Shown here: positions 1 to 64,000 of the stretch, in pieces
How the letters are laid out: every line of letters starts with the position of its first letter
Position numbering within the stretch: position 1 is the first letter of the stretch
Assembly: GCA_021849805.1 (NCBI GenBank)
Contig: JAJZSL010000001.1
Location: 1 to 64,000, forward strand
DNA length: 64,000 bases
Source of the DNA: a bacterium
GTDB taxonomy: Bacteria > Verrucomicrobiota > Verrucomicrobiia > Chthoniobacterales > UBA6821
Direction: 5' to 3'
Notes under the pieces: generated by a model
What the model saw: the letters and a program-made list of their open reading frames with translations, nothing else
The model's database searches: none
What the model was told of the DNA's origin: nothing
Made by a program: the position numbers and the translations under genes

Positions 1-1
1 G

Positions 2-412
2 GCAGCCTCTAGGACTCCTCAAGAGGAAGCTCTGCGTCAAGGAGCCTTTGAGTCACTCTTTGGCCTCCCCTATAAGGATAACTCTCAATATCGCCAGTCT
101 CTCTTCTATCCTCATCTGCTTGGGTATCTCCATTGGCAAACAGACTCTCTAGTACCAGTAGCAGCGAGACTCTCTGAGGGTGAGAAGGGGCATGATGGAG
201 AAGCAATAGAGTCATCTCCTCCTTCTCCTAAGGACTCATCGGAGAAAACGACAACTCGCTTCTTAAGAGAAGCTTCTTTTGGTTGTTTCTTAGTTGGTCT
301 CCTGGCTACATCTTTTCTTCCTCTAGTGATTGGAGTCGGATCTACAGCACCGATAGTTGCAGGTCTTTATGCAACTGGGGTTCTATTGCTTCTGGCCTCT
401 TCGCTTTTCTAA
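2..412 (+). CDS. C-terminal part of an unrecognised membrane protein (partial)
   Basis: The frame is open from the window edge to a TAA at 410-412, giving 136 residues with no internal stop. The first ~85 residues are polar and contain a Ser/Pro/Glu-rich stretch (SSPPSPKDSSEK). The last ~50 residues form two hydrophobic segments (around GCFLVGLLATSFLPLVIGV and APIVAGLYATGVLLLLASSL) separated by only a few residues, as in a helical hairpin. The protein ends directly after the second helix. The start lies outside the window. It converges on the glycosyltransferase gene, with only 21 bases between the two stop codons. I do not recognise the family. The call rests on the open frame and the clear membrane segments. 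Confidence 0.6.
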   Translation, partial: AASRTPQEEALRQGAFESLFGLPYKDNSQYRQSLFYPHLLGYLHWQTDSLVPVAARLSEGEKGHDGEAIESSPPSPKDSSEKTTTRFLREASFGCFLVGLLATSFLPLVIGVGSTAPIVAGLYATGVLLLLASSLF

Positions 413-433
413 GAGGAGATTAGCTACATTATA

Positions 434-1537
434 TTACAAAGAAAGCAGAGCACTGTAGAGTCTCTCTAATTTTTGGGTAGCCTCTTGCGCACTGAAATCA
501 CTTTCTACTTTTTGGCGTGCTTGATGAAGCAACGAGGATTTTTCTTGAAGATGGACCAGAAGAGTATCTGCTAACTTTTCCAGATCATCTACGGGAACCA
601 AGGTTCCATAGCGCCCCCCTTCAAGAGCATGATTGATTCCCTCCAAATCAGTACTCACCACTGGAATTTCAGAAGCCATAGCTTCTAGAAGAACCATGGG
701 TAGGCCTTCATAGCGTGAGGTTAAGACAAAGAGATCGAGTGCGCGATAGAAGAGAACTCGCTGTTCTACTTTTCCTAGAAAACGAATAGAACTAAGAATG
801 CCAAGCTCACTGGCAAGAGTACGCAAGTTCTTCTCTTGGGGGCCACTTCCTGCAAGAAGTAAAAGAATATTTACCCCTTTCTCTCTAACTCTGGCCAGAG
901 CATGAAGAAGCATTTGCTGATTTTTTTCAGAAGCAAGTCTCCCTGCTGTACCGATAATAGAAGCTTCTGCAGGGAGGTTAAAAAAGTGTCGAGCTTCTTC
1001 TCTCTCTTTTTTTGTGAAGGGACGAAAATTCTCTACGTTTACTCCATTGGCAAGAACACTGATTTGATGAGTAGAAAGAGCTTCATGATGAATTAAGAAT
1101 TCTTTTACTTCTGGGCTGACTGCAATGATGTGAGAAGAGAATCGATGCATGAGAGAATCTAAAATCACAGCTCCTTGACCACGGAAACGGAGATCAGCAC
1201 TTGCATGGTCATGTGCAATGCAAGGTTGATCTCCTAGAAGAGCTGCCAGTGGCTTAGCAATCCAATTAGCACCGGAGAGATGAAAATGAAACAAGTCGAA
1301 GGAAGGTTGAAGTTCTAGAAAAGCATTTATGTAACCAGGAGGCCAAAGAGTTGCTGAAAGTTCGTGAACGACAATCCCCTGTTCTTCAAGAAGCTCTGCA
1401 AAAAGGCCGCGACCATGCATAGAAGCAACTTCACACTGCCAGCAATCTCGATTCATTAGGCTCACTAAATCAAGCAAAACGGCTTGAGCTCCTCCTAAAT
1501 CGAGATGGTCAATAACATGGAGAATACGCTTCTTCAT
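434..1537 (-). CDS. GT4-family glycosyltransferase
   Basis: This 367-residue protein has the two-domain GT-B layout of family 4 glycosyltransferases. The N-terminal acceptor domain begins RILHVIDHLDLGGAQ. The C-terminal Glycos_transf_1 domain (about 185-345) contains GRLASEKNQ, FLGKVEQ and the donor-binding EGLPMVLLEAMASEIPVV with the EX7E glutamates. These enzymes transfer sugar from a nucleotide-sugar to lipid-linked glycan at the cytoplasmic face of the inner membrane. It is the last gene of a minus-strand run of four (rfaE2, acetyltransferase, glycosyltransferase, this gene) and lies 27 bases after its neighbour. That context points to LPS core or surface polysaccharide synthesis. The exact sugar cannot be read from the sequence. 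Confidence 0.88.
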   Translation of the reverse strand: MKKRILHVIDHLDLGGAQAVLLDLVSLMNRDCWQCEVASMHGRGLFAELLEEQGIVVHELSATLWPPGYINAFLELQPSFDLFHFHLSGANWIAKPLAALLGDQPCIAHDHASADLRFRGQGAVILDSLMHRFSSHIIAVSPEVKEFLIHHEALSTHQISVLANGVNVENFRPFTKKEREEARHFFNLPAEASIIGTAGRLASEKNQQMLLHALARVREKGVNILLLLAGSGPQEKNLRTLASELGILSSIRFLGKVEQRVLFYRALDLFVLTSRYEGLPMVLLEAMASEIPVVSTDLEGINHALEGGRYGTLVPVDDLEKLADTLLVHLQEKSSLLHQARQKVESDFSAQEATQKLERLYSALLSL

Positions 1538-1564
1538 AAGATCATGGATTTTTCAGAAGTTCCT

Positions 1565-2686
1565 TTAATTTAATTTTATCAAACCCTCTAATCCTTGAAG
1601 AAAGGAGTTCACGTTTTCTTCATTCTGATGCCATGTTCTAATAAAACGAGCAGCCTCCTCTTGAGCTAGCAATAATCGATGCTCCTCTCTGAGAAGTTGA
1701 TCGATAAGTTGAAAAAAATATTCTTTTTTATTTTGAGCACAGCCACCGACTCCAAAACGAGAGAACATTCCGTCAGGGTCAACACAAAGAGAAACAAGAG
1801 CACAATGCCCTAGACCTGCATGAATAAAAGTGTTGGGAACACCCTCCTCAAGTGAAGTGTTCACAAAAATTTTGGCATGATTAAAGTAGGTCTGAATATG
1901 TTGATAGGGAGCTGCTCCTAAAAATTCAATATTTCTTACTTTTGGGAGCTCACTTTGGAGACGCTCCCAGAGCTTTTGATCTTGATGGGAGCAAATCATC
2001 TGACATCGAGCTTTTGGAAATCGTTCTGCAAGTTCTAGGAAAAGGAGTGGCTGTTTTATCCAATGACAGCGGGCGACCCAGAGCAAGTCGATTGTTTTCT
2101 TCTGCTTGTCTCCTTCTTTTTTTAAAAAGCTGGAAGCATCGTTTTTCTGGAGGAGAAGGCGCGTTAGCGAACAGCTCATTCCTCGTTGATGAAAGAGCTT
2201 CTGCTGGTGCTCGGTGATGGCAAAGCGATGATCACATAAATACATTCCTCTCTGAAAGAGCCATTCTCTCCATCGATTTGTATAAACAACGGTCCTTTCA
2301 ATTTCGGAGTCAAGAGCACAAATAAAGAGTAGTGAGTAGGAAAAAAACTTCCTCCATTTTGCAAAGAGATATAGCCATGCTGTCCATCCGTAGATAGCAA
2401 CGAACTGAGGCTTTTCTTCAGCAAGAATAGCCATTACCGCAGGAATCGCTAGGAATGTTCTCCAAAGAGTGCCACAATGAAAATTTTGGGCAACACGCAC
2501 TCTGATTCCACGCAAGAGAGCTCGGTCCTCTTGGCTCTTATCGCTAACGACTAAGGTAACATGATGACCTCGAGCTACCAGCTCTTCGGCCAGGAGCGCT
2601 ACTTGTAACTCGGCCCCACCAGAAGCTCTAGAGGAGCTTGGATCAAGTGCTAGGTGAGCCTGCCCAGAGAAAAAGAGAAATTTCAT
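1565..2686 (-). CDS. GT4-like glycosyltransferase
   Basis: The 373-residue protein starts with a glycine-rich acceptor-domain loop (SRASGGAELQVALLAEELV) typical of GT-B enzymes of the GT4 group. The C-terminal half has LLWVARCHWIKQP, an IEFLGAAPYQ turn and the donor-site segment SLEEGVPNTFIHAGLGH. That segment is a weaker version of the usual EG.P..L.EA motif, so the family is clear but substrate specificity is not. Its start overlaps the stop of the upstream acetyltransferase gene by four bases (2683-2686), implying translational coupling. It is part of the LPS/polysaccharide operon. The likely role is to add a sugar to a lipid-linked oligosaccharide. Confidence 0.8.
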   Translation of the reverse strand: MKFLFFSGQAHLALDPSSSRASGGAELQVALLAEELVARGHHVTLVVSDKSQEDRALLRGIRVRVAQNFHCGTLWRTFLAIPAVMAILAEEKPQFVAIYGWTAWLYLFAKWRKFFSYSLLFICALDSEIERTVVYTNRWREWLFQRGMYLCDHRFAITEHQQKLFHQRGMSCSLTRLLLQKNDASSFLKKEGDKQKKTIDLLWVARCHWIKQPLLFLELAERFPKARCQMICSHQDQKLWERLQSELPKVRNIEFLGAAPYQHIQTYFNHAKIFVNTSLEEGVPNTFIHAGLGHCALVSLCVDPDGMFSRFGVGGCAQNKKEYFFQLIDQLLREEHRLLLAQEEAARFIRTWHQNEENVNSFLQGLEGLIKLN

Positions 2687-3195
2687 TGTTGATGCATTTT
2701 TTCATTCTCTGAAATATGGAGAATACGAGCTGGATTCCCGGCAACAGTAGAACAATCAGGCACATTTTGTAGTAGAATAGATCCAGCTCCAATGGTTACA
2801 TGATTTCCAATCTCAATAGGCCCCATAATGACACTATGAGCTCCAATATCAACATGATCCCCTAGAGTAGGAACTGGCTCCCCTTCCTTGCGCATTCCTA
2901 TTGTTGTGGAGTGTCGTAGGGTACAATTCCTGCCAATAATGACTGATTGATGAATCACAGTGGCCACTCCATGGAAAAGCCTTAGTGCAGGACCAACAGA
3001 GGCTTTATAGCTGAGTTCTATTCCTAAAATCCAAATGACAACAAGTTCGTAGAAGGCTAAGTAAGGGAGCCCAATCCATCTTGTTGCTCGAGGGAGTCGA
3101 TGCACATAGTTTGCTATCCTAAATAAAAGAAGAACAAACTGACTGCGTCGGTTGCCCTGATTGGCTACCCAGTCTTGAAAAAAAGAGGGAATCAT
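2683..3195 (-). CDS. Left-handed beta-helix (hexapeptide) acetyltransferase, WcaB/CysE-like
   Basis: The 170-residue protein has a helical, hydrophobic N-terminal half (about 25-70) and then a hexapeptide-repeat domain (about 75-160). Recognisable pieces are the HGVATVIH turn with its catalytic-type histidine, IGRNCTLRHSTTIG, LGDHVDIGAHSVIMGPIEIG, GAGSILL and the terminal AGNPARIL. This matches the serine O-acetyltransferase / colanic-acid acetyltransferase (WcaB) branch, which uses acetyl-CoA. The operon position between rfaE2 and two glycosyltransferases favours acetylation of a surface-glycan sugar over cysteine biosynthesis, but this is inferred from context. The gene lies 22 bases downstream of rfaE2. 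Confidence 0.8.
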   Translation of the reverse strand: MIPSFFQDWVANQGNRRSQFVLLLFRIANYVHRLPRATRWIGLPYLAFYELVVIWILGIELSYKASVGPALRLFHGVATVIHQSVIIGRNCTLRHSTTIGMRKEGEPVPTLGDHVDIGAHSVIMGPIEIGNHVTIGAGSILLQNVPDCSTVAGNPARILHISENEKMHQQ

Positions 3196-3217
3196 GAATA
3201 CTAGAAAAATAAATAGC

Positions 3218-3709
3218 CTATATTCTCAATTTTTCGATGAGTCGTGTTGTAGAACGACCTTCGATGAGTGGAAGAATTTTAATCTCTGCTTGACACTTCT
3301 CTAAGGCTCTTCGCTCTTGAAAGTCCAGTTTTTCAGGAGTGTAATCGCCACCTTTAACATAGATATGAGGACGTAGTTGCCTAATGATCGTGGTTGCCCT
3401 CATTTCCTCAAAAATAGTGACATAATCAACACAGCGAAGTGCTCCAATGATCTCGGCGCGATCCTGCTGATGGTTGATCGGACGTGTTGGTCCCTTGAGG
3501 AGACGTACAGAGGCGTCACTATTGACCGCAACAATTAAAACATCTCCTAGAGCACGTGCTTGCTCCAAGTAGCGAACATGGCCTGTATGCAAAAGATCAA
3601 AACAACCATTGGTTAAAACAAGAGAGCATCCTTGCAAACGATATTTTTTTCCTAGGTCAGCTAGGGAGTCGGTGGTGATAAAGTTGGTCATCAAGGAAGC
3701 TTTATTCAA
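3218..3709 (-). CDS. rfaE2: D-glycero-beta-D-manno-heptose 1-phosphate adenylyltransferase (RfaE domain II)
   Basis: This 163-residue nucleotidyltransferase makes ADP-heptose for the LPS inner core in the cytoplasm. The HxGH active-site motif is in TNGCFDLLHTGHVRYLEQA. The family-typical VAVNSDASVRLLKGPTRPI, the YVTIFEE strand, the VKGGDYTPEKL segment and the terminal EGRSTTRLIEKL (nucleotide-binding) are all present. It corresponds to the C-terminal adenylyltransferase domain of the bifunctional HldE. The kinase domain is absent and must be encoded elsewhere, as in many non-enterobacteria. It heads the minus-strand LPS operon. An internal Met (MTNFITTD) could be the true start, seven residues later. 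Confidence 0.93.
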   Translation of the reverse strand: MNKASLMTNFITTDSLADLGKKYRLQGCSLVLTNGCFDLLHTGHVRYLEQARALGDVLIVAVNSDASVRLLKGPTRPINHQQDRAEIIGALRCVDYVTIFEEMRATTIIRQLRPHIYVKGGDYTPEKLDFQERRALEKCQAEIKILPLIEGRSTTRLIEKLRI

Positions 3710-4210
3710 GGTGATTGTTTAGGAATTGGCTCGAAGGCAACCCCCTGATTAGCTTGATAGTTGAGACCACCTTTTGCAACAGAGAAAAAAATCTCTCTTG
3801 CACTTAGTCGAAATGTTAAATAGTATTTAGTCCTAGGTATTGCTGGGCTTAGGATGAGGGAAAAGCAGTTTCAGCAATTCTTTATAATTTTTTAAGGAAA
3901 AGGTTGGGCACCGTTGATCAGTTTAATGCTTCTACAATTCATAGGAATGTAGTAGCTCATTGATTGTTGTTTTTAGTTTTTTTAGTTTAGGCAGATGATC
4001 TATCATGATCTTTTCAACAAACCATTCAAAATCTATTCAATTTTTAAAAACTATTTTAAAAAAATCCAAAAAAATCCCTAAGAAAGTTTGCTAGCACACT
4101 TGTGCAAGCTATAAAAGCTAAATAAAAGCTAAAGTTTATAAAAAAGATATTTCAGAAAACATTTTTAAAAACTACTAAGAAATTCCTTCCAAGAATTATT
4201 TTTACTAACC
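3710..4210. promoter_or_regulatory. 501-bp divergent intergenic region, AT-rich, with a small palindrome
   Basis: There is no credible gene here. The region separates the divergent rfaE2 operon (minus) and the secreted-protein gene at 4211 (plus), so it must hold both promoters. The last 300 bases are strongly AT-rich. A 5-bp palindrome with a two-base centre (GCACA-CT-TGTGC, 4094-4105) is followed by a tandem direct repeat of AAAAGCTAAA-type words around 4113-4132. This could be an operator next to the plus-strand promoter, but no clear -35/-10 pair can be assigned by eye. The operator idea is an inference. Confidence 0.3.
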
Positions 4211-4990
4211 ATGAAAACGCCATTCTCATCATTCTCCATAACTCTATTCTTAGCGCTCTTAAGCTCTATTTTGATGCTCTTAGCGCCGATACCACTCTTG
4301 GCAGAGGGATCGATTCTTGATGATCTTATTACCCATAACCAAAATAATGAGCCATATGATACAAAAGCATCGGCAACATCCGATCAACCCTCTCTGAAGA
4401 CAGACTGGACTTTTGATACTGTTAGCGACTTCTACAGTTCTCTTAATACTCAAGATACTTCTGCTACCTATCGTTATCTTACCAAAGATGAAGCTGCAGA
4501 GATTTCACAAGAAGAAGGGATTAATATGCCTCTCTGGTACCAGAGCGATGATGGGACGCTCATGCTTATTAATGATTCCTGGAATGGTCAAGGTATTCTC
4601 TTCCTTCATCGTATTCCTCAAGAATCTCCTGCAAGTTCAAGAGATCAAGGAAATCAAGGAGATCAAAGTAGTAATAATGAAAATTCCTCAGATAATTCCA
4701 GTGGTGTCAATACACCTCCATCAAGTAATACGACTCAACCGGTATCATCATGCTTCACCCTCAAAAATGTTGCTATTGGAGTGGCAGTCCTTATTGGCTT
4801 AGCACTTCTTGCTTACGCTGGTTGGCCGGCTTATTGTGCTTGGTATTCTGGAGAAACCCTCGATGGTACGTGGGCCTTGATCGCAGGACGAACTGAACGT
4901 GCAGCTAGTGGAGCTAGTGGAGCTAGTTCAGTAGCTGGCGAGGAAGGATATGTTTCTGTGGCACAAACTTCTGTGGCAGCTTCGCAATAA
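4211..4990 (+). CDS. Unrecognised secreted/membrane protein, paralogue of 17186-17974
   Basis: This 259-residue protein begins with a signal peptide (hydrophobic core about 9-30, ending LLAEG). A folded domain follows at about 63-137. A linker very rich in Ser, Asn, Gln and Thr runs from about 140 to 175, then one hydrophobic helix (about 184-205, VAIGVAVLIGLALLAYAGW) and a short Ala/Ser/Gly tail. The folded domain aligns with residues of the protein at 17186: K-x-D-W at its start, then F, S, N, D, an EG pair, a WY pair, L-x-L-x-(x)-D-x-S, G and L-x-LH at its end, in the same order and spacing. Both also share the linker-then-helix layout. I know no family with this signature. It would sit in the cell envelope, anchored by its C-terminal helix. 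It is a single gene with its own upstream region. Confidence 0.7.
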   Translation: MKTPFSSFSITLFLALLSSILMLLAPIPLLAEGSILDDLITHNQNNEPYDTKASATSDQPSLKTDWTFDTVSDFYSSLNTQDTSATYRYLTKDEAAEISQEEGINMPLWYQSDDGTLMLINDSWNGQGILFLHRIPQESPASSRDQGNQGDQSSNNENSSDNSSGVNTPPSSNTTQPVSSCFTLKNVAIGVAVLIGLALLAYAGWPAYCAWYSGETLDGTWALIAGRTERAASGASGASSVAGEEGYVSVAQTSVAASQ

Positions 4991-5010
4991 TTTGTGTTTG
5001 GCCCTCTTCT

Positions 5011-7380
5011 TTAGCGAGGGATAGATTTCTCTGAGAGCTTGTTCATAAAATAGAGTTGGGGAGTCCACTCCTTCTGAAGCAATAAGAAGAGAAAAGTAAG
5101 TGCTAAGAGCCAGCTGAACATTCCAACGTAGAAAGAGAGTGTGTACCAGAAGGGAGGTTGAAATTTTAAGAGCACTTCTTTTGAGTTGAGTGGAATATAA
5201 AGTGTGAGGAGGGCTCCTGCTCCACGGTAAAGAGCTGTAGGATGACCATCGACTGTTGCTTGCCAATCGGGATGAAAGGCTTTAGTCAGTACGAACCATC
5301 CAGAAATTGTTGGCAGAAGAGTAACGGAAATTTCTTGATGATCCATCGTGATGGCTGAAGTCATAAGGTGCTCCCAGGGAGCTCCTCCCTGCTCTTTATA
5401 GTTGGGCAAGAGTTCTACTTGATGATCATTTTTAGCAACTCCAGCAACACCGAGCTCTCCAGAGGGAATCTCATTCATTCGAAGAGTAAGAAGATTCATG
5501 CGTGCAAGTTGTAGAGAAAATATTCCCAAGGTATCGCTTTCCTTGGGGAAGAGAACAATCTCGTGAGCTATAAAAGCTGGATAGAGAGAATCTTTATTTT
5601 CCAAGATCAGAAAAGAGGAATTCTCAAAAACAGCTGGATAGAGTGATCGATAAAATTGTTGTGATTGCTTTGGTGTGGAAGGGTCTTCCTTATCAATAAA
5701 AAGATAGGAAACTCCCAGAAGATTAAGAAATTCTTTGAAGTCTTGAGCTTGGAGATTATTTGCTAGCGAACGTACCCACTTGAGCTCAAAATAACGATTG
5801 AATGCCTCATCAGCAAGCGGGTGCTCTGTTAGTAGAGGTAATTGGAGGTAGAAATAGCGACCGGAAAATGGCATCACGACACGATGGGAAGAGTCTCTTC
5901 GAAGAAATGCAACAGCGTCTAAAAAATCATCGTAGGTTCCCTCAGCTAAAGCACCCTGGTGATAGAAGAAGAGATAAGGTGCAAAATCGACAAGCATGAT
6001 GAGGATCAAGAGTAGGGAAGCTATTTTTTTTGATAATTTTCTACGAAAAGAGCTCACAAAACGACTAGCCATAGAGCCAAAAAGTGCTGCTAGAAAGAGA
6101 GAGCCTCCTAGCTGCCAGAGCGACCAAGGAGCTCTAATTCCCTTGGCAAAAGGAAAACTCTCAAAAAGTCGGAATCCTGGGATTAGTAAAAAAATTAATA
6201 CAAGGAGAACTCTTAGAAAATATGTTTTTTTCTTCTGAGAAAACGTAGGGCTCAGTTTCCAAATAAGAACCATCAGAGCAAGAAAACTAAACCAAAAGAG
6301 AGGAACGGAGATATTAGAAGCGCTTTGAGCTGAAGCTAAGAAAAAAAGTATTCTACTAGCAAGGGAGCTTGGTCCAAGACTCAACCAAGCGGATAGCAGT
6401 ATCAAACAAAGAGAAGTCTTAATGATACTGTTGATTTTCTGAAAATAAAAAATATACCCAATGAGAAAAAGAGTAACGACTCCAAGGTAGAAGCCACCAT
6501 AGTCTAACCTGAAGTTAGGAGGCATTCCTGCACTCAAGAAGTTATTGCGATCTAAAAAAGAGAGTGGTCCTTGGAAGACAAAATTATTTTGAAATGTGGC
6601 AAATGGTTCATAAGTAAAAAGGGAAAGCCATTGATATTCTCGTAATGCAGGAAGAAGCGGCAGAATGGCCAACGGGATAAGAAGCACTCCAGTAAGCACG
6701 ATTTTAAAAAAAAGGTTCAATATGTAGGAAAAATCCTTGAGTTCTCTTCCTTGCTCCTTAATCAAAAAAAGAAAAAATCCAAAAAAAATGGGAAGAAAAC
6801 AAACAGCCATCTTTGTGAAAGTTAAAATGAGAGCTCCATAAGAAAGTGCCAGAAAAAGTATTCCTCGAGAGCGTTGTTGAACAACAAGCACCCAAAGCGA
6901 CCAAAGAATCAGAGGAGTATCAACCATACTGAAAACAACGGGCAGGTGCTCATTAAAAGCTAACCGTAGAGAAAACTGAGGACCTAGTATGTAGGCTAGA
7001 GAACCTAGTAGGGCGGTACGCTGATCCTGGGTCCAGGAAGAGAGGAATAAATTCATGGCAAAACCAGCAGAGGCCAAAGCTAGTAGGCCAGCTACTTTGC
7101 CACCAAGAAGCGGTCCTAAGAGAAATCCGAAAAATTTTAACGGCAGGATGGTGAAAAGTGTGGTGAGTGATGGAGCAACTGATCCTCCCATCATAAAATG
7201 GTCACACCACCATCCACTCCAAGGATGAAAATCTTCTGCTTTGACCATATTGGCTAAGAGTTCCTGATCCGAAGGCCCTTTCAAAAGCCAGATAGTTCCT
7301 AGGAAGAGAGTGAGTACAACAATCCAAAAAGAAACTCCAGATAGATTGAGGAGTCTTCGTTTTTTTTGAATCGATACCAT
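5011..7380 (-). CDS. Large polytopic membrane protein, YfhO-like
   Basis: The 789-residue protein has roughly a dozen hydrophobic segments spread over the first ~470 residues, then a soluble domain of ~280 residues, and a final membrane helix (about 750-773). The soluble domain ends with a motif typical of YfhO-family proteins: a W-F-V-L-T-K-A-F-H-P-D-W stretch, then ATVDG and a beta-rich segment before the last helix. YfhO proteins are GT-C-like membrane glycosyltransferases implicated in glycosylation of lipoteichoic acid or other surface polymers. An acidic pair in the first external loop (around MVKAEDFHPW) fits a GT-C active-site loop. The closeness of LPS genes agrees with a role in surface glycan synthesis, but acceptor and sugar are unknown. 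Confidence 0.65.
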   Translation of the reverse strand: MVSIQKKRRLLNLSGVSFWIVVLTLFLGTIWLLKGPSDQELLANMVKAEDFHPWSGWWCDHFMMGGSVAPSLTTLFTILPLKFFGFLLGPLLGGKVAGLLALASAGFAMNLFLSSWTQDQRTALLGSLAYILGPQFSLRLAFNEHLPVVFSMVDTPLILWSLWVLVVQQRSRGILFLALSYGALILTFTKMAVCFLPIFFGFFLFLIKEQGRELKDFSYILNLFFKIVLTGVLLIPLAILPLLPALREYQWLSLFTYEPFATFQNNFVFQGPLSFLDRNNFLSAGMPPNFRLDYGGFYLGVVTLFLIGYIFYFQKINSIIKTSLCLILLSAWLSLGPSSLASRILFFLASAQSASNISVPLFWFSFLALMVLIWKLSPTFSQKKKTYFLRVLLVLIFLLIPGFRLFESFPFAKGIRAPWSLWQLGGSLFLAALFGSMASRFVSSFRRKLSKKIASLLLILIMLVDFAPYLFFYHQGALAEGTYDDFLDAVAFLRRDSSHRVVMPFSGRYFYLQLPLLTEHPLADEAFNRYFELKWVRSLANNLQAQDFKEFLNLLGVSYLFIDKEDPSTPKQSQQFYRSLYPAVFENSSFLILENKDSLYPAFIAHEIVLFPKESDTLGIFSLQLARMNLLTLRMNEIPSGELGVAGVAKNDHQVELLPNYKEQGGAPWEHLMTSAITMDHQEISVTLLPTISGWFVLTKAFHPDWQATVDGHPTALYRGAGALLTLYIPLNSKEVLLKFQPPFWYTLSFYVGMFSWLLALTFLFLLLQKEWTPQLYFMNKLSEKSIPR

Positions 7381-7407
7381 TGATCTTAGAGCGAATGCTA
7401 CTCTGAC

Positions 7408-8088
7408 TTAGTGTTGCTTAGGATCGATGATAGGCCATTTTTCTCTTACGGCATAATCACGCAATATCTTGTCGGGATTGACAGCTACGCGGTGTGTTGC
7501 CTCTAGAAAAAGAGGGAGATCGTTGTGAGAATCACTGTAAAACCAAATTTCATGATAATCCTCAAGAGAGCTCTTCTGCTCAGCAAGCCACTCTCGGAGG
7601 CGTATGACTTTTCCTTCACGATAGGGAGGAGTCCCCAAAAAACGCCCCGTATACTTGCCTTTGGCATCACACTCTTCTTGGAGAGCAATAATATTTTCAA
7701 TGTTTAGAAATTGAGCAATCGGAGCTGCTAAAAATTTGTTAGTAGCAGTAATGAGTACGACCTCGTCTCCTTGGGACTGATGCTCTACTAAACGCTGAGT
7801 CATTTCTTCAACAAGAAGAGGAGCAATACGTTCTCGCACAAAGTTGTGACGCCAGAGATCAAGCTCTTGAGGAGAATAAGGTCTTAAGATCTCCATTTGG
7901 AAGCTCAGTAGAGCTGCAACATTGAGCTTTCCCTCTTGATAGGCCAGGTCAAACTCTCTCATTTTCTCTTGGTATGTCGTAAGATCGATCACGCCAAGAT
8001 CGGCTAAGTAATTTCCCCATGTGCTCTGCGTATCTCCGCCAAGGAGCGTATAATCAAGATCAAAGAGAACGAGAGTAGAATGAGTCAT
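7408..8088 (-). CDS. HAD-superfamily phosphatase, subfamily IB (SerB-like)
   Basis: The ~226-residue protein opens with the HAD nucleophile motif LFDLDYTLLGGD (two Asp). Motif II is VVLITATNKF, with the lysine/threonine region following, and motif III/IV is FYSDSHNDLPLF with two acidic residues. The four-helix cap domain lies between motifs I and II (about 25-105), as in phosphoserine-phosphatase-like HAD-IB enzymes. I prefer the Met at 8088 (MTHSTLVLFDLDYT) because it puts the first motif close to the N-terminus. The substrate is unknown; phosphoserine, histidinol phosphate or another small phosphomonoester are all possible. All catalytic residues appear intact. The YfhO-like gene lies 27 bases downstream. 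Confidence 0.85.
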   Translation of the reverse strand: MTHSTLVLFDLDYTLLGGDTQSTWGNYLADLGVIDLTTYQEKMREFDLAYQEGKLNVAALLSFQMEILRPYSPQELDLWRHNFVRERIAPLLVEEMTQRLVEHQSQGDEVVLITATNKFLAAPIAQFLNIENIIALQEECDAKGKYTGRFLGTPPYREGKVIRLREWLAEQKSSLEDYHEIWFYSDSHNDLPLFLEATHRVAVNPDKILRDYAVREKWPIIDPKQH

Positions 8089-8153
8089 GCTTTTGAAGGA
8101 AGGAAGCAATGTTTTCTAAGAGAGTTTTTGAGCAATAAAAATTGCTATCAACC

Positions 8154-8303
8154 TCAAGGAGACTTCTTCTGAAGATCAGTTGCTCTTTGAGTGGCATGTG
8201 TTTCTTCTTCAAGAGCGAGAGTTTGGGAAAGCGGGTGACGTTCACAGGAAACTCCTAAAAAAAGAAGAATACTTCCAGCAAGTAGGAGGAAATTTTTTTT
8301 CAT
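8154..8303 (-). CDS. Small lipoprotein (49 residues)
   Basis: Starting at the ATG at 8303, the product is MKKNFLLLAGSILLFLGVSC followed by ~29 polar residues. The charged N-terminus, a 15-residue hydrophobic core and a cysteine at position 20 form a lipoprotein signal. The -3 residue is Gly instead of the usual Leu, so the lipobox is slightly atypical. The mature part (ERHPLSQTLALEEETHATQ...) has no recognisable fold and resembles small envelope lipoproteins only in general character. It lies between rpsP and the HAD gene on the same strand. No clear ribosome-binding site is visible. The call rests on the signal alone. Confidence 0.5.
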   Translation of the reverse strand: MKKNFLLLAGSILLFLGVSCERHPLSQTLALEEETHATQRATDLQKKSP

Positions 8304-8492
8304 GTAAGAGAAGAGAGGTAATTTGTTAAGAAACAGGAAAAAAATAGCCACGAGAAGTACTAAGGATCATCGTGGAGCAACTTGACTCTATCTAACTTTT
8401 GTGGATGAATTTCTTGGAAAATCGGTTCAAGTCTACTAGAGCTTCTCTAAGAAATTTGTTGTCCAACGTTTCTCTGTCAGTAGCGCAAGGGA

Positions 8493-8735
8493 CTACTTCT
8501 TTCGAGCTTTCTTAATGAGGCTAAGTACAGTCTGAGAAGGGCGAGCGCCAACACTGAGCCAATATTCAGCACGTTGAAGATCGAGAACGAAGTTGTCTCC
8601 TTCTTTTTTAGAGTCATAATGACCAAGAAGCTCAATGAACTTGCCATCACGTGGAGAACGTTGATCTGCTACAGCAATACGATAGAAGGGATGATTTCTT
8701 GCTCCTTCACGACGGAGACGGATAGCTACTGCCAT
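8493..8735 (-). CDS. rpsP: 30S ribosomal protein S16
   Basis: The 80-residue protein matches bacterial S16 from end to end: it starts MAVAIRLRREGARNHPFYRI and contains the conserved VADQRSPRDGKFIELLGHYD, then the RAEYWLSVGARPSQTV segment. S16 binds 16S rRNA in the body of the small subunit and is needed for its assembly. Its start codon lies inside the 3' end of ffh (10-base overlap), indicating translational coupling. The usual downstream partners rimM, trmD and rplS do not follow. trmD is instead 26 kb away, on the opposite strand. Confidence 0.97.
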   Translation of the reverse strand: MAVAIRLRREGARNHPFYRIAVADQRSPRDGKFIELLGHYDSKKEGDNFVLDLQRAEYWLSVGARPSQTVLSLIKKARKK

Positions 8736-10105
8736 GGTAATATATTTGGTAAATGTTGGTTAGGGATGAGTCCTCCAAAACGATTCAAGGAAGATCCAGG
8801 AGAGGCTTTGGAGAGCATTTTTTTTATTTTACCCACGTTTTTCATCATTTTTTTCATTTGATGAAGCCGCAGGATGAGATTGTTAACTTCGGTCACAGAA
8901 CAACCACTGCCACGGGCAATACGTTGTCGTCGGCGAGCATTGAGAATGTCGGGACGTTTACGTTCCTTGGGCGTCATTGAAAGAATGATGGCCTCAATTC
9001 GTTGCAGCTGCTTTTTGTCGATCGAACTTGATGAAAGATTAGCGCCCCCTGGCAACATGCCAAGAAGATTTTCAAGGGGACCCATGCGTTGCATCATTCG
9101 TAGCTGGCTCAAGAAGTCATCAAAATCAAAAGAAGCAGACTTCATTTTTTGCTCCCATCGAGCTGCTTCTTCGAGTTCAAGAGCTTCAGAGGCTTTTTCA
9201 ACAAAGCTAAGAACATCTCCCATGCCCAAAATTCTTCCTGCTAATCGATCTGGGTGGAATATTTCAAATTGATCTAATTTTTCTCCAATACCGGCAAATT
9301 TAATCGGTTTTCCAGTGACTGTACGTAGTGAAAGGGCTGCGCCTCCTCGTGTGTCCCCATCGAGTTTTGTTAAAATAATTCCCGTGATTCCAAGAGCAGC
9401 ATGAAATTGTTCAGCGACACTGACTGCTTGCTGACCGGTGGCAGCGTCAGAAACAAGTAAAATTTCCTCTGGTTTCAAAAAATCTTTGAGTTTTCTCAGT
9501 TCTTCTAGGAGTGGCTCATCAATTTCACGACGCCCAGCCGTATCATAGATTGTTATTTCTGCTTTTTGATTCTCAATCCAGCGCACAGCTTCAGCGGCGG
9601 TATCAAGTAGATGAGAAGCCCCCTTGGGAGGAGCAAAAACAGGAACCGCAACTTGCTCACCTAAAGAAACAAGTTGATCAATAGCTGCAGGACGCACGAG
9701 ATCGAGTGCAACGAGGAGTGGACGGTGTCCTTGATTTTTGAGCCATGTTGCTAGTTTTGCGCAAGAAGTTGTTTTGCCAGCTCCATTGAGACCAATCATG
9801 AGAATACCTGTTCCTCTGTTGAGCTTGAGTGAAGCTGTATCCCCACCTAAGAGCTCTGTTAACTCTTCATGAAAGATTTTAATAATTTGTTGGCCTGGTG
9901 TTACACGATCAAGGACGTGATGACCGAGTGCCTTTTCTTTAACGCGAGCAATAAAATCTTTTGCAACTTGAAAATGAACATCCGCATCAAGCAAAGCTAA
10001 ACGGACTTCACGAAGTGTTTGCTGGATATTCTCTTCGGTAATTTGACCGTGTCCTCGGAGTTTTTTGAATGTTCTTTGAAGCTGGTTGGAAAGAGTAGAG
10101 AGCAT
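8726..10105 (-). CDS. ffh: Signal recognition particle GTPase Ffh (SRP54)
   Basis: Ffh binds signal sequences of nascent membrane proteins together with SRP RNA and delivers ribosomes to FtsY. The N domain (about 1-90) is followed by the G domain with G1 GLNGAGKTTSCAKLA, VALDLVRPAAIDQL, G3 YDTAGRREID, LVSDAATGQ and G4 TKLDGDTRGGAALS. The C-terminal M domain (about 310-455) contains the methionine-rich LRMMQRMGPLENLLGMLPGG segment and the RNA-binding RIARGSG motif. I use the ATG at 10105 (MLSTLSNQLQRTFKKLRG), which matches the family N-terminus. An in-frame ATG twelve codons upstream exists but adds an unconserved hydrophobic extension. The 3' end overlaps rpsP. Confidence 0.97.
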   Translation of the reverse strand: MLSTLSNQLQRTFKKLRGHGQITEENIQQTLREVRLALLDADVHFQVAKDFIARVKEKALGHHVLDRVTPGQQIIKIFHEELTELLGGDTASLKLNRGTGILMIGLNGAGKTTSCAKLATWLKNQGHRPLLVALDLVRPAAIDQLVSLGEQVAVPVFAPPKGASHLLDTAAEAVRWIENQKAEITIYDTAGRREIDEPLLEELRKLKDFLKPEEILLVSDAATGQQAVSVAEQFHAALGITGIILTKLDGDTRGGAALSLRTVTGKPIKFAGIGEKLDQFEIFHPDRLAGRILGMGDVLSFVEKASEALELEEAARWEQKMKSASFDFDDFLSQLRMMQRMGPLENLLGMLPGGANLSSSSIDKKQLQRIEAIILSMTPKERKRPDILNARRRQRIARGSGCSVTEVNNLILRLHQMKKMMKNVGKIKKMLSKASPGSSLNRFGGLIPNQHLPNILPWQ

Positions 10106-10206
10106 AAAAATGATTCTTCCATGAAAGGGAAGAGTGAACAATTTTGAGGAGCGAATTCTAAATCAAATAAAAATTCGGGAAAGAATCAATTTTTTTGGGA
10201 AAATGA

Positions 10207-10413
10207 TTATTTTACACAAAATTTTCTCAAGGAGAGTAAAAAGTCTTTTATCATGCCATCGAGAGTGCACTGCTTATTAGGATCAAAGCCGTCATCGAGT
10301 GCTTTTATGAGTGTAGGGCCCTTTTCAATTGAAGAGACGATAGTGTCTACTGAATGTTTTTCTCGAAGTGATCTCCATATCCAACCAATTCCAAGAAGGC
10401 AGAGCCAACTTCC
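10207..10413 (-). pseudogene. PqqD-like reading frame without a start codon (probable remnant)
   Basis: Between ffh and the AttH-like gene there is an open frame of 68 codons from just after a TGA (10414-10416) to a TAA (10207-10209). It has no ATG, GTG or TTG near its beginning. Its translation looks protein-like: IWRSLREKHSVDTIV, then FDPNKQCTLDGM and IKDFLLSLRKF. That order resembles the PqqD family (IW..L..-..s.d.Iv, ...fd.....l..D...FL..L). The first ~22 codons overlap the 3' end of the AttH-like gene in another frame. PqqD-like proteins are small peptide chaperones next to radical-SAM enzymes, and none is present here. I read it as the 5'-truncated remains of such a gene. The similarity is by eye and short. 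Confidence 0.35.
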
Positions 10414-11489
10414 TCATGAGCATCATTGATCACTCGAGAAGCGCCCTCCCAGTAGCTCAGTCCATTACTTCCAAACAATTCTTGATTCTTGGCAAGCGGA
10501 AGTAAAAGAAAAGTAACGGATTTCTTGAGTACTGGATCGATAGTACGAAGACGCATATTAATAGGATAAGAGTGTGCTGTCAGAGGGCTTTTCCAGAATG
10601 ATAGCGGTTCGAGTGAAAAATCTTTTTCATGGTAAGAGGTCAACATTCCTTGTTGATTAATCCACGTCAGTGTTGAGTAAGGATCGCGAGCTCCATCTCG
10701 GCGACGCATTTCAAAAACCATGATTTCACGTCCATCCTTGAGCTGAAGTGAACACCAATTCCAGCCAACTTGATTCGAAGAAAGTTGACTTGTGCTTACT
10801 TCATGGTCCATCCAAGCTTCTCCATGAACGTGGAATTGTTGAGTTCCCTCGACAAGTGTTCCCTCCAGGGAGAGTCGTGGAAAGCTCATGTAATAACTAA
10901 CAGCCGTAGGATCCTCTCCTTTTCTGGATATAGAATTATTGCCAAAAATAACTAACGGCTTCACTGGTTTTAGAGCTAGCTCCCAAGAAGCTTCTGCTTG
11001 GATGGATCCGATAAGTTGCATGGTTTCACTAGCAGGATCATTCATCAGCAGGGACCAATTGCCATTGCGTAGATCTAGTTTGCTTTTGGAGGCAGATGCA
11101 TCCCAACCACGACGATTCCAGCGTCGTTGAAAATGAAATCGTTGATTCTTCACATCGAGTAATGCCATGTCGGCAAAGAAAATTGTTTGATGACTAAAAT
11201 CAGATGAATCAGATGAAAATTCCTCTTCTTCCTTTGAGAAAGGCTTAAGAGCTGTTCTAAAAAAAGTTGACTCAAAAGCAAATCTCCTGCCGCTCTCATC
11301 AAAAAGATGTCCAGTGATATACCACCACTCTATTTTAAAATGATCATGGCTGCCATGATCTCTTGGAAAAGAAAACTGATATCCTCCCTTAGGCAAGGAA
11401 AAACCATCATAGCTGATTGCTTTGAGTTGGAGAGAACTCAACAGAGCTAAGAGAAGAAAAACTCTTTTAAACTTCTGCAAGTTACTCAT
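10347..11489 (-). CDS. CrtC/AttH-type secreted lipocalin-like protein
   Basis: From the ATG at 11489 the product has ~380 residues with a signal peptide (FKRVFLLLALLSSLQLKA). Family hallmarks are the N-terminal EWWYITGHL, later AWMDHEVSTSQ and GWNWCSLQLKDG, and near the C-terminus the YWEGA and AFLELVGYG segments. This is the carotenoid 1,2-hydratase / AttH family, a double beta-barrel fold. The annotated CrtC enzymes act on carotenoids, but most exported members with an ABC transporter belong to the AttEFGH-type systems of unknown substrate. It overlaps the permease stop codon by eight bases and follows its ATPase and permease, which supports the AttH assignment. I see no carotenoid genes nearby. 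Confidence 0.85.
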   Translation of the reverse strand: MSNLQKFKRVFLLLALLSSLQLKAISYDGFSLPKGGYQFSFPRDHGSHDHFKIEWWYITGHLFDESGRRFAFESTFFRTALKPFSKEEEEFSSDSSDFSHQTIFFADMALLDVKNQRFHFQRRWNRRGWDASASKSKLDLRNGNWSLLMNDPASETMQLIGSIQAEASWELALKPVKPLVIFGNNSISRKGEDPTAVSYYMSFPRLSLEGTLVEGTQQFHVHGEAWMDHEVSTSQLSSNQVGWNWCSLQLKDGREIMVFEMRRRDGARDPYSTLTWINQQGMLTSYHEKDFSLEPLSFWKSPLTAHSYPINMRLRTIDPVLKKSVTFLLLPLAKNQELFGSNGLSYWEGASRVINDAHEEVGSAFLELVGYGDHFEKNIQ

Positions 11490-14064
11490 GGATATCTTCA
11501 GGAAGCTGGGAACATTTCCTTGCAACTGCATAACAAACAGCTGTAGCGGTGATAACAACAGCAACTCCTAAGAGAAGTAGAGGCATGAAGGGAATAGTGA
11601 ATTGAAGAGTCCAACCAAAACTTTGTTTGTTAATTACGTAGATAAGGATTACTCCAATACCAATACTAACGAGGATTCCAACAAGAGTGCTACTCATTGC
11701 TAAGATTCCACCCTCAAGTGCTTCTGCTAGTGCAATGGTGGAGTAGGTGGCTCCAAGAGCTCGAAGTATTGTTACTTCTTTTCTTCGATCGATCAAAATA
11801 TTAGAAAGGGTCATGCCAAGCCCAATAATGGCAACAATCATTCCAATAAGTTCTAGCGCATAGGTGATGGAGAAGGTTTGATGGAAAATGCGCAGAATCT
11901 CTTCTCGTAAGTTTCTGTTGGTAAAGATAGTCAGTCCAGGAAATTGCTTGGCCAGTTTTAAGCTTGCTGCTTGAGGATCGAGGGAAGGTTTGAGAAAGAT
12001 AATCAAAGCACTGGCACCATTTTCTTTAAAGTCATCAAGAAAATGATTTCGATCCATGAGCAGTGATCCTCTCTCGTTTCCATATTCAGCAAAAATGCCC
12101 ACAATAGTCATTTTTTTGTTACCATGAATACTAGGAATGGTGATCTGGTCTCCAAGTCGGAGGTGATAACGTTGTAGAAAGCTTTCACTGGCGAGGAGAA
12201 GATGACTGTTTTTTTCTGTGTTGAAAAAATCTTCTGGAGGAATTTTTTTCCAGAGGAGATTCTGATGCCTTTTCAGAAAGTTGATATCAATGCCACTAAT
12301 CATCGTAGGTAGTTGAGATAGCATGATGGAATGTGATGTCACAACTTGAAAATCGGCTATTTCATCTTGTGTAGTAATCCTCTGCCAGGTTGAAGCATCG
12401 ATTTGTTTTTCTAGAGAAGTTCCATCATACTGAGCACTACTGATGTAGAGGTCAGCTTGGAAGGTAGAGCGAATCCAAAAATTCATCGTCTTCTCAAAGC
12501 TAGCAATGAGAATGAGCATACCAGCAGCAATGGCTATTCCACAGAGAATACCAGCAGCAGCAAAGTAATGACGCTTAGAGAGAGGTTTCAAATGACTGAG
12601 CGCCAGTCGAAGGAGAGGAGAAAATTTTCCAAGAGAAGAACTGAGACTAGCAGATTGTTCAACAAGCCTTCCTGAGAAAATGCCTCCTCCCAATATTAAT
12701 AAAAACGTTGCAAGATATCCAGCCAGTGGGAGAGGCCTAGTCTGGAGGAAACTGACAGCCGGCATCAGGGAGAGCATGCCGCTGAGCAGGAAGAAGAAGC
12801 AACCTAGCTTTAGCGATTCTACCCAACTTCGAGTTCGTTCTTTATCATATTCCTGAGAGAGGATTTGAGCAGGAGGCGTTTGTGCAGCTTCTCTAGCAGG
12901 CCACCAACCAGTCAGTAGTGCTGAAGAGAGAGCAAGAAGCATTGCCAAAAAAAATTCTCTGCAATCCAAGCTGGCAGCATGCACAGCTGTTCTGTAGTAG
13001 AGTGTGTTCACCACAGCAGCTACTGATCGAACGGCAAATTGTGCACCACCCCAACCTAGAAGACTTCCAAGAAAACCACTGCTCAGTCCAAGGATGAGCG
13101 CTTCAAGAAGCCATTGAATACGAATCACTCTCTCCGTGACTCCCAGCGTGGAGAGGATAGCAATTTCACTTCTTCTTCTTACTAGGGCACCATCAAGAGA
13201 CTGAAAAATGAGATAAAGCCCAGCTAAAAGAGCAATGAAGGAGAGGATGGTAAGGTTCATTCGAAAAGATTGAGTCATCAGAGCAGCTTTTTTTTCTTCA
13301 TCCCGAGCAGTCCATAGCTCAAAGCGGCCATGACTTTTTTCTTCAAGAAGATGAAAGAGCTCTTTTTTTCTCTCTTCTCTGCGTGGTCCTGAAGGGAGTA
13401 GGCAAGCTATTTGAGATATTTTTCCAGTTTGATTAGTAAGAGATTGTAGTAGGGGTAAATCTGCTAGGAGCAAATGAGAAGAGCTTGTCCAGTCTGCTCT
13501 CTCTTCTGGAATCCAACCGGCAACTTGAAAATTGATTTTTTGGTGATCAACAACTAGGGGAAAAAAATCCCCAACAGCCAAATTTTTCTCTAAAGCCAAC
13601 TGGTGCGTAATAAAAAGAGCAACATTGCTTTTTATTGAAGATAAGGGGTTATCAACTAATTCCTGAGGCGATCTCAAATTCTGCAAGGCAAGAAGATCAA
13701 CCCCGAGGAGTTGAAAAAGAGGAGGAGCTATTTTTTTATTTTCATTATATGGCTCTGTTGCTCTGAGATCTAAGATGGGAATTAGCTCTACCGGCGTAGC
13801 ACCTAAGGATTGTCGTAACTCTTTGAGGATATTCGTGGAGAGTTTTCCATCAGTTGCTCTGAGCTCAACATCACTCTCTTGGTGAAGAAGTGTTGTAAAA
13901 TGCTCAAAATTATTGAGCACAGCTCTATTGGCCAGGCGTATGGAGAAGAAAAGAGCTATTCCTAAGGAAAAAATAGCGATTTGCAAGAGTGTCTCTCTAG
14001 GAGCATGTAACCAGTGGCGTAGGGTGATGCGTTTAAATAAGAGAAAAGAGATGCCTTTCATCAA
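11482..14064 (-). CDS. FtsX/MacB-type ABC transporter permease (long form)
   Basis: This 860-residue integral membrane protein has the double FtsX-like permease arrangement. There is an N-terminal helix (about 24-44), a large periplasmic domain, then a first set of three helices (about 265-400). Further helices follow around 425-460, then another helix (about 500-525), a second periplasmic domain with KMTIVGIFAEYGNERGS, and a final set of three helices (about 735-845). Family signatures are SEIAILSTLGVTERVI and KEVTILRALGATYSTI, each at the end of a cytoplasmic loop. Such proteins work as mechanotransmission permeases in lipoprotein release or AttEFGH-like export. It overlaps the ATPase gene by four bases and the lipocalin gene by eight. 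Confidence 0.88.
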   Translation of the reverse strand: MMKGISFLLFKRITLRHWLHAPRETLLQIAIFSLGIALFFSIRLANRAVLNNFEHFTTLLHQESDVELRATDGKLSTNILKELRQSLGATPVELIPILDLRATEPYNENKKIAPPLFQLLGVDLLALQNLRSPQELVDNPLSSIKSNVALFITHQLALEKNLAVGDFFPLVVDHQKINFQVAGWIPEERADWTSSSHLLLADLPLLQSLTNQTGKISQIACLLPSGPRREERKKELFHLLEEKSHGRFELWTARDEEKKAALMTQSFRMNLTILSFIALLAGLYLIFQSLDGALVRRRSEIAILSTLGVTERVIRIQWLLEALILGLSSGFLGSLLGWGGAQFAVRSVAAVVNTLYYRTAVHAASLDCREFFLAMLLALSSALLTGWWPAREAAQTPPAQILSQEYDKERTRSWVESLKLGCFFFLLSGMLSLMPAVSFLQTRPLPLAGYLATFLLILGGGIFSGRLVEQSASLSSSLGKFSPLLRLALSHLKPLSKRHYFAAAGILCGIAIAAGMLILIASFEKTMNFWIRSTFQADLYISSAQYDGTSLEKQIDASTWQRITTQDEIADFQVVTSHSIMLSQLPTMISGIDINFLKRHQNLLWKKIPPEDFFNTEKNSHLLLASESFLQRYHLRLGDQITIPSIHGNKKMTIVGIFAEYGNERGSLLMDRNHFLDDFKENGASALIIFLKPSLDPQAASLKLAKQFPGLTIFTNRNLREEILRIFHQTFSITYALELIGMIVAIIGLGMTLSNILIDRRKEVTILRALGATYSTIALAEALEGGILAMSSTLVGILVSIGIGVILIYVINKQSFGWTLQFTIPFMPLLLLGVAVVITATAVCYAVARKCSQLPEDIHE

Positions 14065-14780
14065 TGGTCAGAACTTTTGATCTTCTCACTGGACTCCTCG
14101 ATCATCACTCCATCAGATATCTTGATCACTCGATGGCAAATATCAGCTACTTGAGGACTATGGGTCACCATGAGCATAGCAATCTTGTACGCCTGAGAAA
14201 GTTTTTCAAGAAGATGGAGGATTTTCTCTCCGGTAAGGGAATCTAAATTTCCTGTTGGCTCATCAGCTAAGAGCAAGGCTGGGCGATGGATAATAGCTCG
14301 AGCAATGGCAGTACGTTGCATTTCACCTCCTGAGAGCTCTGCTGGCAGAGCCTTCCAGCGAGATTGCAGACCAACTTCTTCGATTAATTGCATCACGCGA
14401 TCGTGACGTTCTGAACTTCCTACTCCGAGTAGTTGGAGCGGGAATTCAATGTTTTCAAAAACAGAAAGTGTTGGCAGAAGGTGGAAAAATTGAAAGATCA
14501 TGCCCAAGGAGCGTCTTCGTAGCTCTGTTAGCTCTTTTCCTGATAATCGATCTAGTAGAACTCCCTGAATTTCAATAGAGCCCTCATCAGCACGATCAAT
14601 ACCGCCTAAGCAGTGGAGTAGCGTTGTTTTACCACAGCCAGAAGGACCTAGAAGGGCCACGCGTTCTCCTTGTTCCAGAGAAAAGGAGAGATCTCTGAGA
14701 ACAGGGCGTAAGTGGTAGCTCTTCTTTAAATGTAACACTTGCAGAAGAAGTGGAGCTGTTTGTTCCTGAAGATTGATCAC
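14061..14780 (-). CDS. ABC transporter ATP-binding protein, LolD/MacB type
   Basis: The 239-residue ATPase carries Walker [13 protein letters not shown], the Q-loop [18 protein letters not shown], signature [15 protein letters not shown], Walker [13 protein letters not shown] and the H-loop MLMVTHSPQ. The [14 protein letters not shown] segment and EPTGNLDS are typical of the LolD/FtsE/MacB group that powers FtsX-like permeases. Its stop overlaps the permease start (ATGA), so the two are translationally coupled. With the downstream lipocalin-like gene the set resembles the AttEFGH exporter. All motifs needed for ATP hydrolysis are intact. Confidence 0.93.
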
Positions 14781-14788
14781 GGAAAATT

Positions 14789-15208
14789 TTATTTTCGAAA
14801 TTCACATCGATGAGAAGGACACTTGGAGCGACCAAAAAGTTTTCCTAGTGGAAGACGATAGTGAGCGAAAAGTTCGTAAAAGAATGTAGCTATTGGATGG
14901 ATAAGTGGCCAGGAGAGTGGCTTCAGAAGCCATCCAAGACCTAAGAGAGTATAGGCTTCTAGGAAGACATCAACTTTCTTAATCACACGGCCATCATGAA
15001 AGATACCATGAATCACACTCATAACCTCTTCTTCAGTGAGACTGTAGAGAGCGGGATCAAAGTGAGGATCTGTAATATCTTCAAAAGCCAGAAGGCCTTT
15101 TTTGTTATGCTGAGCCATCCAAGCAATTTCGCGACGGCAGAAAGGGCATTCTCCGTCATAGAGAAGTTTTAGTTTCCAACAAGGAGAGGGAGTTATTTCA
15201 GATATCAT
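14789..15208 (-). CDS. DCC-family thiol-disulfide oxidoreductase (DUF393)
   Basis: The 139-residue protein begins with the family-defining LLYDGECPFCRREIAWM, where CPFC is a thioredoxin-like redox pair, and ends with a conserved aromatic/proline region. The middle has ITDPHFDPALY and a VDVFLEAYTLLG helix, then GWLLKPLSWPLIHPIATFFYEL, matching the usual DUF393 layout. These proteins are thought to be thioredoxin-fold oxidoreductases, with physiological partners unknown. It precedes the ATPase of the AttEFGH-like operon by eight bases on the same strand and may be cotranscribed with it. Two extra cysteines sit near the C-terminus (KCPSHRC). Confidence 0.87.
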   Translation of the reverse strand: MISEITPSPCWKLKLLYDGECPFCRREIAWMAQHNKKGLLAFEDITDPHFDPALYSLTEEEVMSVIHGIFHDGRVIKKVDVFLEAYTLLGLGWLLKPLSWPLIHPIATFFYELFAHYRLPLGKLFGRSKCPSHRCEFRK

Positions 15209-15249
15209 GCTTTTTTAACGTTTATTCTTCTTCAAGGAGAGAGGAGTGC

Positions 15250-16029
15250 TCAAGCCTCTTCTTCTCCTAGATAAGCTTGGATGACACGACGATCTTGACG
15301 AATCTGACTGGGAGTTCCTTGAGCAAGGAGTTTTCCAAAATTGAGAACAAGCAATCGATCAGAGAACTCCATGATAAAGGGAAGATGATGTTCAATGAGA
15401 ATCATGCTCAGAGAAAATTCTCGTTGAATCCAGCGGAGCAATGCAAGGAGCTCTCTTGTTTCTGCATCATTCATGCCTGCTGCTGGTTCATCCAAAAGAA
15501 GTAAGCGAGGTTTCAGAGCAAGTGCTCGTGCTATTTCTAGGCGACGCTGATCGCCATAGGAGAGGGAGGATGCCATGTGATGAGCTCGAGAGCTCATGCC
15601 AAAGAGATCCAGCAACTCCATTGATGCTTTGTAGGACTTATTCTCCTCTTGCTTCATTCTCCTCGTTCTCAATAAGGCTTCTAGAAGAGTGTAGTTAATC
15701 TCATGATCATAAGCAGTAGTGATATTTTCTAGAACACTCAACTGCTTAAAAAGTCGAATATGTTGAAAAGTTCTAGCAATACCTAAGCGAGCAATTTGAG
15801 AAGATCTTTTCTTCTCCATGGCTTGACCTAGAAAAATCATTGTTCCCGAAGTAGAAAGAGTTACACCAGAAATTAAATTGAGCAGCGTTGTTTTTCCTGC
15901 TCCATTGGGACCAATAATTCCAAGACATTCGTTCTCATAAAGCTCAAAAGAAAGATCAACAACAGCATGCATTCCTCCGAAATATTTGTTCAAAGCATTG
16001 ACTGTGAGCAAAGGAGCATTCAGCGTCAT
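15250..16029 (-). CDS. livG: Branched-chain amino-acid ABC transporter ATPase LivG
   Basis: The 259-residue ATPase shows Walker A GPNGAGKTTLLNLISGV, the LivG-type IARTFQHIRLF Q-loop region, signature LSYGDQRRLEIARALA, Walker B LLLDEPAAGMND and the H-loop ILIEHHLPFIMEFSDRLLVL. The longer spacing between Walker A and the signature motif and the PAAGMN sequence separate LivG from LivF. It lies ten bases after livM on the same strand. The partner LivF ATPase is not in the window, so either LivG acts as a homodimer or livF is elsewhere. The likely substrates are branched-chain amino acids or related compounds such as urea or amides. Confidence 0.9.
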   Translation of the reverse strand: MTLNAPLLTVNALNKYFGGMHAVVDLSFELYENECLGIIGPNGAGKTTLLNLISGVTLSTSGTMIFLGQAMEKKRSSQIARLGIARTFQHIRLFKQLSVLENITTAYDHEINYTLLEALLRTRRMKQEENKSYKASMELLDLFGMSSRAHHMASSLSYGDQRRLEIARALALKPRLLLLDEPAAGMNDAETRELLALLRWIQREFSLSMILIEHHLPFIMEFSDRLLVLNFGKLLAQGTPSQIRQDRRVIQAYLGEEEA

Positions 16030-16039
16030 GATCTTTTCC

Positions 16040-17080
16040 TTATTCTTTATTTTGTGCGGGAGTCAGAGAAAACCAAGACCATTCTCTAAAGCCCATCATT
16101 CCAGAGGGACGAAAAATCATTAGTAGCACTAGTAGAAGAGGCATCATGACGGAGCGCCAGATTCCTAAGGGTTGTAGCAGCTGATAGAGGAGCGTGAAGA
16201 GTCCTGCCCCCAAGCAGGATCCTGAGAGGGAAGCCACACCACCAAGATAGACCATGACAAGAATATTAGTCGATTTGAGAATGTTAAAAGAGTTGGGATT
16301 GATGAATTGAATTTGATGCGCAAAGAGAACTCCTGCAACTCCTGCAAAAAAAGAAGAAATGACAAAAGTCATGATTCTAAGAGACCGTGTGGAAATGCCT
16401 ATCGCTTCTGCCGCTACCTCATCATCACGAATTGCTCTGATGCTTCGCCCCCATTTTGAAGCGAGGAGATTGCGCAATGACCAAAAAGTGAAAAGAAAAC
16501 AGCCATAGGCCCATGGTAGTGTTGTTAGTCCTCGAATCCCAAGGAGTCCATGAGTTCCTCCAAGAGAGGAGATATTCTCAAGAGCAGATTTGACAATCAT
16601 TAAAAAAGCAAGCGTGATAACAGCAAGGTAATCTCCTCGTGTTTTGATCGAAAGAAGCGCAATGGGTAGACTCATTATTGCAGCACTAAGGCCACCTATT
16701 ACAATGGCAAGCGGAAAAAGAAGCAGTGGAGGAAGTGAGGGAGTAATGTAGAGCGTGAGCATAGTAGAACTGTAAGCACCAAGAGCCATGAAGGCAGCAT
16801 GCCCTAAGGAGAACTCCCCCATATATCCATTTACAAGGTTCAAACTCATGCAAAGAATGGTATTAATAACTAAGCTAATGAGAACAAAGGTGACATACTC
16901 ATTAACAAATTGAGGAATCAAAAAAGAACCAACAGCCAACCAACCAAAGAGGAGCAGGAGTCGATACTTCAAGAACCAGGAAGAATGATCTTCTAGTGTT
17001 TTTTTTACCTGGAGAAGATTTTGATTATTCAACATAGAGGAAAGGAAGTATCCTAACAGAGCATAGAGCATTGAGACCAT
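16040..17080 (-). CDS. livM: Branched-chain amino-acid ABC transporter permease LivM
   Basis: The 346-residue permease has about ten hydrophobic segments. It contains the LivM signatures LNLVNGYMGEFSLGHAAFMALGAY, split here by the first helix pair, SIKTRGDYLAVITLAF, and the cytoplasmic RAIRDDEVAAEAIGI loop that docks on the ATPase, as well as FAGVAGVLFAHQ. It forms the transport channel with LivH in the inner membrane. The N-terminus is uncertain because four Met codons occur in the first ~20 residues. It is divergent from the unrecognised gene at 17186, and together with livG it is the left half of a split liv cluster. Confidence 0.9.
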   Translation of the reverse strand: MVSMLYALLGYFLSSMLNNQNLLQVKKTLEDHSSWFLKYRLLLLFGWLAVGSFLIPQFVNEYVTFVLISLVINTILCMSLNLVNGYMGEFSLGHAAFMALGAYSSTMLTLYITPSLPPLLLFPLAIVIGGLSAAIMSLPIALLSIKTRGDYLAVITLAFLMIVKSALENISSLGGTHGLLGIRGLTTLPWAYGCFLFTFWSLRNLLASKWGRSIRAIRDDEVAAEAIGISTRSLRIMTFVISSFFAGVAGVLFAHQIQFINPNSFNILKSTNILVMVYLGGVASLSGSCLGAGLFTLLYQLLQPLGIWRSVMMPLLLVLLMIFRPSGMMGFREWSWFSLTPAQNKE

Positions 17081-17185
17081 TGTAAAAGATTACTAGCAGC
17101 TAATTCCTCTCTTATCAGAGTATGGATGTTCCTTGATGGTCCAGAAATTCAACATCACAAAAATAACTCAGAAAAATTGTTCACG

Positions 17186-17974
17186 ATGAACTTAACAAAA
17201 ATTCTCCCAAGAGTATTTTTCCTTTTTTTGATAACAAGTTTTCTGGGAAGAGGAGGAGTGATTTCTGAGGAGATGCCCATTTCATCTTCAACTTCGACTT
17301 CAACGATGATTATTACGAACGCTGATTATCTAGAGTTCAAAAAAGCTACGGCACCCTCTCCAGTAGAAATCAACAAAACACTCGATCTAGCAGCAGCAAA
17401 GGTAGACTGGATTCTAGAGGATATAGAAGTTTTCCTCTCATGGAAAAACAAGAGCGATGATCGATATCACTACTCTTTACTAGAAGAGGAAGAAGTCCTT
17501 ACTTGGAGAGCAGTAAGGGAAGGAGAACTATCCACAGCAGCCTATTGGTATCTTGGTGCTGAGAGTCAACTTTTTCTTACTGATTATTCGTTAGCAAGTG
17601 GAATGCTGCTCCTGCATCAAGAAGTCGACAATTCCAGAGTCGACAACTCCAGTTCAAGAAATCATGCCAATACCCCAGCAATCAACTCTAGTAATATCAA
17701 TGCCAATCATGAAAGCAACGGGAGTAGCTCTACAAAATCGACCGTCTCAGCTGTTGGAAGTTTCTTTGATGATTTTTTTCATGCCACTGCTCTGCTAGGA
17801 ATTTTTGGATACTTTGGTCCAGAAGGGATAATTATCGCTTATGCCTATATTCTTTCAGACTTACAGCTTACACCCCCACCATGGAATAAAAATCAAAGCC
17901 GTTATTTGCACGATGATGAAAATGGAAAATATCTGCGAGATGGGCATCCGGAGAGACTCTCCGTCTACCCTTAG
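17186..17974 (+). CDS. Unrecognised secreted/membrane protein, paralogue of 4211-4990
   Basis: I choose the ATG at 17186 because it puts a signal peptide (ILPRVFFLFLITSFLG) at the N-terminus. A longer in-frame start at 17126 adds 20 polar residues. The ~262-residue product has a Ser/Thr patch, then a domain of about 70 residues opening KVDWILEDIEVFLSW and closing YWYL...LFLTDYSLASGMLLLH. A Ser/Asn-rich linker with an approximate VDNSR/VDNSS repeat follows, then a hydrophobic stretch (FHATALLGIFGYFGPEG) and a polar tail. The domain matches the protein at 4211 in DW, F-x-S, N, EG, WY, L-x-L, D-x-S, G and LLH positions. No known family is evident. A copy of the inverted-repeat element begins five bases after the stop. 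Confidence 0.68.
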   Translation: MNLTKILPRVFFLFLITSFLGRGGVISEEMPISSSTSTSTMIITNADYLEFKKATAPSPVEINKTLDLAAAKVDWILEDIEVFLSWKNKSDDRYHYSLLEEEEVLTWRAVREGELSTAAYWYLGAESQLFLTDYSLASGMLLLHQEVDNSRVDNSSSRNHANTPAINSSNINANHESNGSSSTKSTVSAVGSFFDDFFHATALLGIFGYFGPEGIIIAYAYILSDLQLTPPPWNKNQSRYLHDDENGKYLRDGHPERLSVYP

Positions 17975-17978
17975 ATCT

Positions 17979-18144
17979 ATAGTCAAATTACTTAGAAATG
18001 ACAGGAAATGGACTTGATCTTATTTAAAAAGTGCAGCACTCTCATCCCATCACCTTATCGTTGAGATAGCGCTCGGTCTTCGGCCTTGCCTTTTTTAAAA
18101 ATCTCTGAACTCTCTCCTGTCATTTCTCAGTAACTTGATTCTAT
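17979..18144 (+). repeat. Copy 1 of a ~164-bp inverted-repeat (MITE-like) element
   Basis: This is one of four related copies in the window (others at 21616, 48011 and 57718), all in the same orientation. The ends form an imperfect inverted repeat (ATAGTCAAATTACTTAGAAA on the left). Here the right end is more diverged, with TTGATTCTAT instead of TTTGACTAT, so this copy looks older. The inside holds a nearly invariant core of about 40 bases including GAGATAGCGCTCGGTCTTCG and a nested AGTGCAG/CTGCACT-type pair, mutated on the right side here. It contains no reading frame of note. The rest of the 17975-18295 gap after this copy is unremarkable AT-rich DNA upstream of the sigma-factor gene. Confidence 0.85.
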
Positions 18145-18295
18145 CCCTAAGGTAAGACGGAATCTCTGCTTCAGAAAAATCGCGTTTTGAGCCCTTAGTT
18201 TTTCTCAACAATGATCTATTCTGATTTACTCTTCAGAGTGCTCTATGTATCAGTTTTCAAGAAACAACGTTTCTGATAAGCTCTAAGATCAATTT

Positions 18296-19066
18296 ATGCT
18301 AGATTTTCTCTTCTCTGCAGAATCAAGAGTGCAGCTCTTTTCCTTAAAGGCTTGTTGTTTTCCTGCACTCGATTTCTTGGAGCTTCAGACTAGTTTCATT
18401 AAATTTCTTCAAAGCTGTAGGGAAAAGTTGGCATTTTTTTCTCAAAAAGAAGTCGAGGTAAAAGTTGAGGAGATACCTCCTTCAGAAGCTAGCGATTCAG
18501 TTTTGGTCACTCGAACACAAGGTGGTGATTTGAGATCTTTTGATGAGCTCATCCGTAAATATCATCCGCGCCTCTATGGGCTTGTCTACCATATGACTTC
18601 TCATCATGAAGATACCAATGATTTGCTCCAAGATGTTTTTTCAAAAGCGTATCGATCGATCCATCACTTCCGTGGACAATCAAGTTTTTATACGTGGATT
18701 TATCGAATTGCTACCAATATGACGCTGAATTTTATTAAGAAACAGCGACGTTATTGTCACTCCAGTATTGATGATGAGGAGAACTCTATTGAAAAGGATC
18801 CTCAATTTATTGAAGCGAGCACAACAAAGTCGAATCAAGATCCAGCAGCTTTTATGAATAATCAAGAGTTGCAGAAACGTCTTACCAAGGCCATGCTCGA
18901 GCTCTCAGCGCAACATCGTGCTGTGGTCACTCTCTTTGATATCCAAGGAATCCCTCAATCAGAAATCGCCAAGATTCTCAAAACAAGTGAAGGAACAGTT
19001 CGCTCAAGACTTTTCTATGCTCATCGTCAGTTACAAAATGCTCTCCAGGAGTTCATGCTAAAGTAG
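18296..19066 (+). CDS. ECF-type RNA polymerase sigma factor
   Basis: The 256-residue protein contains sigma region 2 (about 80-150: FDELIRKYHPRLYGLVYHM, then DTNDLLQDVFSKAYRSIHHF, then FYTWIYRIATNMTLNFI). Region 4 (about 195-250) has SAQHRAVVTLFDIQGIPQSE, IAKILKTSEGTVRSRLFYAH, a helix-turn-helix for -35 recognition. Regions 1 and 3 are absent, as in the RpoE/ECF class. The first ~65 residues are not conserved and may be a mis-chosen start, as no ATG lies closer. It directly precedes a small membrane protein that is a good anti-sigma candidate. Both are tightly followed by livJ and livH, suggesting one transcript. Confidence 0.93.
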   Translation: MLDFLFSAESRVQLFSLKACCFPALDFLELQTSFIKFLQSCREKLAFFSQKEVEVKVEEIPPSEASDSVLVTRTQGGDLRSFDELIRKYHPRLYGLVYHMTSHHEDTNDLLQDVFSKAYRSIHHFRGQSSFYTWIYRIATNMTLNFIKKQRRYCHSSIDDEENSIEKDPQFIEASTTKSNQDPAAFMNNQELQKRLTKAMLELSAQHRAVVTLFDIQGIPQSEIAKILKTSEGTVRSRLFYAHRQLQNALQEFMLK

Positions 19067-19085
19067 CCTTACGAAAAAAAATCCT

Positions 19086-19547
19086 ATGGATGACCAACAA
19101 CTTCATCATTTGCTTGAGCTCAAGAACTGCAAATATCCTAGTTCTGCAGAGATTGAAGAATTCATTGCTGAATTTCATCGTCGTCACCATCCTCATTCTA
19201 CTTCTGTTTGGTTGCTGGAAAATCTACGAGAAAAATGGAGCCTCCTTTCCTTCTATTTTCCAGGATCAAAGCTGGCGTATGCTACTGTTGCACTATTGGT
19301 TCTCTGCTCCAGCTTCTTCTTTTTTTATCACCGATTTGATGGAGAAAATAGTACTTCTGAAGAAGTGCCACTCTGTTCGGAGCATTTTGCAGCATTGCAC
19401 TATTATTCTCTTCCCATTATTGGGCCAGGGGAAGAGGAGCCTGTTGTTTTTAATAGCACGGAAGGTCAGGAAGAAGAGGTGCTCTCCTCTATTTCTCATT
19501 TCATCAAGAGAAAACCCTCCTTACAAGGAACTCTGATTAGCTTTTAA
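19086..19547 (+). CDS. Putative anti-sigma factor (single-helix membrane protein)
   Basis: This 153-residue protein lies 19 bases after the ECF sigma gene. It has a polar N-terminal domain (about 1-58), one hydrophobic helix (about 61-82, KLAYATVALLVLCSSFFFFY) and an acidic extracytoplasmic part. That is the usual build of membrane anti-sigma factors. The N-terminal SAEIEEFIAEFHRRHHP segment lacks a zinc-binding HxxxCxxC motif, so it is not a canonical ZAS-type protein. Function is inferred from position and topology only. The stop is two bases before the livJ start. Confidence 0.55.
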   Translation: MDDQQLHHLLELKNCKYPSSAEIEEFIAEFHRRHHPHSTSVWLLENLREKWSLLSFYFPGSKLAYATVALLVLCSSFFFFYHRFDGENSTSEEVPLCSEHFAALHYYSLPIIGPGEEEPVVFNSTEGQEEEVLSSISHFIKRKPSLQGTLISF

Positions 19548-19549
19548 AA

Positions 19550-20725
19550 GTGAAGGCTGCTCTTCTTGCTCCTATTTTGCTCTTTTCTCTGCTTCTCCTC
19601 TCCAGTTGCTTCTCAAGCAAGCCAACGATCAAGATTGGTTTGAATGTAGAAGCCACGGGAGAAGTGCCAGCTGTTGGAAAATCGACAATCAATGCCGCCA
19701 AACTTTTTGTTTATCAAATCAACAGTAGCGGAGGAATCGATTTGCGTGGAGAGAAAATACCTCTTGAGCTCGTCATCGGTGATAATGAATCTAAACCAGA
19801 AGAAGCTGTAGCTGTTGCTCGGCGACTCATTGCACAAGATAAAGTCATTGCTATGATCGGGCCCAATGTTAGCTCTTGCTCCATTCCTGCTTCGGAGATT
19901 GCAGAGAGTTCAGGCTGTTTAATGATCTCTCCTTGGTCAACTAATCCTCATACAACACGCAGTAGCCATGATTCTGAAGATTCGTTTAAAAAAAATGTCT
20001 TTAGATCTTGCTTCACAGAAATCCAGGAAGCTCCTATTTTGGCTCATTTCGCTCTCCAAGAGCTTCACGCCCACCGTGCAGCTATTCTCTATGATATGTC
20101 GAGTGAATCTCCTAGCAGTGCTGCTCATCAGTTTGAAGAATCATTTAGAAAGTTGGGCGGCACTCTTGTTGCTGCAGAAACTTATACAACAGGTGATCGT
20201 GATTTTAGCACACAACTTACTAAAATTAAGTCAGTCCACCCTGACCTTCTCTTCATTCCAGCTTATTATAATGACGTACCACTGATTGCTCAGCAAGCGC
20301 GTCGTTTAGGAATCAGCGCACAATTTTTGGGATATAACTCCTGGAGTACTCCAGAGATTATTCAACTTGACGTTGAACATTGTTTAGAGAATGCATGCTT
20401 CTCAAATCATTTTTCGCCGACATCTTCTCTACCTGCAGCTAAAAAATTTGTGACACTCTATGAGAAAACCTATGATCAACCACCTGATGATATTGCTGCG
20501 CTAACTTATGATGCCATGCTGCTTCTAAGTGAAGCGATTGTGCGGGCAGGCTCTTCTAATCGCCTTTCTGTGCGTGAAGCCATGTCAAGAATAGAAAATT
20601 TTTCGGGAGTTACTGGGGATTTTTATTATTGCCAAGGAAGCCACGATCCACTCAAGAGTCTTGTTATCTTCACTATCAAGGATGGTTCCTTTGTTCCCAG
20701 GATCATGATGAAACCTCATTGGTAG
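19550..20725 (+). CDS. livJ: Branched-chain amino-acid ABC transporter substrate-binding lipoprotein
   Basis: The start is a GTG at 19550. The product has a lipoprotein signal (APILLFSLLLLSSC, Cys at about 20), so it is anchored to the membrane on the periplasmic side. The mature part is a type I periplasmic-binding fold of the LivJ/LivK group: IKIGLNVEATGEVPAVGKS, INAAKLFVYQINSSGGIDLRG, ELVIGDNESKPEEAVAVARR, then MIGPNVSSCSIPASEIAE and AAILYDMSSES. The length (391 residues) is standard. It is separated by one base from livH and by two from the upstream membrane protein. The ligand is probably a branched-chain amino acid, but amide or urea binding cannot be excluded. Confidence 0.9.
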   Translation: MKAALLAPILLFSLLLLSSCFSSKPTIKIGLNVEATGEVPAVGKSTINAAKLFVYQINSSGGIDLRGEKIPLELVIGDNESKPEEAVAVARRLIAQDKVIAMIGPNVSSCSIPASEIAESSGCLMISPWSTNPHTTRSSHDSEDSFKKNVFRSCFTEIQEAPILAHFALQELHAHRAAILYDMSSESPSSAAHQFEESFRKLGGTLVAAETYTTGDRDFSTQLTKIKSVHPDLLFIPAYYNDVPLIAQQARRLGISAQFLGYNSWSTPEIIQLDVEHCLENACFSNHFSPTSSLPAAKKFVTLYEKTYDQPPDDIAALTYDAMLLLSEAIVRAGSSNRLSVREAMSRIENFSGVTGDFYYCQGSHDPLKSLVIFTIKDGSFVPRIMMKPHW

Positions 20726-20726
20726 C

Positions 20727-21602
20727 ATGGACTATTTTTTTCAACAAACGATCAATGCTATTCAACTAGGATCGATTTATGCACTCATTGCACTAGGCTA
20801 TAGCTTGGTTTATGGAGTTCTTAGTATGATTAATTTTGCTCATGGAGCTCTCTTCATGCTCGGTGCTTTTTTTGCTCTCTTACTAGAAAAAACTTTACCT
20901 CTTCCTTTTTGGTTGCTGCTTCCTCTAACAATGCTAGCAGTAGCCTCTCTAGGTGTTTTGCTAGAACTGGTGGCTTATCGTCCTATTCGAAAAGCTCCTC
21001 GCGTTTCAGCTCTCATTACAGCTCTAGGATGTGCTCTTTTCCTGGAAAACACCACATTAGCACTAAGTCCCTATCCTAAGCATATGCCCATGTTACTTCC
21101 TCCTATTTCGATACACTGCTGTGGTTTTACCCTTTCCTCTCTTCAGATTTTAGTCATTGGAACATCGATTGTGCTAATGATTTTTTTAGATTTGATGATT
21201 CGATGGACTCCTTTCGGAATGGCTATGCGTGCTTTATCTGAAGATCGGTTAATGGTTTCACTACTTGGTATTCCAGCTAATAGAATTATTTCACTCACTT
21301 TTGCTCTAGGAGGAGCTCTTGGAGGAGCTGCTGGACTACTTTATGCAATGACCTATCCTATTGTTTCCTCCTCCATGGGGATAGTCATTGGTTGGAAAGC
21401 TTTTGTAGCAGCTGTTCTTGGGGGTATTGGGAATATTCGAGGAGCTGTTTTAGGAGCTTTTATTCTTGGAGGCATTGAAGTGCTTAGCATGATACTATTC
21501 CCATCGACTTATCGAGACCTTCTTCTCTACTCCTTACTTTTATTGATCCTAGTCATTAAACCATATGGACTTCTTGGGAAGCCTCCTCTTCGAGTAGCAT
21601 AA
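20727..21602 (+). CDS. livH: Branched-chain amino-acid ABC transporter permease LivH
   Basis: The 291-residue permease has about eight membrane segments and LivH signatures: NAIQLGSIYALIALGYSLVYG split across the first helix, then GVLSMINFAHGALFMLGAFF, a YRPIRKAPRVSALITALG loop, FGMAMRALSEDRLMVSLLGI (ATPase docking loop) and GGAAGLLYAMTYP. It pairs with LivM to make the transport channel. The gene begins one base after the livJ stop. Immediately downstream lies the second copy of the inverted-repeat element. Confidence 0.93.
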   Translation: MDYFFQQTINAIQLGSIYALIALGYSLVYGVLSMINFAHGALFMLGAFFALLLEKTLPLPFWLLLPLTMLAVASLGVLLELVAYRPIRKAPRVSALITALGCALFLENTTLALSPYPKHMPMLLPPISIHCCGFTLSSLQILVIGTSIVLMIFLDLMIRWTPFGMAMRALSEDRLMVSLLGIPANRIISLTFALGGALGGAAGLLYAMTYPIVSSSMGIVIGWKAFVAAVLGGIGNIRGAVLGAFILGGIEVLSMILFPSTYRDLLLYSLLLLILVIKPYGLLGKPPLRVA

Positions 21603-21615
21603 GTAGGATCTTATA

Positions 21616-21777
21616 TAGTCAAATTCCTTAGAAATGACAGGAAATGGACTTGATCTTTTTTAAAAAATGCAGCGTTCTTCTCCCATCACCTTATCGTTGA
21701 GATAGCGCTCGGTCTTCGGCCTTGCCTTTTTAAAAATCTCTGCACTCTTTCCTGTAATTTCTAAGTAATTTGACTAT
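21616..21777 (+). repeat. Copy 2 of the ~164-bp inverted-repeat element
   Basis: This copy lies between the 3' ends of livH (plus) and the coiled-coil gene (minus). Its termini are ATAGTCAAATTCCTTAGAAA and the complement on the right (TTTCTAAGTAATTTGACTAT), nearly perfect over ~27 bases. A nested pair, AGCG..-proximal TGCAG on the left and CTGCACT-like on the right, encloses the conserved core with GCGCTCGGTCTTCGGCCTTG. The element is flanked by TA on both sides (TATATAGTC ... GACTATAT), compatible with insertion at a TA target. It has the same orientation as the other three copies. Confidence 0.88.
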
Positions 21778-21809
21778 ATTTCTAATACTTAAAAAAAACT
21801 ATTTGCCCA

Positions 21810-23147
21810 TCACTCCTCAGAGAACTCGCTTGCTTCTTCCATGAATGCTTGTGCTCTTGCAACATGGAAGTCTCGTTCAGCTCTTCGAGCTTCACGAACA
21901 TCAATATTTTCTTGAGCAATTCGTTCTGAATGAGCAGCAAAAGAGAATGATAGCGCCGCCTCTGAAAGATAGTATGCTCGCTGAGTTCGACTTGGGTCAT
22001 TGTGATTGCTTAATACAATGACTGCTTGTTCATAAAGTTCAGCAGCTTGAAGATAATAGTCAGTTGAAAGAGGCGTTGGTGGTGGTTGACTTGCTAATAC
22101 TGCAGTTGTCCAACAATATGCTCCGTAATGAAGAAATAAAAGGAGTTTAGCTTGATCCGGATTATCTGTTTTTTTCAAAATGCTTTTAGATCGAATAAAA
22201 AGAGAAACAGCTCGACTAAAATACGTTGGAAATCTTTCATCTTCTTGAGGTTGATTTGCAAGCTCGATGATACTGAACAAATTGATACATGTTTGTTCAT
22301 AGTGCGATGAATGAACTGAATGGCACTTGATTCTTAATTTTGCTAAAAGTTGATAGGCCTTAACTAATGCTTTGCTTTTAATGATATTATTTCTGCAGAT
22401 TTTCTTTTCTTCAATTTTACTCTCTTGAGGTTGGACAAAGGGGAGATCTACTTGCTGCGTATCCTGAATAATGAGAGAAATCAATTGTTCATTTTCTGCA
22501 AGAGCTGCTTGTAGGTTCGCGCGTGCAGCGCTAAGTTGAGGAGCAACTTGGTTCTCTTGATGATTCATCGATAAGTTTCCAGTGATAACATCAATTTCTC
22601 TTTGTTGCTCAAGGCAGCGCGCTCGTGTTGCATAGCATTTCTTGAGTTGCTGAATATTTTTTTCTATAGGGTTTAGCCTCTTGTTGATTTGCTCAAACTG
22701 ATACAAATGAAGATGGTCAAAGCGCTCTAAGTTTCTTGTTCTACTTTCGAGAAGATAGTTTTCTATCGCATATTGGTATTCGAGAGCTTTTTGAAGTAGT
22801 TCAATAAGAGAATCTAACTCTACTCTTCGCTCAGAAGATGGAGAGCTTTCTTTGAGCTTCTCTAATTCTTTTTCACAAATGGCCTTCTCTTTTTCAATTT
22901 CTTGAGCTCGAGTTTGATTTTTTAGATAGATTTCAACTGTATGTTGCACAGAATCAAAAGTTCGAGAAACTCTTAGCTCTGCTGATTGATTCTCAGGAGG
23001 AGTTGGAAGATGAGTGCGAAGAAAAGCTATGATTTGGCCTAGTCTCTCTGGAGTCAGTGGGTCCTCTCCAATTCTTGTTCTCTGACTTGGGAGAAGATCT
23101 TGCAGGATAGTTTCATGATCAATTGCTAAAAACCTAGGGCGGAGATT
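21810..23147 (-). CDS. C-terminal part of a frameshift-split coiled-coil protein
   Basis: The frame is open from 23147 down to the stop at 21810. It has no ATG near its beginning; a GTG at 22949 would give 379 residues, but about 60 further in-frame codons upstream look coding (IDHETILQDLLPSQRTR, then GEDPLTPERLGQIIAFLRTH). They continue naturally from the end of the upstream gene in the neighbouring frame. The protein is almost all helical: a strong coiled coil (about QEIEKEKAICEKELEKLKES and onward), then a repeat-like helical region with YYLQAAELYEQAVIVLSNH, reminiscent of TPR or MIT-type hairpins. There is no signal peptide or membrane segment. Function unknown. Confidence 0.6.
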   Translation of the reverse strand, partial: NLRPRFLAIDHETILQDLLPSQRTRIGEDPLTPERLGQIIAFLRTHLPTPPENQSAELRVSRTFDSVQHTVEIYLKNQTRAQEIEKEKAICEKELEKLKESSPSSERRVELDSLIELLQKALEYQYAIENYLLESRTRNLERFDHLHLYQFEQINKRLNPIEKNIQQLKKCYATRARCLEQQREIDVITGNLSMNHQENQVAPQLSAARANLQAALAENEQLISLIIQDTQQVDLPFVQPQESKIEEKKICRNNIIKSKALVKAYQLLAKLRIKCHSVHSSHYEQTCINLFSIIELANQPQEDERFPTYFSRAVSLFIRSKSILKKTDNPDQAKLLLFLHYGAYCWTTAVLASQPPPTPLSTDYYLQAAELYEQAVIVLSNHNDPSRTQRAYYLSEAALSFSFAAHSERIAQENIDVREARRAERDFHVARAQAFMEEASEFSEE

Positions 23148-23551
23148 CTAGCTCTTAGAGCTGCCATTGTACCTCTTCCTTGATCAGGCCGGATGATTGT
23201 ACGATGGATAGCCTCTCTTGGAGAAAGCTCTCCATCATCCCCAAAGACAAAACGTGCTGCCTGAAGATTATTATTGAGAGTCTCTTCTAATGTTTGAAGA
23301 AGTTTCTCAAGTTCCTCTCTATGTGTTGAGGTAGTATCAACGATAGTGTGTGCTTGAAGAGAATTTGCTGAATGTCCAGCAAGAAGATTGCTCAAGGAGG
23401 AAGGAAGAGGATGAGGTAGGGGTTGCTCTTCTCTCACACTTATCCCAAATAAATCACCTGCAGTAGAAGTCGGAGGAGAAGATCGTGGAGCAACAATTTC
23501 TTCATCTCTTCTCTTTGGAGAGGAGGAGGATGGTGGATTCACTGAACTCAT
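23126..23551 (-). CDS. N-terminal part of the frameshift-split protein (Ser/Pro-rich start)
   Basis: The 141-residue product opens with a disordered Ser/Pro-rich segment (MSSVNPPSSSSPKRRDEE), then a helical part (HREELEKLLQTLEETLNNN) and ends MAALRARISALGF at a TAG (23126-23128). The stop falls in a T5 run on the coding strand (23128-23132). A one-base backward shift there joins the frame of the next feature and gives a continuous protein of about 580 residues. The 3' open frame overlaps this one. The arrangement suggests a recent inactivating deletion, a slippage-corrected gene, or a sequencing error in the run. Confidence 0.6.
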   Translation of the reverse strand: MSSVNPPSSSSPKRRDEEIVAPRSSPPTSTAGDLFGISVREEQPLPHPLPSSLSNLLAGHSANSLQAHTIVDTTSTHREELEKLLQTLEETLNNNLQAARFVFGDDGELSPREAIHRTIIRPDQGRGTMAALRARISALGF

Positions 23552-23601
23552 GGGCAGAGAAGATGCAACCAGATAAATATATCTTAAAGTTTTTAAAATT
23601 G

Positions 23602-23674
23602 CGACCCTAACGGGATTCGAACCCGTGTTACTCCCGTGAAAGGGGAGTGTCCTAGGCCTCTGGACGATAGGGTC
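23602..23674 (-). tRNA. tRNA-Glu (anticodon UUC)
   Basis: Read on the minus strand the sequence folds as a standard tRNA. The 7-bp acceptor stem pairs GACCCTA with TAGGGTC, followed by discriminator G. The anticodon stem is CTCCC/GGGAG with loop CTTTCAC, giving anticodon TTC. The T-arm is ACGGG-TTCGAAT-CCCGT. CCA is not encoded. It lies between the split coiled-coil gene and the insertion sequence. Confidence 0.97.
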
Positions 23675-23830
23675 ATTCTTTTAGAAAACCTAGAAAACGA
23701 CGAAAGAACAAAATGATAAATTCAAATTTCTGTTCTAAACTCAATAATTCTAAAGCCCAAAGAAAGGGGATGAAGACTAATTGAAAAAGCGGAGAAGTTC
23801 AACTAGAAAAAAAATCAACTAAGCAGATCC

Positions 23831-25208
23831 TGTTGCCTCATAAGTTTTGACACCCGAGTGGGAGAAATCAAGTAGATAGAAATAGGACGTTGACTCAAAA
23901 AGGATGACACCGGCAATCAAGAAGGATGCCAATGTCACAAACAATACGAAAAGAGATGCTGCCATGATTAAGGCAGCGCTATCTTCAACGAGGAGCTCAA
24001 GGTAAGAGCGTCCTTATAACCGAAGTATGTGAGGACTGGAATTACAGTCGTAAACATGCCATCAAGCTTCTCAATGCTAAGAGCGGATGGGGTGGTGATC
24101 CTCAAAAGGAAAAAGGACGACCGTCTCGTTATGGAAAAGAGGTGGAAGAAGTTTTATGGATAATTTGGAAAGCTGCTCAGCAACCTTGCGGCAAGCGTCT
24201 CATAGCAATGCTGGAACTCTGGCTTCCTTACTACAAAGAAGCACATGGAAAGCTAAAGAGTCATATCAAAGAACAAGTTCTTAGCATCAGTGCTGCCCAA
24301 ATAGATCGACTTCTTGCTCCTCGGAAAGTTGGAAGTGGCAAAGGTCGTTGCGGCACAAAGGCTGGCGGTATTTTAAAAACTCAAATTCCAATTCGTTCTG
24401 GCAACTGGGACATCACTCGTCCTGGATTTCTAGAAGCTGATGCAGTGGCTCATTGTAATACTTCCTTGCAAGGCAACTTCATTTGGAGTGTAACCTATAC
24501 AGATATCTTTAGCGGATGGACGAGCAATTGAGCGGTCTGGAATAAAAGTGCTATGTGCATTGTAGAAGCCACGCGAGATGTTGAATCCAAACTTGCTTTT
24601 GAAATACTTGGCTTTGATTGTGATAATGGAAGCGAGTTTCTCAATTGGCACTTAATTAGCTACTTCACTAACCGCCCTAGAAAGGTTTGTTTTACTCGCT
24701 CCAGACCCTATCACAAAAATGATAATGGCCATGTGGAGCAGAAAAACTGGACTCATCTCAGGCAGCTCCTTGGCTATGAGCGCTTCGATGATGAGACCCT
24801 TCTCCCACTCATCAATGAAATCTATGAAGAGTATTGGGAGTTGCTCAACAACTTCTTCATGCCTTGCATGAAGCTCCTGAAAAAGAGCGTTACGGAGCTA
24901 AAATCAAACGCCAACATGATAAACCCATGACTGCTTGCCATCGTTTGCTTCAAAGTGAGCATCTTTCTCAAGAAGCTAAAGAAAAACTCAAAACCAAACG
25001 AGCCACCCTCAATCCCTTCAAACTTCAACAAAAACTAGAACAAAAACTTTGCCAGCTGCATTATTCGCTTCGTTCAACTCGTCCTACGGACTCCTTGAAC
25101 TTCGCTCCCAATGCAGCTACTTTAAACACAACCTCGGTGTCATGATTTATGAGGCAACGTCCTCTTACTTTCTTCTACTCTCGGGTGTCATTTACTTTTG
25201 AGGCAACA
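23831..25208 (+). mobile_element. Degenerate insertion sequence with rve-type (DDE) transposase
   Basis: The left end (from 23831) begins TGTTGCCTCATAAGTTTTGA and continues to CACCCGAG. The right end (to 25208) has the complementary TGTTGCCTCA...TGACACCCGAG pattern on the other strand, so the element has terminal inverted repeats of about 30 bases. A second, very similar right-end sequence lies just inside (25133-25158). No clear target-site duplication is visible. The single transposase gene inside is inactivated by two stops and a frameshift. The element therefore cannot move by itself. It inserted in the intergenic DNA between tRNA-Glu and the HIT gene. Confidence 0.85.
23932..25145 (+). 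pseudogene. Inactivated integrase-core (DDE) transposase
   Basis: Reading from the ATG at 23932 (or 23926), the transposase is interrupted by a TGA at codon 12 (23965-23967), a second TGA at 24529-24531, and a one-base loss near 24876 that shifts the frame. Across the lesions the order is conserved: a helix-turn-helix-like start (VLITEVCEDWNYSRKHAIKL), the first Asp in GFLEADAVAHC, TYTDIFSGWTSN, the second Asp in FDCDNGSEFLNWHL, and the Glu in RSRPYHKNDNGHVEQKNW. Thus the DDE catalytic residues remain but the protein cannot be made in one piece. Both TGA codons are one C-to-T step from CGA (Arg), which family members plausibly had there. I do not assign the IS family with certainty. Confidence 0.85.
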
Positions 25209-25237
25209 AGAGATTCTCTACTAATCTAAAATGAATT

Positions 25238-25573
25238 CTATCCCGGTGGCCAAACTAGCTGGCGGCCTCCAAGGAGATGTACATGGAGGTGAGGAATTGT
25301 TTCTCCTCCCTCCGTTCCATTATTGATAACAATTCGGAACCCATGTTCTAGATTTTCTTCTCGAGCAATCTGAACAGCAGCCAAGAGTAGAGCCCCTAGC
25401 AATTGCTGATCAGCTTCTTTGGCTTGCTCAAGGCGAGCAATTGGTTTTTTAGGAACAATAAGGATATGAGTTGGAGCTTGTGGATGAATGTCGCGAAAGG
25501 CAATCCAATCTCTTTCTTCTTTGAGAATATCTGCTTGAAGTTCTCTGCTAATGATTTTTTCAAAAAGAGTCAT
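25238..25573 (-). CDS. HIT-family (histidine triad) nucleotide-binding protein, HinT-like
   Basis: The 111-residue protein has the complete HIT layout: an N-terminal LFEKIISRELQADIL, AFRDIHPQAPTHILIVPKKP in the middle, NNGTEGGETIPHLHVHLLGG with the catalytic HxHxH triad, and a terminal WPPG. It matches the HinT/PKCI branch, which hydrolyses AMP-lysine or adenosine phosphoramidates. All active-site histidines are intact. It lies just downstream of the insertion sequence and is on the same strand as the ATP-cone gene upstream. Confidence 0.95.
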   Translation of the reverse strand: MTLFEKIISRELQADILKEERDWIAFRDIHPQAPTHILIVPKKPIARLEQAKEADQQLLGALLLAAVQIAREENLEHGFRIVINNGTEGGETIPHLHVHLLGGRQLVWPPG

Positions 25574-25663
25574 ATGATTTTAGCTATGTCGCTGGTCCAT
25601 TTGATAGAAAAGTAGAAGACCCACGGAGACTATTCTTTCCTATAAAATGAAGTTGTATCATTC

Positions 25664-26236
25664 CTAAGAAAGCTCAATTTCAAGTTGCTTCTTCTTGTTT
25701 TGAGTAGAGAGCAGAGAAGAAGAACTCCATCTTCTTACGTACGTGACAATTTCATCATGTAGTGAATCACTCTGTCTAAGGCGAAGACGATGTTTGAGAA
25801 GACGTAAAGATGGTTTGAGATCTACAATTTCAAGACGCTGGCTACTTGATTGTGCAATTTTCTTGAGACGTTTTCCAAGAAGTTGAAAAAAGGCGAGTTC
25901 ATATCCTTCTCCAGCTTCTCGAACTAAGTCGAGAAGAGAGATCTGAATGGGAGGATCGGTTAAATAAAAATAAGTAGCGATATCATGATAATCTAAGGAG
26001 AGGAGGAGTCGTTTTATGATTTGCTCCAGTTCACGAAGTTCAATTACGGTCCCTTCAAACTCCTCTTGAAGATACGTAGTAAGAGCATTACTGATTTCCT
26101 GTGATAGAGACCAGTACTCTCGACCAGCACTTCTTGCAGCTTCCAGGAGAGAGTGAGTTATCCAGCCTCTATTAAAAAAAGCAGTTTGCCCAAAAGAAGT
26201 CATCACAAGTGGCATCTCTTCTCGAAGTGCAATCAT
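25664..26236 (-). CDS. Stand-alone ATP-cone-like protein near nrdR
   Basis: The 190-residue protein has an N-terminal region (about 10-95) that resembles an ATP-cone by pattern. It has a short beta-hairpin (LVMTSFGQTAFFNRGWI), then THSLLEAARSAGRE, helices with ISNALTTYLQEE and ELEQIIKRLLLSLDYHDIAT, and the final YFYL corresponding to the usual helix end. The basic nucleotide-binding K-R-D-G motif of true cones is replaced by TSFGQ, so nucleotide binding is doubtful. The C-terminal half is helical and basic with no recognised domain. It lies downstream of nrdR, itself an ATP-cone regulator, on the same strand. Function unknown; a regulatory link with NrdR or nucleotide metabolism is speculation. 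Confidence 0.6.
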   Translation of the reverse strand: MIALREEMPLVMTSFGQTAFFNRGWITHSLLEAARSAGREYWSLSQEISNALTTYLQEEFEGTVIELRELEQIIKRLLLSLDYHDIATYFYLTDPPIQISLLDLVREAGEGYELAFFQLLGKRLKKIAQSSSQRLEIVDLKPSLRLLKHRLRLRQSDSLHDEIVTYVRRWSSSSLLSTQNKKKQLEIELS

Positions 26237-26391
26237 AGAATATTTTTTCAGGGAGTAGCTTCAGAGAGTATTTAGCATGAAACAATTTAATACATCATAA
26301 TACATAAATGGAAGAAAGGCATGCTTAGAATTTTTGAAATTCTTGAGTTGAGATCTCTTCTTGCAAAGAATCACATGCTCACGATTAGGAA

Positions 26392-26868
26392 TCAGGATGA
26401 AGAATTTTCTTTGTTTGTTTGGTGATGGAGAGATTGAATCTCTTCTAAAAATTCTCCAACCTCTTCGAAAGCACGATACACCGAAGCATAGCGAACATAA
26501 GCGATAGGATCTTTTATACGAAGCTGCTCCATGACTGCATCGCCGATGAGCTTTGTAGAAATTTCATGCTGTTGTAGTGATTCGAGATGGTGCCCAATTT
26601 GAGTAACAATCTCTTCCATAGTTTCAATAGAAACGGGCCGTTTTTCAAATGCTTTCACTAAGCTGGAGAGGATTTTCTGGCGGTCAAAAATTTCCCGACG
26701 ACCATCTCGTTTAACGACTAAAATAGCAAGACGTTCTATTTCTTCATAAGTAGTGAAGCGATATTGGCAAATCAAACACTCTCGACGACGTCTAATGCTA
26801 TTCCCTTCTCTAGCAAGACGAGAATCAATGACTTTGTTATCGAGAGAACGACACTTGGGACAGAGCAT
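26392..26868 (-). CDS. nrdR: Transcriptional repressor NrdR
   Basis: The 158-residue protein is a full-length NrdR, which represses ribonucleotide reductase genes when bound to (d)ATP. The zinc ribbon (CPKC at 3-6 and CLIC at 31-34 with RRRRECLICQYRFTTYEE) is followed by the ATP-cone (about 46-136) with VVKRDGRREIFDRQKILSSL and YVRYASVYRAFEEVGEF. All zinc-binding cysteines and the KRDG motif are present. No ribonucleotide reductase gene is in this window. I could not identify NrdR boxes (tandem 16-mers) near it. Confidence 0.96.
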   Translation of the reverse strand: MLCPKCRSLDNKVIDSRLAREGNSIRRRRECLICQYRFTTYEEIERLAILVVKRDGRREIFDRQKILSSLVKAFEKRPVSIETMEEIVTQIGHHLESLQQHEISTKLIGDAVMEQLRIKDPIAYVRYASVYRAFEEVGEFLEEIQSLHHQTNKENSSS

Positions 26869-27081
26869 AATAGGAGTGAATCTATGTTACTATAGTCTAT
26901 TGAATTGATTGGATCATACTAGAAGTCTTTTTCTTCTTCAGAGTAAAGATTTCTGAAATTCGCTTGGAGGAAATATATCTCGAAAAGATATTTTTAGAGA
27001 GAGCACACCTGCAGATTTGCCCTTAGAAAAAATGATGACACTTTTTGTAGGCACTTTTCAATGGGAGAGGCTAGAGATTTC

Positions 27082-27155
27082 CGGAGTCGACGGGGCTCGA
27101 ACCCGCAACCCCCGCCGTGACAGGGCGGTGCTCTAACCAATTGAGCTACGACTCC
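27082..27155 (-). tRNA. tRNA-Asp (anticodon GUC)
   Basis: On the minus strand the acceptor stem pairs GGAGTCG with CGACTCC, followed by discriminator G. The D-arm carries AGCTCAATTGGTTAGAGC. The anticodon stem is CCGCC/GGCGG with loop CTGTCAC, giving GTC. The T-arm is GCGGG-TTCGAGC-CCCGT (one mismatch-tolerant pairing). CCA is not encoded. It sits in the intergenic region between the divergent nrdR and ubiD genes. Confidence 0.97.
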
Positions 27156-27294
27156 TTGAAAATCTAGAAGGAAGGGAGAATATCATCCATGCATTCCCCG
27201 TGGGAGCAATCTTATTTTTTAAAAACTGCCAAATTTTTTAAATATGGTTCTTCTAAAACATCTCTTCTTTGATACACAATGCTAATTTTTGCTT

Positions 27295-28779
27295 ATGTCT
27301 TATTGTTCACTTGCTGATTTTGTAACAGCTTTGGAGCGGGCTGGTGAGCTTTCTCGTATCAGCTTACCGGTAGCCACAGAACTTCAAATTACTGAATTGG
27401 CTAACCGCGAAATGAAAAGTCCAGGTGGAGGAAAAGCTCTCTTATTTGAAAAACCAACGATTCATGGGACCGTTTCTGCTTTTCCACTGCTCATCAATGC
27501 TATGGGTTCACATAAACGCATGGCAATGACCTTAGGCTTAAACTCTGTTGATGAGTTAGCAGAAGAGCTTGAATTACTCATGAAAGCAAAGCCTCCTCAA
27601 ACATTTCGTGATGGATGGAGCTTACTGCGCCAGGGAATCAATCTGCTCCATGCTCGTCCACGTCATAGAAAACATGGCTCTGCCCAAGAGGTCGTTCATT
27701 TGATGAGCAATCCAGAAGATTCTTTTTCACTGCATCATCTTCCCATTCTTCAATGTTGGCCAGAGGATGGAGGACGATTTCTCACGCTACCAACAGTCTA
27801 TACGCAAGATCCTGATACTGGAGTACGAAATGTGGGGATGTATCGAATGCAAGTCTATGATGGTTCTAGTACTGGAATGCATTGGCAAATTCATAAAGTA
27901 GCAGCACGTCACGGCAAGCGCTACTATGAGCGAGGAGAACCAATGCCAGTAGCAGTGGCGCTAGGAGGTGATCCAATATTTCCCTTTTCAGCAATGGCTC
28001 CTCTTCCTGATGGAATTGATGAAATTCTCTTTGCTGGTTATGCTCGCAAACGTTCTGTTGAACTTCTCTCTTGTCTGACAGTACCACTGGAGGTCCCAGC
28101 GGAAAGTGATTTTATCATTGAAGGTTTTGTACATCCCTCTGAAAGCAAGGCTGAGGGACCTTTTGGAGATCATACAGGATTTTACACTCCAGTGGATGAG
28201 TATCCTGTTTTCCGTGTGACTGCCATTACACATCGACACAATGCTATCTATCCAGCAACAATTGTAGGAGTTCCTCCCATGGAAGATTTTTATATGGGGC
28301 ATGCTGCTGTGAGAATTTTTCTTCCTATTTTTAAAATGAATTTCCCTGAAATTGTCGATATGGCTCTTCCTGCAGAAGGCGTTTTTCATAATCTTGTTTT
28401 TGTGAGTATTCGTAAGCAATATCCATGGCAAGCCTTTAAGGTAATGCATGGTCTCTGGGGAATGGGTCAAATGATGTTCTCTAAATACATCATCGTTGTG
28501 GATGAGGACTGTGATGTTCAGAATACTTCGGAAGTTCTCTTTCGCTTTTGTGCTAATACTGATCCACAACGTGATAGCATCATGACTAAGAATCCAAGTG
28601 ATAGCCTGGATCATGCTCCAAGTATTGCCAACTTAGGATCGCACATGGGATTTGATGCAACACGTAAGCTTCCATCAGAAGGATACAAGCGCAATTGGCC
28701 CGAACTTGTTAAGATGGATCCCAGTGTTGTTACTTGGGCTGATCAATTTATCGCTTCGTTGAGACAATCAGCGTCATGA
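27295..28779 (+). CDS. ubiD: UbiD-family prenylated-FMN-dependent decarboxylase
   Basis: The ~494-residue protein matches UbiD along its length: an N-terminal region with REMKSPGGGKALLFE, then GMYRMQVYDGSSTGMHWQ (prFMN/metal binding), the catalytic segment SKAEGPFGDHTGFYTPVDEY and the conserved VGVPPMEDFYMGHA, and IIVVDEDCDVQNTSEVLF. UbiD removes the carboxyl group of a polyprenyl-hydroxybenzoate or a related aromatic acid in quinone biosynthesis, using prenylated FMN made by UbiX. No ubiX lies in this window. I use the ATG at 27295 rather than a TTG six bases upstream. Whether it serves ubiquinone or menaquinone synthesis cannot be settled here. Confidence 0.93.
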   Translation: MSYCSLADFVTALERAGELSRISLPVATELQITELANREMKSPGGGKALLFEKPTIHGTVSAFPLLINAMGSHKRMAMTLGLNSVDELAEELELLMKAKPPQTFRDGWSLLRQGINLLHARPRHRKHGSAQEVVHLMSNPEDSFSLHHLPILQCWPEDGGRFLTLPTVYTQDPDTGVRNVGMYRMQVYDGSSTGMHWQIHKVAARHGKRYYERGEPMPVAVALGGDPIFPFSAMAPLPDGIDEILFAGYARKRSVELLSCLTVPLEVPAESDFIIEGFVHPSESKAEGPFGDHTGFYTPVDEYPVFRVTAITHRHNAIYPATIVGVPPMEDFYMGHAAVRIFLPIFKMNFPEIVDMALPAEGVFHNLVFVSIRKQYPWQAFKVMHGLWGMGQMMFSKYIIVVDEDCDVQNTSEVLFRFCANTDPQRDSIMTKNPSDSLDHAPSIANLGSHMGFDATRKLPSEGYKRNWPELVKMDPSVVTWADQFIASLRQSAS

Positions 28780-28820
28780 GTAAAAAAGCTAAGACCTCGA
28801 TGAGTTCGAAGTTCTATTCA

Positions 28821-28885
28821 GTAGCATTTTCACTAAAGTTGTAGCTTCATATTGTGGCGTCACTTCGTCACTTGAGTCCTCGAGC
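28821..28885 (-). pseudogene. Short decayed remnant related to the pseudogene at 55431-55638
   Basis: The 270 bases between ubiD and gltA hold no intact gene. Reading the minus strand, about 63 bases align with 55554-55617 read on the plus strand at roughly three-quarters identity, with the common words GCATTTTCACTAAA, TTGTAGC and GGCGTCA on this strand's complement. Translated, it keeps SYNFSENA but has several in-frame stops. I read it as a much-decayed copy of the same gene. The rest of the stretch shows nothing I recognise. Confidence 0.4.
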
Positions 28886-29049
28886 AGGAAATAGCTTCCC
28901 TGTGTGGTGCTCAAAGCTTCGAGTATCTCTCAGAGAGAAGAGTTCCACATTTCTTATTCCTGGTAGTCCAGCGACTATAAGATTTTTTCAAAAAGCTCCA
29001 GAGATGATAAGAGCTACAAAATAAAGGCAGTTTTTGTAGATAATGTTAT

Positions 29050-30189
29050 TTATCGTTGACTAATTGGAAGAACTTTTCGTCCTTTTGGAGGTCCAATATA
29101 CTTGCTAAGTGGACGATAGATTCTGTTATCTTTAAGCTGTTCTAGAACATGAGCCGTCCAGCCTGCAGAGCGAGCAATTGAGAAGACGGGAGTAAACATG
29201 TCAGTTGGTAATCCAAGTGAATAGTAAACAATAGCAGAATAAAAATCGACATTAGCATTGAGCCCTTTCTTTTCTTTCATATAGTGAGCAATGGATTCTG
29301 CCATCTTCATCCATTTTGTTTCACCAAGACGTTCACACATTTGGATACCCATAGTACGGAGGTGAGGAGCACGTGGATCAAGTGTTCGATAAACACGATG
29401 TCCAATTCCCATAATTTTCTTTTTCTCAGAAAGTGCCTTTTCAAGCCAGGGAATAACAGCTGCTTCATGAGCGATTTCTTGAAGCATATGAATGACTCCT
29501 TCATTAGCACCTCCATGCAGAGGTCCTTTCAGTGTGCCAATAGCCGAAGTTATTGCTGAGTAAATATCAGTGAGCGTTGAAATGGTCACTCTTGCTGAAA
29601 ATGTAGAAGCATTCATTCCATGATCGGCATGCAGGACGTAGCAAACATCGAGAGTTTCGGCTGCTTCTGCTGTAGGGAGTTCTCCTTGAAGTAAGTAGAG
29701 AAAATGCTCAGCCTCGGTTAATTCTTTGATGATAGGAGGGAAGCTTTTTCCTTGACGAGCTCGATGATAATAGGCAGCAATAACACTGATTTTAGCAGTA
29801 ATCGAAGCAGCTCGATGAAGATTCAGAGAGATTGTTTCCTCTAAAGAGTCTCTCGATCCTTCAAGATCATAGAGTCCTAGCATGGAGATGGCAGTACGAA
29901 TGACATCAATGGGATTAGCCTTCTTGGGAGCTGTGCGAAGAAAATGGAGAATCCCTTCTGGGAGCTCACGCTCATTTGCTAACTCATCATGTAAGAGTAG
30001 CAATTCTTTGGCTGTAGGAAGTCTGCCATGCCAGAGCAAATGAATAATTTCCTCAAAGCTTACTTCTCCAGCAAGGTCATTGATATTGTACCCCTCATAA
30101 AGAAGGACTCCTTCTTCTCCTAAGACGTCACTAAGAGAAGTGCTATTGGCAATAATTCCTTCAAGTCCTTTGGCAATCATAGTTGTCAT
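29050..30189 (-). CDS. gltA: Citrate synthase
   Basis: The 379-residue enzyme condenses oxaloacetate and acetyl-CoA in the first TCA-cycle step. Catalytic segments are VLHADHGMNASTFSARV with its histidine, GGANEGVIHML, GIGHRVYRTLDPRAPHL and NANVDFYSAIVYYSLG, carrying the aspartate. The short length and the GIGHRVY sequence place it with the dimeric (CitZ/GltA2-type) citrate and methylcitrate synthases. It lacks the N-terminal domain of the hexameric E. coli type, so allosteric NADH inhibition is unlikely. It is the last gene of sucC-sucD-gltA, nine bases after sucD. The grouping argues for citrate rather than methylcitrate synthase. Confidence 0.96.
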   Translation of the reverse strand: MTTMIAKGLEGIIANSTSLSDVLGEEGVLLYEGYNINDLAGEVSFEEIIHLLWHGRLPTAKELLLLHDELANERELPEGILHFLRTAPKKANPIDVIRTAISMLGLYDLEGSRDSLEETISLNLHRAASITAKISVIAAYYHRARQGKSFPPIIKELTEAEHFLYLLQGELPTAEAAETLDVCYVLHADHGMNASTFSARVTISTLTDIYSAITSAIGTLKGPLHGGANEGVIHMLQEIAHEAAVIPWLEKALSEKKKIMGIGHRVYRTLDPRAPHLRTMGIQMCERLGETKWMKMAESIAHYMKEKKGLNANVDFYSAIVYYSLGLPTDMFTPVFSIARSAGWTAHVLEQLKDNRIYRPLSKYIGPPKGRKVLPISQR

Positions 30190-30198
30190 GACAGTTTC

Positions 30199-31086
30199 TT
30201 AATTTTTACCGAGTAGGGGTAGAAGTGTCGTAGCAATATCAGCAGGACTCTGGGCAACAGCGATGCCAGCAGCAAGCAGAGCTTCTTTTTTCTCCTGAGC
30301 AGTTCCACTTCCTTGTTGGATAATAGCTCCTGCATGGCCCATACGACGTCCTTGAGGTGCCGTAGTGCCAGCTATAAAAGCAACAATTGGCTTTCGACAT
30401 TCTGCTCTAGCCCAGAGAGCAGCCTCTTCTTCTTCAGAGCCTCCAATCTCTCCAATCATAATGATGGCTTCTGTTGCTGGATCATCATTGAAAAGACGTA
30501 ATGCATCTTGATGTGTAATACCATGAATGGGATCTCCTCCAATACCGAGGCAAGTTGATTGGCCAAGCCCTCTGGAAGAGAGCTGCCAGACTGCTTCGTA
30601 GGTCAAGGTTCCTGAACGTGAAACGACTCCAATGGATCCTTGTTGATGAATGTAAGCAGGCATGATTCCTATTTTACAAACTCCTGGAGTAATAATGCCT
30701 GGACAGTTTGGACCAATGAGGGTTGATTTTTTAGCGGGAGATTGAGCAAGTATTTTCTTCACACGCATCATATCGTGCACTGGTATTCCCTCAGTAATAC
30801 AAACAATTAATTCAATACCTGCCTGGGCAGCTTCTAAAATAGCATCTGCAGCTAGTGCTGCAGGTACAAAAATCATCGTTGCATTGCATCCTGTCTCTTC
30901 ACGTGCCTGACTAACAGTATCAAAAATTGGAATCGATTTTTCAAAAAAATCACCACCACGTCCAGGAGTCACTCCAGCTACAACCCTTGTTCCATAGTCA
31001 CAACAAGCACGAGTATGGAAAGCTCCTGCTTTTCCTGTGATTCCTTGAACGAGCAATCGTGTGTTCTTATCGACTAAAATAGACAT
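30199..31086 (-). CDS. sucD: Succinyl-CoA synthetase alpha subunit
   Basis: The 295-residue alpha subunit carries the CoA-binding Rossmann domain ([26 protein letters not shown]), [12 protein letters not shown], and the phosphohistidine loop [21 protein letters not shown], of which the H in GHAGAI is phosphorylated. It forms a heterodimer or tetramer with SucC and makes succinate plus ATP or GTP from succinyl-CoA. The length and motifs are standard. The gene lies 68 bases after sucC. Confidence 0.97.
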
Positions 31087-31154
31087 GGAGTGAAAGTAAG
31101 CAAAAAATATTATCGTGTGCTAATACAAAAGTGAAGCGCAACACGGAGAGATTC

Positions 31155-32336
31155 TTAACAAGCTAGCTCTTTGGCTCTCATGGCTGCTTCTCTTAGATCG
31201 TGGGCAGTGTGAAGAGCTAGAGAGGATTCTTGAAGCAGTTTCTTTCCTTTTTCTACATTAGTCCCTTCTAATCTAACAACTAATGGAATGGTCAGCTTGC
31301 TAGTGTTAAAAGCACTGATAATTCCCTCTGCAATCAGATCACAGTGCATGATGCCGCCAAAAATGTTGACCAAAATGACTTTGACTTTTGGATCTTTGGA
31401 AAGAATGTTAAAAGCTTCTTTGATTTGCTCTTGGCTGGCTCCCCCTCCTATATCAAGAAAATTAGCTGGTTCTCCACCATAGTGCTTAATAATGTCCATG
31501 GTGGCCATGGCCAAACCAGCACCATTGACTAAACAGGCAATATTTCCATCAAGTCCTACATAGTTGAGGCCAGCTGAAGAAGCAGCAACTTCGCGAGGAT
31601 CCTCCTCACTGAAATCACGCATAGAAGCAATTTTTGGATGGCGAAAGAGAGCGCTTTCATCAAAGCTGAGTTTGGCATCAAGAGCTAAGACTTCTCCAGA
31701 TGACGTCAACACTAAGGGATTGACTTCTACCATCATGCATTCCAGTTCAATAAACAAACGATAAAGATTAGTAATCAGAGTGCTAGCTTGAAGAAGCTGC
31801 TTGCCACGGAAACCTAGGCAATGAGCTAGAGAACGGCTTTGATAAGCTTGTAAGCCAAAAAGAGGATGGATTGTTTCACGCCTAATTGCTTCAGGTGCTC
31901 GATGAGCTACCGATTCAATATCAACTCCTCCTTCTCTACTAACAACGATAACTGGTGCCTCCTTGTTACGATCGAGAAGAATAGCGAGGTAAAACTCCTG
32001 GACAATATCAACTGATTGAGCAACGAGCAATTTTTCGACGAGTCGACCTTCTGGTCCTGTTTGATTCGTTACAAGAATATTCTGAAGCATTCTCTGAGCA
32101 ACTTCCAGAGCCTCTTCCATGCTTTTGAGTACATGAACTCCACCGGAAAATCCATCTTTAAAGATTCCTCTGCCTCGTCCTCCAGCATGAATCTGAGCTT
32201 TGAGAACGACTTCTTGTGATGAGAATGTTGAAATAATATTCTTCACCTCTTCACATGTAGTTGCTAGAGAGCCTTGGGAAGTTGCCACCCCAAAAAGTTC
32301 AAATAGTTCTTTTGCTTGGTATTCGTGAATATTCAT
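31155..32336 (-). CDS. sucC: Succinyl-CoA synthetase beta subunit
   Basis: The 393-residue beta subunit has the ATP-grasp nucleotide-binding domain: MNIHEYQAKELFELFGV at the start, QIHAGGRGRGIFKDGFSGGV, MVEVNPLVLTSSGEVLALDAK. The C-terminal CoA-ligase domain contains LVNGAGLAMATMDIIKHYGG, FLDIGGGAS and VNIFGGIMHCDLIAEGI. It binds ADP or GDP and succinate in the TCA cycle. It heads the minus-strand operon sucC-sucD-gltA. All motifs are intact. Confidence 0.97.
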   Translation of the reverse strand: MNIHEYQAKELFELFGVATSQGSLATTCEEVKNIISTFSSQEVVLKAQIHAGGRGRGIFKDGFSGGVHVLKSMEEALEVAQRMLQNILVTNQTGPEGRLVEKLLVAQSVDIVQEFYLAILLDRNKEAPVIVVSREGGVDIESVAHRAPEAIRRETIHPLFGLQAYQSRSLAHCLGFRGKQLLQASTLITNLYRLFIELECMMVEVNPLVLTSSGEVLALDAKLSFDESALFRHPKIASMRDFSEEDPREVAASSAGLNYVGLDGNIACLVNGAGLAMATMDIIKHYGGEPANFLDIGGGASQEQIKEAFNILSKDPKVKVILVNIFGGIMHCDLIAEGIISAFNTSKLTIPLVVRLEGTNVEKGKKLLQESSLALHTAHDLREAAMRAKELAC

Positions 32337-32396
32337 AAAGCAATGAACTTATCGAATCATTTCTCTGTAGGAAAGCGCACAAATGGAAAATATCTT

Positions 32397-34343
32397 TTAC
32401 TCAATTACTCCGGTTTCATAATGACTGGCTGGAGAAGATTGCATAAGGTCAATCCAAATTGGAAGTGCCAGTTCAGCTCCATAGCCTCCTCGTATAATTG
32501 TTTTTGGGTGATCAAAACCAACCCAAACACCACAAGTAAGACCTTTGGTGAAGCCAAGAAACCAAGCATCAAAAAAATGATCTGTTGTTCCAGTCTTGCC
32601 CGCAGCAATCTGATGAAAACCTAGAGCAGCAGCACGAGCAGCTGTTCCTTCCGTAAGAACTTTTTCTAGAAGTGTTACTGTGGTGCGTGTGGCGCTAGGG
32701 TCAAGCACTGGCAAGCGCCCTCGTGTTGCTAAGAAAAGAATTTTTCCATCTGCATCTCTGACTTCTTCAATCAAGTGAGGTTGCAATCGTTCTCCTCCTG
32801 TGGCAAGAGCTGTATACGCAGCAGTAAGGTTACGCAACGTCGATTCAAAACTTCCCAAGCAAAGAGAGGGGTAGGGTAGAATTTTTTCAGCAAGACCTAA
32901 GCGTTGCATACTATCAGCAATATCATCTAAACCAGCCCTCAATCCAATACGAACACTCATTGTATTGCGTGAATGAATAAGCCCGTAGCTTGCCGGTAGT
33001 AGTCCTTGAAAAGTTCCATCACTATTTTGAGGATTATAGGTTTTAAATCTTTCTGGAAGATCAGCTGGAGTTAATTGCTGATCACTAACTAAGGAATCTG
33101 GAGTCATTCCTTTCCTGAAAGCCTCTACATAGACAAATGGCTTAGCAGCAGAACCAACTTGACGTTGAGCTGTTGTTGCACGGTTATACTTGCTCATTTT
33201 ATAGTCTCGACCTCCTACAATTGCTACAATGCCTCCACTGCTGTTCTCAATAGCAAGAAGAGCAGCTTGCAGTGGCTCTTTCTTTTTTGAGGGAAGATGC
33301 TCCTCCTCTTTTTTTCCATAGATTTTTCTAAGAGCATGTTGACTTTTAAAATCACTTCTAGATTCAATTTCTAAAAGATTTTTTGAGACTGCTTTTTCCG
33401 CTGCAAGTTGTAGTCCTGCGTCAATAGTGCTCATGATGTGAAGCGGCCCAGATCCGATTTTTTCTGGTGGAAGAACTTGAGTTAGTTCATGGAGAATAGC
33501 ATCAAGAGCCCAGCTATTTTGGAAACGAAGAAAACGATTTGTAGGAGAGGGGATTTTTTCACGCAAAGCTTGCTTTTCCTCTTCAGGAGTAATCAGAGAG
33601 AGTTCCTTCATTCTTTTGAGGACAATGGCTTCCTGTTGTAGAGCTCCTGGGAGGTTGTTGTAGGGAGAGAGATGGTTAGGACTGCGTATCAGTCCCGCAA
33701 GAAGAGCTCCTTGAGCTAAGGTCATCTGAGAAGCAGAACAGCCAAAATAAGCTTGACTTGCAGCTTCTACACCATAGAGACCAGGTCCAAAATAAATTCG
33801 ATTCATGTAGAGCTCCAAAATTTTTTCTTTGGAGAGTTCTGTTTCAATACGAAATGCCATGGCCGCTTCCAAGAGTTTACGATGAAAGGTATGTCCTCCA
33901 AGTGGAAAACTATTACGAGCTAGTTGTTGAGTGATAGTACTCCCTCCTTCTTTAATGCTACCAAGGAGAAGATTTCGAATAAGAGCACGCCCAATACCAA
34001 TGGGATCTATACCGCGATGTTCATAAAAACGAGCATCTTCACGACTAATGAGAGCATTGATAAAGTAATTAGATACCTTATCAAAAGGAACGATTTGTCG
34101 ATTTTCTCCACCGGCAAGACCATAGATTGCTCCTTCTCGATCATAGATAATCGAGCGCTGAGACATCTGTGTAATTTTAGAAAGATCAAATGTAAGTGCC
34201 CAAAGATAGTAAAATCCAGCAATGAGCATCCAAAGCAGAATGATTGCTAGAAGAAATCGGAAAAAAAGAAAGAAATAGAAAAATCGGTTTCTTTTCTTAG
34301 GAATAGATCGACGACGACTATTTCTTGAATGCATAGAAGACAA
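32397..34343 (-). CDS. mrcA: Class A penicillin-binding protein (PBP1-type glycosyltransferase/transpeptidase)
   Basis: The 648-residue bifunctional enzyme synthesises peptidoglycan from lipid II outside the inner membrane. A basic N-terminus precedes a membrane anchor (about 21-47). The GT51 domain (about 60-235) holds SREDARFYEHRGIDPIGIG and EGGSTITQQLARN. The transpeptidase domain has the active-site serine in GSAAKPFVYVEAF, the SRNTMS motif and the KTGTTDHFFDAWFLGF motif. The compact length fits PBP1A-like enzymes outside Enterobacteria. It lies downstream of and divergent from trmD. All catalytic motifs are present. Confidence 0.95.
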   Translation of the reverse strand: MSSMHSRNSRRRSIPKKRNRFFYFFLFFRFLLAIILLWMLIAGFYYLWALTFDLSKITQMSQRSIIYDREGAIYGLAGGENRQIVPFDKVSNYFINALISREDARFYEHRGIDPIGIGRALIRNLLLGSIKEGGSTITQQLARNSFPLGGHTFHRKLLEAAMAFRIETELSKEKILELYMNRIYFGPGLYGVEAASQAYFGCSASQMTLAQGALLAGLIRSPNHLSPYNNLPGALQQEAIVLKRMKELSLITPEEEKQALREKIPSPTNRFLRFQNSWALDAILHELTQVLPPEKIGSGPLHIMSTIDAGLQLAAEKAVSKNLLEIESRSDFKSQHALRKIYGKKEEEHLPSKKKEPLQAALLAIENSSGGIVAIVGGRDYKMSKYNRATTAQRQVGSAAKPFVYVEAFRKGMTPDSLVSDQQLTPADLPERFKTYNPQNSDGTFQGLLPASYGLIHSRNTMSVRIGLRAGLDDIADSMQRLGLAEKILPYPSLCLGSFESTLRNLTAAYTALATGGERLQPHLIEEVRDADGKILFLATRGRLPVLDPSATRTTVTLLEKVLTEGTAARAAALGFHQIAAGKTGTTDHFFDAWFLGFTKGLTCGVWVGFDHPKTIIRGGYGAELALPIWIDLMQSSPASHYETGVIE

Positions 34344-34398
34344 AGAAAGCGATTCTACGCTACAATAAGATGCAATGACCAGTTCAACTACGAAGCTG

Positions 34399-35064
34399 AT
34401 GAAAATTCAAATAGTGACTCCTTTTCCTGGTATCTGCCATGGGGCCCTGAAAGAAAGCATATTGAAGCGAGCTCAAGAAGCAGCACTCATTCAGATTGAA
34501 GTCATCAATTTAAGAGCTTGGGCAACTGATAAGCATCGGACCTTAGATGCTCCTCCTTATGGTGGAGGAGCTGGAATGGTCATGAAGGTAGAACCTATTG
34601 CTCGTGCGCTTGAAGAGTTAAGAACTCCAGAGAGTAAAGTTATTTTTATGTCACCTCAAGGAAGGCCATTTAATCAAAAAATGGCTCATGAATTAACAGA
34701 AGAGCAACATCTTATTTTTTTGTGTGGTCATTATGAAGGAGTAGATCAACGAGTCATTGACTATCTTGTAGATCAGGAAATCTCTATTGGTGATTATGTG
34801 CTTACTAATGGGGCATTAGCTGCTCTCGTGGTTACTGATGCCCTTGTACGGTTGCTTCCGGATGTTCTAGGTGATTCTCAATCAGCACCTAATGATTCTT
34901 TTGAAAAAGGATTGCTTGACTTCCCTCATTATACGCGCCCTGAAGAGTTTCATGGATGGAGGGTCCCCGCAGTTTTACTTTCTGGCAATCATGCTGCTAT
35001 TGAATCATGGCGCAGAGAAGAAGCTTTTGAAAACACCAAGAAAAAGAGACCTGATTTACTTTAG
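34399..35064 (+). CDS. trmD: tRNA (guanine-N1)-methyltransferase TrmD
   Basis: TrmD methylates G37 of tRNAs reading CNN codons, using S-adenosylmethionine held in its trefoil knot. The start at 34399 (MKIQIVTPFPGICHG) matches the family; a Met eight codons upstream adds a short non-conserved tail. Signatures are PPYGGGAGMVMKVEP, FLCGHYEGVDQRVIDY and SIGDYVLTNGALAALVVTDA, then RLLPDVLGDSQS. It is remote from rpsP, with which it is normally clustered. It converges on the first rho gene (23 bases between stops). Confidence 0.96.
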   Translation: MKIQIVTPFPGICHGALKESILKRAQEAALIQIEVINLRAWATDKHRTLDAPPYGGGAGMVMKVEPIARALEELRTPESKVIFMSPQGRPFNQKMAHELTEEQHLIFLCGHYEGVDQRVIDYLVDQEISIGDYVLTNGALAALVVTDALVRLLPDVLGDSQSAPNDSFEKGLLDFPHYTRPEEFHGWRVPAVLLSGNHAAIESWRREEAFENTKKKRPDLL

Positions 35065-35087
35065 AAAACAATCAGAAGATGTCAAAA

Positions 35088-36365
35088 TCAGATTCCTTTT
35101 AATCCACTGAGGAGTAATTCTGTATTGGAGTTAGTGATTTCTATGTTCTGAATAAGAATTTGAATGGCTTCACCCGCAGGAAGCTCCAAGAGCTGTGAAC
35201 GTAATTGAAGGATACGCTTTAATTCTTCAGGGTGATAGAGTAGCTCTTCTCGACGTGTCGCTGATTTAATAAGATGAATTGCTGGAAAAATTCTCTGTTC
35301 GGCAATAGAACGATCGAGCATAACTTCCATGTTGCCAGTTCCTTTAAACTCTTCAAAAATGAGATCATCCATGCGACTTTGAGTATCAATAAGAGCTGTT
35401 GCTAGAATAGTTAAGCTTCCTCCTTCCTCCACATTTCGTGCTGAGCCAAAGAAGCGTTTTGGTTTTGAAAGTGCTCTGCTATCAATGCCGCCACTCATTG
35501 TTTTTCCTTTTGTACTTATTGCATTATTATAGCCCCTAGAGAGACGTGTTAAACTATCGATTAAAATAACAACATCTTTACCAAGCTCTAAAAGTCGCTT
35601 GGAGCGCTCAGAGACTATTTCAGAAACTTGAAGATGGCGGTTGGTTGGTTCATCAAAAGTTGAACTGATGATTTCGCACTTAAGACTACGTTTTAAATCT
35701 GTTACTTCCTCTGGACGTTCATCAACTAATAGAACGATAAGATGAATATCAGGATAATTAGTACAAAGAGCTAAAGCGATATTCTTGAGTAACATTGTTT
35801 TTCCTGCACGAGGGGGAGCAATGATTAGTCCTCGTTGCCCCATGCCAAGAGGAGCAATTAAATCAATAACTCGTCCTGTCAAGTTTGTATTCTTAGGCTG
35901 CTCCAGGAGAATACGCTTCACTGGAAAAGTGGCAGTGAGTTGCTCAAAATCTTTTGGAATCTTCCACTCCTCAATAGGAATACCTTCAATTTCAGTCAAT
36001 TCATGCATGATTAAACGATTCGAATGAAGAACACTCAGCATTCCTTTCAAACGAAGTCCAGGCTTAAGGTTATATTTTTTAATCATGGGGAGGGGGATAA
36101 GAACATCTTCTATAGATGGCTTCAAATCAAAAGCGAGCCACCTAAGTACAGCTTCGTTAGGAGTGAATTCTAAGATTCCTTCTGTGCTTAAGCTTCCTCC
36201 AGAGTGCAAATGATGGTGAGCTTGAGATAAAATCAATCCATGAAAAGAAGAATGATTGGAGCTGAGATTGAGTGACTGACTCCGCTTGAGCAATTGATAA
36301 TAGCTTAGATGATGCAATTCATTGAGGAGAAGAGTGTCGGGTTGTAAGCTTGTTGATAGCGCCAT
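35088..36365 (-). CDS. rho: Transcription termination factor Rho (first copy)
   Basis: The 425-residue ATP-dependent RNA helicase terminates transcription. The N-terminal RNA-binding part (about 55-125) precedes the RecA-like domain: Walker [34 protein letters not shown] (catalytic Glu), [20 protein letters not shown] (Walker B), the Q-loop [12 protein letters not shown] region, and the R-finger segment [20 protein letters not shown]. The catalytic machinery looks intact. It has a shorter N-terminus than the second copy at 53890, without the basic extension. It follows coaE by 16 bases. The start has no alternatives of note. Confidence 0.93.
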
Positions 36366-36381
36366 AGAGACTAAAGAAGTA

Positions 36382-36981
36382 TTACGATTTTAAAATTGAC
36401 AAGCCGAGCATCATGATTTGCTGTTCCAAAAAGTCGATTATTCCATCATTCCAGACTACGTAAGTAGCACGCGATATTTTTTCTTGCAATGGCCACTGAA
36501 GTTTAATCAGAGCATGAGCAACTCGAGAGGTCAAATTTCTATAGTTAGTAAGACGATGTAAAAGAACTTTTTCACAAGCACCAACAACAACAACATCATC
36601 AAAAAAATCTTTGAGATCATTCTCATAGAGAAGTGGGATTTCAGCCAAAAAGAAAATTTTTCGATTCCCCTTAGCAGCCTGTGCTCTAGGAAGCCATTGA
36701 TTTCGTAAGCGTGGATGCAGTATTGCTTCGAGTTTTTGTTTGCTTCGAGAATTTTTAATGAGATGAGCACGTAATCGTACACGATCTATTTCTCCTTTGT
36801 CACTATAAATTGCTCTGCCAAATGCTGTAATTAATTCTTGAATTACGTTTTGATCATTTTCTAAAAAATTGGTGATTTCTTGATCCGCAATAAAAGGAGA
36901 AACAGCTAGCCTCTTTGCTAAAAATGATGTCGCCATTGACTTCCCTGCAGCTATGCTACCAGTAATTGCAATACTAGGCAT
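36382..36981 (-). CDS. coaE: Dephospho-CoA kinase
   Basis: CoaE phosphorylates dephospho-CoA in the last step of CoA synthesis. The 199-residue protein has Walker A ITGSIAAGKSMATSFL (GxxxxGKS), then ADQEITNFLE and LEAILHPRLRNQWL (family HP motif), FLAEIPLLYEND and VVVGACEKVLLHRL. The usual D-AD motif is slightly altered (FIADQE), which is common. The gene is followed by rho 16 bases downstream, and the two probably form an operon. It is divergent from the Nudix gene. Confidence 0.93.
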   Translation of the reverse strand: MPSIAITGSIAAGKSMATSFLAKRLAVSPFIADQEITNFLENDQNVIQELITAFGRAIYSDKGEIDRVRLRAHLIKNSRSKQKLEAILHPRLRNQWLPRAQAAKGNRKIFFLAEIPLLYENDLKDFFDDVVVVGACEKVLLHRLTNYRNLTSRVAHALIKLQWPLQEKISRATYVVWNDGIIDFLEQQIMMLGLSILKS

Positions 36982-37020
36982 AAAAAATTAATGTTAACGA
37001 GTATGTAAAAAATTTTTAAA

Positions 37021-37554
37021 ATGAAAAATGTTTTTCAGCTTACGATGGAATATTTGGATTATTATCCCGAAGAAAAAAATAACTTGATACCGTTGCTTAA
37101 TCAATTAGAAGATTCTTCTAACATATTTGACAGGAAAACGCGACCTGCACATATTACTACAAGTGCAATTGTTATTGAAAACAATCATTTGCTAACAATT
37201 TTTCATCCGTTTTTTAAGAAATGGTTTCAACCAGGTGGCCATCTAGAAATAGGAGAAACACCTCTGGAAGCTTCAATGAGAGAATTACTAGAGGAGACAG
37301 GGCTTCATTCTTCTATTCACTTTTGGCATGATCGTTATCAATTTCCCTTTGATATCGATGTTCAATTTATTCCAGCAAATACAGAAAAAGGAGAGTTGGA
37401 ACATATTCATTATGATTTTCGATATTTATTGAAAATTAAAGAACGTACTCTTAGTAGCCTTCAGCATGATCACGAAATTGCTTGGATTAATTGTTCAACA
37501 TTAGAAGAAGAAAATCTAATTCGACTCCATAAAAAAATTCTGCTTCCTCAGTGA
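37021..37554 (+). CDS. Nudix hydrolase
   Basis: The 177-residue protein has a complete Nudix box, GGHLEIGETPLEASMRELLEETGL (positions about 76-99; G-x5-E-x7-R-E-x2-E-E-x-G). The preceding TTSAIVIENNHLLTIFHPFF and WFQPGGH strand also fit the fold. The box metal ligands (the REL-LEE glutamates) are intact, so pyrophosphatase activity is likely. The substrate is not predictable, because the region after the box is not characteristic of a known subfamily. It is transcribed away from coaE and converges on the secretin gene (15 bases apart). Confidence 0.9.
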   Translation: MKNVFQLTMEYLDYYPEEKNNLIPLLNQLEDSSNIFDRKTRPAHITTSAIVIENNHLLTIFHPFFKKWFQPGGHLEIGETPLEASMRELLEETGLHSSIHFWHDRYQFPFDIDVQFIPANTEKGELEHIHYDFRYLLKIKERTLSSLQHDHEIAWINCSTLEEENLIRLHKKILLPQ

Positions 37555-37569
37555 TTCAATTTTTCTTTG

Positions 37570-39603
37570 TTAGTGAATGAAAGAGAAACTATTATTTTTT
37601 TTCGAGTGAAGCTGATGCAAAAGATTTCCATTTTGATTCAAAATTCGAGGTGTAACAAAAATAATCAAATTTTTTTTAATTTTTTTATCGACTTGGTATT
37701 TAAATAGTTTTCCAGCTAATGGAATACTACTAAGCAGTGGAATTTTATCATTAAATTTTTGAATATCTTCTCGAATCAATCCCCCTAAGACAACAGTTTG
37801 ACCATCCCAAACAGTAACGGATGTATGGACTTCTCTCACTGTAAATACTGGTTGGTTGATTGTATTCGTTGTTAATGTAGAAGAAAAAGGAACAGTATTA
37901 ATGTTTGTACCTAGTGAACTATAACCTACAGTGTTAATTGGACTTCCATAGTTAATGAAACCATCAAAATCTGTAATTTGAGGGTGTAGTTCTAATTCAA
38001 TGCTATAACCGTCTGGTGCTATTGTTGGTTTAGCTTCTAAAATAACTCCTAAATTTTTTGTTGTCCACGTGTTAGGGAATGAAGGAGTAATTGTAGGGGG
38101 AGTTGTATAGAAAGCACGTTCACCACTATTCGTCGTTGATTGTGGAATTTGTGGTGGACTGTACTCTGTTGGATAAATAAATTCATCAATGATTTTAACA
38201 ATTGCCTGCACACCATCCTTGGTTGTTACATGAGGTGCAGCCATCAAATTTACTCCCTTTTTTCTTTGAAGTGCTTGAAGTGTTACTTCAAGTTGTGCAT
38301 TATTATAAACACCTGTAATACCGAAAATACCAGCCATCTTTTCTGCTTCTTTGTGAGAGCTAGAACTACGCTCAATAGCAGTATCAATGGAGTTTTCTTC
38401 TAAGTACTGATTCTCAGAGTTTAGATCATGTACTGATTGAATTTCTGAGATGGAAGTTGAAGAATTTAGTGATCCGGGAGAATCACTTTTCTCCTTAGTA
38501 TTTAAATAAATACCACTGTTGCCAATTTGTAGGCCTTTAAGAATAGAGTTTATTCCAAGTTTTTCAAATTGATCTTGAGTAACTTCGATAAATTTTGTTT
38601 CTATTGAGATTTGTAAAGGCTCTTGATAATTGCAAGTAGAAAGCAAAAAATCAGCAAGATCTATGTTTTCTTTAGTATTATGTAACAAAAGTTTATGATT
38701 TTCTTGTGAATAATTAGCAAATGATCCTTCTGGAAAAGTAATTCCTTGATGTTGAAGATAATTTTTTGCAGAAAGAGGATTACTCGGATCAATATTAGTA
38801 TTATAATCAATACCAAAAATAGAATTCGATTTTATTATATATTCTTTATTAAAAAAAATCTTCTTTTCTTCAAGATCTGATAAAAGGACAACAGCATAAG
38901 GATCAATACGTATTGCAAGATTTGCTTGTTTTGCTAGATATTCTAAAGCAGTTCTTATTGGAACTTGTTTGAGATCTAGCGAAATATGAGGTTGTACTGA
39001 TTTTTCTAAAAGTGAAGAAGAGTTAGCAGTAGATTTTTTTTCTTCTAATTTAAGATTTAGAACAATATTAATACCTTTTTTTTCATTGTCATAATCAATA
39101 CTTTTTTGTTTTAAATAATCAATAGCTTCAGGAAGAGGTACATTTTCTAAACTTATTTGTGAAATGATAATTGATGATAATTTTGAAATTAGTGTATTTT
39201 TACTATCTGAAAAATCAGTTTGTAGTTGAGAATTTTCATTATTATCTAAAGCATCACTATTATTTTTAGAAATTTCCCATGATTTATCAACATCGTCAAT
39301 TAATAGATTAGCTGTTTGTTGATAGTTTTCCAAATTCAGCTTTTTTTCTTTCTTATTAATTTCAGTTATTCTAGAAATTGCTTTCTTATTATTTGGATTA
39401 ATTATGAGTATTTTATTATAATACTTTAAAGCTAATTCAATGTCATTTTTTCTTTCAGCATCAAGTGCTTTCTCTAATAATGAAGTAATAGTAGTAGTAT
39501 TCTTTATTTGATTAACTTTATTTGCATGCAACTGGTCGTTTAAGAATACCAGCAGTATGATACAAACATATAAAGAAATAATTTTCATCATAAATTTATT
39601 CAT
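37570..39603 (-). CDS. Secretin, Amuc_1098/PilQ type (second of a tandem pair)
   Basis: The 677-residue outer-membrane channel subunit starts with a signal peptide (ISLYVCIILLVFL) and a TPR-like hairpin (LEKALDAERKNDIELALKYY). Two N-domain-like repeats follow (GINIVLNLKLEEKKS and IRTALEYLAKQANLAIRI). The secretin core at the C-terminus includes TVWDGQTVVLGGLIREDIQ, KIPLLSSIPLAGKLF and LIIFVTPRIL, the hallmark VLGGL and SIPLLG-like motifs. A Ser-rich insert lies around residues 380-410. It overlaps the stop of the upstream secretin gene by eight bases and appears to be the last gene of the pilus-like operon. It resembles its neighbour, so it is probably a duplication. Confidence 0.85.
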   Translation of the reverse strand: MNKFMMKIISLYVCIILLVFLNDQLHANKVNQIKNTTTITSLLEKALDAERKNDIELALKYYNKILIINPNNKKAISRITEINKKEKKLNLENYQQTANLLIDDVDKSWEISKNNSDALDNNENSQLQTDFSDSKNTLISKLSSIIISQISLENVPLPEAIDYLKQKSIDYDNEKKGINIVLNLKLEEKKSTANSSSLLEKSVQPHISLDLKQVPIRTALEYLAKQANLAIRIDPYAVVLLSDLEEKKIFFNKEYIIKSNSIFGIDYNTNIDPSNPLSAKNYLQHQGITFPEGSFANYSQENHKLLLHNTKENIDLADFLLSTCNYQEPLQISIETKFIEVTQDQFEKLGINSILKGLQIGNSGIYLNTKEKSDSPGSLNSSTSISEIQSVHDLNSENQYLEENSIDTAIERSSSSHKEAEKMAGIFGITGVYNNAQLEVTLQALQRKKGVNLMAAPHVTTKDGVQAIVKIIDEFIYPTEYSPPQIPQSTTNSGERAFYTTPPTITPSFPNTWTTKNLGVILEAKPTIAPDGYSIELELHPQITDFDGFINYGSPINTVGYSSLGTNINTVPFSSTLTTNTINQPVFTVREVHTSVTVWDGQTVVLGGLIREDIQKFNDKIPLLSSIPLAGKLFKYQVDKKIKKNLIIFVTPRILNQNGNLLHQLHSKKNNSFSFIH

Positions 39604-41899
39604 TTCTATTACTATCTTTTTTTGATAGGTTAAGAAAATAGACTGTCACAAAGATTAATAAATTACGTTTAATCTTATGTTCAGAAGTAGAATGAAAAAG
39701 CTGTCCTGCTAAAGGAATGCTACTGATAAGAGGAATTTTTTCTTTAGTTGTTTTTATATCTTCTCTCATTAGTCCTCCTAAAAGAACAGTTTGTCCATCT
39801 TTTAACACTATTTGTGTATCAACTTCACGAACACTGAAAATTGGTTGATTGATTGTATTTTCTGTTAAAAGTACACTTGCTGTTGAAGTGATTAAATTTG
39901 TTTGTCCAGCAAAAAAAACTGGTGCTTGAGAATAAATAGGATTTCCATAATTAACAAATCCTTGAAATTCAACGATCTGTGGAGATAATTTCAACTCAAT
40001 ACTATTATTATTGCTATTAATAGTAGGCTCGACTTCTAGTTGAACTCCAACATCTCTTTTCTTAAAAGATGATGGAGTCGTTGGAATAGCAGGATTAATT
40101 CCAGTTCCCTGACTTTGTGGTATTTGTGGTGGAGAATAATCAGAAGGATAAGGAAATTCTCTTGCAACTCTAATGGTTGCTTTTTTTCCGCTTGAAACAG
40201 TAATTTTAGGTGCTGAAATTAGATCTACTTCTTTATGCTGATTAATTGCATTGATAATAATTTGGAATTGAGGATTTGTAAGTATTCCAGCAAGAGTAAG
40301 TGTTCCTATTGTCGCACTTGCTGGAGCTCCATATAGTAACATTTCTAGTGATTGAGAAGTAATAGCTAATGATGTTACTTGTGATGGTGCAGTATAGTTT
40401 TTCAATTCATTACTAAAATTTTCTTTTTTCAAATGGCATCCAAGTTGGAAAATTCCTAAGAGCCAATTTATACCTCGCTCTTTAAGATCATCGTGCTTTA
40501 TTTCAAGAAATCGTGTTTCAATTTCAATTTGTTCTTCTGGTTTTGTAAAAGAACCTTGTAATAATGACTCTATTAATTTAAGATTTGAAATTGTATTCCT
40601 AACAATAAGTATATTTTTTGAATGAAGGTAATGAAGATTAGACCCCTTAGGAAAAGTAACTCCTTGCGAAGTTAAAATATTTCTTATACACTCAGAATCA
40701 GATAGCATAGATTTTTCTTTTTTTAATTCATGATTAGTTATATCAGTATTAAAATAAGTAAAAATTCTAGAGGAAATTTTATACTCTTGAATAGAAAATG
40801 GCTCAATTGGTTCATTATTATCGATAATAGCAATTGCATACTGCTCTATTCTCATTTGTAGATTAGCCTGTTGAACTATATATTTAATAACTTCTTCTAA
40901 TGGTGTATCGGTAAGTGAAAGTGTGATCTTAGGTTCAGGTGACAAATTAGCTAAATCTAAAGCTAGCACAATGTTTATTCCTCTCTTTGCATTGTCACTC
41001 TCTTCAGTATCAAGTTTAATAGACTGATCTTTAATCTCATCAAGTGCAGATTGTAATGGAGTATCAATAAACTCAACTTTAGGTATAATAATTCTATGGA
41101 TTTTATTAACAATATCCTGATTACTTCTTTCCAATGTTAAGGCATTAATTTGATTATTTTTTTGTTGAATTATATTATTAGAAAGAGGAAAATTCCAAGA
41201 ATGATCAATACTTGAAGCCATCAGACCTATTGTTTGATTTTTATTAGCAAAAACATTTTCTTCATTTTCTTTTTTAATAATATTTAACCCAATTTGTGCA
41301 GCTTGATTATAAGGATCAATGTTTAGTACTTCATTAAATTTTCTATTTGCTAAATCAAATTTTCCTATTCCATAAAAATCAATACCCATTAGTAAAAGAG
41401 ACTCAACGTCATTAGTTTTAAAACGTTTTTTTCCCTCCTTATTACTTATTTTTTTTAAGCTCTCCAACAAAAAATTTTTAGGAGGATAATCAAAATAATA
41501 CTCTTTAGATTCAATAATTTTTTTTATACATTCTGCATTCTTATTCTGATGAAGTACAATAAATTTTAGAATAAGAATAATAGCAATTTTATTTAGTGAA
41601 TATAAAACATCTTGATAAAGAGAATCAAATTTAACCTTACTATTTTCTAAAGAATCTATCGCAATTTTATAATTTTGAAATGCTGAGCAGTAATTTTTAT
41701 TTGAAAATTCACTTTTTCCTATATCAATTCTTTCTTTTGCATAAGCTTGCAGTGTATTATCAATAACTTCTTGTTTTTCATTTTTATCATTCTTGACTAC
41801 TTCAATAGCATAGAGAGTAAAAGAAATATTATTTGTTAAAATAAAGAAAAAAAGTATTACTTTATTTATTTTCAGATAGTATCTGATAGTATAAAACAT
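39596..41899 (-). CDS. Secretin, Amuc_1098/PilQ type (first of a tandem pair)
   Basis: The 767-residue secretin has an N-terminal signal/anchor (VILFFFILTNNISFTLYA), TPR-like helices (about 60-225, with FKTNDVESLLLMGIDFYG and LANRKFNEVLNIDPYNQAA), and secretin N-domains (GINIVLALDLANLSPEPKI; VIKYIVQQANLQMRIEQYA). The secretin core ends with VLKDGQTVLLGGLMREDIK, KIPLISSIPLAGQLF and NLLIFVTVYFLNL. Secretins form ring channels in the outer membrane for type IV pilus-like or type II-like systems. It is longer than the next gene by an extended TPR region. The two overlap by eight bases. It lies 24 bases after the Amuc_1099-like gene. Confidence 0.87.
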   Translation of the reverse strand: MFYTIRYYLKINKVILFFFILTNNISFTLYAIEVVKNDKNEKQEVIDNTLQAYAKERIDIGKSEFSNKNYCSAFQNYKIAIDSLENSKVKFDSLYQDVLYSLNKIAIILILKFIVLHQNKNAECIKKIIESKEYYFDYPPKNFLLESLKKISNKEGKKRFKTNDVESLLLMGIDFYGIGKFDLANRKFNEVLNIDPYNQAAQIGLNIIKKENEENVFANKNQTIGLMASSIDHSWNFPLSNNIIQQKNNQINALTLERSNQDIVNKIHRIIIPKVEFIDTPLQSALDEIKDQSIKLDTEESDNAKRGINIVLALDLANLSPEPKITLSLTDTPLEEVIKYIVQQANLQMRIEQYAIAIIDNNEPIEPFSIQEYKISSRIFTYFNTDITNHELKKEKSMLSDSECIRNILTSQGVTFPKGSNLHYLHSKNILIVRNTISNLKLIESLLQGSFTKPEEQIEIETRFLEIKHDDLKERGINWLLGIFQLGCHLKKENFSNELKNYTAPSQVTSLAITSQSLEMLLYGAPASATIGTLTLAGILTNPQFQIIINAINQHKEVDLISAPKITVSSGKKATIRVAREFPYPSDYSPPQIPQSQGTGINPAIPTTPSSFKKRDVGVQLEVEPTINSNNNSIELKLSPQIVEFQGFVNYGNPIYSQAPVFFAGQTNLITSTASVLLTENTINQPIFSVREVDTQIVLKDGQTVLLGGLMREDIKTTKEKIPLISSIPLAGQLFHSTSEHKIKRNLLIFVTVYFLNLSKKDSNRNE

Positions 41900-41923
41900 A
41901 TAGTAATAAACTAGTTAGATAAT

Positions 41924-42985
41924 TTAGTCTAAAAAAGGAATTGAATAATAATTTCCATTTCTTTCGATAGTAACTTCTTGGTTATTGATTTTTATCAACT
42001 TATAAGCTTCTGGCTGATAATTTTTTTTCGCCTTTTCTTTAAGAAATAAAGGCTCTAATTCAAAAGAATCATTATAACTGACAAAAATTTTTTTAGTTAC
42101 TGATACAATTGGATATTCGAAGATTATACCCTCACTAATAGTAACTAGTGTAGATTGTGGGTATAGTGTACTTTTTTTAATCAGTGTAAATAATTCATTA
42201 TCTAAAATATTTTTTATCATTAATTCACTCGTATCATACCAGATCCCTCTATAAAGTATTTTTTTCCTTTCGTAGCTCTGAATAACTAAAGGAAGACCTG
42301 ATAATTTTTCTCCAAGTTTTACTCTAATAATTTTTATACTAAAAACTTTTTTTCCTTGCTCATCAATAGTTGGTATTAAGGTTTGAGGTTGAATTTTAAA
42401 AAAATCCTCACCATTTTCTTGCATTACTCCTACAAAATCTAAGTAATAATTAGTTTTACAAATTGAAGCTTTATTGCATCTTAACTTTGTCCAAAGTAAT
42501 GGATGTGAATATGGATCATTAGGATTTGATGATTCTTTTCCTGGATTTTTATACGGATCATTACCTTTCCACTCTTCTAAATTAGTAAATCCATCTCCAT
42601 CTGAATCTTCATTAAGAATATTTGGATTTGAGTAGTCTAGATTATTTTTAATTAACCATTCATTTTTTATTGGTGGTAAAATTTCTTTTTCTTCTTCATA
42701 GAGATCATGTAAAATATTATTTTTACTAAAATATCTTCTTGAAGAAAATAGCATGATATCATTTGTTCTTTTATTCCAAGAAATATTCTCAATCATTTGT
42801 AAAAAATTTTTGTTTTTAGTTTGTATAGACCTTTCCATAATAATTTCAGAGTAAGAATTTTTTTTTGTATTGACAGAGAAAAAATTTTCTTTTGAAAATA
42901 AATTTTTCAGTATTGTAGATATAGAGATGCAGAATATTATTATACTTATTATTAAAAAATAGTATGATGCTTTTCGTTTATTCAT
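41924..42985 (-). CDS. Amuc_1099-type pilus-locus protein
   Basis: The 353-residue protein has an N-terminal membrane anchor (about 8-27, YFLIISIIIFCISISTIL) and an extracytoplasmic part. Around residue 127 it carries a calcium-binding-like repeat (NEDSDGDGFTNLEEWKGNDP, D-x-D-x-D-G type), as in the Amuc_1099 family. The rest is beta-rich. Its position between the Amuc_1100-like gene and the secretins agrees with the Akkermansia order. I have not seen a further conserved motif. It overlaps the upstream gene by one base (TAATG). Function: part of a pilus-like complex of unknown role. Confidence 0.8.
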   Translation of the reverse strand: MNKRKASYYFLIISIIIFCISISTILKNLFSKENFFSVNTKKNSYSEIIMERSIQTKNKNFLQMIENISWNKRTNDIMLFSSRRYFSKNNILHDLYEEEKEILPPIKNEWLIKNNLDYSNPNILNEDSDGDGFTNLEEWKGNDPYKNPGKESSNPNDPYSHPLLWTKLRCNKASICKTNYYLDFVGVMQENGEDFFKIQPQTLIPTIDEQGKKVFSIKIIRVKLGEKLSGLPLVIQSYERKKILYRGIWYDTSELMIKNILDNELFTLIKKSTLYPQSTLVTISEGIIFEYPIVSVTKKIFVSYNDSFELEPLFLKEKAKKNYQPEAYKLIKINNQEVTIERNGNYYSIPFLD

Positions 42986-43806
42986 TATTCAAAATCAAAA
43001 AAATCTATTTTCATATGAATACTTAATTCTTCATGGTCAAAGATTATTTTAATTAAATCTTTTTGATGATTTAAAAAATGGAGTGGGCCTTTTTGATTAC
43101 TGTTTTCGACACTTACTTTTTCTATAATAAAATAATAAGGACTAGTAACAATAAGATTGATGAAGTTTTGAAAAGAATTTTCATCTGTTTTGAAACTTAG
43201 TAATAAATAGCCCATTTTTTCGATTTTTAATGAATCTAAACTGAAACTGTAAGTTTCATTTTCAAATAAAAATTCACTGATAGTTAATGAATTATATTCG
43301 AAAAGATGATCAGCGATCCAAAAAAGTAAAAATTCTTCTTTACTTTTTTTTATTGCATCTTCTGAATTACGAATAGCTACTTTTTCTTCTATTAGTCCTA
43401 AAAAAAATGAATTAGAGAATATAATGCTCTTTTCCTCACTTTTTTCTTTGAGATAGTCAAGATCTTTCTGTAGTTGCATTTGGAATTGATTGCTGTTAAC
43501 AACAATTCGTTCTAAAGGCAAGATAATTCGATGTTTTTTTAAATAATCAGAAAGATAGTCAATGCTGTACAGATTATCTGTTTGAGCAATGGTGAGTTCT
43601 TGAAGTTCTTTCTCAGTAAAAGGAGTTCTTTGATTTTCTAGATTTGCTTTTACAACTTTGTAATCTCTTTTTGTACAATAAAAATCTAAAAAGACTTTAG
43701 TAATCCAAATAGTGATAATTAAAACTACAACAGTACTAGCTTTTATTAGCAAAATTACTTTTTCTTTGTTTTTCTTAAAGAAGAAAAAATGATAATCCCG
43801 AAACAT
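42985..43806 (-). CDS. Amuc_1100-like (PilO-type) pilus-locus protein
   Basis: The 273-residue protein has one N-terminal membrane helix (about 18-42), then a periplasmic domain that starts with a helical region (about 45-165). A FQMQLQKDLDYLKEK segment matches the FQN.L coiled region of Amuc_1100. It ends with a strand (SIHMKIDFFDFE) that corresponds to the terminal QVSLNLVHF strand. PilO-like proteins pair with PilN in the inner-membrane alignment complex. In Akkermansia the homologue is a highly abundant outer-membrane-associated protein studied for host effects. The gene lies 48 bases after the PilM-like gene. Assignment relies on topology, position and a weak sequence pattern. Confidence 0.72.
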   Translation of the reverse strand: MFRDYHFFFFKKNKEKVILLIKASTVVVLIITIWITKVFLDFYCTKRDYKVVKANLENQRTPFTEKELQELTIAQTDNLYSIDYLSDYLKKHRIILPLERIVVNSNQFQMQLQKDLDYLKEKSEEKSIIFSNSFFLGLIEEKVAIRNSEDAIKKSKEEFLLFWIADHLFEYNSLTISEFLFENETYSFSLDSLKIEKMGYLLLSFKTDENSFQNFINLIVTSPYYFIIEKVSVENSNQKGPLHFLNHQKDLIKIIFDHEELSIHMKIDFFDFE

Positions 43807-43854
43807 TCTATGGGACTAGCATATGAAGACAACTATTGCAAATAGAATCTTCTT

Positions 43855-45408
43855 TTACTTATTTTGTATCTTGAGCTGAATTGGATTTTTAAGAATTAAG
43901 TGAATTTTAAATGGATATGCATATGCACTTCCATCAGCTGAAGAATATGACAATAAGATTTGCTCTGGTTTATCAATTAAAAAAAGTGCTGATTTTTTGA
44001 GCTCATTAATGAAGTCATTGATGACTTCTGATTGTCGCGGATTCTCTAAATAAAGTCCTTCAAGTTCAAGTTCTCGTGTAGATACATACTCATTTGTTAT
44101 TTCTTGATTAGAAATAGGAGATAGCTTGGTAATCCAAATATAGCGTTTGGGAAGAGCATTCTGTAATTCGTTAACGATTTTAATCCATAAATTATGTGCT
44201 TCAATAAAATGAAAAATTACTAACTTAGTTTCTTCTATTTTCTTAAATTTTTCGATTATTTTATCAGATTTAATCAACTGTGATTTTCTTTGATCAAAGA
44301 GTTCTTTAGCCTGGTTGATCTTATGATGATAAGCATTGATTTCGTAGCACCAATAAAAAGACCACAGCAAAAAAGTAAAAATAACTAGAAAAACTGCTCC
44401 AAGAAAATAAGAACTTTCTCGTTTTTGATTTTTTTTAGTAAGTAAAATTGGTGGACACAAATCTAAGCAACATTTTTTTTCAAAAAATGTAATGCCTCCA
44501 AAAATTACACTCGAACTGATAGAATTTTTTTTAATAAATGATGAAATTGTAAAATCAAAAAGTGGATGAAGCTCTACTAGTTGATCTAGATCATCTAAAA
44601 AAAATGTTTCTATTAAATTTTTTTGAAGATAGGAAAATAGTTGATTTTTATGAGTATTTTCCCCAACTAGGAAAATTTTATTAGGGATTATTTTTTTTGA
44701 TTTTAAATATTTTAAAAGAGAAAGAAGAGAAGTGATGATTTTCTCTTCAGTTTCGGTATGAAGATTCAATTCTACTCCTTCTTTTAAAAGAGGAGCTAAT
44801 GTGTAGCTAGTTAGTGCGTTGTTAGATTCTTGAAGAAGAATATTACTGACATTATCTTCCAGGTTTAAAATTAGAGTTGAGCCATGATTTTGATCAATAA
44901 TCTCAAGAGTGCGCTGGATAGCAATTGGAGTGGCTAAAATAATCAATCTGCTTAATTGATCTTCAGGAATAACCTCTATTAAAGAATCAAGAAATTCTTT
45001 CTTTGTAGCAATATAGGTAACATTGACTTTATTTACTTGAGTGGAAGCAAAAATCTTGTAGTTCCAAACTAATTTGCTAAGAGGCAGAGGAAAAATATAT
45101 TTTGCCTCGCAAGTAATAAGACGAGGGAGAATGTTCTCCAAGCCTGGAGGAACTTCGATAGGGATTGTCTTAATGAAAGCTTTATGCGCAGGTAAAAAGC
45201 AATGAATTTTTAGACACTGACTCTTACAAGCAGTGAGAGCTTCTTGAAACCTAGCTAGCTCCTTTGCAGTAAATAAAGGTTGATTTTTCTCTAGTAAAAA
45301 ATTGAATACATCACTTTTTTCTATTTTCCATACACCATTTTTCTTTTTTGAAAATTCAGCAAAAAGAACTTTTTTTTCTTTCCAATAGAGAAAAAATGAT
45401 GTTGACAC
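43855..45408 (-). CDS. pilM: PilM-like protein fused to a PilN-like module (Amuc_1101-type)
   Basis: The 517-residue protein starts with an actin/FtsA-like ATPase domain similar to PilM (about 1-310): the opening LYWKEKKVLFAEFSK, VPPGLENILPRLITCEAKYI (SHS2-like) and the later KIIPNKIFLVGENTH motif. A single transmembrane helix (about 333-355, FLGAVFLVIFTFLLWSFYW) then leads to a PilN-like coiled region (AYHHKINQAKELFDQRKS) and a ferredoxin-like domain with LPKRYIWITKLSPI. The fusion of PilM and PilN domains into one chain is unusual for T4P but is compatible with the Amuc_1101 type. It is the first pilus gene after the epimerase gene (21 bases). Confidence 0.8.
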   Translation of the reverse strand: MSTSFFLYWKEKKVLFAEFSKKKNGVWKIEKSDVFNFLLEKNQPLFTAKELARFQEALTACKSQCLKIHCFLPAHKAFIKTIPIEVPPGLENILPRLITCEAKYIFPLPLSKLVWNYKIFASTQVNKVNVTYIATKKEFLDSLIEVIPEDQLSRLIILATPIAIQRTLEIIDQNHGSTLILNLEDNVSNILLQESNNALTSYTLAPLLKEGVELNLHTETEEKIITSLLSLLKYLKSKKIIPNKIFLVGENTHKNQLFSYLQKNLIETFFLDDLDQLVELHPLFDFTISSFIKKNSISSSVIFGGITFFEKKCCLDLCPPILLTKKNQKRESSYFLGAVFLVIFTFLLWSFYWCYEINAYHHKINQAKELFDQRKSQLIKSDKIIEKFKKIEETKLVIFHFIEAHNLWIKIVNELQNALPKRYIWITKLSPISNQEITNEYVSTRELELEGLYLENPRQSEVINDFINELKKSALFLIDKPEQILLSYSSADGSAYAYPFKIHLILKNPIQLKIQNK

Positions 45409-45429
45409 AAGGGTCTTTTAGTTTTTTTC

Positions 45430-46380
45430 CTAAATTTTTGATCGAAAATAATCGATTGTTTTTTTTATCCCCTCATCAAAATGAACGACTGGCTCCCAAC
45501 TCAGAATTTTTTTTGCGAGAGTTATATCGGGTTGACGTACTTTAGGATCGTCAACAGGGAGTTTTTTGAATTCTATCGTTGATTGTGTAGGAATAAGCTT
45601 TAGAATTGCTTCTCCAAATTCTTTGATAGTCATTTCACAAGGATTGCCAATATTGACTGGCTTGTGATAGTGGCTCATCATGAGGCGATAAATACCATCA
45701 ATAAGGTCAGAAACGTAGCAAAAACTCCTTGTTTGGCTGCCATCACCAAAAATAGTAAGTGGTGCATTGGTTAATGCTTGATTAATGAAAGCAGGTACAA
45801 CACGACCATCACGTAAGCGCATACGAGGACCGTAGGTGTTAAAAATACGAACAATTTTTGTGTCCATATTGTGAAATGTATGGTAGGCCATCGTAATTGC
45901 TTCAGCAAATCGCTTTGCTTCATCATAAACGCCCCGCGGGCCTACAGGGTTAACATTACCCCAATAATCTTCTGTTTGTGGGTGCACAAGGGGATCCCCA
46001 TAGGTTTCTGAAGTTGATGCGAGAAGAAATGCTGCTTTTTTTTCACGCGCAAGACCAAGCGCATTGTGTGTTCCAAGAGACCCAACTTTGAGAGTAGGAA
46101 TAGGAAGCTCCAAGTAGTCAATAGGACTTGCTGGGCTAGCAAAATGCCAAACATAATCCACATGACTGGGAACAAAAATGTATTCAGTAACATCTTGTCG
46201 AATAAACTGGAAGCGTTCGTGACCTGCTAGGTGTTGAAGATTATGGGGGCTTCCTGTGATAAAATTATCAATAACAATAACGTAATGCCCTTCGGCAAGT
46301 AATCGATCAGTCAAATGAGAACCAAGGAAGCCGGCTCCACCAGTGACAACACTAATGGGAGAAGCAGAATGTTGAGTCAT
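45430..46380 (-). CDS. NAD-dependent epimerase/dehydratase, UDP-glucuronate decarboxylase (UXS)-like
   Basis: The 316-residue enzyme is an extended short-chain dehydrogenase: [15 protein letters not shown] (NAD-binding glycine motif), [15 protein letters not shown] (UXS-typical), [27 protein letters not shown] with the catalytic YxxxK, and [17 protein letters not shown]. The [11 protein letters not shown] and YGPRMRxxDGR segments are the signatures of UDP-glucuronate decarboxylase, which makes UDP-xylose. The catalytic triad is intact. It provides a sugar donor for surface glycans. It precedes the PilM-like gene by 21 bases on the same strand, so the pilus-like operon may start here. Confidence 0.9.
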
Positions 46381-46732
46381 AAAGTTATTTAAAAATTAAA
46401 TAGGAAGAGTGATCATACTGAAATGATTGAGTTAAGCGAGTTTGAATATTACTGATTTTAGTAAAAAAAATGATGCTTTAAAAATTATTTTTCTAATATC
46501 CGCTTAGACATTTTCTCACTTTTTCATGTAAACTAAGTTTTACGCTAAACTCTTTTTGAAACACTATTGCTCCTAGACTTCTTGCTCTGTGGGCTTCCGT
46601 GATAGTGATCTGCTCTGCTAACACAGTGAAAAAATAAATGAAAGAAAAATTTAAATGTTGCACTTATAAAGTGTGAGTCACTGTACGCGGAACACTTATG
46701 ATCCATAGTGATGATCTAGAGGTATTGGCTAT
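46381..46732. promoter_or_regulatory. 352-bp divergent intergenic region
   Basis: This stretch separates the divergent epimerase gene (minus) and the cyclase-like gene (plus). It is AT-rich and holds no credible gene. Two promoters must lie here. A TTGCAC word at 46664 is followed by TATAAAG-like and TGTACG words, but their spacing does not give a convincing sigma-70 pair, so I do not call one. Confidence 0.3.
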
Positions 46733-47995
46733 ATGAAAAATGTTAAAATAACACTATTTTTGGTTAGTATTGTAGTAGCACTATTTTTTTTAATGACGTT
46801 GGAGGGTGGGTTGTCATTACTAGAAAAACCTTGGAAAGAGATAATAAATTTAACTTTTGCTCCTCAAAGGAGCCTCGAGCTTTCTGCTCTTACTCAAAGT
46901 TTCTTGGTTTTCATTACGTTAATGTTGAGTGTGGTCCTTGGGCTCAAAATGAACAACAACAAAGAACGCTTTCTTGTGACAGCTTTTGTAGGGGGACTCA
47001 TGATTTCTGGAAGTTTCCTTTTTTCACTCTATCATTATTTTTGGAATCCTTTTCCTTTAGAACTGGTTTTAATTTTGAGTTCTGGAGTCGTTTCATTCTT
47101 TTCTTTCACAGCAATAGGGGCAAGGAAAACAAGATTACATCAACTTTTTGATGGGCGTTTATCATTGCAAATTATTGAAAAACTCATTGAAAGTGAAGTG
47201 TCGCTTCAATTTCCAGGAGAATTAAAACACGGAAGTATTCTTGTCATGACGCTCAGCAATCATGCTGAGCTGATGGAGGCACTGACTCCAGAAAACTATG
47301 TTCAAATGACAACTCTCTATCTACAAGTAGCTAGTAATTTTTTAGTTGATGTTGGTGGTTATCTTGAAGAGTGTTCTGGTGAAAGTATTCGTAGCATTTT
47401 TGGTGTACCGCTCCCGTTGACAGGAAGCATGAATCATGCTGCTAAAGCTGTTCGGACTGCTCTTGAGTTGGTAAAACGTCTTGAAGAGCTTAATCGAGAG
47501 TGTGATCTTCGTTGGCAACAGCGCCTTGATTTTCGAATAGGTATTCATTCTGGAGAAATGCTTGCAGCCTTTTATGGTACTCCTCGTTTCAATCAATATA
47601 GTGTTGCAGGTCCTACAATTGAATTTGCACGGTATTTAAGTATGTTATGCCTTAAGTATGGATGTCGTATTTTAGTTGGACCAAATACTTATGAAATGGC
47701 AGAAAATAATGCAGAATTTCGTCCGATGGATCTTTTAGAATACCAAGGAAATTGTCGCTATGTAGAACTTTATGAAGTCTTAGCTCCAAAGAATGCTCTT
47801 TCTAGAGAACGAGAGCGTAGTCGTGATTTATTTTGGCAAGGAATTCTTTCCTTCCGATCTGAGGATTTTGATCAGGCTAGAGAAGCTTTTAGTGCAGCAC
47901 GCATTTTTGGCATTCCTGATAAAGCTCTTGATCTCTACTTGGAGCGCATTGATAAAAACAGACGGGAGAAAAAGACTCAGGAGCATCAAATTTAG
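46733..47995 (+). CDS. Membrane protein with a degenerate class III adenylate/guanylate cyclase domain
   Basis: The 420-residue protein has four membrane segments (about 5-25, 50-70, 80-104, 108-127), then a cyclase homology domain (about 160-350) and a short helical C-terminal extension. The fold is recognisable from NHAAKAVRTALELVKRLEEL, FRIGIHSGEMLAAFYGTPRF and YSVAGPTIEFARYL. Key residues are changed. The first metal-binding position (normally D in LFaDIrgFT) reads VMTLSNHAEL. The second (GD) reads SGES. The N of the N-x-A-x-R transition-state pair is I-E-F-A-R. I infer it is catalytically dead or altered and may act as a regulatory or binding domain. A repeat element follows the stop by 15 bases. 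Confidence 0.8.
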   Translation: MKNVKITLFLVSIVVALFFLMTLEGGLSLLEKPWKEIINLTFAPQRSLELSALTQSFLVFITLMLSVVLGLKMNNNKERFLVTAFVGGLMISGSFLFSLYHYFWNPFPLELVLILSSGVVSFFSFTAIGARKTRLHQLFDGRLSLQIIEKLIESEVSLQFPGELKHGSILVMTLSNHAELMEALTPENYVQMTTLYLQVASNFLVDVGGYLEECSGESIRSIFGVPLPLTGSMNHAAKAVRTALELVKRLEELNRECDLRWQQRLDFRIGIHSGEMLAAFYGTPRFNQYSVAGPTIEFARYLSMLCLKYGCRILVGPNTYEMAENNAEFRPMDLLEYQGNCRYVELYEVLAPKNALSRERERSRDLFWQGILSFRSEDFDQAREAFSAARIFGIPDKALDLYLERIDKNRREKKTQEHQI

Positions 47996-48010
47996 ATCTT
48001 TTTTTGCTTT

Positions 48011-48174
48011 ATAGTCAAATTACTTAGAAATTGCAGGAAATTGACTTGATCTTATTTAAAAAGTGCAGCGTTCTCCTCCCATCACCTTATCGTTGAGATA
48101 GCGCTCGGTCTTCGGCCTTGCCTTTTTTAAAAATCTCTGCACTCTCGCCTGTAATTTCTAAGTAATTTGACTAT
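48011..48174 (+). repeat. Copy 3 of the ~164-bp inverted-repeat element
   Basis: This copy lies between the cyclase-like gene and recR. The left end ATAGTCAAATTACTTAGAAA and the right end TTTCTAAGTAATTTGACTAT are perfect complements over 20 bases and pair for ~27 with one mismatch. The inner AGTGCAG/CTGCACT pair is intact. The core with GAGATAGCGCTCGGTCTTCG is identical to that of copies 1 and 2. TA occurs outside the right end (GACTATA). Its orientation matches the other copies. Confidence 0.88.
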
Positions 48175-48223
48175 ATTCGCAAGGAATCATTGCCATAGAA
48201 AATAATCTCCTTAAAAAAAGACT

Positions 48224-48841
48224 GTGCCTTTCCTCGATTATCCTCAATCTTTTCGTTCTCTAGTAGAGCAGTTACGCCGTCTCCCTAGTATTGGACCACG
48301 CAGTGCAGAGAGAATAGCTCTTTGGATGCTACGTTCACCTCATGCACATCCAAAAGCATTAGCAGAAGCTATTGAGCAAGCTACTAATTTGCTGAAGCTA
48401 TGTGAGCGATGTGGTTTTTTTACTGATCAGAGTCTCTGTCTTCTCTGTAGTGATGAGGATCGAGCAGGTAAAGCCATTTGTGTTTTAGAGCATGAAACTG
48501 ATATTCTGCCCATGGAGAGAACTGAAGCATTTGATGGTCGTTATCATGCTCTTGGAGGGAGGCTCTCCCCACTTGATGGAATTGGACCTGAAGAACTACG
48601 TATTTCCAGTCTTATAGAACGTCTCCAAGAAGAAAAACCATCAGAAATTATTTTAGCACTCAGTGGTGATGTAGAAGGGGAGGCAACTGCTCATTATTTA
48701 GCTGAGTTAATTTCACCTTTTCAAATTAAAATTACTCGTCTTGCTCAAGGTCTTTCTGCTCGAGGAGGAATCGAACAGACTGATAGAATGACCCTCGCAA
48801 AAGCACTACTTGACCGAAGATTCTACAAAAAAGTCGTGTAA
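48224..48841 (+). CDS. recR: Recombination mediator protein RecR
   Basis: RecR works with RecO (and RecF) to load RecA onto gapped DNA. The 205-residue protein starts at a GTG (48224) and shows the N-terminal helix-hairpin-helix (LRRLPSIGPRSAERIALWML), the four-cysteine zinc motif CERC...CLLC, and the Toprim domain with ICVLEHETDI, YHALGGRLSPLDGIGPEEL and the later ALSGDVEGEATAHYLAEL. C-terminal LAQGLSARGGIEQTDRMTLA is conserved. All parts are intact. Its stop abuts the stop of the convergent gene at 48842. It has no neighbouring dnaX, which often precedes recR. Confidence 0.96.
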   Translation: MPFLDYPQSFRSLVEQLRRLPSIGPRSAERIALWMLRSPHAHPKALAEAIEQATNLLKLCERCGFFTDQSLCLLCSDEDRAGKAICVLEHETDILPMERTEAFDGRYHALGGRLSPLDGIGPEELRISSLIERLQEEKPSEIILALSGDVEGEATAHYLAELISPFQIKITRLAQGLSARGGIEQTDRMTLAKALLDRRFYKKVV

Positions 48842-49771
48842 TCAATGATTCAATTTTTCATCTTTCTGAGCAGAATGTTTAGTTGCTCGTGCCGAGAAAA
48901 CATCATTTGGTTTATAGGCTTCAAGTTCTATAGAAGTTGTTGGAATAGCAGCTTGAAACTTTCCAGATAAGTCACTTTTTTTAACCTCCGTTACCGCTGG
49001 AATGGTCTCTTCCTGAAGTTGAGCACGAGGTAAACTATTAAATTGGGAATAGAGAGGGGCTTTTTTGGCTTTTTGAATAGGACTGCTGTTCTTGACATGG
49101 TACTCGTCTTGATAGTTACCAACAGGAGATTCATGGTAAGATCCTGGAAGAGAATTATTATTTCGATAAGCTAAATCTTCCCAGTATCTAGCACGCATTG
49201 TATGATAATCCTCTTTATTTTTGAGCCATTGAATTTTTGACTCTATTTCTTTTGTGTCTTTGGCATATTGAGGGCCAGCCTCTTGAATGGTTTGAAGAAA
49301 ACGAGTTTTATAACTAGCTTCTCTTTTGTAGCGCAATGCTTTTTCTCTATTAATACAAGCCTTCTCTAAGCGTTTCTCCTTCAGCTTTTCCAGTCGATGT
49401 GCTCTTTTATGTTGAATTGGAGAATCGATTACTAAATTTTGAGGGGCTACTTGCTCAACGGGAAGAGATAACATTTGTTCACTCAACATTGTATCATGAC
49501 TGGAAGAAGTAAATTCTTCAGCAAGTATTCGATGAAAACGTGATCTTCCTAGTAGTGCTCGTATTCTTGGAGCTAAGATTTCAGTATTGTTTTCGCTAAT
49601 CATTTGACGATATAAACGAGATGCTTCCTCTAGAGAGCGATCAGCAAGAGCGAAATGTTCCTGAGGATTACCTTCAAGAACATGAGGAGGATGAAGTGCT
49701 GGAACGGCTTCCTGCTGAAAATAGTTTGGTGTGTTATTAGGAGCTGAAGTTGACGAAATGATGTTGTTCAT
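48842..49771 (-). CDS. Unrecognised soluble protein with coiled coil
   Basis: The 309-residue protein has a disordered N-terminus (Asn/Ser/Pro-rich, MNNIISSTSAPNNTPNY), then a helical segment (HFALADRSLEEASRLYRQM), a basic helical part (KRAHRLEKLKEKRLEKACIN, followed by REKALRYKREASYKTRFLQ) and a low-complexity C-terminal third. It has no signal peptide and no membrane helix. The overall build (disordered start plus helices) resembles the frameshift-split protein at 21810-23551, but I could not align them convincingly. It converges exactly on recR. Function unknown. Confidence 0.5.
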   Translation of the reverse strand: MNNIISSTSAPNNTPNYFQQEAVPALHPPHVLEGNPQEHFALADRSLEEASRLYRQMISENNTEILAPRIRALLGRSRFHRILAEEFTSSSHDTMLSEQMLSLPVEQVAPQNLVIDSPIQHKRAHRLEKLKEKRLEKACINREKALRYKREASYKTRFLQTIQEAGPQYAKDTKEIESKIQWLKNKEDYHTMRARYWEDLAYRNNNSLPGSYHESPVGNYQDEYHVKNSSPIQKAKKAPLYSQFNSLPRAQLQEETIPAVTEVKKSDLSGKFQAAIPTTSIELEAYKPNDVFSARATKHSAQKDEKLNH

Positions 49772-50135
49772 TGGTTTTGAGATATAATTTTTCTTTCCTA
49801 GAGATGAATTTCGCTTGCGAGTGAGAATAAATAAAATAATAAATGCTGTTTTTAACTATAGAGTATTTTCATTGCATGCTCTTTAGTTCTTCAGTCCAGG
49901 GGGCACTCCAGGGTCACTTATTTACTCAGTATTATTGGAGAAGCAACAAAAAGTGATCCACTTTCATTCGTATATTAAGTTGAAACGAATTGCAATTTTC
50001 TAATTGTGTCATTTATTCTCACTTTATTTAGTAACAGAGCAAGTATTCCATCAAGGTAATATAGTTGATCGCCTCTTACGCTCTCCACAATTTTTAAATA
50101 GAAATTAATTAATTATTTCACATGAATGATCTCGC
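49772..50135. promoter_or_regulatory. 364-bp divergent intergenic region
   Basis: The region separates the unknown minus-strand gene (48842-49771) from the glycosyltransferase gene at 50136. It is AT-rich apart from a short CCAGGGGGCACTCCAGGGTC patch near 49896-49915, which forms no convincing hairpin. I see no gene, tRNA or terminator. Promoters for both genes must lie here, but I cannot assign them. Confidence 0.3.
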
Positions 50136-51698
50136 ATGAGCGCAAAGTTTTTTTTCAATCAAGTTTCGCGCTTCTGGATTCTTGTGGGAATCATTACTCT
50201 GGTTACGCTCTTTCGCTTTTGGTATTCGACACAATTAGAGTTAACAGGGGATGAGGCTTACTACTGGTATTGCTCACGTCATTTAGATTGGAGTTTCTTT
50301 GATAAGGGGCCTGGAGCTGCTTTAGTAATTTTTTTGGCGACTCATCTTTTTGGAGATACTGTTTTTGGAGTGCGTTTTTTTGCTGTGTTACTTTCAGCAG
50401 TAACAGGTATAGGACTTTTCCTTCTAGCCACCATGCTCTACAGCGAAGAGGTAGCTTTTGGGACACTACTTGTTGTTCTTTGTATGCCGCTTTATGCTGT
50501 AGGAAGTATTTTGATGACAATTGATCCATTAAGTATCTTCTTCTGGACAATAGGAGCATCTTGCTTTTGGAAAGCTCTTCATGGAAATTCCATAGCAAAA
50601 ACTGACTCAAGTTTCTTCTGGTGGATAGCAACAGGAATTTCTGTTGGCATGGGTGCACTCGCCAAGTACACAAATTTTATCGAGCTTTTCTGTTTTTTCT
50701 TGTTTTGTCTTTCAAATGGTAAACATCGACTTCAACTGAAGCGATTTCCTTTTTATCTTATGCTGCTCTTAGCACTTCTTTTCTTTTTGCCGATGGTACT
50801 TTGGAATGAAAAACATCATTGGGTAGGATTAATGCATTTGCTACAGCGAGGTGATTTGAATAAATCATGGCATATCACTCCTAGTGAGTTCTTGATTTTT
50901 ATGGGAGCACAAGCTGGTGTTATTTCCCCACTGATTTTCCTGGGAGTTATGATTTCAGTTTTTTGGCCTCAATTCCGAGTAGAAAAAGCAGAGCAAACCC
51001 GATTTCTTCAAGCTCTTTTCCTTCCTTTATTTTGCTTTTATTCTTTTTTAAGCTTAAATAAAGCAGCAGAGCCAAATTGGCCAGCACCTTGCTATGTAGC
51101 AGGCATTATTCTTCTTGTAGGGAATTGGGAGTCTTTACAAAAAAAAATTCCGTGGATAAGGAAATTGGTTTTTTGGGCTTTTCTGATAGCTGCTCTTCAA
51201 ACAGTGTTGCTTCATAACACGTGGTGGCTTCATTTGTCTCTTCCTAGGAGCTTAGAGCAATCTACAAATGCTTGGACCCGAAAAGCAATTGCTTGCTATC
51301 ATTATTTAGGTTCTGTTGATCCACTTGATCGAGCTCGTGGCGCTCACTCTCTTGCTCTTCATGCGCAAGAGTTGGCGATGAAGCAAGGTGCTGAGTTCAT
51401 TATTTCCGATAACTATCAAACGGCTAGTCTTTTCTCTTTTTACCTGGATGGTCACCCAGAAACTTACGAGCCAGTTTTTCATCCTATCAAAGATCAGTTT
51501 TCGCTCTGGCCCACTTATCGAGATCGATTTAACACAGGTTCAAAAGCACTTTTTATTTACTTATGGCGTTATCCTCCTCGAGAACTTCTCAATGATTTTT
51601 CGAGGATCCAACTTCTTGAAGAGTTTTATTCAACAACAGGTAATCGTCCTCTCAAAAAATATTACTTTTCAATTTGTATTGGTCTCAAGGCTCACTGA
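50136..51698 (+). CDS. Membrane glycosyltransferase of the GT39/GT83 (ArnT/PMT) type
   Basis: The 520-residue protein has about ten hydrophobic segments and the GT-C catalytic loop after the first helix: ELTGDEAYYWYCSRHLDWSF, with the acidic D-E pair, then DKGPGAALVIFL. This matches dolichyl-phosphate-mannose-mannosyltransferase-like / ArnT-like enzymes that transfer a sugar from a polyprenyl-phosphate carrier to lipid A, glycolipid or protein in the periplasm. The C-terminal ~140 residues form a soluble domain. The catalytic acidic residues are intact. The donor and acceptor are unknown. It overlaps the region where the next gene's longer alternative start would lie. Confidence 0.85.
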   Translation: MSAKFFFNQVSRFWILVGIITLVTLFRFWYSTQLELTGDEAYYWYCSRHLDWSFFDKGPGAALVIFLATHLFGDTVFGVRFFAVLLSAVTGIGLFLLATMLYSEEVAFGTLLVVLCMPLYAVGSILMTIDPLSIFFWTIGASCFWKALHGNSIAKTDSSFFWWIATGISVGMGALAKYTNFIELFCFFLFCLSNGKHRLQLKRFPFYLMLLLALLFFLPMVLWNEKHHWVGLMHLLQRGDLNKSWHITPSEFLIFMGAQAGVISPLIFLGVMISVFWPQFRVEKAEQTRFLQALFLPLFCFYSFLSLNKAAEPNWPAPCYVAGIILLVGNWESLQKKIPWIRKLVFWAFLIAALQTVLLHNTWWLHLSLPRSLEQSTNAWTRKAIACYHYLGSVDPLDRARGAHSLALHAQELAMKQGAEFIISDNYQTASLFSFYLDGHPETYEPVFHPIKDQFSLWPTYRDRFNTGSKALFIYLWRYPPRELLNDFSRIQLLEEFYSTTGNRPLKKYYFSICIGLKAH

Positions 51699-51724
51699 TT
51701 TTTAGATTTTACCATAATATCCCA

Positions 51725-52711
51725 ATGAAAATAAGATTGCTTTCTCTATATTGCACCGTTTTTTTTGTAACACTTCCAACAAGAGGTAATGATGTTGTTC
51801 CTGGTTTTGAAGATCCTTTTGCATTGAAAAAAATTGAATACTCTTTTTTTCAACGTTATTCCATTCATCCGACACGATTATCAGACTTTGCTAATTATCT
51901 TAATAAAGAAGGGCCGGATGTCATTTTAGGTGAAAAAGGATCGAATTCTGCTGTAGTGGGTCTTTTTTTAGGGTGTAAACACTATGATTCTCTGATTATG
52001 GATCAAGATAATTACCCTTCAGGAGAGAGCCCCATTTTTTGCTTTCAAAGGAATGGTCTCAGTCACTATTTAGTTGCTTTGGGACATGAAAATGATCGAA
52101 TTACCTCAGTAGCTTCATCATTTGTACAGCAAGAGTTTAACGAGTGGATCAAGGATTCAAGCCACCTCATACCTCCTGATTCTCCACGGTTAGTTGATAT
52201 TTACAGTTATATAGTTGATCAAGTTCAAAAAAAATCATCGATACCTATGGAGGAGATAACGGAAGATTCCGTAGTATTTGATATGAAAAAAAGAGCTAGA
52301 GGTATTGATTCGTTTATTCGCTATCCTGGAGATTGTTTTGAGCGTGCTGATCAATTGATAAACTGCATAGTCATGCATTGTAAAGAAGATGGCAATAAAT
52401 GGGGAGTAGTAGCAGGTGTGCCAACCAAGGTTAAATATTTGTCATCACATCCGTATGGAATTTTAGATAATCAGCTCATGATTTTTTTCTCATTCTGTCC
52501 TGATACATTTGATTACAAAAAAGAAGAATGGGTGAGTGGCATGCCTAGTATACGTGTCTACACCAATCAATGCTTCAATGATCCTGATATAAATCAATCA
52601 CCAACAGCTCAAAATTATCTACTCTGTAGAGAAGAAGTCATTTTGCCAGAAACAAACGATGGATCCATTCCTCTTTTAAATAATTATTGGCACGATTGGA
52701 TACAAGAGTAA
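51725..52711 (+). CDS. Unrecognised secreted protein
   Basis: I use the ATG at 51725, which gives a signal peptide (MKIRLLSLYCTVFFVTLPTR). An earlier in-frame ATG at 51674 would start inside the upstream gene. The mature ~310 residues contain two or more alpha/beta-like segments with motifs such as FLGCKHYDSLIMDQDNYP, HYLVALGHENDRITSVASSF and YPGDCFERADQLINCIVMHC, with several cysteines. There is no match to a family I know. The charge and cysteine content are compatible with a periplasmic protein. It lies 26 bases after the glycosyltransferase stop and 23 bases before the next gene; it may be cotranscribed with both. Confidence 0.55.
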   Translation: MKIRLLSLYCTVFFVTLPTRGNDVVPGFEDPFALKKIEYSFFQRYSIHPTRLSDFANYLNKEGPDVILGEKGSNSAVVGLFLGCKHYDSLIMDQDNYPSGESPIFCFQRNGLSHYLVALGHENDRITSVASSFVQQEFNEWIKDSSHLIPPDSPRLVDIYSYIVDQVQKKSSIPMEEITEDSVVFDMKKRARGIDSFIRYPGDCFERADQLINCIVMHCKEDGNKWGVVAGVPTKVKYLSSHPYGILDNQLMIFFSFCPDTFDYKKEEWVSGMPSIRVYTNQCFNDPDINQSPTAQNYLLCREEVILPETNDGSIPLLNNYWHDWIQE

Positions 52712-52734
52712 TAAGAACTAGAATAAATCATATC

Positions 52735-53424
52735 ATGAAAATTACCTACTACGGCCATTCTTGTTTTCAAGTTGATGTTGCTGGGAAGAAGCTACTGTTC
52801 GATCCTTTTATTACTCCCAATCCCTTTGCTTCTCATATAGAACTCAAGAGATTGAATCCAGATTACATTTTTATTTCTCATGGACATTTTGATCATACAG
52901 CAGATGCAGAAAATCTGCTCAAAGCCTCGCAAGCAACACTCATTGGTTGTTTTGAAGTTGTCGAGTGGTTTGCTCGAAAAGGTATTCAACACAGGCAAGC
53001 AATGAATATTGGAGGTACTATGAATTTTGATTTTGGATCTATTACTTTCACTAATGCACTACATTCAAGCTCCATGCCTGATGGATCCTATGGTGGTCAG
53101 CCTGGTGGCTTTTTAGTGAAAACAAAAGAAGGAAATTTTTACTATTCAGGCGATACTGGACTAACCTATGACATGAAGCTTCTTGCTGCTGGAACTCCTT
53201 TACTTTTTGCGGTCCTTTGTCTTGGCGATGTTTTCACAATGGGTGTCCAGGATGCTATTACTGCTGCTCAATGGATAGGATGTAAAGAGATTCTTGGAGT
53301 TCATTATAATACATTCCCAGCAATTCAAATTGATGGAGAGGAAGCGAAAGAGGCTTTTCAAAAGAAAGGATTGAATCTTCACTTGCTTAGTATCGGCTCC
53401 ACATGGGAACCAATTTTTTCTTAA
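52735..53424 (+). CDS. UPF0173 metal-dependent hydrolase (metallo-beta-lactamase fold)
   Basis: Starting at the ATG at 52735 the 229-residue product matches the UPF0173 group: MKITYYGHSCFQVDVAGKKL, FIPNPF-like ITPNPFASH, the HxHxDH metal site in ISHGHFDHTADAENLL, later MNIGGTMNFDFGSI, a GDTGLTYDMKLLA segment and GVHYNTFPAIQIDGEEAK. Two metal ions are probably bound. The substrate is unknown. An earlier start at 52687 overlaps the upstream gene and adds an unconserved tail. All metal ligands are present. Confidence 0.92.
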   Translation: MKITYYGHSCFQVDVAGKKLLFDPFITPNPFASHIELKRLNPDYIFISHGHFDHTADAENLLKASQATLIGCFEVVEWFARKGIQHRQAMNIGGTMNFDFGSITFTNALHSSSMPDGSYGGQPGGFLVKTKEGNFYYSGDTGLTYDMKLLAAGTPLLFAVLCLGDVFTMGVQDAITAAQWIGCKEILGVHYNTFPAIQIDGEEAKEAFQKKGLNLHLLSIGSTWEPIFS

Positions 53425-53889
53425 AAAAATATTGACTCTTTGTTCATTTTTGCTGATGATTCATTGTCAAAAAGCAGCAAAATAGACGATCCAGAGTTGT
53501 TACTTTTTCACTGATTTTTTCTTTTGTACTTTGACTTTTTTAGATTCTTTTTGAAAACAAAGTGGATGCCTGCTAGAATTTTTGTTTTCAAAAAAGTTCT
53601 TATTTTTCAATTTCTTTTGCTACTTTTTCATATTTTAAATTGAGAAGCTAAAAAGTAAAAGTTCCTTATTGCTGCTCTATTTTGCGGATGGTTAGGTTGC
53701 TGTTTTCTTATTGCCTCTGGGTGAAACTTATTTCTTAAAGAAATATCATCAAGAAAAACTGTTTCGGCAAAATAGTTCATTATCTTTTCTTTTTTGAAGA
53801 AATCACATCTGCAAATTACATGTACTTATTAATTTCAAGGGAAAAACTTTTTAATAATACTCAGATTTTCAAAATCTTATCTTTCATTC
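53425..53889. promoter_or_regulatory. 465-bp intergenic leader before the second rho, with an inverted repeat
   Basis: No gene is visible. The stretch is T-rich on the plus strand. A 14-bp perfect inverted repeat (TTTTTGAAAACAAA at 53548-53561 and its complement at 53581-53594, loop 19) could form a hairpin in RNA. A long leader before rho is known in several bacteria to mediate autoregulation of rho. Here this is an inference from the distance and hairpin only. Confidence 0.3.
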
Positions 53890-55284
53890 ATGCAAGACCC
53901 TAATTTATCATCTTCTCCTCAGAACCCTGTATCCAAGGATGTTCAGTCACCGAATTCTCCCAAAGCGGAATTTACTGATACCAATCAACCTCAACAAAAA
54001 AATCGCTCTCATTATCGAGGGAGTCGAAGACGGCGTTTCTACAGTAAGCATCGTCGTAGGGGAGGAGATAACGCCAGAAATATTCCTCCTCATCATTCTT
54101 CCCATACTCATGATGTGTATGAAATAACTGCTAATACAGGAATGAATGGTGCTCCTATAGAAGAAGCTGACACCAATGCAGAGCCAACTTTTGCAGAAGG
54201 AATGCTAGAGCTATCGCCTAAAGGTCATGGTTTTCTTCGAGAAAGAAAACGTTCGTACGAGATTCATCCTCACGATGTTTTTGTAACCTATGATATGATT
54301 AAAAAGTATCATCTCCGCAGTGGTAGTTATATTCAGGGACAAACGCGAAGAGGACATTTGGGGATACAACTCTTTCAGATAACAGAAATTGAAGGGAAGG
54401 ATCCTGAAAGTGTTCTGAAGCTTCCTCTTTTTGAAGAACTCACAACAATTAGTCCCACAGAACGCCTTTCTCTTGAAACAACTGCAGAGCGTTATACAAC
54501 GCGAATCATTGATTTGATAACTCCTATTGGCAAAGGTCAGCGTGGTCTTATTGTAGCGCCTCCTCGAACAGGTAAAACAACTTTGTTACAGCATATTGCC
54601 GAGGCTATTAGTAAAAATTATCCATCTATTAAGCTGTTAATCCTACTTGTCGATGAACGTCCCGAAGAACTGACTGAGGTCCGTCGTATGTTTCCAGCAG
54701 CTGAGCTTTTTGGTAGCTCTAATGATAGTGACCTCAAGAGTCATACACGTATTGCACAGTTGGCTATTGAACGTGCTAAGCGTCTTGTAGAACAGGGAGA
54801 AGATGTGTTCGTTCTCATGGATTCTCTAACACGTATTGGAAGGGCTTTTAATAATGCGATGACTGGTAGCGGTCGGACAATGAGTGGTGGAATGGATGCA
54901 AGAGCTATGGAAATTCCTCGCAAAATTTTTGCAGCAGCTCGTAACACTGAAGAAGCTGGTTCACTAACAATTATTGCTTCTGCACTTATTGAAACAAATA
55001 GCCGAATGGATGATTTGATTTTTCAAGAATTTAAAGGAACTGGGAATATGGAAATTGTCTTAGACCGAAAGATTAGTGATCAGCGAATTTATCCTGCTAT
55101 TGATATTTTTCTTTCAGGAACACGTCGTGAAGAATTATTAATTCCCGCTAAGGATCTTCATAAAATTCATATTATTCGTCGAGGCCTAGCGGGACATAAA
55201 CCTATTGAGGCTATTGAGCGAATTCTCTTTTTTATTGGTAAATATAAAAATAATGAGGAGCTTCTTAGGAATATTCCTGGATAA
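53890..55284 (+). CDS. rho: Transcription termination factor Rho (second copy, basic N-terminal extension)
   Basis: This 464-residue Rho has a disordered and basic N-terminal extension (RSHYRGSRRRRFYSKHRRRG, about 36-55) absent from the copy at 35088. The RNA-binding domain (about 95-160) includes LSPKGHGFLRERKRSYEIHP. The RecA domain has Walker [33 protein letters not shown], Walker B VFVLMDSLTRIGRAFNNAMT, then TMSGGMDARAME and the arginine-finger segment [20 protein letters not shown]. All catalytic residues are intact. The basic Arg-rich insertion is typical of Rho from high-GC and PVC-type bacteria and is thought to widen RNA binding. It is probably the principal or a specialised Rho; both look functional. 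Confidence 0.93.
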   Translation: MQDPNLSSSPQNPVSKDVQSPNSPKAEFTDTNQPQQKNRSHYRGSRRRRFYSKHRRRGGDNARNIPPHHSSHTHDVYEITANTGMNGAPIEEADTNAEPTFAEGMLELSPKGHGFLRERKRSYEIHPHDVFVTYDMIKKYHLRSGSYIQGQTRRGHLGIQLFQITEIEGKDPESVLKLPLFEELTTISPTERLSLETTAERYTTRIIDLITPIGKGQRGLIVAPPRTGKTTLLQHIAEAISKNYPSIKLLILLVDERPEELTEVRRMFPAAELFGSSNDSDLKSHTRIAQLAIERAKRLVEQGEDVFVLMDSLTRIGRAFNNAMTGSGRTMSGGMDARAMEIPRKIFAAARNTEEAGSLTIIASALIETNSRMDDLIFQEFKGTGNMEIVLDRKISDQRIYPAIDIFLSGTRREELLIPAKDLHKIHIIRRGLAGHKPIEAIERILFFIGKYKNNEELLRNIPG

Positions 55285-55306
55285 TTCAATCTAGTAAGAG
55301 AGGTAG

Positions 55307-55329
55307 GAAGAAGGGATATTCTTCTCTTT
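55307..55329 (+). terminator. Possible hairpin terminator after the second rho
   Basis: A 6-bp stem (GAAGAA at 55307-55312 with TTCTTC at 55319-55324, loop GGGATA) is followed by a short T-rich tail. It lies 23 bases after the rho stop. The stem is AT-rich and short, so this is only a candidate intrinsic terminator. Confidence 0.3.
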
Positions 55330-55430
55330 CCTTGGGGAAAAATTACTGATCTTATTTTCTGTAAGAAATTCAGTCAAATTTCACTCTCAATCTCCTGATC
55401 ATCAAAGTAAGCTTCTCTCTTCTCTACGGT

Positions 55431-55638
55431 ATGAGCTCTTATGAAAAGCTCCTCTTTGAATTTCAAAATGTTCTTGAGAGCCTTTCAGATGAAGTGGTAG
55501 TCGATATAGGTGTCAGAAACGAGGAGCACAAGATCCGCAGTGTATTCTGATATTCGAGGGCTCGAGTACCAAATTGACGCCGTAATGTACGGCTACAATT
55601 TTAGTGAAAATGCTTTAGAGAAAGAAGAATCAATATGA
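55431..55638 (+). pseudogene. Frameshifted small gene of unknown family
   Basis: An ATG at 55431 opens a 39-codon frame (MSSYEKLLFEFQNVLESLSD, then VVVDIGVRNEEHKIRSVF) to a TGA at 55548. Directly after it, one base off, the reading continues as DIRGLEYQIDAVMYGYNFSE and ends at a TGA (55636-55638). Removing one T at 55548 would join them into a protein of about 68 residues. The last seven codons overlap the end of the convergent helicase gene. A more decayed relative lies at 28821-28885 on the other strand. I do not recognise the family. Confidence 0.5.
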
Positions 55639-57618
55639 GGAGTCGTGATGTTTTGAAACATCCCAACGTTCATAAAGACTAGGATTGATTTCTAGTAGAA
55701 ATCGAGAAGGTTTCTGAAAGGCTTCTCCGTAGTTGGCATTCAATCGAAATTCTGGATAGGTCAGGTAGAGTTCTTCTTTACAGCGTGTGACGGCAACATA
55801 AAAAAGGCGTCGCTCCTCTTCAATCAAATGCTCTTGAGCAAATGATCGCGCTGAAGGGAACATTCCTTCGGTGAGCCATACAAGGAAGACAGCCCGCCAT
55901 TCAAGACCTTTAGCTTGATGAATACTTGATAGAGTGACTTGTTCTTCTTGATAGGCTGTTTTTTCTTCTTGCTCTCCAAGTAAGGTTAGCTGTGCTAAAA
56001 ATTCACTAGTATCAGAAAATTGCTGAGCATAATTGAAGAGTGTGTTGAGATCATCACGCCGAGCATCATAATTTGAAAATTTCTCCTTCATGATTTCTTC
56101 GTAAAAAGCAATTCGAATAGTTTCAATCATGATGGCTGGAGGAGGGAAATTTTCCTCTTGAGTCAATTCTAGAAGTGTTTGAATCAGTTGTTTCCACTCT
56201 CGCGTGGCTTTGGCTGGTGGTTTGCAGTTCAGTAATTTTTCAAATTGATGACTGCCTTGTAGTTCTTGGAGTACTCGTTTCCAAAGAGCTTCCGCTGTTT
56301 TTTTTCCAATCCCGGGAAAAAGTTCAATAATACGTTTGAAGGAAATTTCATCACGTGGATTGAGTGTGAATTTCATCATAGCAGCAATATCTTTGACATG
56401 AGCTTGTTCAAAAAATCGAAGACCACTTGTGATAAAAAAAGGAATTCCACGACGAGTAAGTTCCATTTGAATCTCCATGGAATGGTAATGAGCTCGATAA
56501 AGAACAGCCATTTCTGAAAAAGGAATGCCTTCACGATGGAGCTCCTCAAGGCGCTGAGCAATAAAAGTTGCTTGCTCGCGATTAGTTGCTAGTGCGACAA
56601 GAGCTGGCTGAGTGATATAAGGAGGACGGACAGCATGAAGCTCTTTTGGAAATTGATTGTTATTACAAAGGATCGAGGCATTGGCCAAGTTTAGAATTTG
56701 AGGTACGCTTCGATAATTAGTCTTAATGGGGAAAAACTGTGCCTTTGGATAACGCTTTGGGAAATCAAGCATATTATTGACATTAGCGCCACGCCAAGAG
56801 TAGATCGACTGAGCATCATCACCCACTACCATGAGGTGACCATGCTCTTGTGCTAGTAGATCCACCAAGCTTGCTTGCAACCAGTTCGTATCTTGGTATT
56901 CATCGACGAGAATAGCACGAAATTGTTGCTGATAATTTTTGGCAATGTGAGGGGTTGTTAGCAACAGCTCTTTGGTTTTAGTTAAAAGATCATCAAAATC
57001 CATCATATTGTTCTCTCCCTTAGAAGCATGATAGTGGAGGATGACGGATTGAAGTTGTTCTTCTAAATCTAGAAAATAGCGATAACGCTCTTGAAGCAGG
57101 AGAGGAAGTGGCTGGCCTGTGTTCATTGAGAGGCTCATGATTTCAGCTAGCACGTTGGCTTTGGGGAAGTGCTGATAAGAGGCATGTTTTTCTTGACGAA
57201 GGATGATGGCTCCAAGGAGATTCTCCTGATCATCACGATCCATCATGGTAAAGTTTTTATTGAAGCCAAGCGACTCCGCGTGCCGCCGGAGCAGGCGATA
57301 CCCTATCGAGTGAAATGTGCCTCCCCAAAGATGTTGTGTACTCCCTGGAAGAAGAGTGTTTACTCGTTCTAGCATTTCACGTGCTGCTTTGTTGGTGAAG
57401 GTTAAGAGTAAAATCTCCTCGGCAGCATAACCATTCTCTAAGAGCCAACTCACGCGGTAGGTGAGTGTTCGTGTCTTGCCGCTACCTGCACCGGCAATGA
57501 CTAATGCTGCTCCTGGTGTCGAAGTTACTGCAGCATACTGTTGGTCATTTAATGAGGAAGCGTAATCAATCGTTCCTTTTCCTCTAGAAGGAGCATTAAG
57601 AACATAAGGACGAGTCAT
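55630..57618 (-). CDS. uvrD: UvrD/PcrA/Rep-type superfamily 1A DNA helicase
   Basis: The 662-residue helicase unwinds DNA 3' to 5' using ATP. Motifs in order: Q-motif LNDQQYAAV, motif I (Walker A) GAGSGKTRTLTYRVSW, Ia TFTNKAAREMLERV, II (Walker B) LVDEYQDTNWLQ, III GDDAQSIYSWRGANV, IV TNYRSVPQILNLA, V SSIHQAKGLEWRAVFLV and VI ERRLFYVAVTRCKEELYL. It is slightly shorter than PcrA/UvrD (~720) because the C-terminal tail is missing. All motifs are intact. The exact orthology (PcrA, UvrD or Rep) cannot be settled by eye. The start (MTRPYVLNAPSRG) is supported by the short lead to the Q-motif. Confidence 0.94.
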   Translation of the reverse strand: MTRPYVLNAPSRGKGTIDYASSLNDQQYAAVTSTPGAALVIAGAGSGKTRTLTYRVSWLLENGYAAEEILLLTFTNKAAREMLERVNTLLPGSTQHLWGGTFHSIGYRLLRRHAESLGFNKNFTMMDRDDQENLLGAIILRQEKHASYQHFPKANVLAEIMSLSMNTGQPLPLLLQERYRYFLDLEEQLQSVILHYHASKGENNMMDFDDLLTKTKELLLTTPHIAKNYQQQFRAILVDEYQDTNWLQASLVDLLAQEHGHLMVVGDDAQSIYSWRGANVNNMLDFPKRYPKAQFFPIKTNYRSVPQILNLANASILCNNNQFPKELHAVRPPYITQPALVALATNREQATFIAQRLEELHREGIPFSEMAVLYRAHYHSMEIQMELTRRGIPFFITSGLRFFEQAHVKDIAAMMKFTLNPRDEISFKRIIELFPGIGKKTAEALWKRVLQELQGSHQFEKLLNCKPPAKATREWKQLIQTLLELTQEENFPPPAIMIETIRIAFYEEIMKEKFSNYDARRDDLNTLFNYAQQFSDTSEFLAQLTLLGEQEEKTAYQEEQVTLSSIHQAKGLEWRAVFLVWLTEGMFPSARSFAQEHLIEEERRLFYVAVTRCKEELYLTYPEFRLNANYGEAFQKPSRFLLEINPSLYERWDVSKHHDSSY

Positions 57619-57717
57619 GCTAGAGCAGTCATAGTGAAAGTATGCAATGATGAAGTGTTACTAAGGAGAATAAAATAAAAAAGCTAGATGCTCTCATGAT
57701 TTCAAAGTAGAAATGGT

Positions 57718-57881
57718 ATAGTCAAATTACTTAGAAATTAGAGGAAATTGACGTGATCTTTTTTAAAAAATGGAGCGTTCTCCTCCCATCACCTTATCGT
57801 TGAGATAGCGCTCGATCTTCAGCTTTGCCTTTTTAAAAAATCTCTGCACTCTCTCCTGTAATTTCTAAGTAATTTGACTAT
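57718..57881 (+). repeat. Copy 4 of the ~164-bp inverted-repeat element
   Basis: This copy lies in the 380-base gap between the 3' end of prfA and the start of the helicase gene. The ends are ATAGTCAAATTACTTAGAAA and the complement, with perfect pairing for ~21 bases. The core has a few substitutions (GCGCTCGATCTTCAGCTTTG), so it is more diverged in the middle than copies 1 to 3, whereas the tips are well kept. Orientation is the same as in the other copies. The rest of this gap shows nothing I recognise. Confidence 0.85.
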
Positions 57882-57998
57882 TTTAGGTAAAATTGATTGA
57901 TAGAAGAGGTTCTAAGCCATGAGTCCTTTGAGTAGATGCTATTCTCACTAGTTCTAGGTCCTCTCTTAGCTCTTAGAAGGGAGAGAATCAAAAAACAT

Positions 57999-59087
57999 CT
58001 AGCAGGCTTCTCTAGAAGAGGCTTCAAGTCTTTCTTGAAGATCTGCTTTCTCAAGAGCTTCAATGAGTCCTTCTAGATCACCTTCCATAATACGATCGAG
58101 ATTATAGAGTGTTAGTCCAATACGATGATCAGTGAAACGATTTTGAGGAAAATTATAAGTCCTAATTTTTTCTTCACGGCCACCAGTGCCGATTTGCTGA
58201 CGTCGATGTTGAGAATATTTTGCTTCTTCTTGAGCTCTTTTCTCTTCTAGCAGGCGAGCACGCAAGATTTGAAGAGCTTTCTCTTTGTTCTTCTGCTGAC
58301 TACGTCCATCTTGACAGCGCACTATTTTTCCCGTCGGAAGGTGCAAAATCTGAACAGCCGAATCAGTTGTATTAACCCCTTGTCCTCCGGGTCCACCGGA
58401 ACGGCAAACCTCAATACGAAGATCTTGTGGGCGTATGACAATATCAACTTCATCTGCTTCGGGTAGTACAGCAACAGTTGCTGTAGAGGTATGGATACGG
58501 CCCTGGGTTTCTGTAGCAGGGACCCGTTGCACACGATGAACACCGCTTTCATAGCGGAGTTTGCGAAAAACCTGTTCTCCACTCACTTGGAAAATAACTT
58601 CTTTAAATCCTCCTAATTCACCAGCGCTTCCTTCAATGAGTTCGAGTGTGAGGCCATGATCTTCTGCGTAACGTGTATACATGCGGTAGAGGTCTCCAGC
58701 AAAAAGGCCTGCTTCAGACCCTCCTGTTCCAGCACGAATCTCAACAATGGCATCACGATCATCATCAGGTTGGGGAGGAATGAGCGCAAGATGCAGGGCT
58801 TGTTCTAGAGATGATATTTTGGCTTCTAGTTCTTGTATTTCAGCTGTTGCCATAGCAGCAAGCTCTGTATCAGGATCACTGGCGAGCCTTCTGCTTCCTT
58901 CAAGCTGATGTACGGTAAGCTCCAGTTCTTGAGCACGACGCAACAGTTCTTTAATCCTAGCATGTTCTTTAAGCGTTTTTTGAGCTTTTTTGGCATCTTT
59001 GAAAAGATCAGGAGCCCTAATGTCCTGTTCTAGGATGTCAAAACGCTGACGGTGTTGCTCAATTAATGTAGTAAAATCAACAGGCAT
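57999..59087 (-). CDS. prfA: Peptide chain release factor 1
   Basis: RF1 (362 residues) recognises UAA and UAG and triggers peptide release. The anticodon-like PAT motif is in RVQRVPATETQGRIHTSTA (PxT), and the GGQ loop is in CRSGGPGGQGVNTTDSAVQ, followed by GKIVRCQDGRSQQKNKEKAL. The coiled N-terminal domain and the C-terminal IRTYNFPQNRFTDHRIG are typical. The Gln of GGQ is the methylation site of PrmC, which is not in this window. It starts at M-P-V-D-F (59087). All motifs are intact. Confidence 0.97.
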   Translation of the reverse strand: MPVDFTTLIEQHRQRFDILEQDIRAPDLFKDAKKAQKTLKEHARIKELLRRAQELELTVHQLEGSRRLASDPDTELAAMATAEIQELEAKISSLEQALHLALIPPQPDDDRDAIVEIRAGTGGSEAGLFAGDLYRMYTRYAEDHGLTLELIEGSAGELGGFKEVIFQVSGEQVFRKLRYESGVHRVQRVPATETQGRIHTSTATVAVLPEADEVDIVIRPQDLRIEVCRSGGPGGQGVNTTDSAVQILHLPTGKIVRCQDGRSQQKNKEKALQILRARLLEEKRAQEEAKYSQHRRQQIGTGGREEKIRTYNFPQNRFTDHRIGLTLYNLDRIMEGDLEGLIEALEKADLQERLEASSREAC

Positions 59088-59170
59088 GAGAGGAGAGAAA
59101 TGATCAAGAGAATTTAGGCATTCTGATGCTCAAGACAAGGAAGAAAGCAAAATGCTCACTACTCTAATGA

Positions 59171-61048
59171 CTATAGATCAGTACGTGGGCTGCTTGGTTT
59201 TTCATGAATCGTGGGGAGCATTTCATTATTGAAGGGAGAAATACCTGTCATGAAAATAATTGTTTTGTTGGGTGGTAGGGCTGGTGTAATGAACTGATCA
59301 GGGCCCATAGTTCCTGGTGTTGTACCACCTAAGCAAGGATCTCCCCAACAGAAGAGCGTTCCATCCTCTAGAATAGCAGAGAAAGCAGCGCTTGTGGAAG
59401 CAAGAGCAATGACTTTTTTTGTTCTAGAAAAGCGTCTTGTAGTACCATTGGTTGAAGAGCCATCCTGTTTTTGTGGGTCAGAGAGAAAGTATTCGCCAAA
59501 TTTTTCAGGAATTTTACCACCATATTTTTCATTACCAAAACAAATAATTTTCCCACTAGCCAAAAGGATGGCAGCGGCTTCATCTGTTGTGGCAATAGAA
59601 ACCGCTTTCTCTCCAGTAGGAACTGCTGGAATTTTATTTTCAGGGTCATCAGCACTATTTCTTAGGATACTTCCCCAAGCAAAAATCCCGCCATTGTCCA
59701 AAATAGCTACAAAAGCACTTCGTGTTGCTGCGATTAAGGTGACTTTGAGCTTTCTGTTATAAGGATAAAATATCGCTTCACTCTCTTCGACCCATTCTGA
59801 AGGGAGCTCGGGAGTGGTGCCGCCAGCATTCATGTTTCCCCAACATTGAATGCTTCCATCATCTAGAATTGCTGCAAGGGCACTATCTGTTGCTGCAATC
59901 GACTCAATATAGCGATTACTCTGAATTGCAGGAAGGCTAAGGAGGGCTTCATCCTTGCTAGCAGGGAGAAGTTTTCTGTTGAGGTAAAGAAGAGCAAACC
60001 CATTTTCTGTAGAGGTCACTTTTTCTGGACTTTTATCATAGAAAAAAGATCCCCAGGTTGTTGGTTCTCTTGCGGCAGTGCTCAACAAACCATCATAAGT
60101 TGGATCATTAGCTTCTTCTACTGTACGAGTTTTAGAGAAAAAAAAGTCTCCTGTTCCTTCTTGCGGTAGCCATGAAGGAGTTCTTAATCTGGAACTGAAA
60201 ACTCCATAGTTAGGTGTATAAGTCATCGCTAAAAACTTTTCTCTCTTCTGAGTAGTAAAAAGATCACCGTATAGTTGAAGATGACGAACAGCTTCTTGTA
60301 GATCAAATGCACTTTCTTTGGGATCTAGCAAGTTGCTTCTAATAAGTGAAATATTAAAATTAGTATAGATGAACGTGGTGTTTTTATTGGAAGTGATTCC
60401 CAGAAGGCTTGGTGGAGAAGAGGGGACTATAATTTTACTATTTGCTGCTGCTTGCTGCATGCTCTGAGCAAGTGAAAATTTATTTGAGGGTATATTCCCC
60501 CAACAAATATAGGACTTTCCATTTTCTAAAATAGCAATGAAATAATTTCCTGCAGAAGCAAGAGCCGTGACGTTATCTTCTTGTAAAAGAATATTGGGAA
60601 TTCTTCCTCCAGCGGTGGGATCTCCCCAAGAAAAAGCAGTTGTTTTACCAGTTTTTTTATCTTTAAGAATCACGGCAAAAGCACCTTTATTTTTTTCTTG
60701 GTGAAAAGCATGAAAATGAGTTCCAGAAGGCCAGAGGTAGTACTGATCGATATCGAAAAGATTAAATGGATCTGTATTCATCCATATTCGATCATAACGG
60801 TAAGGAGTCTTCATCACCTTCTCATAGATACGAGGAAATGTATCGATTCTCTCGGTCATATTCTCTGAGGATTCATAGGCCAATAGGTGGCTATTGAGAA
60901 AAACTAGTATGAGATCGAGAGCAACTAGCAGGCAGAGGGGTCTTAATTTCACACTATCAGATAAAAAGCAGGAGGGGAGATTTTCTCTTCTCGAAGAAGG
61001 GGAGTTCAAAGAGAACATGCTAGAATATGAAAACGAAGAGGAGCTCAA
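59171..61048 (-). CDS. RCC1-repeat-like beta-propeller protein, exported
   Basis: The 625-residue protein has an N-terminal membrane segment (about 37-54, LCLLVALDLILVFLN) after a Ser-rich start. I count at least six repeats of the form A-(x)-ILxxGxIxCWGxxxxGGxxP, e.g. AILDDGSIQCWGNMNAGGTTP and AILEDGTLFCWGDPCLGGTTP. These are the RCC1/PHR1-type propeller blades, with the conserved WG pair. A middle region (about 220-340) lacks clear repeats. Bacterial RCC1 proteins act in adhesion, regulation or host interaction; eukaryotic RCC1 is a Ran exchange factor. Its exported character is inferred from the N-terminus. Function unknown. Confidence 0.75.
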   Translation of the reverse strand: MSSSSFSYSSMFSLNSPSSRRENLPSCFLSDSVKLRPLCLLVALDLILVFLNSHLLAYESSENMTERIDTFPRIYEKVMKTPYRYDRIWMNTDPFNLFDIDQYYLWPSGTHFHAFHQEKNKGAFAVILKDKKTGKTTAFSWGDPTAGGRIPNILLQEDNVTALASAGNYFIAILENGKSYICWGNIPSNKFSLAQSMQQAAANSKIIVPSSPPSLLGITSNKNTTFIYTNFNISLIRSNLLDPKESAFDLQEAVRHLQLYGDLFTTQKREKFLAMTYTPNYGVFSSRLRTPSWLPQEGTGDFFFSKTRTVEEANDPTYDGLLSTAAREPTTWGSFFYDKSPEKVTSTENGFALLYLNRKLLPASKDEALLSLPAIQSNRYIESIAATDSALAAILDDGSIQCWGNMNAGGTTPELPSEWVEESEAIFYPYNRKLKVTLIAATRSAFVAILDNGGIFAWGSILRNSADDPENKIPAVPTGEKAVSIATTDEAAAILLASGKIICFGNEKYGGKIPEKFGEYFLSDPQKQDGSSTNGTTRRFSRTKKVIALASTSAAFSAILEDGTLFCWGDPCLGGTTPGTMGPDQFITPALPPNKTIIFMTGISPFNNEMLPTIHEKPSSPRTDL

Positions 61049-61120
61049 AAAGTAAAAAGAAATGAACTTTTTACTATCGACTCAGGTGGAGGGAACCGAG
61101 AGAAGAGAGTGAGTAAAAAA

Positions 61121-61393
61121 CTATTTCTTCTTTTTCTTAAGCTGAGCTTGTTGAGCTGTTGTTGCTGTGACAACACTCTTTGTACGTGTAGCGTGAACAC
61201 TTCCAAAACGGCGTGCAAATTTTTCAACACGTCCAGCGGTATCAATAAATTTCTGCTCTCCTGTGAAAAAAGGATGGCAAGCGGCACAAATACCAATCTT
61301 GAGATTTTCGCGTGTGGAACGAGTTTGATAGGCAGTACCACAAGTGCAAATGATAACTGTTTGGTGATACTGAGGGTGGATGCCAGATTTCAT
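61121..61393 (-). CDS. rpmE: 50S ribosomal protein L31, zinc-binding type
   Basis: The start at 61393 (MKSGIHPQYHQTVIICTCG) gives a 90-residue protein. The zinc-ligand pairs are CTC (C-x-C) and CAAC (C-x-x-C) followed by HPFFTGEQKFIDTAGRVEKF, diagnostic for the cysteine-containing L31. The C-terminal extension is rich in Ala, Gln and ends in a lysine run. An in-frame Met twelve codons upstream adds an unconserved tail. The overlapping frame at 61045-61341 is a shadow. L31 bridges the subunits near the central protuberance. Confidence 0.93.
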   Translation of the reverse strand: MKSGIHPQYHQTVIICTCGTAYQTRSTRENLKIGICAACHPFFTGEQKFIDTAGRVEKFARRFGSVHATRTKSVVTATTAQQAQLKKKKK

Positions 61394-61537
61394 AAAGTTT
61401 GAAATCCTCTCATAACTGCTGCAACGCAATCAAGAAAAAAATAGCAATTCGTTTTTGAGATTCAGTGTAACATTCAGTAAAAATTTCTTCATACTATTTA
61501 TTTTTCTAAGCTCAAGAAATAGATATTCTCTTCAACT

Positions 61538-61969
61538 ATGGAGAATATTCTTGGCATTGATCTTGGTTCCGTAAGAATTGGTTTGGCTATTACGGACGCT
61601 CTAGGATGGATGGCACATCCTTTTAAAACAATACCACGCTCTGCTTCTAGTGTTTCTCAAATAGCACATCTTCTAGAAGAGAAGAGCATTACTACTGTTG
61701 TTCTTGGTCTTCCCCTTAAGATGGATGGTAGTGATGGGCTAGCTGCTCAGCAGTGTCGAGACTTTGCGCGCGAGTTAGAGGAGCAAACCAGAGCAACAAT
61801 TATTCTTTGGGATGAACGCCTCACTACAGCAACAGCAGCCCGCTACCTGCATGAAGCAGGTCGTTCTAATAAAGAGCAGAAAGCTATGATTGACCAAGTT
61901 GCAGCTCAACAAATTTTGCAAGATTGGCTGGATGCTCAACGAAGCAAGAAGGAATTTGCTAGCCTCTAG
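61538..61969 (+). CDS. ruvX: Putative pre-16S rRNA nuclease YqgF/RuvX (RNase H-like)
   Basis: The 143-residue protein carries the RNase H-fold motifs LGIDLGSVRIGLAITD (first Asp), VVLGLPLKMDGSDGLAAQ and WDERLTTATAARYL (second acidic residue), and a terminal DQVAAQQILQDWL (third). It is known in bacteria for pre-16S rRNA processing and was earlier proposed as a Holliday-junction resolvase. All three catalytic acids are present. The truA gene starts 13 bases after its stop, an arrangement suggesting one transcript. The longer in-frame start of truA would overlap this gene. Confidence 0.93.
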   Translation: MENILGIDLGSVRIGLAITDALGWMAHPFKTIPRSASSVSQIAHLLEEKSITTVVLGLPLKMDGSDGLAAQQCRDFARELEEQTRATIILWDERLTTATAARYLHEAGRSNKEQKAMIDQVAAQQILQDWLDAQRSKKEFASL

Positions 61970-61982
61970 GCTCTCTCCATTT

Positions 61983-62780
61983 ATGAATCTTAAATTAACA
62001 ATTGCCTACGATGGCTCTCCCTTTTTGGGATGGCAGAGTCAGTGCCATGGCAATAGCGTCCAAGATATCATTGAGGGAGCATTTTCCAAAATCTTAGGAA
62101 AGGACCTTGTTGTCCACGGAGCAAGTCGTACGGATCGTGGTGTCCATGCTTTAGCTCAGGTTGCTCATGTCAAAATTGAAGAAGTTTCTAAAAAAATAAA
62201 TCACCCTGATTGTTTGAAGAGAGCACTCAATGCCTCTCTTCCTCCTCAAATACGGATTCTTCGAGTACAAAAAGCTCCAGCAACATTTCATGCTCGCTTT
62301 GATGCAAAGAGTAAAATTTATTCCTATCGACTTTGGCATGATGATCTCTTGCCTCCTCATTTATATCAACGTAGTTGGCATATTTATGGTCAGCTTGATC
62401 TCTCTCTTCTGGAGGAGATTGGTAGTGCACTGCTTGGCAGGCATGATTTTAGAGGATTTACTACAAAATCAGGAAGTATGAGGAGGAATACGATACGAAC
62501 ACTTTATGCTTTGAAGATCATCAAACGTGGTCGAGACATTCGTTTCTTCTTTCATGGAGATGGATTTCTCTATCATATGATTCGTATTCTTGTAGGAAGC
62601 ATGATTGCTGTTGCTCGTGGGAGAGCAAGTATTTCTTCTTTTCTGGAAAGGCTTCATCATGCCCAACCCTCATCACTACCTTCTAGCGCTCCAGCTCAAG
62701 GACTTTACTTAGTCCATGTTTTCTACAAGAAGCAGGCAGTAGTCACTCAATTGCCTTCCTGGAAGCTTTCAGAGGGATAA
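61983..62780 (+). CDS. truA: tRNA pseudouridine(38-40) synthase TruA
   Basis: TruA converts U38, U39 or U40 in the tRNA anticodon stem. The start at 61983 (MNLKLTIAYDGSPFLGWQSQ) matches the family; an earlier in-frame Met lies inside ruvX. The catalytic Asp is in HGASRTDRGVHALAQVAHV. Further signatures are YSYRLWHDDLLPPHL, LLGRHDFRGFTTKSGS, FFHGDGFLYHMIRILVGSM. The 265-residue length is usual. Everything needed for activity is present. Confidence 0.95.
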   Translation: MNLKLTIAYDGSPFLGWQSQCHGNSVQDIIEGAFSKILGKDLVVHGASRTDRGVHALAQVAHVKIEEVSKKINHPDCLKRALNASLPPQIRILRVQKAPATFHARFDAKSKIYSYRLWHDDLLPPHLYQRSWHIYGQLDLSLLEEIGSALLGRHDFRGFTTKSGSMRRNTIRTLYALKIIKRGRDIRFFFHGDGFLYHMIRILVGSMIAVARGRASISSFLERLHHAQPSSLPSSAPAQGLYLVHVFYKKQAVVTQLPSWKLSEG

Positions 62781-62792
62781 GAGCTAGAGATT

Positions 62793-63794
62793 ATGCTAAT
62801 GAGAAGGAGACTATTGATCATGCGTTTTTTCTTTTTATTCATTTTCTTGACTTTCTCTTTTTCTAAAAGTAATGCCAAGCTCAGTGAAACAGACAAACAA
62901 GCTCTCTTTCTTGATTCCAGAAGACCAATTCATCCACGGAAAGGATCTTCTTCACATCATCAGCAGTCTTCTCATAGCAGTAAACATCACCATACTTCTA
63001 CTCATGAGAAAAGTTCTCATAACAGTACAAAGCAGAAATCGACCGTTTCCAATCTAAGTGCGACTTCCTCATTACAGAGTCATGATCATTCGCCTCTCCT
63101 CAACGAGACTCCAAGCTCTCAATTATCTCATGATACAATCATTCCTCTTGATCATGCTGCCTCTATTACGATTGAAAAATCAGGACAGCTGCCGGATCAA
63201 GGATTGGAGCCAGCTGCAGAAAAAACTTCTGAACTCTCACATCGATTTGATTGGTTCTTTGGCAGGCACCGTTCTCTCAATCACTATCACTATCTCTCTT
63301 ACTCAGTTCAACGTGCTATCGAACGTGCTTCTGTCCGTCGTGGTCGTTGGAAATATATTATTGTGCACAATAGTGGGACACGTTCAGGAAATGCTCACGT
63401 TTTCGATATTTACCATCGCCGTGTGCGCAAAATGGTTCATGGACTGGCCTATCATTTTGTTATTGGTAATGGACACTCTTCCGGAGATGGAGAAGTTGAA
63501 GTTGGGCGTCGTTGGGTTGACCAACTCAATGGTGGACATGTCGCCAGTGATTATTTGAATGATATTTCACTAGGAATTTGTTTGGTGGGTGACTACAACC
63601 GCGATCTACCAACCAAAAATCAAATTGCAGCATTACAAGAGCTCATCACTTGCCTTCGACTCCGTGTTGGTAAAGCACAAGGTAAGTCGGCAATTGTTTA
63701 TGCTCATAAAGAAATCAACCCACGACCAACAGATTGCCCTGGAAAACGCTTCCCTTATCATTGGCTCCATGAGTTTTTTGGGAATAAGCTTTAG
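62793..63794 (+). CDS. Exported N-acetylmuramoyl-L-alanine amidase (Amidase_2/PGRP fold)
   Basis: The 333-residue protein has a signal peptide (RLLIMRFFFLFIFLTFSFS), a His/Ser/Thr-rich linker (about 45-130), and a C-terminal amidase-2 domain (about 175-333). Catalytic-type segments are KYIIVHNSGTRSGNAHVFDI (first His), GLAYHFVIGNGHSSGDG (second His region), ISLGICLVGDYNRDLP and YAHKEINPRPTDCPGKRFPY (His and Cys ligands). It likely cleaves the MurNAc-L-Ala bond in peptidoglycan in the periplasm. The His-rich linker could bind metal. It starts 12 bases after truA and may be cotranscribed. The zinc ligands appear intact, but IIVHNSGT is a variant of the usual IIIHHTA. Confidence 0.88.
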   Translation: MLMRRRLLIMRFFFLFIFLTFSFSKSNAKLSETDKQALFLDSRRPIHPRKGSSSHHQQSSHSSKHHHTSTHEKSSHNSTKQKSTVSNLSATSSLQSHDHSPLLNETPSSQLSHDTIIPLDHAASITIEKSGQLPDQGLEPAAEKTSELSHRFDWFFGRHRSLNHYHYLSYSVQRAIERASVRRGRWKYIIVHNSGTRSGNAHVFDIYHRRVRKMVHGLAYHFVIGNGHSSGDGEVEVGRRWVDQLNGGHVASDYLNDISLGICLVGDYNRDLPTKNQIAALQELITCLRLRVGKAQGKSAIVYAHKEINPRPTDCPGKRFPYHWLHEFFGNKL

Positions 63795-63875
63795 AGAACT
63801 TAGTTTTAGAGAACTTTTTAGAAAGCTATGCTAGAAGGGATGAACATCAGCAGCCATGTTGTTCTTGTAGAGATG

Positions 63876-64000
63876 CTATCTCCTTGAAAAAATCATCATT
63901 TGTAATTTTTCTTTAACCGCTTCCTTAGCACATGTCGTTGCCGGAAACAAGGAATAATCAGAGTCAAAGGCATGATAGGCAAAAATAATATGGCGATCAT
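63876..64000 (-). CDS. Partial reading frame at the right edge, possibly frameshifted
   Basis: On the minus strand, the frame entering the window reads DRHIIFAYHAFDSDYSLFPA, then CAKEAVKEKLQMMIFSRR, and stops at 63876-63878. The first part looks like a coding sequence. After VKEKLQ the neighbouring frame continues as NDDFFKEIASLQEQHGC to a TGA at 63847-63849, which looks more natural than the short MMIFSRR ending. A one-base deletion in the A-run at about 63902-63904 would explain this. I cannot identify the protein. The remaining 63795-63846 holds only the tandem word TTTTAGAGAACTT. Confidence 0.35.
   Translation of the reverse strand, partial: DRHIIFAYHAFDSDYSLFPATTCAKEAVKEKLQMMIFSRR

Follow-up and report, generated by a model that had tools for sequence, protein, structure and literature searches.

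Two paralogous secretin genes lying in tandem in a pilus-like locus are not peculiar to the genome that supplied the stretch of DNA analysed here (64,000 nucleotides, referred to as the window), but are common to six families of the order Chthoniobacterales. The locus in the window is very probably the orthologous chromosomal counterpart of the MUL2 locus of Akkermansia, as judged from the shared gene content, the CoaE and Rho genes downstream and the sugar epimerase gene upstream. Sequence trees show that a single tandem duplication of the secretin gene took place in an ancestor of the six families. The resulting paralogues, designated A (upstream) and B (downstream), have diverged in a periplasmic linker, in a presumed gate loop and in the C-terminal tail, and both have been kept adjacent beside a single set of platform genes.

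Gene content of the locus

The original prediction described five adjacent minus-strand reading frames at 37570-45408 as an Amuc_1098-1101-like locus with two secretins of 767 and 677 residues and an overlap of 8 bases. All five frames are open at these positions, the lengths and the overlap (shared by the start of B and the end of A) agree with the ORF coordinates, and the identification is backed by NCBIfam HMMs, gene order, flanking genes and relatives. The genes and their conserved neighbours are as follows, all on the minus strand.

45430..46380, minus strand: NAD-dependent sugar epimerase-like gene, conserved upstream neighbour (sequence, and several relatives)
43855..45408, minus strand: Amuc_1101-like protein, 517 aa, GTG start (NF045709, E 1e-27, under its cut-off)
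42985..43806, minus strand: Amuc_1100-like (PilO-like) protein, 273 aa (NF038287, E 2e-8; own HMM, 5e-53)
41924..42985, minus strand: Amuc_1099-family protein, 353 aa, with a D-x-D-x-D-G loop (NF042425, E 5e-29, over its cut-off)
39596..41899, minus strand: secretin A, upstream paralogue, 767 aa, with TPR domain, N-domains and secretin core (NF042912, E 4e-144)
37570..39603, minus strand: secretin B, downstream paralogue, 677 aa, with shortened TPR part, N-domains and secretin core (NF042912, E 3e-149)
36382..36981, minus strand: dephospho-CoA kinase-like gene (CoaE), conserved downstream neighbour (sequence, and same neighbour in relatives)
35088..36365, minus strand: transcription termination factor Rho-like gene, conserved downstream neighbour (sequence, and relatives)

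In the Amuc_1101-like protein a PilM-like domain is joined to a membrane part of the PilN type. The Amuc_1100-like and Amuc_1099-like genes are separate in the window, with a 1-base overlap; in the sister species (L072, L074 and L075) they are fused into one ORF of 563-580 residues. The D-x-D-x-D-G loop of the Amuc_1099-family protein, to which attention had been drawn as calcium-like, is present but hardly distinctive, being common in the family (80 of the 129 Amuc_1099 homologues). A NUDIX-like gene on the opposite strand lies between the secretin locus and the CoaE- and Rho-like genes.

Among the five locus proteins, only the Amuc_1099-family protein clears its curated NCBIfam cut-off. The best match of both A and B is NF042912 (Amuc_1098 family), covering positions 36-794 and 146-803, respectively, of the 805 in the model. 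With scores of 482 and 498 bits they do not reach the equivalog cut-off of 750 bits and are therefore regarded as homologous paralogues rather than strict equivalogs; the less diverged A and B of family f10 exceed this cut-off (877 and 866 bits). A secretin domain and a weak STN domain could be identified by Pfam in each of the two proteins, and the suspicion that one of them might be a pseudogene is not borne out, both frames being open with these domains kept.

AlphaFold2 monomers of A and B (mean pLDDT 74 and 71, pTM 0.38 and 0.43) match solved secretin structures, the best match of both being the competence PilQ of V. cholerae (E 4.5e-15 and 2.5e-14). TM-scores over whole chains are low, as one would expect of single subunits from a ring in which the arrangement of the domains is not fixed, and the models may be taken to back domain identity only.

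No other part of the window is as AT-rich as the locus. Between positions 36000 and 46000 the five genes form an island with a GC content of 0.25-0.30 and a GC3 of 0.13-0.21, in surroundings of about 0.41 and about 0.30, respectively. In relatives the locus usually also has a lower GC content than its flanks, by far less than in the window.

Distribution of the tandem pair

We surveyed 213 genomes of the order Chthoniobacterales, to which named GTDB contigs assign the family of the window. Families f1, f2, f7, f8, f10 and f13 have two Amuc_1098-type secretin matches, families f3, f4, f6, f9, f11 and f12 mostly have one (with a few more or split matches, taken as found), and family f5 has none. 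At least two copies are present in 54 of the 59 genomes with a match in the six tandem families, and the remaining five contain fragments, with contig ends directly visible in L075 and L164. A clear loss of A alone or B alone was not seen in any of these 59 genomes, small ones included. The question raised with the original prediction, whether tandem secretins occur in related genomes, is thus answered by an old, clade-wide duplication.

In the loci examined the gene order is 1102-1101-1100-1099-A-B wherever the contig covers enough, with 1102 absent in some, and there is one set of 1099-1101 genes per secretin pair. As called, A and B share exactly 4 bases in 17 of 43 pairs, and most of the other pairs are at most 21 bases apart. 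Two other arrangements were observed outside this group. In a genome of another order (G132, family f19; L092:7210-13068) an independent duplication has given rise to a tandem secretin pair following 1101-1100-1099, and Akkermansia-like genomes (L094, L096 and L098) have a second, unlinked secretin of the Amuc_1098 family without 1099-1101 genes of its own.

Origin of the pair

Family tree analysis of 124 secretin sequences places the 45 A proteins in one clade and the 45 B proteins in another (SH-aLRT 100 each), with the single-copy proteins of the order outside both and the f12 protein as the first branch. Separate A and B clades are also obtained with a mixture model on 55 sequences. In the tree of Amuc_1101 proteins the tandem state appears as a single change, its 33 rows lying on one side of a branch with support 99. 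One clade for each paralogue and one change on the Amuc_1101 tree together imply one duplication, with no single-copy loss observed. A recent duplication or an assembly artefact was rejected in view of the 35% identity between A and B, the lack of a long DNA repeat and the orthologous pairs in many genomes.

The tandem pair of f19 groups with itself (SH-aLRT 99), and in f15 and f18 the linked and orphan copies cluster inside their own families. One old duplication shared with the Akkermansia-like families was rejected by AU tests (p 1e-51 for A with the orphans, p 5e-5 for B with the orphans), as was membership of the f19 upstream copy in A (p 0.0016). That the f15 and f18 orphans represent separate duplications of their own is weakly supported by the sequences (p 0.046 for orphans, 0.006 for linked copies). 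As the orphans are not tied to A or B, nor the f19 upstream copy to A, the two-secretin state appears to have arisen at least three times in the sampled genomes of the Verrucomicrobiota, including Akkermansiaceae-like families and one other order. The trees are quick trees with several long branches, which calls for caution with the AU tests too.

Features that distinguish A and B

The paralogues are most clearly distinguished by the lengths of two segments, which in the window are located as follows.

40928..40957, minus strand: short linker after the first N-domain motif of secretin A, 10 residues (8-13 in all 45 A)
38986..39051, minus strand: long linker after the first N-domain motif of secretin B, 22 residues (21-58 in all 45 B)
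40088..40126, minus strand: short presumed gate loop of secretin A, 13 residues (13-14 in all 45 A)
38089..38151, minus strand: long presumed gate loop of secretin B, 21 residues (15-45 in all 45 B)

The loop was located by alignment, as it follows the segment that aligns with VPFQTG of XcpQ. We take it to be the central gate from general knowledge of GspD; a literature search for papers on GspD gate mutations found none. The linker lengths again do not overlap in another set, partly shared with the first, of 42 named A and 42 named B proteins; for the gate loop one B value of this set, 4, falls under the A range. The A and B proteins of the window still obey these length signatures (10/13 and 22/21) at 35% identity; between A and B of the same genome, identity is 35-52%. 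Single-copy relatives have linkers of 25-56 residues and presumed gate loops of 15-42 residues, which resemble B and not A, so A looks like the derived form. Among the other families with two copies, the orphan copies of f15 have a shorter linker than the linked copies, the linkers of the two f19 copies differ (34 and 8 residues), and the f18 copies show no difference.

Fixed single residues that separate A from B were not found at a strict threshold, and only a dozen are one-sided. The C-terminal tail motifs are suggestive as a distinguishing feature: PL[GPS]L occurs in 26 of 45 B and in no A, and PGDxS in 19 of 45 A and in no B, both being missing in the window. Core motifs are kept in both A and B, and dN/dS values of 0.03-0.18 (for congeners or close species, with unsaturated dS) indicate that both paralogues are under purifying selection in relatives.

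The two secretins of the window had originally been set apart by TPR length and by a Ser-rich insert. The difference in TPR length is real but reflects a genus-level truncation of B, which has lost most of its TPR part in this genus and measures about 870 residues in most other genera. The Ser-rich insert is also there, but it sits in a loop that is variable family-wide and has low confidence in both models. These peculiarities of the pair in the window thus represent a change in one genus and a variable loop, respectively.

The locus in the genus of the window and the rest of the genome

The genome of the window has been assembled to 1.68 Mb in 18 contigs, and encodes two further secretins, i.e. 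a T2SS-type GspD on contig C11 and a T3SS-type SctC on contig C3. The GspD gene adjoins four prepilin-like genes and GspK/L/M-like genes. An ordinary T2SS or competence operon, the alternative considered with the original prediction, was rejected as the identity of the locus, as was a T3SS operon; a separate T2SS operon with its own GspD was found on C11. As predicted, the window has no pilin or assembly ATPase gene; candidates, which may serve either the T2SS or this locus, lie on other contigs, where two GspE/PilB-type ATPases, two GspF/PilC-type proteins and one lone prepilin could be identified.

A PilT-family match above cut-off was not found in this genome, in which part of contig C17 reads N; a partial PF00437 ATPase match borders this long stretch of N (L116:1-8001 and the neighbouring part of C17). 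At E<=1e-85 the six genomes available for the genus gave no PilT match, compared with two to four in the family's other genus. Amuc_1102, which in many relatives sits between the epimerase gene and 1101, is missing at the locus in the window, with no match upstream of the locus or in six genomes of the genus (part of C17 again being N); control genomes were also empty with the Amuc_1102 model, but the Amuc_1102 family was detected in relatives by the same model and by our own HMM. An alignment with relatives shows that the window and its genus have lost the nucleotide-binding motifs which PilM retains in most of these relatives, and the C-terminal tails of both secretins are short in this genus. 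Comparison of sister species within the genus gave dN/dS values of 0.12-0.18 (secretins) and 0.21-0.31 (platform genes). In family f8 (G046 and G054) both secretins are retained and PilT was likewise not found.

Two further observations concern this genome and its sister species. The secretin on C3 (L117:6600-8753(-)) scores over the SctC cut-off (TIGR02516, 339 bits), and on this basis the bacterium, with its small genome, may possess type III secretion and be associated with a eukaryotic host. Two T2SS prepilin-like genes of this genome contain the peptide SVLSVLDRASTGAR, and in a sister species the CoaE gene contains a similar one, SVYSILDDASTGATP (L112:15558-16672(-) and L074:483-2675(-)). 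The peptide lies inside or ahead of proteins that are unrelated, and resembles a repeat element translated in frame.

Proposed function

The locus encodes the form taken in Chthoniobacterales by the type-IV-pilus-like envelope complex of the Amuc_1098-1101 (MUL2) kind, with a duplicated secretin. We propose that A and B are non-redundant subunits of one outer-membrane complex on a single Amuc_1099/1100/1101 platform, where they would form one mixed ring or two rings obliged to cooperate. Taken as a whole, i.e. a MUL2-type locus, a single tandem duplication, and non-redundant A and B on one platform, we consider this explanation slightly more probable than its contrary. On this view the two paralogues would have distinct roles on the one inner platform, most likely within a single complex in the outer membrane; the arguments for such a joint complex are the joint retention, the length signatures, purifying selection, the single platform set, the frequent 4-base gene overlap, and persistence without a detected PilT. 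Joint survival without detected PilT, in the genus of the window and in f8, is the main argument that both secretins would be needed by the remaining machine. More tentative, and in our estimate rather less than an even chance, is the specific arrangement of A and B in one hetero-oligomeric ring, or an obligate pair of rings, on the single platform with a gate of two loop lengths. Strict alternation of A and B is made less likely by the odd subunit number of many known secretin rings. The small number of residues that tell A from B is a further point against the proposal.

Joint retention favours joint function and is compatible with one mixed ring or with two rings, but it would equally follow from two separate channels that are both needed. 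Such homo-oligomeric channels might use one platform and differ in cargo, timing or place, or one of them might serve another machine, e.g. a T2SS. Both paralogues indeed have a complete secretin core and N-domains, and the second copy of Akkermansia-like genomes, lying apart without its own 1099-1101 genes, shows that a second channel can exist outside the operon. We nevertheless regard two separate channels as rather unlikely, as neither copy was seen lost alone among the 59 genomes and the two genes remain together in a single operon, in many cases with an overlap. That A and B are interchangeable, either copy alone being sufficient for function, appears highly improbable: the same domains are kept in both copies and an abundance report on A. 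muciniphila (PMC4960237) could be cited in favour, but A and B of the same genome are only 35-52% identical with different loop lengths, they fall into separate clades without traces of recent gene conversion, and they share no long DNA repeat.

For the genus of the window a decaying remnant without function has to be considered as well, in view of the GC content of 0.25-0.30 (about 0.41 in the rest of the window), the long branches, the missing 1102, the undetected PilT, the degenerate PilM motifs and the shortened B. This seems improbable, since the five ORFs are open, their order is conserved, the core motifs are kept in both secretins and the dN/dS values between sister species are low (0.12-0.18 and 0.21-0.31, as above). 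The present function of the locus in the window is nevertheless less sure than that in relatives, because it is AT-rich and fast-evolving. With the cytoplasmic motor side reduced, i.e. without detected PilT, with a degenerate PilM and without Amuc_1102, the non-redundant complex proposed above might in this genus be, speculatively, a static or slowly assembled port for adhesion or uptake rather than a retracting pilus.

Significance

To our knowledge, secretin rings have so far been described as products of one gene. If the proposal is true, a mixed ring or obligate pair would mean a secretin machine of two paralogous subunits since an early ancestor of the six families. A pair retained in a large part of an order, in which linker and presumed gate differ consistently between the paralogues, lends itself to questions on mixed rings and gate loops. 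The at least three secretin duplications around a locus tied to mucin or glycan capture in Akkermansia bear on how this pilus-like machine works, and the genus of the window offers a picture of what stays once the motor side is reduced. The kind of locus itself is already known; tandem secretins within a MUL2-type locus are not reported in the literature searched.

Comparison with known systems

The closest known system is Amuc_1098-1102 (MUL2) of Akkermansia muciniphila, which has the same 1101-1100-1099-secretin order and the same CoaE and Rho flanks. It differs from the locus in the window, where there are two tandem secretins, the PilM motifs are degenerate and Amuc_1102 is missing in the genus. 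In the Akkermansia-like genomes examined, one secretin is linked to the locus and another, of separate origin, is an orphan. CoaE and Rho have been described as neighbours of MUL2 in Akkermansiaceae (PMC13174399); passages of the same paper describe MUL2 as less conserved in Chthoniobacterales and, within those passages, do not mention two secretins. A wider search of the open literature for tandem or mixed secretins gave nothing relevant.

The tandem loci found elsewhere in the order (e.g. in Spartobacteria bacterium LR76, L174, apparently the genome of an isolate) share orthologous A and B, gene order and flanks with the window, but differ in that Amuc_1102 is mostly kept, the TPR part is full in both secretins, PilM is intact and PilT is present. 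With the secretins of type IV pili and T2SS, PilQ and GspD (e.g. 6w6m, 5wln), the secretins of the locus have the core fold and the N-domains in common, and they differ from these by an N-terminal TPR domain, a large variable loop and the presence of two paralogues per operon.
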